A DNA stretch of 64,000 nt, from positions 124,001-188,000 of the forward strand of contig CP021222.1 in assembly GCA_003999685.1 (NCBI GenBank), read 5' to 3'. Made by a program: the position numbers and the translations under genes. The notes beneath the pieces were generated by a model. That model searched no databases, was not told where the DNA came from, and worked only from the letters and a program-made list of their open reading frames with translations. This document shows positions 1 through 64,000 of this stretch, in pieces. The number at the start of each line of letters is the position of its first letter. Position 1 is the first letter of the stretch. This stretch comes from Taiwanofungus camphoratus. Its lineage: Eukaryota; Basidiomycota; Agaricomycetes; Polyporales; Taiwanofungaceae.

Positions 1-49
1 AGAACTTGGTGAATGAACAGGTGTTGCTGTGGACCTTGGTCACGAGGTG

Positions 50-1189
50 TCACTTGTGACAGCTGTAGATGTGTCTCCAGAGTACGTGGGCTGGATCCCC
101 ACTCCCATTTCCACAAGTCAGCAAATTGTCTTTGGAAAACAGGAGATGAGTAAATACATACTTGTTCCGGTCAGGGTGGGTCGGGCAATGACACTTCTCA
201 GGCTCCAAGCCAGGTCGGTGCTTGACCTTGACCTTGGACTGATAGAGTGCAATGAGGTCCTCCAGGATGGCCCTCCCAGCTTCACTACGGATTGGAGCAA
301 CAGTAAACATTAACTCAGCAAGGCAATTGCACATGGGCATCAAATGGTGAATGCGAGAGAACGGGGTGCGGTAGTGGCGTACATCATCGGTGTTTGTGGT
401 CCGGAAAGGGTTACTAGCCTGCTGGTCATGGTACCTTTGGAGAGCGCTGAGCTTGAGCTTTCTCAGACTGGTCAAGAGATCTGCCCATCTTTTCTTGGAG
501 GACTCGTTGTTGCAGTCGGCAAGGCCCTCCAGCTCATTTGCGATGGCAGAATATTTATCACTGGTGATCAGCTCATGCAGCTCCCTCACTGAGAGAGTCT
601 GCACGAGCATGGGATTGTGGTTCATCTTCAGGATATGGAGAAGCTTGGGGAGAAGAGTACAAAGAGGGTTGCCAGCATATGCGCTTTGGCTGTTGGTTCT
701 GGGATTGGTTGAAGCATAGTACTTGTCATAGACATCATCACTCCTGTGCCCAGCATGCCTGTGATGCTGAGAGGAGCTATAGCTCTCATCTGCGATGTGG
801 GATCAACCAAGACTGAAGCCGCCACAAGACGGAGATCACTCACTAATGGCATGAAGGGCCTCAGCTCGGAAGTTGTGGTTCTGGAGGGATGGAAATCCAG
901 CTTGAATGCCTGCTGCACTAAGACACGAGCAGTATGTTCTAGCTGACCAGATATGACTGTCATCTTGCTCATAGACTGATCGGTTATGAAAATCTGGGTG
1001 CCATTTGATGTGGACAATCCCCGCTTTGAGTGGCTCAACTTTGAGAAGCTCATCCACTGTCTTGAAATCTCTGAATGCACCCTTCACCAGGAGAATAGCT
1101 ACTCTGGTGAGCATAGGGTTACAGAGGAGAGGGTGTAGTCTCAACCCCTCGTGCAACGCTGATAGGCACCAGGCCCTTCTAGGCCTCAC
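50..1189 (-). pseudogene. Tyrosine recombinase (DUF3435/FluG type), catalytic and C-terminal part
   Basis: This is the C-terminal part of a tyrosine recombinase of the DUF3435 family, the enzyme of Crypton- and Starship-type DNA transposons. The upper exon carries HPLLCNPML followed by KGAFRD, a hallmark stretch of the family, and ends with HNFRAEAL, which supplies the catalytic H-x-x-R. A 54-nt intron (790-843, gtgagt...gcag) joins it in frame to the exon from 789 down to 50. That exon continues with AGHRSDDVYDKYYAS, giving the GH and the catalytic tyrosine. The tail has an IRS-x2-GR helix block and a Cys/His-rich end (CHCPTHPD, final HIYSCHK). Upstream of about 1189 the frame is lost, and the family's preceding exons are found about 1.1 kb away at 2265. 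Family assignment is from remembered motif order. The gene as a whole is broken by insertions, so it is called a pseudogene. Confidence 0.75.
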
Positions 1190-2264
1190 AGAGCGCTCTC
1201 ACTCAACCCTAGGACTTTAGTCATGGCTTCAATGCCACTCAACGCGTCTGATACCACCTGAAAGGCCACCACGGGACTCTCTGATAGCTTCAAATCATGC
1301 CACAGCCACTTCATCAATTCTGGTCTGATGTTCCAGCACACAGCTCTCTCTACGCACAATGCGCCACATGCAGTCACCACTCAAAGTCCTTGCACGTGAC
1401 CAGTCACACCACTCCGATATCGCTCAATCAGCTTCAACGCGCCACTCGATGCGCTCGATAATGCTACGGCCACAGGTCTCGTCTTAGTCTATGTATGTTC
1501 CTTTGTCTCAGCCTTACTAGTGACGTCAGTATAGTAGCCACTCCCTCTACAAGCTATTTTGTAGTACGCAAGTAGTTAGGATGCCACTTGTACTATGCCA
1601 CTCCTGATGCACCTTACATTATAGTAAAGTAGTATAAACATGATGTACAACGTCTTGGACCAACAAAGAAGTTTTCCCTCATTCTGCAGAGCTCAAGAAG
1701 AGCACCTTTGATACAGTCTTCTACTGTGTTCAACTGCGTCTTTCCGTCTTTGCCTACATTCGAAGAGTTGCATTTACAATCTGCCTTCTACAGTCTCTTG
1801 AAGGGTTGCATCTCGTCCGTCTTCGACATCCGTCAAAGGGTTGTGCTCAGTCTTACATCCGCCTTCGAGTCACATCAAAGGGTTGCATTCACAAAAACAT
1901 CTCTAACTCAAGTCTGCCTTCTACAGTAATTGAAGGGCTGCGTATCAGCTAAGTCCTCCTGTTTAGCCTCCCCGTAGTACAGTACAACATAGTAGCACAT
2001 CAAAGCTATGTCAAGCAGTCGCGACACATGTCGTAGGTCATTGAAGACCTTTGTAGACGTCTCTCGACCCATTTGAGATTGGAAACCCTTTGCTGCTGAC
2101 TCTCCCCTGTGCACTAACTAGTACTATAGCCTTCCAGCTTCTCTATAGGTCGTAACCAGTTGGGGGTTGGAGTATTATAGTTCGTATCAACGTGTGTTCA
2201 GGACTGTAACAGGCAAGATAAGCATGTGTCGACAAGCTAGGACAATGGGAGGAAGGATGCTTAC
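1190..2264. other. Insertion separating recombinase exons, unclassified
   Basis: Recombinase coding stops at a clean splice donor at 2264 and resumes only near 1189, where the family would have a short intron or none. The intervening 1.07 kb has no convincing coding frame. It contains a TATA-like stretch (tttatactac read on the minus strand, near 1630) and a set of degenerate repeats. A solo LTR or an internally deleted Copia-type element is possible. I found no matching termini or target duplication. Confidence 0.4.
1755..1945. repeat. Degenerate 55-70 bp tandem repeats
   Basis: Four to five imperfect copies of a unit ending in (t/c)gaagggttgca or tcaaagggttgc recur at 1760, 1800, 1840, 1885 and 1930. 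The phrase tctgccttctacagt occurs twice, near 1780 and 1915. The block lies within the insertion that interrupts the recombinase gene. Such subterminal repeats are common in fungal LTRs and non-autonomous elements. No function is claimed. Confidence 0.5.
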
Positions 2265-2530
2265 TTTCTCCAAGAAGTAGCTGTCATCCCTTTGCCGTCC
2301 TTCTTGACCTCCATAGCAAACTCAGGATTGCCGTGTTCATTGTGAAAGACAACAAACTCTACATCCTGGTTACATCTGGGGCATGAGTCTCGGGCTGACG
2401 TCAACCTCGAAGTAGACTCACCTTGTAATGCAAGCCTCGACCACTGCCTTCATGAGCAGTCGACTCAATGTACTTGCCCACTTGAGCTGAGGTAAAGATG
2501 TTGAGCATAATCCTGTTCCACAGATCCAAA
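2265..2530 (-). pseudogene. Tyrosine recombinase (DUF3435 type), middle exons
   Basis: Two exons (about 2530-2422 and 2365-2265) separated by a 56-nt intron (2366-2421) read in frame as LNIFTSAQVGKYIESTA, then GSGRGLHYKDVEFVVF, then VKKDGKGMT. This matches the conserved core of DUF3435 recombinases, usually TSARVGEYIESTAR followed by GRGLYYKDV. The first catalytic arginine (in SAR) reads as Gln here and the following Glu reads as Lys. Both are what C-to-T decay of a CpG or a G-to-A change would give. The exon ends at a good donor (gtaagc). The protein would therefore probably be inactive even without the insertions around it. Confidence 0.72.
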
Positions 2531-3204
2531 TGGTCTCACGGTGATACAATCTAGGGAGTCCTGAATGGAGGGATGAACCTAGGGAGTAGGTCTGACACAT
2601 CCAATGAGAAGGGAGAGCTAAAGTGGAGTGGTATCTGTGAGAGATACCAAAGGAAAAGGTAAGTGAGTGGACACAACAAAGAAACTACCTAGACCACAGT
2701 CAGGGTCCTAAAAGTCTAGTGTGTGCAGAGGAGTAAGGGGCCAATGAGTCCTGCATGACAGGATCTTATGCCGAGGTGTGGACAGTCCCAGAGAGGTAGG
2801 AACATAGTCTTCTAATCCAATGGCAGCGGGCTGGTAGGATACCGGCCAGGTGTAAAGGAGTTGAAGAAAACTGAAGGCGAACTGATGATAAACTGAAAAC
2901 TGAAGGATAACCAAAAACCAATGTAATCGAGGGAGGGGATGCTGCTGGGGAATGCTGGCATAGGAATGGAATGTAGAGCTGGTGTAGGCAATAACTGATG
3001 GACTGAACTATACGCAATGTGTGCCTATGGGGTATAACGAGGGCAGAGGCATGTCAGATGAGGAGGAGGAGGGGGGCTGGTTACTCAGACCGAAGTTACT
3101 CCAACTTCGAGAACATAGGACGTAGGGGACGTAGGACTGCTGTGATATATGATGTAATATGACTGCTGGCTGATAAAATGCATAAATACGATGGAGGGAA
3201 CCTT
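2531..3204. other. Recombinase remnant, no readable frame
   Basis: This stretch should hold the recombinase segment just before the TSAR-like core, but no frame longer than about 80 codons matches the family. It carries repeated actgaa/gaaaactga tracts near 2870-2910. It ends at the target-site duplication of the retroelement. I see no other gene in it. Confidence 0.35.
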
Positions 3205-3209
3205 ATCAG

Positions 3210-3685
3210 TGAAACAATTTCTATTTCTTATCATTACCACGGTCATTGCTTACATATGGACTATTACTGTACGGGCCCCGGATCGGCCCCGCTTACGCAT
3301 AGGACTCTGACTCATATCCGGGCCGCTTACCACATTCCCCATTACTAACACGTATTGCTAATACGCCCAGATCGTACCACTTTCTATTCACTCAGAGTCG
3401 TACCACATCTCGGACCTCCTGCCCTAGAGTAGTTCTTGGTCCGTGCTCATGATTGGTATTTGTATATATAGCATGTACTTAGCTTAGGTTGGACCTTAAG
3501 TCTGATCTTGTTACTATTATATTCATGTCTTGTATCCTCTCGCTCACATCTGAGTGATACTCGCTCGAGTCTACGGACTTCACGACACTCGGTCTATATC
3601 GACCATAAGACCTCGCCACCTTCTATCGTGGTCAGGCCCTCACGTGTGAGGCCACATATAGGATCCGAGATACCAATTTGTATCA
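3210..3685 (+). repeat. 5' LTR of Gypsy element
   Basis: The repeat runs from TGAAAC to GTATCA and matches 10771-11246 in length exactly (476 bp). A TATA box (tgtatatata, 3461-3470) sits about 30 nt before the taagtctgatc stretch near 3498, the likely start of the R region. The sequence right after the LTR (about 3687-3698) is complementary over 12 nt to 3499-3510 within it, as in elements that prime reverse transcription with their own RNA. Confidence 0.93.
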
Positions 3686-3832
3686 AAAGATCAGACTTTC
3701 AACGAGTCGCCCCTAGTACCATCTAGTGGGCATACATCCATTACCACGTCTTACCTCAGGACCGTCGATCCTGACTATTGGGGGTTACCTGCACGAGGAG
3801 AGGAACCACTTCTCTACGACATTGAACAACGA

Positions 3833-5164
3833 GTGTTCGTAGACGCGAACCGGAACCCAATCTATCCGAGTTCACCGCTTACCTGGGTCAGAACAACATT
3901 CAGACGACCAATCCAACAAGCACAGGCCAACCTCGCTACTTACTTCCAGCGAAACCCTGTCGACGAAGGAAAAGACATCGCCATCTTATTCACGGGAGGA
4001 TCGCAGGAAGCCACACCTATCAAACCCATTCCCGAAGGCTCGTTCACCGCCTCCACTTCCTGAACCCCGACTCCCACTCCATCCTCTTCAACACCCACTC
4101 CTATAATATCCGCACCCACACCTCGACGAGTCACAATGGCGACAATTGGGAACATGACCCAACAGCAGCTGGAGGCACTCATCGTTCGCCTCCAGACCCA
4201 ACAACAAGGGGCTCGAGCCCTCAAACTCGACATCCCTGCACCGGATCCATTCACCGGGCAAGGGGAAGACTTGGACCGATTTGTCCAACGGGTGGAGCAC
4301 TACTTCACTGCCACAAACAACACCAACCTCAGCGATGATGCAAAAATCGCATTCACGGTCGCCCTCATGAAGGGAGGGCAAGACGCACGCATATGGCGTG
4401 ATACGTTCTACGAACGAGCAGCGGGAGGCCAAGTGCCCTACAGGACATGGGACATATTCAAAGCATCCCTCAAGTTGGCATTCCCTGAACATGAGGGGGT
4501 GCAGCGAGCACATCAGGTGCTCATGGAATTACCAGCCAAGCAGCTGAACAAGAAAACGAAGGCCACTACCAAAATGTATGTGGAAAGATTCCGACTTCTG
4601 GCCGAAAAGGCAAAGTTGAAGGACGCGACTATCGATGCGAACGGGAACCGCACCGAGAACAACTACCCTACCCTTAGGGCGATATTCATCAAGGGGCTAG
4701 ACCGCCAGATCTACGCCACATTAGCTGGAAGGGCCACATCCGAAAGGCCGGACACCATGGAAAAATGGTACCGAGACGTTCTATCATTAGACGCAATCTA
4801 CAAGGGGATTGACCAGATCTCTAACGTCACCACCTCGGTCGATTATGGGGAACCCATGGACGTAGACGCAGTCGTCACACGACCGACACGCACCTCCTCA
4901 TCCGCCTCTAACAAGAAGCAATGGACGGATGGTTGCTCCTTGAACGAAAGCGAAAGGAAATACCACCGCGACAATAACCTATGCTTCTATTGCCATAATA
5001 GAGGACATTCGGCACGCAACTGTCGCAAAAAGGCGGCAGCAAGGACGAAGAACATGCCCAAGGTGCAAGACACGCGCTCTGTGGATTATCGCTCTTATAT
5101 CAAGAGCCTATCAGCTGACAAGAAAAGAGAGGTCATGGAAGAATTGGCCGCAGAGGATTTTTAA
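3833..5164 (+). other. gag region of the Gypsy element
   Basis: The main open stretch (4136-5164, 342 codons) is a retrotransposon gag with a helical capsid-like domain and one CCHC zinc knuckle, CYCHNRGHSARNC, near residues 288-300. A short leader coding stretch from 3833 precedes it. It is a virus-like-element part, recorded as a fossil component of the 3210-11246 element. Confidence 0.85.
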
Positions 5165-5217
5165 AGGGGCAGGGTGAGTCGACGCAACCGCTGCCCATTT
5201 CAGTTTCACTGTCCCGT

Positions 5218-5973
5218 GTGGTACTAGTAGTTCGGAATGAAAAGGCTTTACACATTCCGATTACTGTGGGACGAAAAGATGTCGAAGCGCGCGCCTTCAT
5301 CGATAGCGGCGCCTCTGGGATATTCATACACCCCAGATTTGTGAAGGAACACAACATCCGCACCGAGGCTTTACCCCGTCCAATGCCCGTATTCAACGTG
5401 GACGGAACGGCTAACAAACAAGCTATCATCACAAAGAGGGCCCTTCTCTCTTACAAGATAGGGGGAGAACCCCGATTCGTTAAAGCCTATGTGGCCAGCA
5501 TAGGAAACGAAGATATTATCTTCAGGCATACCTGGCTCAAACTGGAAAACCCGGATATCGATTGGAAGACGGGACGGGTGGAGCTTAAACACCGCATGAC
5601 TCTGGAAGAATCTAGGGAATGGAAGAAAAACCTACTAGAAACCAGAGCCAAACGACTAGAGATCAAGAGATTAATGGCAGAATCTCTCTCTAGAGGGATC
5701 ATTAAAGCTCGCCAGCCCTCAGTCGAAGAAATCAAGGACGAAGGAGATGGGGAAGTCGTGGACACCATGTCCCCGATCCTACCGACAATCGAAACCCCTC
5801 GTCGAACGACGCACCGAGACTCGCTGGTCTCAACCCCGGAAGAAAACTCAGTAAACGGCATCACACTCAAACAGGCCATGGAAACGATCGACGACGATGA
5901 GCTGGTCATAGCATTCATCGAAGGAGACGATCGAATCACAATGTATGGACGGGACTCACACCCCGTGTATTGA
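5218..5973 (+). other. Aspartic protease region of the Gypsy element
   Basis: A 251-codon open stretch contains the retropepsin signature AFIDSGASGIFI and a later W-L-x4-P-x-IDW motif typical of Gypsy proteases. It lies between gag and the reverse transcriptase, as the family requires. Confidence 0.85.
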
Positions 5974-6231
5974 GACACCCCGCTTACGGAGAAGAAATAC
6001 CCTCTCGATGGGGCATATCGACGCCTCGAAAATGGTCTCATCTGGCAGGTCAAGCACGACATCGGTCGACTCACCACGGCAACAGAATTAGCAATCAAGG
6101 AACATGCCAAGGAGAAAGAGAAACCCGTCAAGGAACTCGTACCTGAGTACCTTCACGATCTCCTACCCGTATTCGACAAACAAGCGGCAGCCCGACTCTC
6201 TAAGCATACGGAACACGACCATGAGATCAAC

Positions 6232-9045
6232 TTGAAGGAAGATTTCAAGGAATTCAAACAGTCCACTTATTCGCTCAACAGAGAGGAACGAGAGGAGCTG
6301 GATAAGTTCCTGGAAGAAAACCTTCAAAAAGGGTACATTCGTCCGTCGAAATCACCATTGGCTAGTCCGTTCTTCTTTGTAGAAAAGAAAGATGGGGGAT
6401 ATCGACCTTGCCAGGATTATCGGGAACTCAACGAGGGAACTATCAAGGATCGTTACCCACTCCCCCTTATATCGGAACTCCTGGAACGGCTGAACAAGGC
6501 GACCATCTTCACCAAGATGGATCTCAGACAGGGGTACAACAATGTACGGATCCGAGAAGGAGACGAATGGAAGGCGGCTTTCAGTGTTCCAGCAGCTGGG
6601 GAAGGACCTCCCTCGTTCTACGAATCCCTGATAATGTTCTTCGGGATGTGCAACTCACCGGCGACGTTCCAACGGATGATGAACACAGTCTTCGCTGACA
6701 TGCTCAAGGAGGGATGGTTGGCAATCTACATGGACAACATCCTTATCTACTCAACAGACCCTGAGGAGCATAAAAAACGAACGCGGCGAGTTATCGAAAG
6801 GCTCCGGGATACCGACCTGTATCTCAAACCGGAAAAATGCAAATTCGACGTGCAAGAAGTCGAATTCTTAGGCATGATCATTAGACCCGGACAACTCGCC
6901 ATGGACCCAGTCAAGGTAGCCGGCATTAAAGACTGGCCGATACCTAAGAACCTCAGAGAGGTTCGGTCGTTCATCGGGTTTGGAAACTTTTATCGTCGGT
7001 TCATACATAGGTTCTCGCATCTGGCCCAGCCTCTGATCTCGCTTACGCGAAAAGACGTCAAATGGCACTGGGACAACGAACAGCAGGAGGCATTCGAGAC
7101 ACTGAAGAAAGCTTTCCTGGAACAACCGGTTCTATTGATGCCTGACCCGGAGAAACCGTTCGCGCTGGAAACTGATGCATCGAAGTTTGCCACAGGCGCT
7201 GTCCTCAGACAAAAAGACGATAACGGAGATTGGCACCCATGCGGTTATATCTCCCAAAGCATGACACCGGCGGAACGAAACTACGATGTTTACGATCGGG
7301 AACTTATGGCGGTCATGAGAGGGCTCAACGAATGGAGTCACCTCCTCATCGGTAGCCCGTATCCAGTCATGATTTACAGCGATCACAAGAATCTGACATA
7401 CTGGAAGACGGCACGAAATCTAAATCGAAGACAAGCACGATGGGCTCTGTGCCTGTCCGAATTCGATTACAGACTGGTTCATGTACCCGGCACACAAATG
7501 GTGCAAAGCGACGCGCTCTCTCGACGCCCCAACCACGACAACAGTTCATCAGACAACCAGGATGTAACCGTCCTACCAGACAAAGTATGGGCAGCGGCAA
7601 TTGACACGAGTCTTAGAGCCTCCATCGCGGAAGCATGTGTAAATGACTCGATGTATACGAAAGGGATGCGCAGTGCACGAAACGGCTCAAACGACCACTG
7701 GACAATTCGAGACGGAGACCTCCTCTACGATAATTGGGTGTATATCCCCCTGAACGAGGATCTACAGCGACAAACGGTCTCGAATTATCACGACCTCCCC
7801 TCCGCAGGCCACCCTGGAATTCAGAAAACTCTCGCATCGATTCGACGAGACTACTGGTGGCCCGGAATGGCTGACTTCGTCACGCGATACGTCAAAGGCT
7901 GCGGCACTTGCCAACAAATGAAAGTTAACACACACCCTACCCGACTGGCCCTACTCCCGATCAAACCCGCGCAGCACGCCACTCCGTTCAGCACATTCTG
8001 CTGCGATTTCATTATGGATTTGCCAACTTCGGAGGGCTACGATTCAATTTTGGTCGTTGTGGACCATGACCTTACGAAGGGGGTAATTTTCATTCCATGC
8101 AACAAGACGATTGACGCATCAGGAACAGCCGAGGCATTATATCGCGAGGTATACAAGTGGTTTGGTCTTCCAGACAAGATCATTAGCGATTGGGGGCCAC
8201 AATTCGCATCAAAGGTATTCCAGGAACTCTGCCGCATGACCGGAGTCAAGTCGGCTATGAGCACGGTGTTCCATCCTCAAACGGATGGGGAGACAGAACG
8301 AGTCAACCAGGAACTGGAGATCTACCTGCGATGCTTTACGAGCAACAACCCGGATAAATGGTCTTCCTTACTCAGCGCAGCACAATTCGCTCACAACTCA
8401 AGGGAACATTTGACAATCAAGGTGTCACCGTTTAAAGTCATGATGGGTTTCGAACCGCGAGGAATTCCTGTTATACACAAGGGATCGGACACGCCCGGTG
8501 CAGCTTATCGCCTGAAGAACCTCCAGAAGATAAGGGAACAAGCACATACGGCGATGGAGCTAGCCCAGGCGGTACTGGCAAAACGGATCAAACTACCGGG
8601 GAAGGGTTTTCGCAAAGGTCAACAGGTCTGGCTCGACTCTCGGAACCTAAAACTGCTGTACCCGTCCAGGAAGTTAGCACCCAAGAGAGAGGGACCATTT
8701 GAAATCATCGAAGTCCTAGGCCCGGTGTCATACAAACTAAAACTCCCGGAGACTTGGCGGGTACACCCCGTTTTCCACGCTGCCCTTCTATCACCGTATA
8801 CGGAAACGGAGATCCATGGCCCGAACTACATGAGGCCACCCCCGGAACTTATCGAAGGCGAAGATAACTACGAAGTCGAAGCTATCATCAGACATCGGGA
8901 GAACTTACGGAAAAAATGCCGCGAGTATAGGGTCAGGTGGAAAGGATATTCTTCGGCAGATGACTCATGGGAACCGGAAGCAAATCTAGCCGGTACTGCG
9001 GAGGAGCTCCTGGGAGCATATAAGGAGAGGAAGAACTTAAGCTAA
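6232..9045 (+). other. RT / RNase H / integrase / chromodomain region of the Gypsy element
   Basis: A 937-codon open stretch. Reverse transcriptase motifs include FTKMDLRQGYNNVRI and YMDNILIYS (the YxDD-type box). RNase H begins at TDASKFATGAVL. Integrase has the HHCC zinc-binding block (HPG...CGTCQQMK) and the DDE core, with DFIMDLP, SDWGPQF and a later glutamate in ETERVNQEL. The last 60 residues form a chromodomain (YEVEAIIRHR...YRVRWKGY...SWEPEANL), which targets integration to marked chromatin in relatives. Confidence 0.93.
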
Positions 9046-9089
9046 ATCCAGTTCACTCCCTTCAGACGAACTACCACCCGCTAGCAAAC

Positions 9090-10499
9090 ATGCCTCACCA
9101 GTCCAACACCACCACCCAAGCTGCCGCTCGTGGCCGAGCCCGTGCCTTCCTTGTCACGCGACGCGCCACCCGCACACCTCTGACGACCACATCTCCTACA
9201 GCAGTACCATCCTCGTCCTCGGCATCCTCGACTTCCTCGGCCTACGGCCCACTCCTCGGTTTTCACGCCGCCGCACATTTTCGCAACCCCGTACCGGGAG
9301 AAGGTGCCTTACCCAGACAAGCCGACGTCATCTACTACCCGTGTTGCGTCTACGACATGGACCCAATCCTCCTCGACATCTTGGTTCGACACTCGAGGGA
9401 CATTGCCCGATTACTCGGGTCTCTGCCAAATACATGAAACAACCAGGATGAACAAGAGGCATTCGGAGAATACATCGACGCTAGGCTACAATACTTAGGA
9501 GCGGTAGATGACGCAACTGAACAGCTGGCCATATGGAAGAACAAAATCTGACAGTTAGACTTCAAGGTGGTCCGCACCCTACGAAGGATGGACGATATGT
9601 CCATGGCCCACCACCTCCAAGACATGATCGCCCCACACCGACGAACCAACCACCACCGGTTTGTACGACAATCCCAGCCCGACATTGTCACACGTGGACC
9701 CACCCCACCGCCCGAACCCGAAGACCCCTTGCAAACCTTCATCGATACGCCGGCCGGACAAGAATCCATTGGGACCGTACCTAGTAGAATCAACTCTCTC
9801 CCGAACTACATGCGCCCCGGACCCAATTGGAGACCTCGAGGACGCTGCCATGCCTGCGGCAGCATGATGCACTGGGTACGTGACTGCCCCGACTACACCT
9901 GTGCCAGGTGCCATCGTACTGCCCCGGGACATCTATCCTGAGAATGCACGGTAGCACGCCACGCCTCAGCCCCGCCCATCTTGCCTGCCCCGGGAGAGGG
10001 TCGTCGTCGCGAGATAGTCGACTCAATTCACCGCCCCACACAAGCACCCATCCCGGTCATGTCGGCCACAAACCCTCCACGGGTTCTTATGTCCAGAAGG
10101 GATCAACCCCTTCCCCCTACCCCATCCCACCTAAGAGTCAATGGGGCGCCAACCCCTCGTACTAATGCAACAGCCGGCCCATCCCGAGCCGACACGCCTT
10201 ACCCTCACCCACACGCACCCGGACCACCACTCAACCATTTATCCGGACCAGGAATACCGCCCAGCCAACACCTCGCAGAACCTGGGGCAAGTATTGGCCC
10301 CTTCACTCGTGGCCCCGACAGCCGATTCACCCCTCCCCCAGTCATCCCACCTCCCCTGTCTAGTTATCACCTCCCCCCTGTCGTTTCTCCACCACCTGCT
10401 TACCGCCGCAGGACTTACGACCCGCCCTCAAACTCCTACATGAACGACGACGAATGGGACGATTATGGGTTCGAGGACTACGGTGATGGTGAACAGTAG
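9090..10499 (+). other. Extra post-pol coding stretch of the Gypsy element
   Basis: Between pol and the 3' LTR lies about 1.4 kb with coding character in more than one frame. It holds a Thr/Ser-rich start, a CCHC zinc knuckle (CHACGSMMHWVRDC) followed directly by a second Cys/His cluster (CARCHRTAPGH), then a strongly proline-rich segment and an acidic tyrosine-rich end (DDEWDDYGFEDYGDG). Most Ty3/Gypsy elements have no gene here. It appears interrupted a few times. Its origin may be a second gag-like or nucleic-acid-binding gene; no function is claimed. Confidence 0.6.
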
Positions 10500-10770
10500 G
10501 GGTGCTGTTTGCTTGAGGCAGTAGGTTGCAAGCGGTGCTGGGTCCTTACCCGGCCGCCCACATGCCTACATTGCACGAGGCTTACACGATGTCGTGGGTC
10601 CTTACCCGGTCGCTGCGAGTCTCACAAGGTACGAGATGAAACACTCTCATTTGGGATTCGAGGTGAAACACCCTCACGGTACGCGGTGAAACACCCGCAC
10701 AGCTGACAAACATTTATTTAACGGAAAAACAAGTAGGGTCGTTCGGAGATCGACCTTAGTAAGGGGGTAA

Positions 10771-11246
10771 TGAAACAATTTCTATTTCTTATCATTACCA
10801 TGGTCATTGCTTACATATGGACTATTACTGTACGGGCCCCGGATCGGCCCCGCTTACGCATAGGACTCTGACTCATATCCGGGCCGCTTACCACATTCCC
10901 CATTACTAACACGTATTGCTAATACACCCAGATCGTACCACTTTCTATTTACTCAGAGTCGTACCACATCTTGGACCTCCTGCCCTAGAGTAGTTCTTGG
11001 TCCGTGCTCATGATTGGTATTTGTATATATAGCATGTACTTAGCTTAGGTTGGACCTTAAGTCTGATCTTGTTACTATTATATTCGTGTCTTGTATCCTC
11101 TCGCTCACATCTGAGTGATACTCGCTCGAGTCTACGGACTTCACGACACTCGGTCTATATCGACCATAAAACCTCGCCACCTTCTATCATGGTCAGGCCC
11201 TTACGTGTGAGGCCACATATAGGATCCGAGATACCAATTTGTATCA
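10771..11246 (+). repeat. 3' LTR of Gypsy element
   Basis: Starts TGAAAC and ends GTATCA, the same length as the 5' copy with about 8 transitions between them. A purine-rich tract (aagggggtaa, 10761-10770) directly precedes it and is the expected polypurine tract. The ATCAG target duplication follows. Confidence 0.93.
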
Positions 11247-11251
11247 ATCAG

Positions 11252-12123
11252 ACTGTTGAGAAGCCTTAAAGCAGAGGAAGCCCAAATCTGAACTCTGGGG
11301 GACAAGTCTATAGATTCTTTGAGACAAGACAGGAGCATGTATCTTCTCTCTGCCATCTGGTAGGTACAGGAGACTACATAAGGGGTCCATGGTGTCAAAG
11401 TATCTTACGCAAAATAAAACTGAAAAAACTGAAAACAAACTGAAAATCATAAAATCTAGAATCTGATCAGTGTACCATATGGGGAACTAAACTGAAGTAG
11501 GACATGAAACAGGAACTCTGAATATGGTAGAAAGGTTACTGGAGAATGGCACAGGGAGAGAGATGCTTATCTAGAGATCATCATATGGGAGATGGGCTAT
11601 CTAACCAGATTTTGAAAGGGACAGGGACCTAGGAGTGCTGAACTGTCAAGCCGATGTATAGGGGGCTTAGACAATACCAAGGAATCATATAGACGTCATG
11701 AACAAAAGGCCAGTACTCCGGACCGAGGGACCGAGAACCAGAACCAAGGACTGAAGACTGAAAACCAAAGTGCCTTTTCTCAGTTGATCTCAACTAAAGG
11801 CCCAGACTTGTCAGAGGTCAGGAGGATGCTAGGGGATACTGCTTGCATGCATTCTAGAGTGTGAGGGACCACTTCTCTTCAACAGGGCTTCTGGAGTGTC
11901 AGGCAGACCTTCCATCATCAGAAATCCCATTGTTCTTCCTGGATAGGAAGGCTGGATAGCCAAGACGTGAGTAGACACATGTAGCACACCTGGCCACTGA
12001 GTTAGGGCACTCCCTAGTGACAGAATAGAGCCCTCTGTCCTTGTGACATTTGGACCACTGAAACTTGGCAGTACATTCCGAGAAAGGGGCGAGAGACTGA
12101 AAATACACAAATTCAGGGCATGG
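11252..12123 (-). pseudogene. Recombinase remnant between N-terminal exons and the retroelement
   Basis: Continuation of the minus-strand recombinase gene after its third exon. Short open stretches exist in all three frames (for example 11829-12110 and 11899-12231) but none holds family motifs over any length, so this piece is degraded. The retroelement's right target duplication marks its lower end. Nothing else is recognisable here. Confidence 0.4.
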
Positions 12124-12761
12124 AGTCATACTGGACCTATCAGTGGGCTGTCGTATAGATGCCAGTTGTACTTCCACAGCTGCATGCCGAGATATATGAT
12201 GTGAAGCATGGTACCAAAGCATCTTGCCCACTTCTGTCGAGCAAGGTTCATCTCCTTCTGGAGTGGGCCCTTGATGAACTGCAACATGGTCAGTTTACGG
12301 TGCCAAGCTGGAAGGTAGCACCAAGAACCAACATATGTTCAAAGTGGATAGGACCACATCATCCCTGATCTTGGGATGTCCAATTTGTTGCCAGCCTACA
12401 GTGAGGTTCTTCCAGTACTGAACTATGGTTGTCAGACAAGTCTTGGGGTCGCCATATCTGCCATTGATGGCATGAGCAATCTTGTGCATAAAGTCTTTTG
12501 GTGTCTCGAAGTTGTCCAGGTTGGTGCCAGGCATGCACCTTGCATAGCTATGGTTATGGTTAGCATGAAGGTGGCCAAGTCTGCTCGACTCAATGGATCA
12601 ACTTACGTGTCCCAGAGAGCAACTGAACGGTCAAAGTTCCTTTCAGTTCTGGGCTGAAGCACTTTCCAGACTTTGTCGTCATTGATGATACCTTGCTCGT
12701 CCTGACCACCTCTCTGTTTGCCTTGATTGAGGAAAGCATCAAGTGTTCTACAAGGTTGCAT
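12124..12761 (-). pseudogene. Tyrosine recombinase (DUF3435 type), N-terminal exons
   Basis: Three exons can be joined in frame: 12761-12607 (ATG at 12761), 12538-12333 and 12278 to about 12124, with introns of 68 nt (gtaagt...gcaag) and 54 nt (gttggt...ttgcag, branch ctgac). The protein reads RNFDRSVALWDT, then ETPKDFMHKIAHAI and GRYGDPKTCL, then QYWKNLTVGWQQ, VLSTLNIFIKGPLQKE and MNLARQK. This order matches the DNA-binding N-terminal half of DUF3435 recombinases. It is the 5' end of the gene whose middle and catalytic exons lie beyond the retroelement. Confidence 0.7.
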
Positions 12762-15700
12762 GAGAGGGAATGAGAAGCAAGGGGGTCTCGAGAGGATAGT
12801 GTTGATCAAAAGAGAGGGCGAGCAAGGCATCAAGGGGGAAAAGTGTAGAGCAAAGAGCGAAAGAGAGGACCCCTTATTTAGCCCCAGCACGATGGCCTCT
12901 TCAGTCCCACAAACATATTGAATCTTGACTTGGGCATACACAGCTTATCAACTTGGCAGTGACAAAATGAGCTGTCGCGTTGATGAGTCCTGTAGTCTCC
13001 TGGGCTCTGGCTACAATTTTAGGAGCTTTCTAATCCCCTCACAGACCATCCGATGACCCTTCTACAGCCTACGATAGGTGGGATAGGTCCCTATGATATT
13101 CTTAACAGCTCCTTTGCTTCCTAGACCCTTCTAACACCCTACGAAGTCCTGCAAAGTCACACGAGGTGCTATAAAGCTTCAAATGCTAGCCACAAAGTCC
13201 CTAACTCCTGCTAAGTCCACTATCAGACACTGCCGGCCCTCACATATTGTTCTATTGGGTCTAGGCCCCAGCTACTATGTCACTCATCCCAGGTTTAGCT
13301 AAAAAGTCTTAGCTAAGTCTCTCCAAGCTCTTGTGACTGCAAACACCTCCAATAGGCTCTGAAGCGGTCCAAAGTTCCAAAGGCTGGACTTAGGAAGCCT
13401 TGCGCACCCCCTGGGTCTCGATCCTATGCCATAAGGTCCTTCTACGGCACATCCATATGATCCTCTATCCATTTAGGGCATCTCCTACCTCAATTAGGAC
13501 AAGTTCTGCTGCTAGAAACTTCATACGCTTTTAGCCCACTAAGACAGTTGATCACGGCGCATGGCCGCTCTCAGATAGTCATCCCGCCCTCATGGATGGA
13601 CTTGGTCACCTTTCTACCATATGTAGTTCCTCTGTTTCAGTTCCTATTTAGTTTCTATCCTCCTCGTGTTCACTTTGGAGCCCATGCACTTTAGTATACT
13701 TTTCGGACATGTAAGGATCACTTCGTGCAAGAATAGTTCACCTCACTCTCCCCTATTTAGAGATAGTTTACCATGTACAACAGAAACCCCTCAGTGCATG
13801 CTTCTCCCTTTGGAATACAAGTTCCCCTGTGGCTCCGATCTCAGAAAGTGCTGTGAGTGCAATCTTAGGAACAGTTCTAAGCCCCTAAGTCTCCACCCTA
13901 GCTCTGTTTTAGTATCTTTTAACTACGTCTACGCTCACGATATATCTATGAACTATGTCTATGCTCCTCGAACTGCACACTACGATCCACAAAGTCGATG
14001 TGACTTCACACCCTTCAATACAACCTATAGCACCTATTCGCACTACGACTCTTCTATAGTCTTCATTTCAGACCATAGTACATCCCCCTACGCCCTTGGA
14101 CTCTCCAACCTACACCTCGAAGTCAACAGACCCTTCGAAACTTCCAGCGATCTCGTCCTCCCATCCCTATTCCAAGTATTGACTCCCCGAACCATCTGAC
14201 CTCTTCTACAGGTCTCCTACACTAGTCAAATCTCGCACACTTTGCTCCAACAAGCTTCAAAGCATTACGCCCTTTAGCTAACTCTAGTTAAAGACTTTGC
14301 AGCAGTCTCATACCCTTTTCTGATTAGTTGAACCCATATTCCATTGACTTATCACTCCCTAACTCTACACAGCCTACGAAGTCAGCTCGTGCGCTTTAGC
14401 TAAAACTTCAAAAGACTTCATGCACTTCAGAGGGCCTCATAAGGTCTTAGGGATTGTCTAGCATCTAGGAGCAAGATCCTGTTGTGCAGGATCCTTGACC
14501 CCTTACTCCCTTGCTTTTATAAAACAAGACATACAGGTCTCCCAGTATCATACAGGTTGTAGCTCCTCTCCTCACATCCCCACAGTTTACCCCACTACCT
14601 CTTAGCCACGTTTCAGAGCACTCCCTAGATACCAGGGTCCCCTAGGTCATATCAGCGTCCACACTGCAAGTTACCAGGCATCAAAACCACGTCAGGACCA
14701 ATTTCGTTCAAGACTCACTGTCAGATCAGGTCAAAATGGGCACTTGCTCATGACTTCATGGTGGTGACCCTGACTGAAGTGGAGAGAAAAAGTTTTGCAT
14801 TTGTGTCTAAGAGTATTTTAACTGACCAGCAGAAGACATGAGTGATAACATAACTAGATCAAGATACAAGATATTTCATCAGCTATGTCCATAATGATAG
14901 CGTACTGGAAGACTGCACACAAATAGCATCCAGCTACGTATACTTGAGTTATGTGGACATGTTGAATAAGGTTCAGACTTACTGGCAACTTAGGGTCAGG
15001 AGAACCAGCAGGTAAAATGGTGAAGTGGATCTCAAATGCTTTCATAGTTACCACGATGCTTGAGGCAATGGACACCAACAGCAGCAAGCATAGAGATATC
15101 TGTCAAGACTTATAAAAATGAATCAAGCCAGACAAAGGGTGTACACACTAAAACAATCCACCTTCGAGTCAGCTATTGATAGACTGAGATTGTGGATGAC
15201 TCCATTTAGAGACACATTGACACACCATCCAACAACGCCATATCAAGAATGTCTGCACTGGTGATGTCATGCAGACTGTCTGTCAGGGTTTGATCAGCCA
15301 TCCGTAATGCTCAAAAATATATGTAGCGTACTATCACTGACTGCAATTTTTCACATCATAGAAGTTCCTCAGTTGCCGTCTGCAAGGTGTATAGATTTAG
15401 TTGAAATATGATCAACATCAGACACTTGGAGATTGTGTACCCAGTCTCTGAATCTCAGAACAAACATGTGCCAAGCAGAATTGAAAGAGAATCCAGTTTG
15501 TAAACTGCTGATATCAAAAGTACATCATTGTGCATTCAACAACATCAGAAGTACACAGTAGCTTACAATACGAGCACGAGAATGATGATCACGATTACAC
15601 ACACTGCAATACGCTCGCCCTCTGCTTGATTTCAGAAGGTGATGGCTTGGCTCATCAAAACACTGACTTGGATAGCTTTCACAAACAAGCTTGTTAATCT

Positions 15701-18428
15701 AGGACCAAGATACAAGACAGGGTGTGCTTCAAGATTGGATAATGAGACTGGCATGACAATTAGCTGATCTGAGACGTCAACAAACAATGTCTGCTAGGTC
15801 TGCTCGAGAAGTTAGGCTTAAAATTTAATACAGCACAAGTTGTCTGAAACGCAACTCCTGAGGCTTGACAAAGCACAGGTTATCTGAGATTGCTGTCAAG
15901 AGCAGGCTTTCTAGTCCAAATTGACTCAGTCCATCCATTTGGCTGTGCTAAACACCATGGGAAGCTCTGAACCATATGTATAATCAACTGAATACAGACA
16001 GAGAAACTTCACCAATGACAGCAGGAAGAACGTATCAAAATCTTGGCTTTGCAGTACTAGAGAAGCACAAGGCATAAACAAGCCATCAGAAGTGATACAG
16101 GTTCAATATACAACTAATACTGGCAAACATCATACCTACAAGCTCTAAAATTAATCAACATTGAGTAAAGGGATACTAAATTCCTCCCCTTATTCACCAA
16201 CCTGGAGACAAAGAATGAAGTGTATCAATTATTGAGCATGTCATAATATTCCATCCTCACAAGCCCATTGAATATTTAGACATTCATTTGTCAGATCCTA
16301 ATAGTGCCATCGATGTCAGAACCTGGAAACCTGAACATGTGATGTGAGCCCAAATGAGGCACAAATATGAATATACATACTTAGCACAAAGAACCTCTTA
16401 GATATTTATATCGGATGGTTTTATACAAGGCTAAACCATGCATGTAGCTGTAGCTTGAGCATATCATGCTTTAATCCGCTCTCTGTTGCAGGCATTTACC
16501 TGTCATCTTATCTTGCGACAGCTATGGTAGAATTGGAAAGGTGAAATTCCTTAGAAACATAGTAGTACCTTGCTAGGTGCATCTCGAAAAGATTCAGCAA
16601 TTTTAGCCTGACTTGGATGTGTTACCATAAAGTAAAAACGTGTTTACTGGGATTTTTTGATGAAAAAGACCACCATAGCAGTTACATCATCCCTGCATGC
16701 ATGACAATATAAGCTCAGCTGCTCCACACAAGAAAAGAAAAAAGAACACCTTCATATGCCTAGAGCATGATATACTCATAATAAGCAATGTTGAAATCAA
16801 GTCTGTCTCCACCCTATCCATTGTATTCCTCAATAAATGGGTCGCAACATTAGAACTATGGTCAATGAGCTACTTATCAGCATGCCACTGCCAATATCAT
16901 GTTGTCCCCTTCCCATCATTTACATTGATAGGCAATTAGTTCAGTGTCACTGACTTGTCCATCCGTGCAGCATCGTCTGCTACTTGTATTCTTTGCTTTT
17001 CTCACCAAAGGCCGATCAATTCAACTGCTTCAGCACTTGACAGACAGGCCCAGAGACCATCCAAGCAATGGGCAATCATCAGATTTCACTTCTATTATGG
17101 TCATCTCCAGCTCTGCAGTCAAATAGAGCAGTGTCTTGATGTAGGGGGCAGGCATCCTGTCCAGGTAGGGCTTTTTCAACCTCAGTTACACATGCTTGCC
17201 ATATTTGTAAAGCGCATCACCACATGCATGGATGGGCTCATACCCAGTACTCAACCATTCTTGATAACAGCCTCTCTGTAATGCTGCACATTCAGGCATT
17301 ATTCTTCTGCAAGATTATGACCATCCTGCTCAACAGAGAGGAAACGAACTTCTTAGACAGCATTATGTACCGTTCTTGTCTTGACCACACCGCCCGAGCA
17401 CTGCATGCGAATCACCAGTGAGAGCAATGTGAAGGCCAAGTACAAAAAATGCAGAATGCTGGCAGTGAGTGCACACAATCTGGCATAAGCTTGAGCCAGT
17501 ACGTTGATAGCTGCACAACGAGATTACGAAGTAAATACTCACTTATAACGGGTTTGCATAATATCCCCCCCCAGCCATTTGAAGGTGTCTTTTGTTTGTT
17601 TGATCTTCAGAGTGTCTTCAGAACTGGGACCCTAGGGGCCCTTGGTGAGGGCATTGGTCATTGCTACTATCATGCTCTCATGAAGCCGTGCACTTGTCTC
17701 CCAACCATTATGACCATCCAACACTATAAAGAATGACCTAGAAGGGACTGGTAGAATAGCCTCTGTATGATCATCCTCAGTCAGATTGTTGCTGTATAGT
17801 GCAAGATGGATGCTTTGTCAGAAGTCAGGATATCTGCCTCTCAGACCCAGAGAGTTTATTGAACGTGTATGATTGCTCATTTCTGCACAACACTGTGTTC
17901 ACATCAGCAATCATCTTAGGCACAACTTGGACTAGAGGGTCAAGGGATTGATGACAGTGAGCACATAAAATGGAGATGGTGAAATGCACTAAATTTCTTA
18001 GGGAATATCAGGGTAGTGCTAGTGCAAACAACCTGCAGACATCAACTGTAAACCATTACTCAGACCGTCCACAGAGAGTGACCTTCAGGCTTTAACGTAC
18101 AGAACTGCAATGAGTAGACTTCATAAAGTATTGGGCACAGACGTTCAGAACATGGCCACAGCTGTGCGCGCCAACTGTGCAGCTGTCCAGTATCGTAAAA
18201 ATTGACATAAAACTCAGGAGTTACTTAGGAGGTTGCAACCTGACGCCACAGAGTCTTAATCGGAGGATGAATCGGACTAGACGTAATTTAAACTCCGACG
18301 AACTGCCCCATCAGGATAAGTATTACCTGTTCGTCGTCGACAGCCTTGTCGCCGAAGACCCTAGTCGATAGTTGATCTTTCGCCTTCCATCGTGCGGTGC
18401 TCTGTAAACCCCAGTTTACTGATAGAGT
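12762..18428. other. Gene-poor repeat-derived region
   Basis: About 5.7 kb without a supportable gene. The longest open stretch (13666-14199, plus, 177 codons, Tyr/Ser/His-rich) has no recognised motif and is flanked by text with recurring ctacgaag, cttcaaa and ctaagt phrases, suggesting a decayed LTR-type element; a TATA-like ttttataaaa lies near 14518. From 14.7 to 18.2 kb the sequence is AT-richer with only short random open frames. No tRNA or rRNA was found. The last 100 bp are the prp4 promoter. Confidence 0.5.
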
Positions 18429-21089
<2,661 letters not shown>

Positions 21090-21302
21090 TAGCTCTCACA
21101 TCGAAACTCTATCAACGGCAGCAGATGCTTAGGCCATTGCTTCCGGCGAGTTCCTTGTTCATTGTATTTGACTAGTTTGTATTTGTAGTCTTATTACTTT
21201 TGTAGAAGTCATCTGATACCGTCTGCCTCGGAAAATATCAGTGTATGTCCATTGTGACCTACTTTTGTCAGCTGAGTACATGATCGAAATAGCACCACAA
21301 TC

Positions 21303-23205
21303 ATGAGACCAAGTCGACGCTACTCCGACATCCCAGAGCATTTATATATTGACCCATGGCCGAGACAGAACCCAGCCCAAGACATCATACCCACTATGAG
21401 TGCACGTCGACTTGAAGCTATTTCGTCTCATTTGCAATCATCTATATCCAGCAGCCATTTGCCTTCTTTTGATGAACTGCCGAAATTTCATAATTTCAAT
21501 GGATGCGCCTGGGAAGTCTGGGGCAAAGATGACCAGCTCGGAACGATTAACTTGCTCACGGACGATGTAGTCAAGGAGGCCGCAGGAGAAATTAAGTAAG
21601 CCATTGGAATATTTGGGGACTGATAGGTTTTTTTGACTGAGATGGATGACAGGCTTGGGAAGATGATATGTTTGAACTGGTATAAGTGTAAGATTATGAG
21701 GCTGGCTTTAGAGACTGAGCATGACCTTTAGGCCTGTCAATTTTCCCAGCAAGGTGAGATTGTCTAACGCAGCGTGATTGATGAGTGCGCTGAGACCACT
21801 GACTCAGCCCGCCTTCAATCGCCAACCGCCACAGCACGAAATATGGACAAAAGTCGAACCAGGTGTCAACAAGACGATTAATGACGATGCGATACACATC
21901 GTAAGTCGATCTCTCTTGATCGTTATATGCATAGTTACCCCTCGTACAGAATACACAGTCAGGCACACAATGGGATGGCCTCAGACATTACGGGATTCAT
22001 GAGCATAGGGTGTTCTACAATAAGTGTGTTCCACCACTTGTTAGTTAATCTGCACTCAATAAGTCCTCTTCTAGCACCCCAGCTGAGTCCTTCAAGCGAG
22101 GGCGGCTCGATGTGACTGACCCGAGCAACATTGACCCGGAGCTCATAAAGTATGGCATTCACAGTAAGTCTACATAGTTGGAGATTCATCATTACGTTGT
22201 CCGAGAATGTTTCACGAATATTTCCAAAGACTGGGCGCAGCATGGAATTTGCGGACGTGGTGTTCTTCTGGACCTTGTGCGCTACTATACTTCCTCAGGA
22301 TCACCTTTACCCTATGATCCCTGGACGACGCACCCTATCCCCCTCACGGACTTAGAGGCCTGCGCGAGGCAGCAAGGTGTCACTTTTAAGCAAGGAGATA
22401 TCTTACTGATTAGGATGGGTTTCATTCAACGGTTCTATGCGGCCACTCAAGAGGAGAGAGACAGTCTGCGAGGTAAACCGGAGACTTTGTACGTGATATT
22501 ATATCTACTCTTCTTTATGCTCACGCCTTGCTAGCGCTGGGATCGAACAGTCGGAAGACATGAAACGATTCCTGTGGTAAGTGAGTTTTACGGGGGGCAC
22601 TGGCACCACAGCTGAAATGAACTCAGGAACAACCATTTCGCCGCTGTAGCCTCTGATCAGCCCGCTCTTGAAGTAAGCCTCGATGTAGCGTGTGCGAAAG
22701 CAATCTAAATTCAGGATCTCGACGCAGCGTTGGCCAACGCCCAAAGGGACCCCTCATCTTCACCAGGTATGTGTGGCAATGATATAATGATAATTGGGAT
22801 TTGTGCGCTAATAGTTATCACTGTGTCAGACTCTTCTTGGGTAAGCTACGTTTGCCTGGTGCGGCGTTGTCACTGACGTCCGTCTTAGCTTGTGGGGTAT
22901 GCCCATCGGTAAGGTTACCTAGTAATGCGTCGTGCGTCACTCTCACTAAAGGGCCGCACAACTCAGGTGAATTCTTTGACCTCGAAGCGTTGTCCAAGGC
23001 TTGTGCCGAGACAGGGAGATACACATTCTTCTTCACGTCCTGGCCTCTCAACGTGTGAGTAAAACTAGTTCAGTTACTCAATTGTTACTCAATAACAACA
23101 TACACAAAGCCTCGGCGGCGTTGCAAGCCCCCCGAATGCTGCTGTACGTTATTGTCTTCTTAAAGCTACGATCGTCCTCAACAACTTGTATAGGCGTATC
23201 TTTGA
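21303..23205 (+). CDS. Cyclase-family hydrolase (Cyclase_2, kynurenine-formamidase-like fold)
   Basis: Multi-exon gene encoding about 340 residues. It begins MRPSRRYSD with an alternative Met at MSARRLEAIS. Family marks are FNGCAWEVWGKDDQLGTINL near the N-terminus, TQWDGLRHYG at the metal-binding site (the fungal counterpart of HxGTHxD), and GRGVLLDLVRYY. The last exon starts after a 55-nt intron (gtacgt...tatag) and gives the ending SPPNAAAYL. Members hydrolyse cyclic amides or related small molecules using a divalent metal. The substrate of the fungal branch is not established. It starts about 210 bp behind prp4 on the same strand and meets the MFS gene tail to tail. Confidence 0.82.
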
Positions 23206-23447
23206 ACAGTAGTTCAACGTTGCAAGGCGAATGCTAATATCACCCGAACTGTCGTAATGCGGAGGCAATCGTACGATGTATCGATTTGCGTAACTAGTTT
23301 TGACAGCGAAATACACATGAAAATTGCTACGTTACGCTGTATTTACCTTCTTACTAAGACCTCTGGGGAAGTACTGTCACTTATTACTGCTGTATCCTCT
23401 GGGGCATCCTCACTCTCTATAAGGACGATAAAGACTAGAGGTGTTTC

Positions 23448-26400
23448 TCAGCCCCTTGCTGAACCTCCAATGACATCACTCTCGAGATCCATCCCTCCGT
23501 CGGATGACTCGTAGGTAGACAAGCGCCTAGGCTGTGGACCCTGTGTCTTCAAAATTGGGACAACGCTGTCTTCATCGTTCTCATCTACGCCCTCGCTGTC
23601 CACGCAGCGTCCTTCTGAACTCTCCACCGTTGTCAAGCTGTCTGGTTCAGGATGCTGTTCCTCGGCACCACCGAACGACTGGGTTTTTGGACGAGGCTGA
23701 TCCAATGGCTTATCGGGAATCTACAAGAGCGTCAAATATCATCAGAGGTCACGAGAGATGAACAGATCTATTAAGGACGGACTGGAAGGCGTGCGAGATA
23801 CGCCAAAAAGGTCGAACACGCCGCCATAATGAAGACTTTACGTAGACTGATTGCATAGGAGTCTCGCGCGTGACGCTGCAGCTCTGGTGGTAGGCTCGCA
23901 ACTAGCTTCGCAGAGTGCCGAATCTTGGTGATGATCTGCGATTGGGCTGAATACAGGAGATAAGGGGATGTAAGGTCAGGAATCATACCTCTTCGGCATC
24001 TGGTCCACGAATGCGTTTGTGCAATTCGGTACTGAGAGTGGATTGAAAGAGGGCTGCTGAAATAGCCACTCCGCCGACTTGACCTATGAGGAGGGGAACA
24101 TGGACCGATAGTAGATTTATACGAAGAAGGCACATACCTATTCCGCGGAAGAGTTGACCGAACCCGGTTCCTACTGCCATTGCGGACTCTAATGTCGTCG
24201 CAGTGTCAACAGCGGTAGATCATAAAAGAACGGGTTATACTCACGAGGTAGATGTGCAAGCAGGGCGACTGAAATGAGGTGTGAAGCCAGTCAAAGGCCA
24301 GTCAACATCACAGCAAAACAAACTCTAGCTCACTGAGCATTGTCTGCAGGACTACAGCATTGCCAAACCCAAGCGGAAGCTGATCCAAAAACACTTGAGT
24401 CAATGCTTTCTGCAGCAAAGGGGTCGCGCTTCTCCCAGCAATGACCCAAACGCCAACTTACAATACTGAGCCATAGCTGGACAGGTGACGAGTCCTCACG
24501 CATTATACTGATCAGAACCGTAGCAATGAAGGGGAAAAGGCCAAAGATCAGATTGAGGCGTTTGTATTTGCCTGTACGGTGCATCATCCATCTGGGAAGC
24601 TACATTAAGGCGACCTGGAAAACAGGAAAACGAGTTACTTACCCCGCGAATAAAGATCCGAGTGAAATCGAGACACCGTTCGGTATCAAATGTGCACCTA
24701 TAGATAACCAGCCGATCTTGAACAATCGTGCCTTCGCATCTGGCGAAATCGTGCCTTACCAGCCTCGCTCGCGCTCGTGAGCAGCACGGTCTGAAACCAC
24801 GTGGGGAAGTTGTACATCACGGTGAAATTGCACGTCGCGACGAGGAAGTTGCTGACCCCGACGAGCACCGGGATCTTCTGCCGCAGCAAGAAAGGCGCGA
24901 GCACCGGTTCTGGTGCGATCCACAACTCAACGACAATGAAGGCCACGCTGAAGGCAACCGATAGTGCGATGGGGACGTAAACTATCGGAGAGGACCACTG
25001 GATATACACATTGAGGCCGGGAGGGCAGCCGAGGTAAGAAACAGGACGCACCGGGCGCTCTTCACTGTAGCGAGTGCTCAGAAAGACGAGCACCGACAAT
25101 ACCTGAGCATGTAAAGTCGACAGAACAGAAATGTGAACTTCAGAATGTACATACTGCTCCCAATAACGTGAAGCTCCCTCCATAGTCAATTCGCTTTAAT
25201 ACCTCCTTGGTACTCTTCCCTTTACCCTGGTCAGATAAGCGATGAGAGAGAATATGTTAAATAGAGGAAGATGACTTACAGGCGTCACATATCTCAAATT
25301 GATTGACGTCAAGGCGAATGATACCAGAAAAAGAGGAAGCTGGATAAGAAAGGCCCATCGCCATCCGAACCTGCATGACAGAGGCATCAAACTTCAGCAT
25401 AATGTCAAAGATGGCAGGAATTCACCGATCACTGATGAAACCACCCAGGGGGCCTCCGAGACCCATGCCAAGCTGTTCAATAGTTCAATACTACATAGTA
25501 AAGGTAATCGCAGAATCAGAGACAGGCAGCTTACGCTATTAAATACAGCAGCAACGCCCTGTGCTAAGCCTCGGGCCTGGTGGTCATACAAGCTTCAATT
25601 AACACGAGATATACTCGCATATATGCACGTCTACGGACCCTCAGACTGTACATGTCGCTTGTGATGATACTAAGCTTATTGATATGAGCTTGTATCTGAT
25701 TGTGGAGTAGGCTTCAAGCACCTACGCTGCAGTGGTGAAGATACCTCCGCCGCCTAAACCTCCGAGCTACACACATAGTCTATATCAGCCGGGTCGTAGT
25801 ATTCGGGGACTTTGGCCTACGAATCGCGCAGCTATTAGCGTTTCCATGTTGCTCGAGAATCCGCATGCAGCAGTGCCCAGCATTGCGAGCAACACCGCCA
25901 TCTGGTTGGCACCTCGACGACCCATGACATTGCACAGGCGTCCATAGAGGGGGGTGAATGTGCAAGTCGCCAGCAAGTACCTGTGTCATGCTATTGAATG
26001 CATTGAGGTCACTTTACAACTCGAACGGGCGACGCACGCAGTACCAAGCCAGCTTGCTTGGTGTGATCTATTGAAATCAGAGGAAATGGAAGGCAGCACT
26101 TTGGCACCATTTTCAGCATACATCCGTACCCAAGCTTGCGGAGTAAGACACACATGTTGCAACCAAAGTGGCTATTCGCGCATGATTGTAAGGAACAGAA
26201 GAGACATGCGGTTTATACCGAACGCACTATTCAAAGACTTGAAGGAATACCGCGGGCATACATTAATGAGCAATGAGCGGATCTGAGTGCAGTTGGACAC
26301 CAATACGGTCTAAAAATGTTACACACGGAGAGAAAAGTAGCAACCCATATCCCTGCAAGTATTCCATAACGAGTTGATCGCGTAATTTCCAGAGGTCCGA

Positions 26401-26506
26401 CCTTTGTAACACTCTTGGTATCAGGCAGCACGACCGCCCCAGCAGCAGCACCAGGTTGGGCAGCTACAGACTGCAGAAGAGGATCGCGCTCGGTGAGCGT
26501 GTTCAT
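23448..26506 (-). CDS. MFS transporter, 14-TM DHA2 / vacuolar amino-acid (Vba/Fnx1-like)
   Basis: A many-exon gene. The start reads MNTLTERDPLLQ, in which ERDPLL is an acidic dileucine motif of the kind that sorts proteins to the vacuole. Very small exons then join as TFLSVSLN, TTLVAT and LLPSISSDFNRSHQASWLG, followed by the MFS motif-A loop YGRLCNVMGRRGANQ. The middle exons give further membrane segments, and the C-terminus is a charged cytosolic tail (EDSVVPILK...) rich in Ser and acidic residues. The best match in memory is the fungal vacuolar basic amino-acid transporter clade (Vba1/Vba2, Fnx1) of the DHA2 proton antiporters. A multidrug role cannot be excluded. The stop at 23448 lies 243 bp beyond the end of the cyclase gene. 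Confidence 0.8.
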
Positions 26507-26868
26507 GACTGAAAGATGTGTTCGGTCTCTTGAACGCTTCCAAACAAAAATTGAACGCAGCCACGGCAGACAAAACAATTATGTCACAAGAAAATGAGTC
26601 TCATTTCTTATTTGCATTCGAGAATTCGAATGCGCCAGCAGAATGACTACTGACCAGCACTTGTCAAGTGGCGATCGGCGACCGCCGGCTGCCTTTACGG
26701 GATGCCGCTCTGCTCCGGCCGTTCGGAGCCGCTGCCACTAGAACGAATTCCGTCACTCGCTGATGGTTCATGTGACGTTTTATTGACATTAAGACATAAT
26801 ACAGCAACTCCCATTATACCGCAAATATTATATGAGCTGCAGCATAGAAAAAGTATGAAAAGACAGGA

Positions 26869-29708
26869 TCAACGCCTGCCCGTTCGATCTATACGAGGTA
26901 CTACTCGTGACCGCAGACTCAGCGTGGCGGCAGCCCGCGTTCCAGCGGGAGGGGTATACGGAGTCTGTTTCTGCTCTTCCGTCGCCTGTTTCTTCTTCTC
27001 ACTCGCACGAGTGCCTGGCATCGGAACCGTATCCGGATCTGAAGTTGTCGACCCCATGGTCGCCCTTCGCCGCAAGTCGCTAGCACCGAGGGGTGTCAGA
27101 GGATTTGGTCTTGTGGCAGACGATCTGCGGGGAGAATGTACGGCTGGTGTCTGCGGGTATCTTTGAGCACCAGGCATACGAGTCGCAGAGCCGCTGAAAC
27201 TAGGAGCCTGAGGACCATCGTCGTCTCGTTCTTGCTGTTTACTCGAGCTCAGAGTGACGAACTTCGCGTCGGAGATGGCAGAATTCGAGTTACTAGCAAA
27301 GCTTCGCACACTAGGCAATAAGTTCTGGTGCACACGTTCGTCATCGCTGTCCAACTCTCCATAAGGATTTTTCTGGCGCCCATTTGAAGCAGCACTAGCT
27401 ATGTCGCTCCTTGATGGACTCTTACTTCGCATAAGCTGCTGTTCCACGGCATCTTCCTCTTCATATGTTCCGCCGACTAAAAGCTGGGGGTCGATCCCGG
27501 ACTGCGTGTTCAGAGTGTCGGCAGCCATCAGGCCCTGTCGCTCTTCGAGTAGTTGCTCCTGGTAAGCCTCATCGTACGCCATCACCTGAACCTCATTGGC
27601 CTTGCGCTTTCCTTTGTCCTTCGACAGGCGCTCTTCAAAGAAACGGTCAGGGTTAGGCGCTACTTTTCGAGCTCCTAGAAAAAGTACAATTTAGGGAATC
27701 GTAACTCGGTGAATGCCTTTGACGAACACACCAAGTGATGGTAGACCCTCGGCGACTTTGTTCCTCCTTCGTCTAGCAGCTGTGAGCTTTGCTTGCGTTT
27801 CAGTCATCACCCTGGAGGTTCGACTTGCAGATGTCCCACCGCCTTCGCCCGCCTCCCGAAGTTTCTGCATATAAACCGGACGAGATCTCGCACTAGGTGA
27901 TACCTGATTTGGACGTGGCTGGGACGGCCCCGCCACTTTAGGTGCATTTTCATCGTATTGTTCCTCTACCTGAGTGGGTCCACCGAAAATGTCATCCGCC
28001 TCTCCTGGGACAGTGTGATCTCCGCGTAGTTGAGTGGGCACAGGAGCGACAAGCGTTGCTTGGGAGCTCATAGGGACTTTCGACCGGTGTTTACTAAGAG
28101 CGGCATTAATCGTGCCGTTTTTGCGAAGTAGACGAGAATCTGTCTGCTTGCTCTTGCCTCTTGCCTGCTTCGCACTGGTATGCCTCTCCGGTGAAGACAG
28201 AAGCGATATAGGACTTTGCTCTCTGCCTGATGATCCGGCTATCTTGGCACCAGTCTCGAAATCTGATTCTAGGTAGTCGCTTTTCACGTCCGGTCGGTCG
28301 GATCAGGGCGGTATACAGATCAATCACAGATATACTTGACTTACTCTTCTTCTGCAAATGGAGCATGCTCGCTTATATCCTTACTAATCTCCCAAGATGG
28401 ATCAGTATCCGATTCATTAAGGACCGATGGTCGATGCAACACTCGGTGAGGCTGAGAATATGACCTTGCGCGCCGCATGCTACGTCCATGATCCACTGCA
28501 GAGGACCGTCGAGGACCTTGGTCTGTATGCCTTGATCTCTTTGCCGGCTGGATGGACGAGCGCCTTCGCCGCTCGCGCTCGGACTCATCATCTCTCAACG
28601 AGTGTTTTCGTTTCTGAGGCTTTGCGAGAAGATCTTCAGGAACCTGCTCCAACTGGGACTCGTTCAGCTCCCAATTGTCATATTCGTCGGTCTCATCATC
28701 GTCCTCTTCTTGCTGTCCAAACATGGAAGGATTCAGCAAACGGCTCCGTTCGTACAGACCTTTACCATCCGCGCGGGGAGGGTTTTCCTCCACCAGTTGA
28801 TCGATGATCGGGTCCATGCGTTTCACGTTGTTTCTGTAGCGTTCGCGCCATGACCACATAGTATGGCGCAGAGCCCATCTCCTGCGCTTAAACTTTTGGC
28901 AATTCAAGCTTCTGTTATGCACTAAATAAAAGGCGGGAAACGGTTGAGAACGTACATATTCTGCAGACTTTATTAGCCGTTTGTATATAGCGATACCTGA
29001 CCGGCCACCTTCCTCCTCGTAGGGAATCACAGAAGCTAGATATTCGCACAAATTCGCATCATCTTCTGCGGTGAAGGGTACTCGTCTACCCAAATATAAA
29101 TCGATTTATCGACCAAGACTAAGTGTAACATCACTCACCGGCGCGTACCACTTACATGACCTCCCATTCCTTTCCGCAGAGGTTTTTTGAAGTTCTCTTC
29201 GAATTTGCCAGTATTAATGCACATCTGCACGAATCTAGGGTCCTCCACCCAGACTGTCCTAGAGTCCCAGTATTTGGCTTCCAACATCTCTACGCCAATG
29301 AAGTTGACAAGAATCACATCTGCATCTTCTTCCTCGGAACATGTCGTTCCACCGCGACCCTTCGAACAGATGTCAGAGGAGCGGTCGGGAGGAAACGAGC
29401 TATAAAGCACCATTATCTTATCTGTCAGCACTTTGACCTGATCCGGCGACAGTTTACCCAGGCCAGCAGTGTACATGTGAAAGAATGCTGGTCTACCTTC
29501 CAGCATAAACAAATCCGCTTCCCCAGCCTCGGGCTGGCAGTTCGCGATGAACTTCAGTGACTAATGGAGTAAATGAACTCATGCACCGGAATTCTCTCAC
29601 CCGTGCGTTCCCCTGCCGGCCGATATTACGCCTACGGTATATACTTTCGTCATCCTCTTCCTCGACTTCTTGCGAATCGGAGCTCGTACCACGCGTCGTC
29701 CTAACCAT
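26869..29708 (-). CDS. rap1: Telomere-binding protein Rap1 (BRCT + Myb)
   Basis: Six exons join in frame to about 850 residues. An acidic N-terminus (MVRTTRGTSS...) leads to a BRCT domain: LFMLEGRPAFFHMY, then DADVILVNFIG and VEDPRFVQMCI. A Rap1-type Myb domain follows at once, VPFTAEDDANLCEYLA ... IYKRLIKSAEY, then after an intron RRRWALRHTMWSWRERYRNN. The BRCT-then-Myb order is that of Rap1/TERF2IP, a shelterin component recruited to telomeres by a TRF/Taz1 protein. The remaining 550 residues are low-complexity, with basic patches (KRKHS, ERERRRR) and phospho-site-like SP/TP motifs. I cannot see the usual C-terminal RCT helix bundle. The start lies 530 bp beyond the shugoshin stop, on the same strand. 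Orthology to Rap1 is by architecture, not by search. Confidence 0.85.
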
Positions 29709-30237
29709 TGTACAGTATAAGAGAGTAGCAGCTGTGAGCTTGATATAAGTACAGCCCCTGAATTGAAAGACGGCACGCTGAGTTACGCCGGACCGAGCCT
29801 GGTCAGTGGTGTTTGCCAATGCGTATGGCGCGTCGCGACAAGAAGCAGTGCTCGTGCCACCACTCGTGAACGCGAACTAATAGGCACGTGACCAGAGCCT
29901 CGATCGCGAGCTGTGTGTGCAAGTTGTGACAACTTGACTGGGAAAAGGCCATAATGAACTTGTACGAGAGGCCAGAGGCATCCGTGAATCGCACGAAGGG
30001 AAAACATACGAGTATAGTACTAGAGTCTAGGTGGGACGATAATCGTATAGTGGAGGCAACGACGATAACAATGATTCTTACTATACACTACTCTACTTGC
30101 GACGATGGCTAGAATACCCAATCATGCAATACGGACAATTGGGAAGAGGGATTATACTCAACGTGAGAAATCATGAAATAAACAGGTGTCGTGACGTTCA
30201 TAGCCTCTTCATTACTTGTCGGGTATGACCATAAATA

Positions 30238-32265
30238 CTAGACCGCCATACTATGTCGCCGGGTATCGTCGCCTTCAATGCGCCTCAAGGTCGAGCTGCC
30301 TTGAACGCTGCGCCTTCGCCCCTCGTTGATCCAGCTACTTCCGCGACTCTCCCCACCATATTCCGCGTCAGCTTGTGTACCTTCACTCTCTTCATCCGAG
30401 ACAAATACATATGCACGTGATTTCTTCCGCTTTACGCCCGCGATGGGCAATGCAGATGTCTCGCCATCGATCGTCGATGGTTGTGAGGCAGCAGTGGCCT
30501 CGGGCGACGTCTGCGACGAAGACCCGTCGCTGGAGGAAGTCGATGACCGCGGCTTCGATGTGGTTGTAGTAGGCGTCGGGTCTGGTTTTCGCATTTTCCT
30601 GTGACAAGGATCTGATCAACCGAAATGTGTCTATGGTCGAAAAGAGATCGTACGTGTTGAGCTTGGGTTCTGCGTAATTGATACTCTTCCGCACTCTCCT
30701 CTCTCGTCCCCCCACCAGTTCCGTTTCGGATGCGGCCGCCGGAAGAACAGGGCTTGATGCTCGTGGCGTAGGCAAGTGCAATGATTGTAGATTTGAACTG
30801 AGTTTCTGTGCCGGCATAGATAGGAAGGTTCGTGTAGCTAAAGAGGAACTTGTAAGAGCAGAAGTCGTGGCTAAAGGCAGATCATTATCTGGTGTATGTT
30901 GCCGCTCACGATCTACACGTATCATACCACACAGGTATGAATATGAAAAATCGTGGCGGGCACGCGAGTAATGAATTGAACTTACCACTTGCTGTGTCCA
31001 ACGTGGGTAGAACCGGATGACTACCTTGGGAGTTGGTTACATCCTTGAGCTTCGACTTGCTCCCTTCCGGAACATCGACAGGCTCTTCCAAACCCCTCAG
31101 TCTCTTTCTTTCTCGTTCTCTGCGCCGTTCAGTGTCGGCGCTTGGATCTCTCTCTTTCACTCTCTCTTTCTCCCGTTCCTTCCTCTTTTCCTTCTTTTCT
31201 CGCCTTGCCACGCTTTGTAAGATGACTTCGACCTCCTGCTCTTCATCACCGTTAGCAGGAATAACCTCTTCGTCCTCAACCAGCTTCAACTCTTTTCGTA
31301 AAGGTGGCCCAAACGCAGGACTTGGAGGGCGAGTAGGGACGACTTCGGTGCTGATCCCGCTTCGGGTCACCGTTGTGATAGACATACTGGTGAGTAGACC
31401 ACTCTGCCTCCTTGTTGGTTTACGTTTACCTGCATTGCTGAGCTTCTCGTCAAAGTTGATCTGAGGCAGATCGACAGAAGGTGGCGGTGAGATGACTCGA
31501 GTAGGAATTGGAAGACGTGAGTCCGAAGAGCGCGGTTTGGCCTTCTTCTTTCGGGCCGGTGTGGGACTTCTCTCCTCCTCTTCTTCCACGTCAGCATCAA
31601 GGTCTTCTGGAGAAGACATATTTGTCTCATCGTCCTCATAAATACCCGGAATAGTTGGTGGCCTTGCAAGGCGATTAGGGGGTGGTGATGCGCTGGGATC
31701 TGGCACTCGTCGTTTCGCACGCGGAGATGCAGACGGAGGCTCTTCAGGGCTGGAGGACCGACCGTGAGATATGTTGAATGATTTACGAATATGGCCAAGG
31801 TGTTTCACCAGGCTGTGTGTCTGCATACGTGATGTCAATACGCAGAAAGGAAAACGGTCATTCGCAGACAACAACGCACTGCGGCCTCCGCATCCGCTAT
31901 TATCTTTCGCGACCTTTCCCGTTCTCGTTTCAGCTGGGAGGCCAAGGCTATCTCAGACGCACGCAGACGGAGGTTTTCGACGTAAAGTGTTGATATCTGT
32001 GCATTAAGTTCCTCGATTCGAACACTGAGAGTGGAATTGAGCCTAGCGCAAACCAACGGTCAATATATCTCAAATGAACATAGTATGTCACTCGCTTGGT
32101 AATGTGCTTGTTGGCAAGAAGAAACTTCTTCTTGACTGCGTTCCGAATGCGAACGGTAAGTATGCAGTTCAGATGAATATGGTGCAGATACACACAGTTT
32201 TCGAACTCGAGGAGTGTGTCGTTTTGTCGAACATCGATTGATACACGCGACTGTCGCCTGCTCAT
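30238..32265 (-). CDS. sgo1: Shugoshin (centromeric cohesion protector)
   Basis: The start is MSRRQSRVSIDV at 32265; an upstream in-frame TTG is not needed. Short exons join into the N-terminal coiled coil: TLLEFENFKKKFLLANKHI, TKLNSTLSVRIEELNAQI, then YVENLRLRASEIALASQ. This is the Shugoshin_N domain, which dimerises and binds PP2A. The intron at 32043-32095 is GC-AG (AA|gcgagt...ctag). A long disordered Ser/Pro region and a highly charged KEREKERVKERD stretch follow. The basic Shugoshin_C motif is clear, ERRVRKSINYAEPKLNTKMR, formed across an intron; in relatives it binds phosphorylated histone H2A at centromeres. The family protects Rec8/Scc1 cohesin from separase until anaphase. N- and C-terminal signatures together make the call firm. 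Confidence 0.9.
32043..32095 (-). other. GC-AG intron in sgo1
   Basis: No GT donor keeps the coiled coil in frame at this point. Splicing AA|gcgagt to ctag|GCTC gives ITKLNSTLS, which matches the expected Shugoshin_N heptads. The nearby GT option (CGA|gtgaca) shifts the frame. Confidence 0.65.
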
Positions 32266-32609
32266 AGCAGCCAGTGTCAAGATGAGTGTCGAGATGCGGT
32301 GGGTGGTTGCAGGCGTACACTAGACAGATGGTTGTTGTTATCAGCGCGTGGCGGTCACGTGTTGTAGAGAATCGAACCAAATCTACCACGGTGGACCCAC
32401 AAGCCGGTTCACTTGCAAGGCGGGGCCACACCTACCTATGGTTACGTAAATATACCGATTTGGACGATCTTTAACCCCGCTTTGAATGTGGCGAGCGCGT
32501 TCTGAACATGAGTAGAATCTGTCGGTTTACATTTCTTTCGATCAAAAGGTCACGACTCTAGGAGCTCACTACTACATACTCGAGCTATACTGGCCCAGGA
32601 TCTTCTTCG
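32266..32609. promoter_or_regulatory. Shared divergent promoter of sgo1 and the 32610 gene
   Basis: A 344-bp gap separates two divergent starts. It contains GC-rich patches (cagcgcgtggcggtcacgtg and gcgagcgcgttc). No exact ACGCGT box is present. A common cell-cycle control is possible, not shown. Confidence 0.4.
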
Positions 32610-34606
32610 ATGGCATCCTCCTCGTCTACCTCTTTGAGTTCAGTAGCGGCGGATCGGCTGGGCTACGGAGAACGCCTTTCCAAGGCTCACCTGAATATTG
32701 CCTCTTTACCCGAAGAATTATGTCCACCCTCCTACCCGCTATCCCGACTGTCTTCCATGCGAATCGAAGCCCTAAGTCAGAGAATCATGAATGCAGTCGC
32801 CGTAGCAGGCGGAGACACCACCAATCCGAAGTGGGGCCACGTCTCGCGACTCGTGAAGATGGGCTGCACAAGTAGAGGGTATGTGGGCGCCGCGAGCGGG
32901 GTGAAAGTGGGCGATCTGAGAAAAGCACATGTGAAGGGCGTCCACTTTGAGCTTCCAGGTACAGAGGAGGAATGGTGGGAGTACGAGAAAAGATGGGCGG
33001 ACAGGGCACTTCAGGGATCGGAAGATCAAGGCAGAACATCAAAATATTGGAACACCTTACCCGGGCATGCCGTTGAAGAGGGCTCAGGTCAGCCTGTGCG
33101 CACAATCACAACCAAAGCAGCCATTGTCAGGGAGAAGGTGATCAATTGGCAGGCAACGATTGTCGATGTTCAGGAGGATGCACCCTTGCCCGCAGAAGAG
33201 GCACAACAGTTTAAAAAATCAGAGAAAGGAAAGGAAAAGGAGAAGATCACTGACAGCACTAAGTCGCAGAAGTCGCTGGGATTCCCGGTCGTCAAGCGTT
33301 CGGGCGTGCTGAAAGACAAGCCCACCAAGACTTGCGTACAGGCGGAGTCCGGTGTGCTCACAGTAGAGAGTGAGTTCGCATCTCCCGCAGATGTGGCAAT
33401 GTTGTCGCCCGCGCAACAAGGCGACCACGAGACTGTTGCGGACGCAGACCAACGCAAATCGTCTCCTCCAGGTTCTAGCGAACAAGCGCGAATTTCAGAC
33501 TTGTCTGAGATGGTCAGTGTTTTCAGCTACCGTACAAAAGACTGCGCAAATTAATGACAGCTGGGCAGTTTTTCCTGCCTCCTTCTTTTCCATCCCAGCT
33601 GCGTACATCGACACCTCAGCCTGCTGACACTGCGAAGCCTGCGCGGCAGAAGCCAGCACCCATTGCGCCAATAGCCTGCTTGTCCTCTCCCCTTTCGTCA
33701 CCGCCTCTAACACAAGCGCAGTCTCTCCCATTACACCCACAAGACGCAAATGAAGATCTGCAGGCTACATCTTCCAGCCAACCGATGTTACGCCCTACCG
33801 AGAAAGCAGAAAAACGAGCCCGTGATGTTACTCCTACGGCCAACGACATCGCATATCCGGCACACGAGCTCTCTTGCAACTCTCCACCTGCGAAGAAAGC
33901 ACGCCCAGCTCATGAGTCTAGCTCAAGTGCCCCACCACCGCCGTCGACTCCACCGCCTCTTTCATCAGCAGATCACATCAGTGCACCTGTACTCCCCTTG
34001 CCAATCGGCAAAGTCTTGGGCAACGCGAAGGGTCTGCCAGTACCGACAACACCAGAACGCCAAATCCTGCCTACCTTGACAGAGCTGCTCGCGTCTTCGC
34101 GGCGGTCAAAGCCGCGCCCCCGACCGCCGTCACGCAAATTAAAAACGCCACGGGGCGCTGGGAAGCACAAAGGCATGGGTGCGCAGTCTCAGGATCTTCC
34201 GGTGCTCGACGAGGAGGAGCCCTCGCCGACAAAAACGTACTTGTCCTCTCCTGCCTCCGGGTCCTCGGACTCTTCCCCCAGCTCAACACGCCATCAGCCT
34301 CGCTCTCCCGTGTCTCCGTTATTCACGCAGAACCCTAACGCGTTTGCTCCTAGGTTTGTGTCCTCGCAGCCTTTCATGGCGCGCGGTGGCGACTTCGTGG
34401 GCGTCGGCAGCCACAATAATTTGCTGGCGCGAGAGAGCAGCGGCTTTTTCGGGATGGGATATAATTCGCAATTTGATGTTGATGGACGGGTGGAGAGGGT
34501 AAGTGAGCTGCTTGAGAGGGATGTCGATTATGACGGGTGGCTCCGCGATATCCCAGATGAGCACCAGCTAGACCCACTAACTCAAAGTCAGGGTATGGAA
34601 TTATAG
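32610..34606 (+). CDS. Unnamed disordered, nuclear-looking protein
   Basis: Two exons (32610-32... to 33512 and 33569-34606) around a 56-nt intron give 646 residues. I do not recognise a named family. The first 140 residues look folded, with a helical stretch (YPLSRLSSMRIEALSQRI) and an aromatic-acidic EEEWWEYEKRWAD. The middle is Ser/Pro-rich with basic KK/KR clusters that could act as nuclear signals. The C-terminus has conserved-looking blocks: LPTLTELLASSRRSKPRP, then LFTQNPNAFAPRFVSSQ, and a final YNSQFDVDGRVERVSELL followed by DYDGWLRDIP. It is transcribed divergently from shugoshin. Its role is unknown; a chromosome-related one would be inference from position only. Confidence 0.75.
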
Positions 34607-34914
34607 GGACACAACGCTTCTTTTGTATACATTGACACACGGAATTGCTTGATTATAGCTGAAGTTGATGTATTTTTTTCTCTTATCCTTATGGTTATTG
34701 TTCCAATACGTCATTAAATTCCTTACTATCGGCCTGGATAACCATTGGTTTGATCATAATGGATGAAGTCGCCCATTGCAAAACGAACAATTAGTGGACG
34801 GGCCTTGCTCTCCGGCATGGTTTATCTATCAGAATCAAGTCCGTGAAGGACTGAAAGTTATTCGATCCAGGTTACAGGTGTGCAATAAAAGATGGAGGCT
34901 TCTGGGCTGGCAAG
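34607..34914. other. Convergent 3' intergenic gap
   Basis: The gap lies between two converging genes. It is AT-rich around 34670-34740 and probably holds both 3' UTRs and polyadenylation signals. No gene was seen. Confidence 0.4.
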
Positions 34915-35489
34915 CTATGCGAAGCAGACACGCTTTCGATTCTGGGGTTTGGATTTGGAGTTCTGTTCCGGTAAGACAGGACTATCACCGCTATCAAACT
35001 TGGTTGTTTTGGCTTCCTTACGCTTTTTGGCCTTTTCTCTCTTTGCTCGTGCTGCTTCAGATGCAAGAGCAGCCTTGACTTGTTTCTTCAATCACCGTCA
35101 ATGTCCACAATTATCATTAACTGATCGGACGGCCTACCAATTTAGCCTTCGAACCGGTACTCACAACTCGCTTGGTCCCCGACGCAGTAGAACTGTTCTG
35201 TGTGATATTCGCACAAATTATACAAAGGTAAGTCTGGGAAGGCAGTCTACATCATCAGCGAACCTGGGTCTGGAGATGCCTTTCCACTTTCTTCAACGAT
35301 TTATCTTCTTGAGCAGCTGCAACCGAATTTGCTATCTCTAAGGCCACGTCCTGCCGCAGGAGCTGTCAATCACGCATTCCATGGGCCATGATCACTCGTT
35401 ACCTTGTCCTCCAGGAAACTCTTGGACTTCTTTGTGGTCGGCTTGGCATGGTATCCTTTCTGCGACTTGGATGATTTTAACGGTGGCAT
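34915..35489 (-). CDS. Small lysine-rich protein, 134 residues
   Basis: Four exons (35489-35403, 35350-35264, 35197-35138, 35085-34915) join in frame with good GT-AG introns of 52-66 nt. The start is MPPLKSSKSQKGYHAKPTTK and a KKSKSFLEDK block follows. A helical middle reads DVALEIANSVAAAQEDK, then SLKKVERHLQTQ. The end is a strongly basic coiled segment, SEAARAKREKAKKRKEAK. About a fifth of the residues are Lys. Such composition is typical of nucleolar or ribosome-assembly proteins, but I cannot name the family. Each exon is under 60 codons, so simple open-frame scans miss it. Confidence 0.65.
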
Positions 35490-36198
35490 TACTAAGAGGA
35501 AATAGAAAAGTCGTGCTACACGGATCGTTTTCCCCACATGGGGGAGGGGGGGAAATGGGGAATATTAGACTCTACTGCCAGGACCTTCCGAGCAATTACC
35601 GGGTCAGCTATGTCACTGTGACATTCGCGTGACATATCGCGTCCAATATATTTACTTATCTAAGCTTAGCCGCCGTCGCGCCGTGTCCGCTGCGTCTGCT
35701 GTGAGTTGCCAGGTGATCTTCCTTTTTGTAGTGAGCGGATCGCCTCTACCAACTATCATGCCAGACCAACTGATTGAAAAGAGTCAGATGGACTGCATGG
35801 AATGAGCTTTATTCGAGTTCTAATTCCAAAGCATGGTTACAGGTGTGAACTTCCGTCATCTTGCTCCCGGGATTAGACAAATACTGCCTTTTGGAGTATT
35901 CAGCTCTATTTTCTCGCAGTAATTTTCTCACATCGTGTCTCTTCGTACTGGACATTGCGGCATGACTTGATTCAGTCAACGTGCCTTAGGCTCCATCCTG
36001 AGATGGCGAAGCGCACTATGTTCCCGAGGACTACCACCAGTGGTGTTGATATGGGCCGCCAAGTATCTGATCTTCGAATCAGGATCCTAGACGTTCACTT
36101 GGTGATATACAATCTCTGCCAGGTACAGGGGTTTACTGGCTTATAAGAACATCAAGTACCATGTCGATCAATCAATCAAATTGCTTACTCTCTTGAAG
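35490..36198. other. Intergenic, no gene seen
   Basis: About 700 bp of promoter-type sequence between the lysine-rich gene (minus) and the SDR copy (plus). A G-run (gggggaggggggg, near 35540) and a short GC-rich patch (gccgccgtcgcgccgtg, near 35668) stand out. No coding frame is supported. Confidence 0.4.
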
Positions 36199-37280
36199 AT
36201 GCCGTCGAATGCACTCTCAGGCTCGCGAGTCTGGTTCAGTAAGCCTCGTCGTTGTGCAGACGACAAGGTTGATCTGAAAATGCTACCATCCATATCATTG
36301 GCAGTCACCGGTACTTCGCAAGGTCTTGGAAAGGCTTTATTCGAGGAAGTGTTAGTGTCTGGCGAGCGCGCTGTGGTTACTCTGCGCAGACCAAAAGTGC
36401 TGGTGTCCCTGTCTGATAAGTATACCTCATCTCCACTTCTCGTCATTTTTCTCGACGTTACAGACCAGGCGCAGATCTCAGCAGTCTTTGAGATGACCAA
36501 AAGGCACTTCGGTAGGTTGGATGTTGTAGTGAACAATACAGATTATGTATTAGAAGGCGAAATCAAGGCTATCCCCGAGGAGGAGGCCCGGAGACAGTTG
36601 GAAGTTGGTTTCTGGGGCGCGGTGCGTGTCACCAAAAAGGTTTGTATATTGGGACAAACAGCTAACTCGCTAGAAGGCCTGATGAAATTTTGAGGCTCTC
36701 CAATTCTTCAGGGATGACAATCCTCCGGGTCACGGTGGACGAGTCCTGAATATCTCCTCGATTTGTCGATATTCCAGCAATCAGACTCTTTCTTACTATT
36801 GTGCTGCGAAGTTTGATCAGCCGTTTGACGTTACTAAATGTCTTGCTGTATTTCTAATTGGCGGATGTATTAGCCCTTAAAGCGTTTACAGAAGCGTTCG
36901 TTAAAGAAATGCTTCCAGAGTGGAACGTCAAGGCTGTCATCATCGAGCCTGGAGGGTTCCGCACGAAATGGAACAGGAGCTCGACGGTTCACATTCCTGT
37001 GCACCCGGAATACGACACTCCTGCCTCTTCTACGGTTCAGTTCAGGAAGATGGCAGAACAGCCTTACATCGGAGACCCCGTGAAGGCGGGCAAGGCAATC
37101 ATACGCATACTTGATCCGCCCCTAAGGATCCAGCTTAGCACCGAGTGCTTACTGGTGGTGAGGAACAAGGCATGTAAGACCATCCAGGATGGTGAGAATG
37201 AAGACCTAGCGCATTCGACGAATGCGGATGGAATCGACAAGAATATGGTATTACAGTGGTTCAAGGAGATTAATAATTGA
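36199..37280 (+). CDS. Short-chain dehydrogenase copy A, possibly decayed
   Basis: Exons 36199-36238, 36305-36639 and 36695 onward, plus a last exon from about 36874, encode an NAD(P)-dependent SDR of about 290 residues. The cofactor loop forms across intron 1: VWFITGTSQGLGKAL (TGxxxGxG). LDVVVNNTDY stands where NNAG is usual. VLNISS is followed by LSYYCAAKF, which supplies the YxxxK pair, and VIIEPGGFRTKW follows. The third intron's donor is abnormal: after AAG TTT G the expected gtaag reads atcag, while the acceptor fits. Copy B at 45.5-46.5 kb has a normal donor at this point. The gene is therefore either mis-spliced or becoming a pseudogene. The substrate is unknown; relatives are the fungal retinol-dehydrogenase-like or oxidoreductase ylmG-type SDRs. 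Confidence 0.6.
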
Positions 37281-37766
37281 GTGTGTTTATGTGCTAATAG
37301 TTGAAAACATCATGTTTCAACGATCTTGGACGTCAAATAAATATTGTGAGACCGTCCCTACGACCAGTCAACAAACAGAGAATTCTGATATCTTCATCAC
37401 TGCGCAGAAATCGCCTGTGGCTGTATGCCACGCCGCCTCCGATATTCGCCCTTTCACCATTAGCTTTGTTTGGCAGTCTGATGCTTGGGATATGCAGGAG
37501 GTTACGTAAAGACACTCAACGGCGGCGAAACACTGTTTCAGCTTCTTTACAACACAGCAAAGACAATTTTATGAAAGCTGTATGAAAAATTTAATATGAC
37601 AATAAAGATAATGCTACAACCGCGATGATACAGACAGTAGTACAACAATGCAAAAGCATGCCAATCAAGGTACCTATGATGGTTGGATGTGAGGATGCAA
37701 AATAAAATGCAAAATGCGATGCAGGATATGTAAAGCAACGATACGGATATGATATAACACGACACA
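37281..37766. other. Convergent intergenic gap
   Basis: AT-rich 3' sequence between the SDR copy (plus) and the kinase gene (minus). Short repeats such as gcaaaataaaatgcaaaatgcgatgcagga (37690-37725) are visible. No gene is supported. Confidence 0.4.
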
Positions 37767-40313
37767 TCAAGCTGCTTCCAGATCATGAGCCACATGAAGA
37801 AATTCACGGACCGGACCATAAAGGCTACAATACTCCTCGCAATGGTCGAAGAGAAAGTCAGACGGTGTGCCTTGCGCTAGTTGGCTCTTGACAACTTCAT
37901 CAGCGTCCTCAAAGCGGAGTACCTCGCCCGAGAGGTTCATGTCTGTGCATGCAGACCGTGGGCCGTTGAAAACGGGTTTATATGAGTCTAGAAAATTTGA
38001 ATGCGTGTTGGAATCATCTCCGACGGGGTGAAAACAGATAAAGCTTACGAGGATATTCCCCCTTTCTCACTTTTTCGAAGTCAATACCGTCGAAGTAAGG
38101 GTGGCTCTTGATGTCACGAGGCAGTGGCCGAGAGGAGGGGTCTTTACTGAGCATCTGCCAGGAGATCAGAATCAATGGTCGCGTAATAAGTGAAAAGATG
38201 CTACCTTGGAAAGAAGGTTCCTGGCATCCTCATCCGGGATCAAATTGTCCCATCTGATCTCTTCTTCCATGAGCTTCAACTGGTCTTCCGCATCGGCGAC
38301 ATCGTAAAACGGATTGTGCAGACCTCCGATGATCTCGAGCATCACTAGCCCTAGGCTCCATACATCTACTCGGCAAGAGTAGCCGTTGACATTACGAGCT
38401 AGTATTTCTGGAGCGTAGTAGCCTGGTGTGCCAATCGGATCGAAAGTCTTGCGTTTCTCGAATGCACCCTTGCGTCTCGGGCTGATAAGACGTGCGCAGC
38501 CAAAGTCAGCGACAACAACCTTCCCATCTGGGCCGATGAGAATATTGGTCGACTTGATGTCCCGGTGCATGATGCGGTTCTCATGAAGGTAATCGACAGT
38601 GTCGACCTGGAATAACACATTAGATCAGTTGAAATTGCAGAACACAAAGAGACCCACCAGTTCCGCACAGTAGAGTTTTGCCTCCGGTGATGGAATCTTT
38701 TCCCTCCTCAGGCGGCTCGCAAGAGTGTCAGGGAAGAGTGGCTGCAGGCAAACGTTGAATGAATAACCAAGAGATGAAGATCACTATGGAAGACGCACCA
38801 TTACGAAGTAAACGTTTTCGCCATCTTCCCAAGAAGAGAGGAGATTCATCAAGAACGGGACGCCACACAAAGTCGCAGCGCACATGATCCGCATCTCTGC
38901 CAATAGCCTCTCACGGCCTGTCTTGCTTTGATACTGCCGCAGTTTGTTCGTCACCTTGATGGCCACAAGGTTGCCAGCCTCTGACTCAGCTAACAGGACA
39001 CAACCATATCCACCTCTGCCCAATTGTCCCTGGAGTGTATAGGACGTTTCCGCGTTGTAGAGGACCGAAGGGGACTCTGGCTCTTCCGTGTCTGAGAACT
39101 CCTCCTGAGAATCACCATCCTCGTCACAGTCGTCATCGCTGTAGCCATCTCCGACATTCTCGCCTCCATGGTCCGGCTCGCCGTCGCTCTCATGGTCACT
39201 CAGTTCAGGCAGATCAGAAGTGCGTGTAGTCGAACAACACTTCCGAGGCCGAATCTTGATGACTAGAGGCGGTCTTGAAGAGCCAGATACCTTTCGCGTA
39301 TCATCTTCCTGCGAACCGCGAGGGGTCGAGCCGGTATGGTCGGTGGCAAACACAGGGAGGGCAGCATGACAATGTCCAGAAGGCGGTCTCTCGGCGAACA
39401 CACGTGCACCTGAATGACTAGACAAGTTGCACACATGGGGGGGTTCGATTTTTTCACCAGGCGACGAGATACGGTTGGGGGAGGAAGAGGGAGAGATTTT
39501 GACGAGACGACGATCCCGAGGTGGTATCCTTATCACAAGGCGTTGCTCCGGGGGGCTATTCACCTTAACTTCCTTGCTGTTGTTACTTGTGTCCGCGGCG
39601 GTAGAGCTGCCATCACCTGAGGAACCTGAGTGACCTTTGCGCGCAGCAGACCGTGATGAATCAAGGTGGAGAGCAGATATCTGTCTTCCTAAACCAGATT
39701 GCAGGACAGACAGAACAGGCGTCGCAGGTCGAGTGGGTACGGGGACAAGGTGCGCATCAGGAAGGTAAAACACAGGCGTAGGTCGTCCCAGAAAAGGCTT
39801 GTCGATAGGCAACAAAGGCGTTGAACGGGTCGGGCTAAGTTCACAAGATGCTACTGCCGTACCCGCAATGACTCCATCAGTTGCATCCAGAAGGGCCACA
39901 CAAGAAAAAGCTGTACCTTGGAAACACGGCCTGGAAGAAGTCCACAAAGGGAAGAAACCAGTAGGTATGTGGCGTGTCCGGGGCTGCTCGAGGCGGGAGC
40001 CAGCCGTGTGCAATCCGACAGAAATGGCCACCGAGACACCAGAGGGGTACTGAGCAGGCGCGTCGCACAGATAGTTGTTTCTAAGGCCGGAGAGGTGCTG
40101 CTCAATTGCGGTGCGGACTGTGGCGTCGAGGTTGGGAAGAAGCAGAACGCAGCGCAATACGATGGCTTGGATACCATGAGTGGTGAATACTCGAATACAG
40201 TCTCTCAAAGCGCGGTAAGCAGCCACGGGAGCCACCAAGAATCGGTGAAGTTCTTTATCGTTAGACAAATTGGGAGCAAGTGCAGAAGTCAAGGTGCGCT
40301 GGAGGAACGACAT
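37767..40313 (-). CDS. AGC-like serine/threonine protein kinase with long N-terminal region
   Basis: The large first exon (start MSFLQRTLTS at 40313, near 510 residues) is followed by several short ones and ends ...HDLEAA at 37767. The first 400 residues are mostly disordered, with Ser/Pro-rich and Asp/Glu-rich parts. The kinase domain begins YTLQGQLGRGGYGCVLLAE. It has VAIKV (ATP-binding Lys), HRDIKSTNILI (catalytic loop), VADFGCARL and GTPGYYAPEIL in the activation segment, the last typical of AGC kinases. An AGC-like tail (HPYFDGIDFEKVRKGEYP) follows. The family is expanded in agaricomycetes and its target is unknown. It is divergent from the twin-Myb gene across 834 bp containing two ACGCGT boxes. 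Confidence 0.82.
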
Positions 40314-40517
40314 GGTAGTGCTGAGGGAACGGGGGTAGTTTCCAACTGCGGGAAGTAATCATGTTTTATAGGCTGTGGGTCCAAACTGGTCACACAATTG
40401 GTGGCCACCATCTGCGAAAGTCAAAGCGAGCGTGGCTTGCCGAAGAAGTGAGTGCTTTGACTTTGCTAGAACAAAGCGCTAGCCACGGATAACGTGACCG
40501 CGTTTAACCTCGATGTG

Positions 40518-40523
40518 ACGCGT
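40518..40523. promoter_or_regulatory. ACGCGT (MCB-like) box
   Basis: Exact MluI cell-cycle box in the divergent gap between the kinase (start 40313) and the twin-Myb gene (start 41148). In fungi MBF binds this sequence to drive G1/S genes. Use here is inference. Confidence 0.45.
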
Positions 40524-41051
40524 GCTCGCTGCGCATTGTGCCGGACTTTCGTAGAGGGGCCATAGCGTAGACGGTCTAGTTCCTAGACACAAGCTATTGC
40601 GAGCTGAGAACAAAGCTACTGACAGCGGTTCCTGAGCCTGCAAAAGCGTTTTGTAGCGAGTACCTTACGATGGAATCATTTTAAGAGACGGTCATTCAAG
40701 TTCTGCGACAGACCCTGATAATTATGGCTTAGAATGTCAGTGCAGGACCGATATCAGCAATGTGGCAGAATTATTAAGTACGTACTCTGCGCCTGCGGTC
40801 TGTGGGGGAATGCGGCCGTTGCTCAGCGTATGGTGACAGTAGAATCTGCTAACAGGTACTAGCGTGACTGCGTTACCAGTGTGTTTTGACGGAGGGAAGC
40901 TACAATGATTGAGCATTGATATTGATATTGAATGTCGTTGAACTTTCATATCTGCAGTCTGAACGATTTCGGAGAGCAGAACGTTGGTCAAGTGTTTTCG
41001 ACTTCGAAGTGTCCAGCACACAGGTTACCAAATAGGGATGGTTGATATATA

Positions 41052-41057
41052 ACGCGT
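41052..41057. promoter_or_regulatory. ACGCGT (MCB-like) box near twin-Myb start
   Basis: Second exact ACGCGT in the same gap, about 90 bp before the twin-Myb ATG and next to an AT-rich tatataacgcg stretch. Two copies in 834 bp is more than chance leads one to expect (roughly 0.2 per 834 bp at even base use). Confidence 0.5.
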
Positions 41058-41147
41058 CACGGTGTGCGCTAGTTGTCTCGCTCGACGGTTGTAGTCCAAG
41101 TTCGTCAATAAACACTCTACATCGGTGCATACACATTATCGTCAGTC

Positions 41148-44100
41148 ATGTCTCTACCTCAGAGTAGCTCGTACGTAGAAGGGGTCTGTCTGGCTGCATA
41201 TAAATGTACTGACACATCCGTCTAGTCATTTCTCAGAAGAGGACGACAAATATCTCATTCGCTTCCTTGCCAAGTACACTCCCGACGGGAGATATCGAAG
41301 CGGGAACGTTATCTATCATAAACTGGAGGAGAACGTAAGACGTCCCATATTGTCCAAGAATTTTCCCACTTACATGCCTTGTGTTGATCAGGGTGAACGC
41401 AAGTGGCCCTGGTCGAAGCACCACACCTGGATGTCCTGGCGCAACCGCTATGTCAAGCAGAAGGATTATTTCGACCAAGAGATCAGGCGGTATCAGAAGA
41501 GACATGGCATCGACCGCAATCGCGGGCCGCCACCTACACCTAGGGCGACGCCCAATGGGAATGCGCGAGTCGCGTTCACGGCCGAGGACGACAGCCATCT
41601 CGTGGTCTACCTAGCTAAGCACAGCACGAGTGCTAAGGGTAGGTTGGGAAACTCGCTATACGAGACGCTCGTAGCCAACGTGAGTCCCATGCTCTTGCGA
41701 CTCGCTGTATACTAACCCGTATGTTCGTTTCCAGGGAGAAGGCAAGTGGCGTTGGGCTGAACGTCATCCGTGGAGGGGGTGGCGCGAGAGATACAGGAAT
41801 AACCGGCCTGAATTTGACCAGCGGATTCTGAACTGGCAGAAAAGGCACGATACCTATATTCCGTTGCAGACCCCTGTCAAGAGAGGCATGCGGAAGCGCG
41901 CGAACGCGCACCCAGAAAATGAAGGGGAAGATGAGGAGCCTGTAGTGAAACAAGAAGAAGAGGAGTCCTCTTTCAACCCCGAGGACGACCAGTCAGTACG
42001 AGATGCGACCACGAAAGGAAAGGGGAAGGAGAGGGAGATGACATCTGAAAAGGAGAAAGGAAAGGAGAAACGTCGGAGGAGCGACGACCATACAGACGAA
42101 GACACTACGGACGGACGGAACAAGAGGCGGTGCGTGGACGGTTGTGAAGGCAGGAGTGACAGTGTGCGCCCCGAGCTTCTATCTCTTGTCGAGGCTCACG
42201 AGGAGGAAGAAAGTATGAGTGTTGCAGCACCCGGTCCCGGCCAAGAGGCGACCGTACTGGAGGATGGAGATCAACCTCTTTTAAATGCTGAAGGGCGGGA
42301 AGAGGAAGAGGAAGAGGAGGAAGAAGAGGATGGTCAGGGTCCTCCGGCATCCGATGATTATCGAGGAGAGATCTTGGAGAGTAATACAGAGGACGTGGCG
42401 CAGTCTGGTTCGGATACTCTACTCGCTGCTGAAAAGCTTACTGGGTTCAACGACAATGTCGAAGGAGAAGCGCAGGCTATGGACATCGATGTTGGACTGG
42501 AGTATTCAAGCCGGTACGTAATTAAACATAGCCTTATTCGTATCGATTATGTTGCAACTCTAATTCCTGCATTTATGATAGGCCCGCGTCTCACGAGGCG
42601 ACTCCTACCCCATCCTCTCGGGGTGTCGACCCGTCCGATAGACAGCTCTACCCCGAAGTCCTTTTGCGAGCTCCCGCCGCCGACAAGCCTTCGCTTCCTG
42701 GATTGGACCCTGCAGTGTTGACTTTGAACGCTCAAATACGCCAAACATCTGAGCAGGTGGTCCCGCAGGTGCCTGCTGATCCAGAAACCCTCCAGCTCGA
42801 GCAGCAGAAGCCAGTGCGAGCGACGCAGGGCCCAACTCCACCTACCAGTGTGATGGAGACACCGTTGCATTCTCCGCAAGTCAGGGGTGACAATGTGAAA
42901 CAAGGAACTGCCGAGGAAATCGCCTTGCGTCCTCATCCATCTGCTACAAAAGTGCAGATGTCATCCGATCTCTTTTCTATTGGGTATGGTCAAGTTAGAG
43001 AGAGTCACGTCGTGGATCAAGAAATGGCAGATGCGTCCTCAAATTGCGCTGCGGCTTTGACACGGAGAATCGTCTACGTTGCTCAGACAAATGCTGAGGC
43101 GGGCCCATCTAGTGCAATAATGACCACGTCGACCCCGAGAGCTCGCCAGCAGCGGAGGCCTCGGCTTGCAAGACATGAGTCTGATTGCTTCACTTCACTA
43201 AGTCCATCGCCCACGCGTGAAGCGGACATCAGCAGAAGCGATAGCCCAGCGGAACGACAGCCTAAGAGGGAACCCCCGCGACTTGATGAGGGTGCGTTCA
43301 ATAACGCGTTCTCAGATGCGAGGGGTAATCCCCGTGTGAGCGCATCCGGGAAGCGCTCCAGGCCGACGGGCATTGACGAAGACGAGGATGAGGAGAAAGC
43401 TGCTGAGTCCTCGGATAGCGGGGACTGGCCGCCTAAAAGGGGCAAGAGTAAGGGTCAAAGAGAACCAGTAGTGAGCATGCCGGAGGCTATTCAAGTGAAA
43501 TCGGAGCAAAAGGTGGTCACTATCAGGAAAGAACGGAAGGATGCACCTGTTATTGTTAGGACACCTGCTGCTCGGGCCTTAAACGCTCTTGCCAACGACG
43601 AACCAGTTCAAGAGCATCATGCCTTCAGCCAACCGTCTCAGGTGCTCCGACGGGCAATAACCCCTCCAGAATCTAGACCCCAGGCCCAGATACATCACCC
43701 ATTCAGTCAGCAGAGTCAAACGATTCCGGACCCATTGGGCCGACTGTCGTCTGCATTGTCCGCGTTGTCACGCACCGATATGTCAACTCGTCGTGAGGCT
43801 ATCGGGCCAGCTCTTCGATCCAACATCACTGGTATTGATATCTCTCGTGTTGAGCGGGTGCTAAACCGCGATGCTCATCTGCTCCAGGGTGCAAAGAGTG
43901 ACGAAAAACGGGCATCATCTAGTGCTAGCTCGGATGTGTTGCCTGTAGCTTCGTCCTCTGCTGGGCAGAGGCGTTCCGCGGTCCCATTCAGGATCACGCC
44001 CGCTCCTCATAGCCTTGCCTCTGGACAATCTGTGAACAGTGACTTGTTGCCTGTTGCATCTACTGAAACAGATCATGGCAACATAAACCGCGGCCAGTCT

Positions 44101-45174
44101 CGTGATAATGCCAATCGCGAGGGAGAGAAGGAGTCGATCTCTGTACCGTTCCCGAATGAACTGCCACACAGGTGGCATAAATTGGCGGATGTGGCGAGAG
44201 GAAACGAAGATTCACCACCAGAGGGACTGCATGCAGGTGACAGAGGCAGTATTCGGGTACGACAGTCTCTTCCCACATTTTCATATAGGCGGAACAGCAA
44301 TGGATCCCGTTTTCACTCGAATGCTAGGCCTTCATTGCGACGCAGGATATCAGATGGATCCATAAATCGATCCCAGACTCGTGCTATTTCAGAAGAACCT
44401 GACCCGCCTCTGAGCAGCAACGATGAATCGATTCTTCTCCAAGTTGGAAAGGAGTTGACTATAGAGACAATGTCAAATAATCACGGATTCAATCCAGAGG
44501 TCGTAAGCAAGCTATGGCGCGCAGCTGAGTCGTTGCCCTTGACCGACTTCATTCTGTGCAAGATGCGAGAAGCTGCAGAAAAAAAGGCTATGGAGTTACT
44601 GGAAGCTCATCAAACTGCAATGCAAGAACAAGATTGCTCCAAGGATGCAGCAGCTAGTCGTCGTGTAGACCGGCTTCCATCTCGGTCCTCTCCTTTGCGA
44701 AACCTTTCACCACTGAAGTACACCTCAATGGACTTTGAAGATGATGACGACACCAAATCAGAGTATTCGCCCCCAATGCACTCTCGAGCAGGCCAATTCA
44801 TAAGGCTCGTAAAAGCAGGAAGAGAGGATGAAGCATTTGCCAGAGAGATCAGTAGGGCTGGCGCGCGCTCATCTCCCAGTACGCCTTTCAATAGGCGCGG
44901 TGGAATAGTAGTGATTGAAGATGACGACGACCTCGATGAAAGTCAAAGCCAAGTCGAATTGTTACTAGAGCCGAAAGCAGAAGATGACATGGATCAAGCA
45001 TTTCGAAACTCACCTTCTCGCTCACGTCACAATGCGGAAGACGAGCACCTTGATGCATTCCAGCAAGCGGTGAGGCACGGCAACTTCAAGGACTTAGAGG
45101 AGACAATAGGTCCGGGATCTGTCAGGGTTCTGGCAGGTAAAATGCTTGACAAGATTCTAAGCCGGACTACGTGA
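41148..45174 (+). CDS. Twin Rap1-type Myb-domain protein
   Basis: Five exons (41148-41170, 41226-41334, 41392-41679, 41735-42513, 42582-45174) give 1263 residues. Two Rap1-Myb domains stand in tandem. The first is HFSEEDDKYLIRFLAKY ... VIYHKLEEN / GERKWPWSKHHTWMSWRNRY. The second is VAFTAEDDSHLVVYLAKH ... SLYETLVAN / GEGKWRWAERHPWRGWRERY. Introns 2 and 3 fall at the same codon of each repeat, so the repeat arose by tandem exon duplication. No BRCT domain is present. After the Mybs come an acidic KQEEEESS region and about 800 disordered residues. Toward the end lies a helical block, NNHGFNPEVVSKLWRAA then TDFILCKMREAAEKKAM, that could be RCT-like. A SUMO-interacting-type motif, GGIVVIEDDDDLD, follows. 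A telomere or subtelomere DNA-binding role is inference. Confidence 0.8.
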
Positions 45175-45479
45175 CGTGTGACGTAGTCTCAGGTATTATT
45201 CACTATCAGTATGATAACGAAAATTGGAACTCTTGGAGGTCATCATAACGACCGCACCTGCTCTGATCTCCAACCAACCTATGAAAATACTGTTGTAGGG
45301 GTGTTTGCCAGTGTGTCAAAATTGCAGTGGCTAGTATTCTTGAACCACTCCAACACTTCTCAGCCGTGCATCTTTCTGCATCATGAATTACCTTGGAATG
45401 ACGTTCGTTCGAACTTGTTGAGATGACTCGGCACTGATATCAGTCGCCCCCAGGTATATCCAGTCTACGGCTTGCTCTG

Positions 45480-46467
45480 CCACTCTGTGTCCCTATGTAC
45501 TCTGAGGTGCCCTACCAACATCAAACTTTCTGTGCCAAGCAGTATTTTGAGTGGAGGATCAAGCATGTTCCTGCATCAGAACATTCGCTGCCTTCGCAGG
45601 GTCGTCGATGGGAGACTGGCCTCTAGCATCTTCCTGATGACAACAATTGGCGAAGCCAGGGTATTATTATTGTGGGAGCATCGGGATGCGGATCATGGAC
45701 GTATCTGAAGTGAAGGAGGTGGTGAAACCTCCCGGTTCAATTATGACTCTCTTGATGTTCCATTCTGGCAGCATCTCCTTCGTGAATCTTTCCGTGAACG
45801 CTTCGAGTGCTACGAAATTGGATGAGAAACAAGAACAGTGCGTGAAGTACGTATGACAACAGCTTACCAAATTTTCCAGCGTGGTAGTAGTTGGATCCCG
45901 GCCATGCACGGTAGCCACCGACAGAAGAAATATCGAGGATTCGACCACCATGACCTGGAGGATTTACGTCTTTATGGCCTACGGGTTGGATGAACGTGAG
46001 TCCAGGCATGTGTCTTTGAATTGAACAGACCTGTTTGGTGATATGGACTAGACCCCAGAAGAGAACATCCATCTCCTTGCGTGCCACTTCCTCTGGAACT
46101 GCCTCGATCTCGCCTTCCACGCAATATCCGGCATTGTTCACGACAACATCCAACCTGCCGAAGCGCTCCCTTGTCATCTCAAATGCCTCACTAATCCGAG
46201 CCTCGTTCGTAACGTCGAGCGGTAGTACCAATACCTGAGAGGCAGGGTGTTTCTTTGAAAGTGACCCTAGCGCTTCGGGCTTACGCAGTGTGGCGACAAC
46301 TCGCTCGTCTGCAGCCAAGAGTACTTCTACCAACGCTTTTCCAAGGCCTTGAGAACTGCCAGCGACTGTAAGCACAAATCAGGACGGTCAATGTCAGCCT
46401 CAACCGTAACAGAAGAATGAGGGCTCACCGAACCAAACTCGGAGTTGAAAAATGTTTCTGAAGTCAT
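45480..46467 (-). pseudogene. Short-chain dehydrogenase copy B, decayed
   Basis: Paralogue of the SDR at 36.2 kb. The exons read VAGSSQGLGKALVE (cofactor loop), LDVVVNNAGYCVEG (intact NNAG), a GGRILDISSVGGYRAW block, then YYHAGKF (YxxxK), and VALEAFTERFTKEMLPEW / VIIEPGGF. The ATG at 46467 opens exon 1 in a frame one base out from the RVWF that leads into intron 1. The main frame ends early at IPMLPQ (45667). Past that stop, pieces of the missing C-terminus persist in shifted frames: VVIRKMLE, then GQSPIDDPAKAANVL, then LDPPLKILLGTESL at about 45565-45527, matching copy A. At least three lesions therefore separate it from an intact gene. It lies in opposite orientation to copy A. Confidence 0.72.
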
Positions 46468-47210
46468 GGTGGTAACGAGTGACTGCCTGGGCAGTCCTCT
46501 ATATACACCCATCTATAAAGACAATTTACTGCACAAGCCGTGTTGGACACGCAACTGTTCGGCACCGGCTCTATCCCAAGTACCCGAAAGTAATATTGCA
46601 ATCAGTAATTGAATTCTGTGGGGAAACGGCACACGATTCGCAGTTTGTCAATGCGCTTCAAACATCTCCGGGGGCCTGGTCGAGGCAGGGTGCCGTCAAA
46701 ATAGCATACGGAACCTAATATACCAAAGGAGGGAAGAGACCTGTCGGAGAGTTGAGCTCTTTGCATTCGAGTGGCCCACAATCAATAACTCGCTGAAATG
46801 AGGCGTACCTATGGAGGTATGTGTTCGAAATCAGTACAACAGCCGTACGAACGTCGGCATACTAAACTCACGGTAATCGCGGTCTTTACGTGATCTGCAA
46901 CCGGATCGTTATGCGGCACTAGAATAATGAGTATTGTAATGTCACTGAGTCACGATGAGGCGCTACGATGTTGCACGCACGCCCATTTATGCCAGATTTG
47001 ATGAAACAATTACAACGGGCACCGGTGGAGCTGTGAATGCTCCGATGAGGCAAACCCCAGGCCGTGATCCTTGGAGGTAAGAAGACAACATACGAAATAA
47101 GTAGCACTGCCGTCAGAGAACCTCGATAGAAGCTTGAATGCTGCCTGTATGACTCGGGCACTTGATTAAGTATTATGTACAAGCCCATGCAGCATCAATA
47201 CAACGGATTT
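46468..47210. other. Intergenic, no gene seen
   Basis: About 740 bp between the SDR relic and the stop of the GH31 gene. It probably contains the old SDR promoter (a TATA-like tctatataca lies at 46498) and the GH31 3' UTR. No supported coding frame. Confidence 0.4.
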
Positions 47211-50200
47211 TCACATAATGTAAAGAGAGAAGTCATTGTCTAACGGAATACCAAGAGTCACATCCAACACCTTCGTGTCTGCGTCGAACGTTACAGAGCC
47301 ATTCATGATATTTCCATTGACCTTCACAAGAGCTGGAGCTTCCGAGACGCCTAGCAAGCGAACCCGTGACACGTTGACACCTGTGTTATATCCGAACGTG
47401 CCCGTGACCGTCAGAATACCGTCTTGGTAGGACATATTGACCTCCGTGATTGACTGAGGAGTGATGGACACCCCATCATCTACGTATAGAGAGCCAGAAG
47501 CCGCCCCATCAAACCCAGTCGCCACCACAATCTCAAAGTCCTGCTGACGGAGGGCAGTGGTTGTCATTGCGCTCTGAGCGCGAAGGGGTAGCACAGCACC
47601 GCCTCGGATGTATACAGGAATAGATGTCAGGTTGACATTATCTAGCTCAACGTAGCTTCCATTGCCTCGAATAGGAACAAATGTGTTGAAGTCGTAGAAG
47701 ATGTCATCAGGTAAGTAGATGTTGACGGAAGTGGAGTTTTCCTCAGTGACAGGGGAGATGAGGATGGAGTCGCCAAAGAGGAACTGGAGGTCAATGGCAA
47801 ACGTGGAAGGGTCTTGAGGGTATTTGTACCAGAGTGGATTGATAACAGGTGTTCCATCGATGCTAGCCTGATGGAAAGCTGTGTAAATGTAATCAATAAG
47901 ACGGTATCTGACGTGAATAATCAGTGGGATCCTATATTCGTGACTGACAAATATATACCGCATATCCAGAGCATTCCTAGCAGCCTGAGCAACAATCGGC
48001 CAACGATAGAATTCTTGAGGAATAGATGTATCATCATTATGCTTCCAAAGTCACTAATGAAAAGTTAGCCCACTTGCTTACGTAAATCATCACTCACGTC
48101 GCGCATAAAAGGGTAGAAAGCACCAAGCATGGCCCACCGAGCGCACAATTCTTCTGTCGTATCCTCGGCTAATTCTCACATCAGTATCAAGCATCTTTAA
48201 GTCTTATTGAAATATATAATCCTGGAACACTGACCATATCCACAGATGTCCGCACCAACCATCGGCACTTGATACACGCTCGCCATACCGAGGGTCCCGG
48301 AAATCGAGTTGCGATAATGTTCCCAATCGGCGAAGTTATCACCCAGCCATTTCTGCACCTTTGAGCCAGCACCAGCGAAGGTAGACCGAGTGACGACGAG
48401 TGTACGAAGGCCAGGGCGGCGCGCAAGCATAGCATTGTGAGTTACAGTCGACATCATAGTTCCATACATGTTGTCTGTCCATGGCCCGTGATAATCGTAG
48501 AATCTGGCAATTACAATATCGAAGCACAACTCACGAGTGTCATATTCAATAAGTCCATTAGCGTGCCTTGCGTTCGTCTGTAGAAAGTGTTACCAGGATC
48601 TCGATAAAGCGTGGATGAGGGACCAACATATGATGTCCTGTTGGACAACGCTCCCGCAGCATTATTGATTGCGTACGGTGGATACAGCACATTTTCCCCA
48701 CTGTGATTGGCTCTCTTTTGTAACGCCACAACAGAAGCTGAGGAATTGACGAAGATAGGCGCATTCGGATCCGGGGGTAAGGTCGTCCGAGGAGGAGGAA
48801 GGTCCTGCTCAGCCGCTTGTTCGAATGGGTCTGTACATGGAACAGTACAGAACTTTATGAAGACTGAAATGAGCCTGAGAACTCAAACACGATAGTACAC
48901 GCATTCGCATACACTAGATGGTTCATTCATGTCAATCCAAGCCCCGTCGATATCTAGACCTGTTTGTGGATTGTAGAAAAGTTGAAACTCATTTGACCAG
49001 AAACTAGACCTTTCAGTGAGGGCAGGGAGGATTAGATTTGAGGCAGTACGTACTCTTGCACCCCCAGGTTGAACCAATCTACACAAAATGAGTGTTACGA
49101 CTGTTGTACAGGGAACTCATCAACTCACCCGGGAAAACAGTGACACCTGAATCCACCGAGGCATAAGTGTGATTGCTTGAGACTCTTGGAATTTCCTTCG
49201 CAAAGACGTCATGACTCACCGGGCCATACAGCTCCTAAAAAGAAGCTCCCGTTTGCAGCTTTAAGCCAGATGTCTGCAGCCGTTCCTCGATCATAAGTCC
49301 CGTATCCCTCTCCCGGAGCATAAGCTATCGCGGGATCAGTCATAAGAACTACGATTCATATGAAAACAAGTTCTTTACGATTGGATGATCCGACGTACTG
49401 TAGTGTTGATTGTGAGAGTGCAAGTAGTCGATAATTTCACGCATCCTGTTAAGGGGGAAATAATCTGGGTCAATTGTGAAAATGCGACGATTATACATGT
49501 AGTCTTGGTCACGCGTGTATTGTCAGTAAAGGACGCTGGAAGAGCCGAGAAGCCCATCACCTATATCTGTCCACATCGTCTCAAGAGGTATATTGGCGAG
49601 CGAGTAGTTCGTGATGACATCCGCAACCTCGACAAAGTCTAAGCACGATGATGAGGAGAAGCTCCATTCATCAAGTGTCGTCACCCACCTGTATAACCGA
49701 AGCGACATTGGTGCAGTCCGAATGACCAATACGGCACTTCTGCAGGTGTAGCCACCACTTCCGCGTACTGCCTGGCTACCTCAGTTGGGTCCGACTCACT
49801 CCCTGCAAGGAAGTAGAAGTCGAGCACCCCTCCAATCACGTTATACTCCAAGGTTGTCCCTGGCTCTGTTGTTTGGTTGATCTTGATATCCATGCCATTG
49901 GAGCTTAAGAGAAAGACTCCGTGAGTGCCTGTGAGACGATGCTCGAAGTATATGGGATGGTTTCCGTAAAGGTTCGTCCCATTCGGTACGCCATACGCAT
50001 CGCGAGACCAGAGGGTCCGTATCAAGTTCTCGGTCGGCAAGCGGAAATTCTCTGTGTGCTCTCCGAGACCATAAATGTTAGCGTCCGCGGGGAGATTCGT
50101 CATCAGCCGTAGGTATTGCGGCTCGTATATCAATGGATGCGACTCAGTTGAGAATAGAACTTCGGACGTAGAGGCCCGATAGATCGAGAACGAGAACGGA

Positions 50201-50623
50201 GAAGCTGTGTAGTTGAAGCGGATCGCTGCTGTTTCGGGAGACGTAGACGCATTAGCCATAGGGCGGGGTAAAACAGACTCGGGGACCTCGTAGCGTGCAG
50301 CTGACGCATCAGTAATCTTAAGGTGAATCCGTGTATCTGTCCAATGACCAGAGTCTTGTAAGCGCACTTCAAGATGATCCAGTATACATACTGGTTTCAT
50401 ACGTAACTGCCAGGTTCAACCATTCAATGTCAGGTCCGAAGACATTACATGGCTCTCCTGCCAAGACAAGTGTTGCCGTCAGGTTAGGTCCCTGCATGTT
50501 CACATTCAACGCCCTATATCCTGGGCATGCATCCAGCACGTTCGAATTACCGGTGGTCGCATACGCAATCCAAGCGAGGGCGCCAAGAACGACTAACAGC
50601 TGCTGGTACCCGCAAGCTCTCAT
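47211..50623 (-). CDS. Secreted GH31 alpha-glucosidase
   Basis: Many-exon gene encoding about 900 residues, starting [20 protein letters not shown], a signal peptide. The N-terminal beta-sandwich includes [13 protein letters not shown] and [15 protein letters not shown]. The catalytic barrel shows [23 protein letters not shown], the nucleophile motif [29 protein letters not shown] with the acid/base Asp in GDN, and VGADICGY. These are all GH31 signatures. The C-terminal domains hold [14 protein letters not shown] and SLYVDDGVS. Several NxT/NxS sites suggest glycosylation. The enzyme would release glucose from the non-reducing ends of maltose, starch or similar alpha-glucans outside the cell. 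It matches fungal maltase-glucoamylase-like enzymes in order and length. Confidence 0.93.
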
Positions 50624-51739
50624 ATTGCAGAGTTGGCGGTTTGACAGAACACCCGAAGAACACCTCACGCATCTTCTGGATTTAAGGAGGGACCGCACGG
50701 TCAACTCATGGTACATCTTTCCCGGTGTCGTAGGAAAAAAATAGTCGTCGCAGTCAGTTGACCCTCTCTTCGGCCCATGTGACAGCTGTATGTATTGGTG
50801 CTCTTCATTCCTCGAGGGCCCAGGTGCGATCATCTAGAACTCGATGCAAAGTGCAACATGTATGGCGACCTCGTTCCAAATCTGGGGCTTGTGAGGAAAA
50901 CAAATCGGTGCACACAGTTGGTACACGATGTGTTTAGATCACCTAGGAGACCCGACGATTTGGCGATTTGGTTCTCTTCCAAGACAAGTGGACGAGAGGT
51001 TGGATAAGTAGACAGCTGCATACTGGGAATATCAGAACAACGAGTTATAAGTAGCGAGCATACAGTGTACAGAAGGGTGATAACATGCTTATGATCAAGT
51101 TTGTACCGAGGCGCTAAAGATGATTCCTTATTTAAGCAGAAAACTTGTCTTCCCTACGAAACCTTGTAAACAAGGCTAGACACTATGGGCTACCATTACC
51201 AGAAAGTAAGTAGGTAAGTACTCCTCACGAGTACCGAGCTGTCCATACCAGGGTGGGCAGGCCTGAGCGGGAACCAACTTGAACCTCGATCATCGGCTGT
51301 ATTGGCAGGAGTCCGGGATGGCGAATCTAAGACTGCTTTACCCTCAGCCTGATGAAGTTGGAAGGCGAATTCGAGATATATTGGAAGAGGAACATGGAAG
51401 TTCCGTTCCATTCCAGATAGAATCCTTCCAGCTTGATGAGAATGCCATTGGTGTTTTCTTTCTGCGTTCGATGAACATCTCACGGCCGAGCCTCGTGGCA
51501 TGCAGAGGGTCAACCACTCAATCAACTTTCTAGTATCGTAAAAGGAAAGTCACGAATAGCAGTGTAGCTGCAGACCGAGAGAGTTAAGCATGCGGCCAAG
51601 GGGATTGGCATATCATCTTAGGAACTTGATGATGGCCAATACATCTAAGTAAGGCAATACTCAAATGTCAGATACGGACATCCTGAGACACGAAGGTTGA
51701 AGGGATTATTTAGTCCGCCTGGGGGGACTAGCTCGAATG
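50624..51739. other. Intergenic, GH31 promoter and unassigned sequence
   Basis: Contains the upstream region of the GH31 gene. An open frame on the plus strand (51279-51533, 84 codons, LRLLYPQPDEVGRRIRDILE) looks mildly protein-like but is short, unmatched and without splice partners. I do not call it a gene. Confidence 0.35.
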
Positions 51740-52050
51740 TGAGATCAGAAACAAGCATCTTCAGTGACATGGACCGGACTACAGAAGACAATTCGATCGT
51801 AATTTGGGCATCCCTCTTCAAGTGTGTTCGCGGTTGGACATGTCACCTGCATAGATTGTTTCCGGATGTGTTCCGGGCTTGTGCAGTGTAATCACGACTA
51901 GCTCGTTAACGGACAATCTTGTTTTCGACGACGGCTCTGCCAAGGCCTCGAGGGTTGCCAAGAACCGTGAAAGACAAGTTTATGGGTGAAAATTCATATG
52001 ATCATGATAAAATTTCATTAAAGTATACTCACGAACTCGGATATCATAAC
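51740..52050 (-). pseudogene. Short-chain dehydrogenase relic C (5' fragment)
   Basis: A third SDR trace on the minus strand. It keeps the end of exon 1 with its donor (ccgagttcgtgagt, near 52040), an intron, and then LGNPRGLGRAVVEN (the TGxxxGxG loop, near 51960-51919). ELVVITLHKPG and PVHVTED follow in shifted frames, at the places of copy B's ERVVATLRKPE and PLDVTNE. No downstream SDR sequence was found. It is a short, frame-shifted remnant. Confidence 0.5.
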
Positions 52051-52517
52051 AGATACGTAAAGGTGTACCTGAACTTGTCGGCAGTTTATGTGGACATACT
52101 GGGTTGGTGGTTCAAGATGCCATCTCGGGCGCGACAACTTTCTCAGTGTGTGTGGTCAAGATTAGTGAGTGGACAACCGTGTGTAGCTTCGACAATGAAG
52201 GTAATGTCTTGTTTCCTGGGCAGCTTTGTACCCTCGATAAGGCTTCGCAAGCAAAGCAAAGATAAGGCCATCTGCAGAGTACAAGACAAACTGAGGCTGG
52301 CTCGCGAATATGGAGTATTATTCCGGTTGGTCTCCAGACCCTTTGATGGTGGCAGATTCCAGGATCGGAAAGAAAGTGCGACGGAACAAGAAGGATTGTA
52401 AATTTATGCAGACGCATCGACAACTCGCAGTTTCACCAGCACTGCGATGCATGCATCTTGGAACCAATTCCAACGTGGAACACAATGCCAGTGAGCGATC
52501 AACGAATTCAAAGAGTA
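52051..52517. other. Intergenic, no gene seen
   Basis: Sequence between the SDR relic and the left end of the MITE. Open frames here are antisense to or continuous with the relic and have no recognisable features. Confidence 0.3.
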
Positions 52518-53059
52518 CTGTGCCATTTCGACCAATTGTTCACGGGTTGTGACTGTGACACAAAATTGTGGTCAGTTCACCAGTTCAAAGGCCGGTGCGA
52601 CGGTGGACAAAAACCTCGAGTTCAGTTCATGATGTGATGTGACTGAACTGGTCAGTATACTTATTTGGCAAGTGTGACTGCCAACATATCAAATGCACTT
52701 CTTCGCTGGGTGGCCGTGGAAATTCTGCATGAATAGCTTATCTCTATAATACCATAAATTTTTTCGCCAGTCGAGATCACCACACCGGTGGTGTGAAGTT
52801 CCTCACGTTTGCTATACTTGATTTGGAAGATGATGGCCTGAGGTGTGTTTGCTAGTCTATTCTATTTTTTAATGTCCTTAGACCTTAGTGCTACTGCTGT
52901 ATCGACTCCAGAATGCCTCAGGAGTCTATGACTTTCGTTACCGTGACATTTGATGTGCAGCCAGTTCAGAGGTTGAAGTGACCCGTGACAAATCTGAACT
53001 CGACACCAGTTCAACGGGTGCTGTGACGTGTGACTGAACAGTTGGTCGAAATGGGACAG
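52518..53059. mobile_element. MITE with TA target duplication (542 bp)
   Basis: The left end reads CTGTGCCATTTCGACCAATT and the reverse complement of the right end reads CTGTCCCATTTCGACCAACT, 18 of 20 matching, with similarity running on through gttca. TA dinucleotides flank both ends (52516-52517 and 53060-53061). Subterminal copies of ccagttca and its complement tgaactgg are repeated inside. No coding frame is present. TIR plus TA suggests a non-autonomous Tc1/mariner-type element. Confidence 0.75.
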
Positions 53060-53061
53060 TA

Positions 53062-55365
53062 CTATGGTTTTACTAGCTTTGAAAACTTTTCAGCGAATTT
53101 TTGAATAACTTCACAACAACATCATGGTCTCGGAGTTTCAGCAATGCATGGCTGAAGGTCCTCACTACAATTCTATCTACTAACATGTTGAAAAAATGAG
53201 AATAGGGAGGAGGCAGAGTAGTGCTGATAAAAAAAGTGAATGTCTAACACATATTGCAAAGTTTTGTCACACTGTGTCACGGTATGCTGGTGCACGGCCA
53301 ATTCTCGGCTTCTTCGGCAGTTCAACCTTTGCAAACACACTAGCTTTCAGTTACACGGCCAAAATGGGCTGGTACCAGAAAATCATAGGATGAAAAGGGT
53401 GAAAATGGTCAAAATGGTGGTGTGAATTGGGCCCACATAAGTCCCGTGTCTGTAATTTGGACACGCTCCGGTATTGGGCCAGGTCAGAGTCATCAGAACG
53501 GCCCCGTATCTCTAGTGTGGTTTCGGGGCGTTGAATGGGTCGATTCCAGGCCATGAGAAGGTGATTGCACCCAGATACTTCAGCCTGGCATGGCTGCTGC
53601 AGCCACGGCATTTATCACATGCTGAGCATGCAATACTGAAGCAGTGCTTGTATGGCCCCCAATCAGCCCTCACTGCTGCCCGCTTCAGCCCGGGGATTAC
53701 ATCATAAGATCTGCAGCTCATTGTAATGGAAAAGCTAGCACCATTCGTCGCACTGTGGCACAACATAAATTGTAATAATCTCATAATAAAGTAGGCAGTA
53801 ACGGCTTTTGTTATATTTGTTGATAGTACAGGCCATTTGCCAATGGGGAAGTCAGAGTGAGCAGAAACAAATGTGATCTCTATGGCATGAATTTATTTTC
53901 CAAAGTAATAAAATCAAAAGTCTTGTTGTGAACTTCAGTCTTTCCGTTACTGGTGAGCAGCCACTAAAACAAACATGCACAAATACAAGCACTTGTTCGA
54001 TTCAAGTTCACCGTGACAGCAGCGCAACAGCGATGTCTGGAATTCTGTCGCAATTCAGTCCATACATCCCAAGCATAATCTCTTGCTCTGACCTCTGGCA
54101 GGTTGGTGCTATCCATTCCTTCTAATCTCTCTTGAACATCCTTTGAAGCTTCATCCAGTACTAGTGTTTTGACTTACTTACTACTCAATGCAGTTCACAA
54201 GGATGGTCATGCTCATGGAGTAACACGGGAGGAAGATTTTCTCAAAATGTATGTCCAGTCTCTGCTTCAATGGCATTCAACTGACACACCATTATTTAGG
54301 TTCTTTACTGAAAATTTCCAGAACAATCCCAAAGACTATTCTGTGTTTAATGATGCAGAGAGCCAGACATTGACAGTGGGTTGGCAGATTGCAATTTAAG
54401 ACCATTTCAGGTGGTCAATCCCTATCTTCACGGCTGAGCTCATCCACTGCCAGTGGCAGCATGTTGAACATCATTCCTGTATAATGATTACTGTCTGTTG
54501 TTTCATACCATTATATGTTGTTAATTTCATCTACTGGATGCTACTGTTGTGCTTCCAATGCTGCAATGACCCTGGAAAAAGCCTGTAATGTCACAAGAAA
54601 GAGCACCAGTGCCGGTATATTGGTAGTAAATAATGTTGTAGCTGCCTCGACCCTCGGTCAATTTCCGGGACACTGCAGTGCCATAACGGTATGCCAACCA
54701 GATGCTGGTTTCGGGCTTGCCTGCCTGCCCCGAAACAGGGCTGCATACGGGAAGTAACCGGCCTGTTTACATGTTACATCAACCATAATTTCAAGCACTA
54801 CATAAGAGATTTACAAAATTACCATAAAACCATAGGACGAAAAGGGTAGTAATCATGACGGCTATGGGCTGTTACAGGGACCTCGCTCTGAGGCCCCGTT
54901 TCCATGCCGCAGAGTTCTGGCCGTGTAGTGCTGCTGCCGCCACTGGCCGAATCGGAGTTATCTAGCGTGATTCCCTTTCTGAGCAATGTGGCTGTCATTT
55001 GTCACTCTTGCACAATGTCCTGCTTTCTACACAAAAAAGAGCTAATTTAATATTTCACTCAGTGGAGGGCCTGAATGAAAGGAATGAAGCCCTGATGCAC
55101 TGAAATTTTTAGGAAGAACCATGGGCAGGATCGGACTAGATCTGCTCATCATGGTTCATACATGGCCTTATCTGAGACTCACAATGATGCATTTGTGTCT
55201 CATAAGATGGCTACAGTGAATGGTTTTATACTTTAAGTTGATAGTACAATAGAGTATTACTAGATACATATATACAACAAGTTCCTTTAGGTTTGGTGAG
55301 GGTTGTCGTGCTCAGGAGACTATTTTGCAAAGCCTGTTCATTTTACAAAGCTAGTAAAACCATAG
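53062..55365. mobile_element. 2.3-kb TIR element with TA target duplication
   Basis: The left end CTATGGTTTTACTAGCTTTG is repeated exactly, inverted, at the right end (55346-55365). TA flanks both sides (53060-53061 and 55366-55367). Inside, no transposase can be recognised. The longest protein-like frame is 54169-54399 (HKDGHAHGVTREEDFL ... LFRFFTENFQNN), of unknown family. A phrase ataggaYgaaaagggt occurs at about 53387 and 54832. It looks non-autonomous or internally decayed. The left end shares its TA with the adjoining MITE. Confidence 0.7.
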
Positions 55366-55367
55366 TA

Positions 55368-55528
55368 CCCCCCAAAGTAAATCGAACAGGTGCTTATGTA
55401 ATGTTAAGCGATCCGACGCGACCTGGATCGACGCGCTCCTGAGCGCGTTCAACCTTGATTTGTACCAAGCCGCCACTGGCCCACGGCTCTGCCGTCTGCA
55501 ACGAGTTTAACGGCGAGCCAACAACAAG
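55368..55528 (+). promoter_or_regulatory. Promoter of the centrosomin-like gene
   Basis: Short upstream region between the TIR element and the ATG. It has two near-MCB cores (gacgcgacc and gacgcgctcc, about 55416-55438) and a palindrome-like gcgctcctgagcgc. The ACGCG core is what MBF recognises in relatives. Use here is inference. Confidence 0.35.
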
Positions 55529-58500
55529 ATGTCCGCCGCACTCAACAGTCGACCCGACACATCTGCCCAATCCATCGGTACCCACCCTGATTTTTCTTTC
55601 AACTCATTCGGTTCGGCATTCTCGACACCTGCTAAGAAACTCCGGATACCCTCATCATCATCCCAGACGACGGCCCCTTCATCCGCGCCACTCTCGACAC
55701 CATCGCCACCCAATGCATTATCATCGTTCTCACGACGTAAGGCGGACGATGCCACGCCCGCAGCGAGGCGGTTCGGTTTGTCCGGACACGAGGAGGAAGG
55801 TGAGGATACCGACGGGGACGTGCTCGACACGCCGGGTAAGGACAGACGATGGGACGACGTATCTGCTACGCCGGCACCCGGACGTCCCAAACGAACGCGC
55901 AGTGCCGGAGCGAAAGGTGGAATCAATCTCACTCTACGTGATCAGGAGAAGGTAAGTTTCGTCCTTTTCCATAACATTAGATGATTTCTTGCAAACACCA
56001 ATTTACTCTACAATGCTGTTGCATCATACCGATTGTCTCCCTCATTTTTGTACATAAGTCATAGGCCTCATTTTATTCTCCACTCTGCAGCACATCGACA
56101 GCCTGAAGAAGGAGAACTTTAATATCAAGCTCAAGGTCCACTTCCTCGAGGAGCGCCTTGCGCAGCTCGCTCCAGATCAAATTGATGCAGCACTCAAGCA
56201 GAACATCAATCTCAAGATCGAGGTGCAGCAGCGCGGAGTGGAGCTGAAGAGGCTGAAGAAGCTTGTGCTCAAGCTCGAACGGGAGCTCGAACGACTGCAA
56301 CACGGATCTGGCGGAGCGCAGTCGCGTGCGCGGGAGCTTGAGGAGAAGCTTGAGGAGCGCGAGCACGAGATTAGGGAGCTGAGGCGCAGGCGCGCTGTCG
56401 GACCAGACGACGCTGCGTTGAGACAGGTCGAAGCACGGAATGCAGAGCTCGAGGAGGAGCTGGAGAACGTGCGAGGGCTGTTAGAGGAGAACATGGATGA
56501 GATGGAGCGGCTAAGAGAGCTAGTAGAGCGGCGCGGGGACGAGTCAATGGGTGAGCAAGCAGAGGCGCGATGGCGGAGACGAGTAGAGGAGCTGGAGGGC
56601 GAGAACGAGGACCTACGGGCAAGGATGGACGACCTCGAGGAACTAATCACACAGCGAAACGACGAGAAAGAGGACCTGGCGGACGAGGTTGAAGCGCTGA
56701 AGCTCGAAATCGAGGATATACAGCGGCGAAGGGAGGCCGAGTCCATCGAACGCAGTCAGAGCCGTGCGCAGATACTAGAGGAGAGGGAAGAGCGGGAAGC
56801 GGTAGAAGAGGGTTTGAATGCAATACGGGACAAGTTGGCAGCAGCACAAATTGAACTGCAGCAGAAGGAAGACGACATCGAGATTAGGAACAGGGAGATT
56901 GAAGAGCTGGTCGCGGAGCACACACGGATTGTAGAGACCCTGGATGATGAGTGGAGAGGTGAAGTCGAGGAGACGAGAGGCCAAGTGGAAGAACTGCGTG
57001 ATGTACGTTTGTTTCAGTTTGCATTTCGCTGTATGTTCACGTTTTTGGAAGGTTCTTGAGCAACGTGACGCTGAAGCTAAGGAGCTTCGCCTACACATAA
57101 CTACCCTTGAAACCGATACTAATGACCTACACGATAAGTTCGAAGCAGCTTTGGCACATCTCGAACGGGAGTCCGAAGAGAAAGACGCCGAGATCGAAGC
57201 TGCTAATCGAGAGATCGAGAAACTTGGTGAGCAGGTATACGTCCTGGAGGAAGAGAACGAGCGCCTGAAAGAGGCGAGTGAGAGGCTGCGGGAGGACGAA
57301 GCGGTTGAAAGGGAACGTCTAGAAGCGTTATCGGCGGCACTTAAAGAGGTACAGTCTGCTTTTCTCCGAAATAAGTCATTATTTGGTATTTACGGTGAGT
57401 GTCATCAGAGAGTAGGCACGCTCAAAGCCCAATTGCAAGAGATGACAGACATGTATGAGCACAGCAATCAAGAGCTGTCTACTTACAAGTCGCAATCGGA
57501 GGAGCTTGCACAACACGTGGAGAATCTTGTAGCAGAACTTCAGCGCGAACGTGCCGCTCGTGAACGTATCACAGCAGACCTTGACAAAGCCGAGAAAGCC
57601 CAGCAGGAGTATGATGCCGCATTACGGCGCGAGCAACGCTCTCTCGAAGCCAAGGAGTCTGCATTGCAATCTGCCCTAAACGACCTTGCACGCACGCAGT
57701 CCCTGCTTACACAGCGCGAAGCGGATCTCGAAGCGGTTCAGTCCTCCCTTGAAGCCCTAGAGACGGAGTCGAAGAAGCTCGGTGAGACACACACGACCGC
57801 ACGCTTCTCATTACAGCTCGAAGTTGACCGGCTCAAGCGCGACCTGGAGCGACTCGAGGATGACCTCGCGCGCGCACGTAAGGAGCTTTACGACCGCGAG
57901 GGTAAGGGCCGCGAGCGCGACGGCGTGATCGACAAGCTCCATGCGGAGAATCGCGAGCTCTCATCCCAGCTTGCTGCGCAGACGCAGGCAAGGCTCAACG
58001 TTTCGGAGAAGCTTGATGAGGCACAGGCAAGTTTGCGTGGAGCGGAGGCAGAGATGACCTCGTTCCGGACGAAAGTCGCAGAACTGGAACAGCGGCTGGC
58101 GAAGGACCAGCGGTCATTACTGTCCGCTGAAGCTCAATATCGAGACCAGCTCACGGAGAGGAACACCTTGCTGCTGACAATCTATCAGTATATGGACAAG
58201 ATTCTCGGTGTAGACAAGACTCCGGTAAGTTGGTCTACACGTTCAATCGCCCATGACCAACAAGACTTCATCCTTGACAGAAGAAGAATGGTCAGGCCGA
58301 GACGAAGCCATTTACCAACTTCAGTGTCTTTCATGACAACCTCATCACTAGGCTCAAGGCGCTTAGCCAAATTCAATTGGACTTCGACAAGCGCGTCAAG
58401 GAGGCGGAAGCGCGGTACTCGGAGAAGCTGACTGACATGCGTAAACAACTCGACTTCCGATGGAAACAGATCGACAAGTTCGAAGCAGCGCTCAAGACCG

Positions 58501-59123
58501 TGGCAGAAACTCGGGCGACGTGGCGGAAGAAATTGAGCTCGAAGGAGGGTGAAGTAGAGGCGCTCAAGGTATCGTTCGTTTTACATCCGACTTCATGTCC
58601 TCTTGCCAACACGATGCTGCTGCAGGCGACCAACTCGGAGCTTCAAGCACAGCTTGTCAGCACACGAAAGCCAGGCACCGCCGATGCCATGGAAGTCCGG
58701 TCGCTCACTACACGTGCGACAATTGCGGAGCGGCGCCTTGCGAATGTGCAAAACCAGCTGCTTGCATCCGAGGAGAAGATCACGGTGCTGAACGAAAAGA
58801 CAGCCGCGTCAGACGCGAAGTGGGAGGCTCGAGTCAAGGAGTACGAGGCGCGGCAAAAGGTGATGGAAGAAAAGGTCAAACGAGAGCGGCAGGGCGGGAA
58901 GGAACGTGCATTAGAGCTCGAAAACCAGATAAAGTGCGTGTTTCTGTGTTCGACGCTGGGTTTCTCGATGACAGACAAATGATTTAACTGTCGCGTGCTT
59001 CCACACCGCAGGAGCTTACAACGGCAACTCGAACTAGCACAGAAGCGGGTACAGCAGCTCAACGAGCTGACAGAGATCAACGGGCTAAAGAAAGCCAGCT
59101 CATCGCCGGGCGGCGGTCGATAG
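55529..59123 (+). CDS. Centrosomin/Mto1-like gamma-tubulin anchoring coiled-coil protein (CM1 motif)
   Basis: Seven exons (55529-55951, 56091-57002, 57052-57348, 57409-58224, 58281-58568, 58626-58933, 59012-59123) give 1051 residues. A disordered Ser/Pro-rich head (about 140 residues) leads to the CM1 (Cnn_1N) motif, LTLRDQEKHIDSLKKENFN then KVHFLEERLAQLAPDQID and LKQNINLKIEV. CM1 binds and activates gamma-tubulin complexes in centrosomin, CDK5RAP2, Mto1 and Pcp1. Nearly all the rest is heptad-repeat coiled coil. It ends LKKASSSPGGGR. The protein should nucleate microtubules at the spindle pole body or cytoplasmic organising centres. Mto1-like and Pcp1-like roles cannot be told apart from this sequence. 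Confidence 0.9.
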
Positions 59124-59369
59124 GCAGGCCAGTTTATAGCTCCTTTCCATTCCTCATACTCCTTCGTTCATGATTTTGTAATTATTGTCCTTGTCTGCTT
59201 GTTTTCGGCTTGCTATCGTTACGCAGCGGGTTTAGGAGATGCAGGTTCACTAACTGTACAGTCTTATATTGCAGTCATGCGTACACTTGTATCGAGTAAT
59301 CACATCCTGCTTACTTTATGCACGTGTCTTCTCCTAGATATCACGATATATCTGAACTCGATCATATGT

Positions 59370-60573
59370 TCAGAACCCGCCGACTGTCCAGCCTCCATCG
59401 GCGACGATAATCTTTCAGTATGTCAGCAGCCTGCGACCGAAATCCGACAAGGAAATGATTCGATGCGCCCACCTTGTTCGTCATGTAACCATTTGAGGCG
59501 AGTAGAAGCACGACCTCGGCGATCTCGTCAGGCTTGCCCAGCCGCCCCACCGGGATCTTGCTCTGTTTATTATTCAGTGAGTTTGTCTTCCGCAAGACCT
59601 TTGCACGGGTGCCTGTAACACTAACCCTGGCATCCGGCGATGGATTCGCCATCATGGCCGTATCTGTGTTGGTCGAAGACGAGGTGAGCGTGCGGGTGGA
59701 GGGGCGACTGGTCGGGTGACGTCTACCTTCGATCAAGGCGGGTGCGACTGCGTTTGCGGTCTGTTTTGTTATCTTAGTGCATTGTTTTGGGAGGGGCTAA
59801 ATCTGCATACGATGCCATCTTTAGAGTACCGTAACGATAGCCAGTGGACGAGACCGTGTAGAGCGGACTTGGAGGACGCGTAGTGCGGCCCAATCACTCC
59901 GCCGTTACCTGCTGCCACACTGAATTTGCAAGAAGTGAGCTTGCCGTGTGCACTGAGCGGAGAAGGTCTACCTTGACGTGAAGATGATGCGGCCCCACTT
60001 CCGTGTTTCCATGTACGGAAGGCAGAGTTGTGCAAGCTATGCCGATCACATCAAGTGGTCAAAATCGAACGGAAGTGCCGCATCCAGCGCACGAACCGCA
60101 TAGCTCGTCCCAGTGTTTGTCCTCCATACTTCCTCGAATGTCTCGAAAGACACGTCTTTGATGTCTCCCGTGGGGCCAATTTTCGGACCCGCGATGCCGT
60201 GGTTGCTGAAGAGGACATCCGGGTTCCCAAGCACTTTGACGACCTCTGCATGCAGCCGACGCGCCTCCTCGTATTTGGACAGGTCTGCCTGGAAAGCGGC
60301 GAACTTGGGCTTCACGCCCTGCGGCGCGAGTAAACCGAGCTGCGAGATGAGGGTCTCCGCTTTGGCCTTCGACGAAGCAGCGTTATAGTGAATTGCAATT
60401 GAGCAACCGACGCGGGCGAGAGCCTTCGCTGTCGCCTGGCCAATTCCACCGCTGCCGGTGAAAGTGCGATCAGACCGTTCTTTCAGAGCACACTTGGTGA
60501 AGAAATCGAAACATACGTGCATCCGGTGACAAGGACAAGTTTACCTTTCAGAGCTGAACCTACTGATGCCATA
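59370..60573 (-). CDS. FabG-like short-chain dehydrogenase/reductase
   Basis: The start is MASVGSALKGKLVLVTG; an intron follows and GGIGQATAKALARVG completes the TGxxxGIG cofactor loop. FSNHGIAGPK replaces NNAG. The catalytic exon reads FSVAAGNGGVIGPHYASSK (Ser ... YxxxK). Later exons give SKIPVGRLGKPDEIAEVV and LLLASNGYMTNK, and the last short exon ends IIVADGGWTVGGF at 59370. This matches 3-oxoacyl-ACP-reductase-like SDRs of about 270 residues. The substrate cannot be named. It is not a close paralogue of the three SDR copies at 36-52 kb. It converges on the centrosomin-like gene and is divergent from the DUF92 gene. Confidence 0.82.
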
Positions 60574-61204
60574 GTCAAGCTGTTATCCGAGCTACTAGAA
60601 CTAGTACTGTTCCTGTTGTGATGAACCTTGCGACGGATAGTCGATGGGCTATCGAAATTTATTCCGTCCCATAGCATCATCCCAAATATATATCCGCTCA
60701 GGCTCTCCGGCAGGGCGAACGGGATGTCAACGACGCCGAGGTTCCAACATGTTCCGAGTATACACACTGTAAACAGCGCACATACGTGCGTCCAGGTCTC
60801 TGCATGACGTCCGACTGTGGAAGCACTGGAGACGGAAGGCCATCGGAGGCCGATAAACATATCTGCACCACATGTGCCACTCACTAGATCTCACCTTCAA
60901 AGACTCTGGGCACTAGAAACGCCCCCAGCAACAGACCTGTATCACGAATCTACAGTGGTAGAGATGGCGGGTTCGACAGATGTAAAGCAACGATACTGGG
61001 TGTGCACGCTGCACAGCAGGCCTCTTTCCATTGACCGTCATATTCGACTACATAAGCGCCCGTAAGATCTTTGGAGTTTGAGTCGACTCACTAGCAATAT
61101 CAGTATGGGTCTGAGCGCTCACCTTGTCGCGAAGCCCCGCACTCAAATATTGAAACAGAACGTTGGTCGCGCAGAGGCAAGGATTGGATATTGACTTGTA
61201 GGCC
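60574..61204. other. Divergent promoter gap, no gene seen
   Basis: About 630 bp between divergent starts of the FabG-like SDR and the TMEM19-like gene. Open frames here lack motifs. Confidence 0.4.
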
Positions 61205-62404
61205 ATGTTTGAAGAACTTCCCATCACACCCTTCCTCCTCGCCGCCTTACTCGGCTTCCAGGGCCATCGCAAGCGGTCACTTTCGCCCTCTGGTGCAATT
61301 GCAGCCTTTATCGTCGGTTTCACCATGATGGCGGTCCCCCTCCGCGCATTCGGTGTGTCTTTAATCGTATTCTACCTCGTCGGCTCGCGCGCAACGAAGG
61401 TGGGCAAGCAGCTGAAGGCCCGGCTCGAGGAGGGCCACCAGGAGGCAGGTTACAGGAGCGCAGCGCAGGTGCTCTGCAACTCCGCGTCCGCGTTTGCAGC
61501 GTGCTTGGCCTGGAACGCCATATTCGTACCTCATTCACTGTTAGCCAAAGCGCTTGCCGGTGTGGTGCCATTGCAGGCACCGTACGACTTCCAGCAGTGG
61601 TGCCCGCTCACGCCTCCCGTGTCGGCTGCATGGAGTCGACCGTTGATTTTTGTCACGCTTGGGTGTGTTAGACGTTTGCCCAACGGCCTGCAGTGTGCAC
61701 TGTGCTAACTACCGATGCATCTCGGACAGCCATTTTGCCTGCTGTCTAGGCGACACGCTTGCCTCAGAGCTTGGCATCCTCTCGCGGTCGCCGCCCATCC
61801 TCATCACGACCCTCAAGCCTGTACCGCCTGGCACCAATGGCGGGATGTCACTTGCGGGTACACTTGCCTCTCTTGGTGGTGGACTCACAATGGGCTTGAC
61901 GCTCGCAGCGTCACTCCTTATAGAAAGCAGCGCGTGCAGGGCGCGCTGGTCGGACGTCGTGCTACCGCTGCTCGCTTGGGGCATGGCGGCTGGCGGCCTT
62001 GGGTCGCTGGTGGGTGTTGTGGTTCATCCCGAAATAATTTCAATCTCTGACACGCCCTGCGTTCGGAAAATGGTCTCATAACATGCTGCTGTCTCTGCAT
62101 TTGCGCGCCTGTGCTTTGCATACTTCGCATTTCCTGCTGTGCATCAGCTCGACTCGTTGATGGGCGCTACGCTGCAGCGCACGCGCTACTCTCAGACAAC
62201 AAAGCGTATCCTTACTGATGAGGCGCCTGAGCCCGCAAGCGGCGCTGAAATTAAGGTTGTCAGCGGATTCGACATTCTCAACAATAATCAGGTGTGTTTC
62301 GACTTGGTGAGTCTGAGGTCCTCTGTTTCTTATTGAATGGACTGCACAAGGTGAACCTGTTGTCGTCCATTGTCGTTGCCCTCGTCCTCGGCGCCGTTGC
62401 TTAG
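61205..62404 (+). CDS. TMEM19/DUF92 integral membrane protein
   Basis: Starts MFEELPITPFLLAALLGFQG, already a membrane segment, and continues with GAIAAFIVGFTMMAVPL, then VGSRATKVGK, the family's hallmark after the second helix. After an intron GHFACCLGDTLASELGILS appears, followed by PPGTNGGMSLAGTLASLGGG, both DUF92 signatures. A long intron (about 62010-62148) joins GLGSL to LDSLMGATLQRT. The ending is a last helix, LLSSIVVALVLGAVA. The family includes human TMEM19 and plant VTE6 (phytyl-phosphate kinase). The activity of the fungal members is not established. Confidence 0.85.
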
Positions 62405-64000
62405 AACAGTTTCCATTGGGCACGCTCCATCCTGATGAAATACCTCCACGGAGTCAGATCTCGAAACGTACGTTCTAACGCAGAGTGTCGTGTGCGGACT
62501 GTGCGTACCTTTCACAAGGCCTTAAATCCTGTGGTTGTCTTGGAGCTCTAGCTCGGATCTTCTTTGCCAATCATGTCTGTAGACTTTCTCACTCACACTC
62601 AATTAGTACGGTCTAAACCAAGTGAGAGAGATGTGTACAGCCTCTTTGATTCCGATTTGGGGCTGCGATGTCGATGTTCTCAGCGTCTCTCGTCGGATCT
62701 CAACAGTCTCGTCCAAGATACACTGGTCATCCGCTGTAGCCATAAACCCATTCAACCAACGAAAGCGCGCTACTTAAGAATGAGCCAGCTGTTTCCCGGA
62801 CCGGACTTACCTGGGCTCTTCGAGCCTTCTGCTGATTGTCAGATCATGGTGTGCTTTCTAAGTACCTATCGCAGCGTAGATGATCTCACACGGCACCCGT
62901 GCGGTAAGTCTCAGAAACTTCCTTCTTTAAGTCCTGTCCATGCGCTGCTAACGATGCCGGATTGTGTCTCGGTTGCAATCATTATAATTGATCAGGTTGC
63001 TCGAGTACAAAGCTCGGCGTCGGACAATTCGAGCATGGCCGTGAATAAGAGCTTCCGTCACACCTGACACTTGTTTTTCCAGACTACTATCAGAATCTCG
63101 CTATCTTTTGTCAATTCTGATAGATTTAGCAACATCAAGTATCATCCCGCACCTGCGGACTAAGGAGTACGGCAAGGTACGTACTTGTGAGTATGCTCCG
63201 GCGTAGGCCCGAGATCGTCCGTGTCAGTTTCTTGTCTAAGTGGCTGCAAGGCTTGATAGACAATCCTCCTGTAGCATGCATAAGCCGCCCGATGTAGTCG
63301 TGCAAGCGTCGTCTGTGTACCCCGCGATCTCCACACACCCCGCGCATCTGCAACTGTCCCCCGTAAGATACACGCGCCACAACAGGCCCATACCGCTCTT
63401 TATCGCGGTGCTTCTGGTAATGGATCCAGTGACGGCACGCTGACACTAGGTTTGATGCCCAATGACAATGGCCTGCAGCTGGACGCTTTCCTTCCAATCC
63501 ATGTGTATCGATGAAAATACTGATGGGCATCGAGATAGGCAACGTCTCAGACTCCAGGAGGGCCTTGGCTCGAGTGGGCCACATGTTATAGGCCGCCTCA
63601 AGTGGTCTACGAGCGACTGCGTGCGCAAGCTCCGTTCCCCTTCTTGCACGACTTCGCGCACATTTTTTTCTGCACCGCCTTAGCACGCGCCGCGACCCCG
63701 GTAGTGACCCATGGACTGTAAGTTTAAGCAAAATGAATAATGTCGCACGAATGTAGAGAGCTCCAAGCCTCTTGAAGCACCTCCGGTTTCAGCTGCTGTA
63801 TCATCTTCTGGTGACCTGGTCGGAGATGATCTAACTTGATAGGCGTCCTGTTGCCGCGCCTAGACAGTACCGGGACCCCACACGTTTCTGCAGCAAGCCT
63901 GGCGCAGACGCAAGGGTAGCTGCTAGATACTAAGGATGAGCTCAACCTTGTTCACAGCGTGCAAAGGAATACGTTGCGGTTGAAGAACATAACGGAAATT
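62405..64000. other. Window end, unresolved
   Basis: No gene is secure here. A plus-strand frame (62564-63067, 167 codons) starts with ATG but has no motif. On the minus strand a stretch from about 63933 to 63724 reads protein-like (RLAAETCGVPVLSRRGNRTP, KPEVLQEAWSSLH), preceded by a plausible acceptor (tatctag), and may be an exon of a gene that starts beyond the window. Downstream minus-strand frames (63135-63731) cannot be linked to it with confidence. Confidence 0.35.

Follow-up and report, generated by a model that had tools for sequence, protein, structure and literature searches.

The window analysed here, 64,000 nucleotides in length, corresponds to positions 124001-188000 of contig C3 in the 33.19-Mb assembly (15 contigs) of Taiwanofungus camphoratus. 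Among its contents are open frames that resemble retroelement gag and pol and finish in a chromodomain-like part (4064-9045, forward strand, recognised by eye) and a coiled-coil gene (56058-58431, forward strand) with the centrosomin N-terminal motif Cnn_1N (E 4.5e-22). The window also holds two genes of the Rap1 Myb family. The gene under study, G3, has the following features:

41148..45174 (+): two-Myb Rap1-family gene (G3), 5-exon spliced model, 1263 aa, PF08914 64.1 bits in two stretches
41230..41460 (+): Myb repeat 1, aa 10-67, PF08914 47.1 bits alone, split by the intron 41335-41391
41335..41391 (+): phase-0 intron within Myb repeat 1, 57 nt, retention leaves the frame open
41575..41800 (+): Myb repeat 2, about aa 106-162, PF08914 37.0 bits alone, split by the intron 41680-41734
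41680..41734 (+): phase-0 intron within Myb repeat 2, 55 nt, retention shifts the frame
41873..44391 (+): long region in which Pfam recognised no domain (aa 187 to about 1003), including the intron 42514-42581
44392..45171 (+): C-terminal 260 aa, predicted helical at low confidence (model pLDDT 52)

Gene model and domains of G3

The spliced model of G3 consists of five exons (41148-41170, 41226-41334, 41392-41679, 41735-42513 and 42582-45174, forward strand), which together encode 1263 amino acids plus a stop codon. All four introns are of the GT..AG type with lengths of 55-68 nt, and the last exon is a 2.6-kb open frame without an internal stop, whereas the other two frames contain 36 and 58 stops. 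The start of the model is an ATG that was picked in a preliminary description of the locus. Between 40358 and this ATG, the stop-to-stop frames on the forward strand all fall short of 80 aa, a criterion that short upstream exons could escape.

When the whole G3 protein was compared to Pfam, Myb_Rap1 (PF08914) was matched in two separate stretches with an E-value of 1.6e-17, and each repeat given alone scored above the curated cut-off of 27.1 bits. This HMM search had been proposed in the preliminary description, and its result agrees with the two Rap1-type Myb repeats that had been claimed there for one 1263-residue protein. Moreover, repeat 1 ends and repeat 2 begins within exon 3 (41392-41679), where the second half of the one and the first half of the other share a single open frame, so the repeats cannot be from different genes, a concern that had been raised at the same time. 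The core common to both repeats, as read from the sequence, is W-x3-H-x-W-x2-W-R-x-R-Y. A shared core had thus been recognised correctly, but its first spacing is one residue tighter than in the W-x4-H-x-W-x2-W-R-x-R-Y given originally.

At E <= 1 no other Pfam family was found on the G3 protein; BRCT, PF09197, the telobox Myb PF00249 and Rap1_C were all absent at this threshold. Repeat 2 given alone was not matched by PF09197 at E <= 5. Myb 1 lies at the very start of the model, from aa 10 on, in line with the earlier statement that the protein is without BRCT, which holds for the model with the same reservation about short upstream exons. As judged from its domains, G3 is a Rap1-family Myb gene but not a canonical Rap1.

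Downstream of the Myb pair the protein continues for about 1080 residues in which Pfam recognised no domain. The start of this tail is acidic, with 64 D/E and 28 K/R between aa 187 and 400, and KRR clusters are located at aa 252 and aa 270. The product of G3 is presumably nuclear.

The layout of the last 260 aa recalls an RCT by eye, but sequence, fold and shuffle comparisons gave this candidate no support. Pfam gave no match at E <= 10, Rap1_C (PF11626) included, a sequence search of the PDB returned designed TIM barrels only (best E 0.011), and a single-sequence AlphaFold2 model yielded no fold match in Foldseek at E <= 0.001. The scores of human and yeast RCT models on this part were within those of shuffles. 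Similarly, the C termini of G3 and of the BRCT-and-Myb gene G1 described below aligned with a score of 28, compared to a shuffle mean of 30.3, and 1353 of 2000 shuffles scored at least as high. With the RCT unsupported, the usual partner-docking part of Rap1 is therefore not evident in G3.

Rap1-type Myb genes of the genome

Two further genes were found to encode Rap1-type Myb domains:

26869..29708 (-): single-Myb Rap1-family gene G2, 12 kb from G3; 853 aa in the longest open model among the 32 listed
contig C1, L011 5471-3576 (-): BRCT-and-Myb gene G1, PF08914 46.3 bits, single Myb

A PF08914 search of the genome returned one other gene, G1. When the spliced Myb stretch of G3 was used as query, G1 was found with an E-value of 0.00197 and G2 only weakly (E 0.127 and 1.1); G2 was also shown by an open-frame scan of the window. 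The genome thus holds at least three Rap1-type Myb genes, a number that is a lower bound because the searches scored the best candidates only. In the preliminary description G3 had been called a second Rap1-family gene, which is true within the window but too few for the genome.

The N terminus of G1 matches BRCT_2 with an E-value of 7.9e-5 and 23.3 bits, which is under the cut-off of 27.3 bits. Its model contains one intron positioned from the reading frame and another that requires a GC donor. G1 shares the Myb family and the intron place with G3 and differs from it by the weak BRCT_2 match and the single Myb. It is probably the canonical Rap1 of this genome, for which it is the best candidate. 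In the first 403 aa of G2, the part given to Pfam, one Myb was found with 27.2 bits for PF08914, barely over the cut-off. The N terminus of G2 is BRCT-like by eye, and no BRCT was called there by Pfam. G2 is adjoined by a Shugoshin-like gene (30226-30945, reverse strand, with an upstream exon frame to 31952), in which the Shugoshin_C motif (PF07557) is split by an intron and was scored from joined exon pieces (E 3.4e-8).

In the gene models, all four Rap1 Myb domains are interrupted by an intron of phase 0, in each case within the loop that joins helix 2 to helix 3. The intron is located 3 residues past a conserved leucine in three of the four domains and 6 residues past it in G2. This shared place points to common descent, and we infer that the Rap1-Myb genes arose through duplication. 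Within the core, repeat 2 of G3 matches the Myb of G2 at 31 of 62 positions and repeat 1 at 25 of 62. In the full-stretch comparison, however, both pairs reach 33 of 78. Since the core favours G2 while the full stretch ties, and only four short rows were compared, no duplication order was assigned for repeat 2.

Telomere repeat and a Tay1-like gene

The usual telomere repeat has six letters; here it has five. No (TTAGGG)4 was present in the genome on either strand, whereas (TTAGG)5 was counted 478 times on the forward and 422 times on the reverse strand, with 0 matches for the reversed control. When the terminal 150 nt at both ends of contigs C1-C14 were inspected, at least ten TTAGG units were found in 27 of the 28 ends, the exception being the right end of C5. 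Over all 28 ends the repeat units amounted to 584 TTAGG, 12 TTAGGG and 6 others. Contig C15 (150,773 bases), which is without the repeat at either end, was excluded from the 28 ends. TTAGG blocks were also observed up to about 21 kb inward from the ends of C1 and C2 (L012-L028, L088-L100). A review counts basidiomycetes among the fungi that keep TTAGGG (excerpts of PMC4416457). The porcini Boletus edulis has been reported to have (TTAGG)n telomeres (excerpts of PMC12134998), so the TTAGG telomere has a precedent.

On contig C12 near 450.6 kb (L087) lies a Tay1-like gene with two PF00249 Myb domains and a telobox-like VDLKDR at an exon end. The corresponding piece, spliced at junctions chosen by eye, scored 65.9 bits for PF00249 in two stretches. 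When it was searched against the PDB, the Myb domains of TRF2 and TRF1 came first (E 3.2e-7 and 4.9e-7, respectively), and these are the best solved relatives of its first Myb. The layout of this gene is that of Tay1, a telomere-binding protein of Ustilago maydis (excerpts of PMC7952879 and PMC7744550). The product of the gene on C12 is likely a duplex telomere binder. As it could already serve in this role, no further duplex binder would be needed, which counts against a telomere-binding G3.

Searches of the genome for TRFH (PF08558), Rap1_C (PF11626) and POT1 (PF02765) gave no match, and the control genomes gave none either, so these empty results do not demonstrate absence. A telobox DNA pattern matched the genome once, out of frame within a retroelement-like frame. 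The telobox of the Tay1-like gene is split by an intron and was missed by this pattern, which is therefore no test of absence.

Possible role of G3 and comparison with known systems

The Myb repeats of G3 are basic, with a net charge of +6 for repeat 1 and +4 for repeat 2; the Myb domains of G2 and G1 each carry +1. A profile built from the four Myb domains was compared to solved structures, and the human RAP1 Myb (1FEX) was the best match with an E-value of 0.00045, full-length human RAP1 (8RD4) being matched with E 0.03. Budding-yeast Rap1 (1IGN, E 2.1) followed after two chains that are unrelated (E 0.18 and 0.25). The match to 1IGN is at the helix HTENAWRDRFRKF, where human RAP1 reads HSWQSLKDRYLK. 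Helix 3 of the G3 repeats (H-T/P-W-x-x-W-R-x-R-Y) is nearer to HTENAWRDRF, a helix of yeast Rap1 as solved in complex with DNA, than to HSWQSLKDRY of human RAP1. This likeness to yeast covers a short stretch and, at E 2.1, falls short of significance. The yeast helix presumably contacts bases. Basic repeats and a yeast-like helix 3 are consistent with the direct DNA binding that the preliminary description had envisaged, which they do not prove, and the paired Myb domains probably bind DNA. In a plain phmmer search with the Myb stretch, designed TPR proteins came on top (E 5.6e-6) and 1FEX followed with E 0.035; the TPR matches were ascribed to chance similarity between short helices.

Structure prediction, which had also been suggested for the repeats, was not counted as support. 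The AlphaFold2 model of Myb 1 has a pLDDT of 67 with helices near the expected places, but no solved structure was matched at E <= 0.001, and none of the 12 structures listed at E <= 10 is a Myb. The model was made from the contiguous translation, which retains the 57-nt intron, and the resulting 19 extra residues may be to blame for the missing fold match.

We tentatively propose, at a probability of roughly 0.45, that G3 is a duplicated two-Myb Rap1-family factor that binds DNA at telomeric chromatin. A duplication in the Rap1 family would have given rise to a paralogue with a tandem PF08914 Myb pair at its N terminus. The two basic domains, separated by some 20-40 linker residues, would jointly bind double-stranded DNA in the manner of the budding-yeast Rap1 pair, and the long tail would recruit partners. 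The likeliest site of action would be telomeric or subtelomeric TTAGG chromatin, beside the Tay1-like duplex binder and the BRCT-Myb Rap1.

Alternatively, G3 may be a protein-interaction scaffold that does not read DNA and is brought to the telomere by a partner, for instance the Tay1-like protein. In fission yeast and mammals, Taz1 and TRF2, respectively, recruit Rap1 in this way (excerpts of PMC6510891), and both the Tay1-like telobox gene in the genome and the long G3 tail without recognised domain would fit such a role. We consider it doubtful, as G3 contains two Myb domains, both of them basic, and the RCT, with which fission-yeast and mammalian Rap1 dock, is unsupported.

G3 could also be a Rap1 duplicate that lost its BRCT and acts off telomeres as a sequence-specific regulator of transcription or chromatin. 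The several Rap1-Myb genes of the genome would allow for this, and the yeast Hansenula polymorpha offers a parallel. There, the Rap1 paralogues stem from a gene duplication with divided labour, in which only Rap1B recognises telomeric DNA directly while both Rap1A and Rap1B have sites in ribosomal-protein gene promoters (excerpts of PMC6510891). We hold this role to be unlikely. That G3 is a functionless locus, whether a decaying duplicate or an artefact of gene modelling, is highly improbable: retaining the intron of repeat 1 would keep the frame open, but the long last exon free of stops that abound in the other frames, the GT..AG introns of ordinary length and the scores of both Myb domains above the PF08914 cut-off all argue against it.

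Among known systems, human RAP1 (TERF2IP) has a Myb of the same family as G3, as reflected by the profile match to 1FEX. However, it combines a single Myb with BRCT and RCT and reaches the telomere via TRF2 (excerpts of PMC6510891), whereas G3 has two Myb domains. Tay1 and Teb1 of Ustilago maydis, Yarrowia lipolytica and fission yeast resemble G3 in their two N-terminal Myb motifs and long C-terminal part (excerpts of PMC7952879). Their Myb motifs are TRF-like, in contrast to those of G3, on which PF00249 was absent at E <= 1, and the genome encodes a separate Tay1-like gene. In the literature matches listed, no title or abstract opening described a two-Myb Rap1 in basidiomycetes; most subscription journals were outside the scope of this search, and novelty is not proven by it. 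Table 2 of PMC4839565, in the part available, lists ascomycete Rap1 homologues, several with two DNA-binding domains (including those of fission yeast and Taphrina), and no basidiomycete Rap1. Relatives of G3 were not found in prokaryote and virus contig collections, which is uninformative on other fungi.

Like G3, the Rap1 proteins of budding yeasts (S. cerevisiae Rap1; H. polymorpha Rap1A and Rap1B) contain two Myb domains each. They also have BRCT and RCT, whereas in G3 a BRCT was not found and an RCT is unsupported. The second Myb of budding-yeast Rap1 is of the PF09197 type, which defines the direct-binding two-Myb type. G3 shares the tandem pair with this type, but both of its repeats are PF08914 and no PF09197 was detected on it at E <= 1.

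The duplicated Myb of budding yeast reads telomeric DNA with one 5-bp half-site per Myb (excerpts of PMC6510891 and PMC4416457). That the TTAGG repeat is also 5 bp long is suggestive and no more. It would take a further step, which we think improbable, to propose that a basidiomycete lineage passing from TTAGGG to TTAGG built its own telomere-binding two-Myb Rap1 by duplication and BRCT loss. This would be a second origin beside that of the budding yeasts, again accompanied by a change of the telomere sequence. If true, the co-occurrence of a two-Myb Rap1 and an altered repeat in a basidiomycete would allow one to ask whether a change of the repeat pushes Rap1 into direct binding repeatedly.
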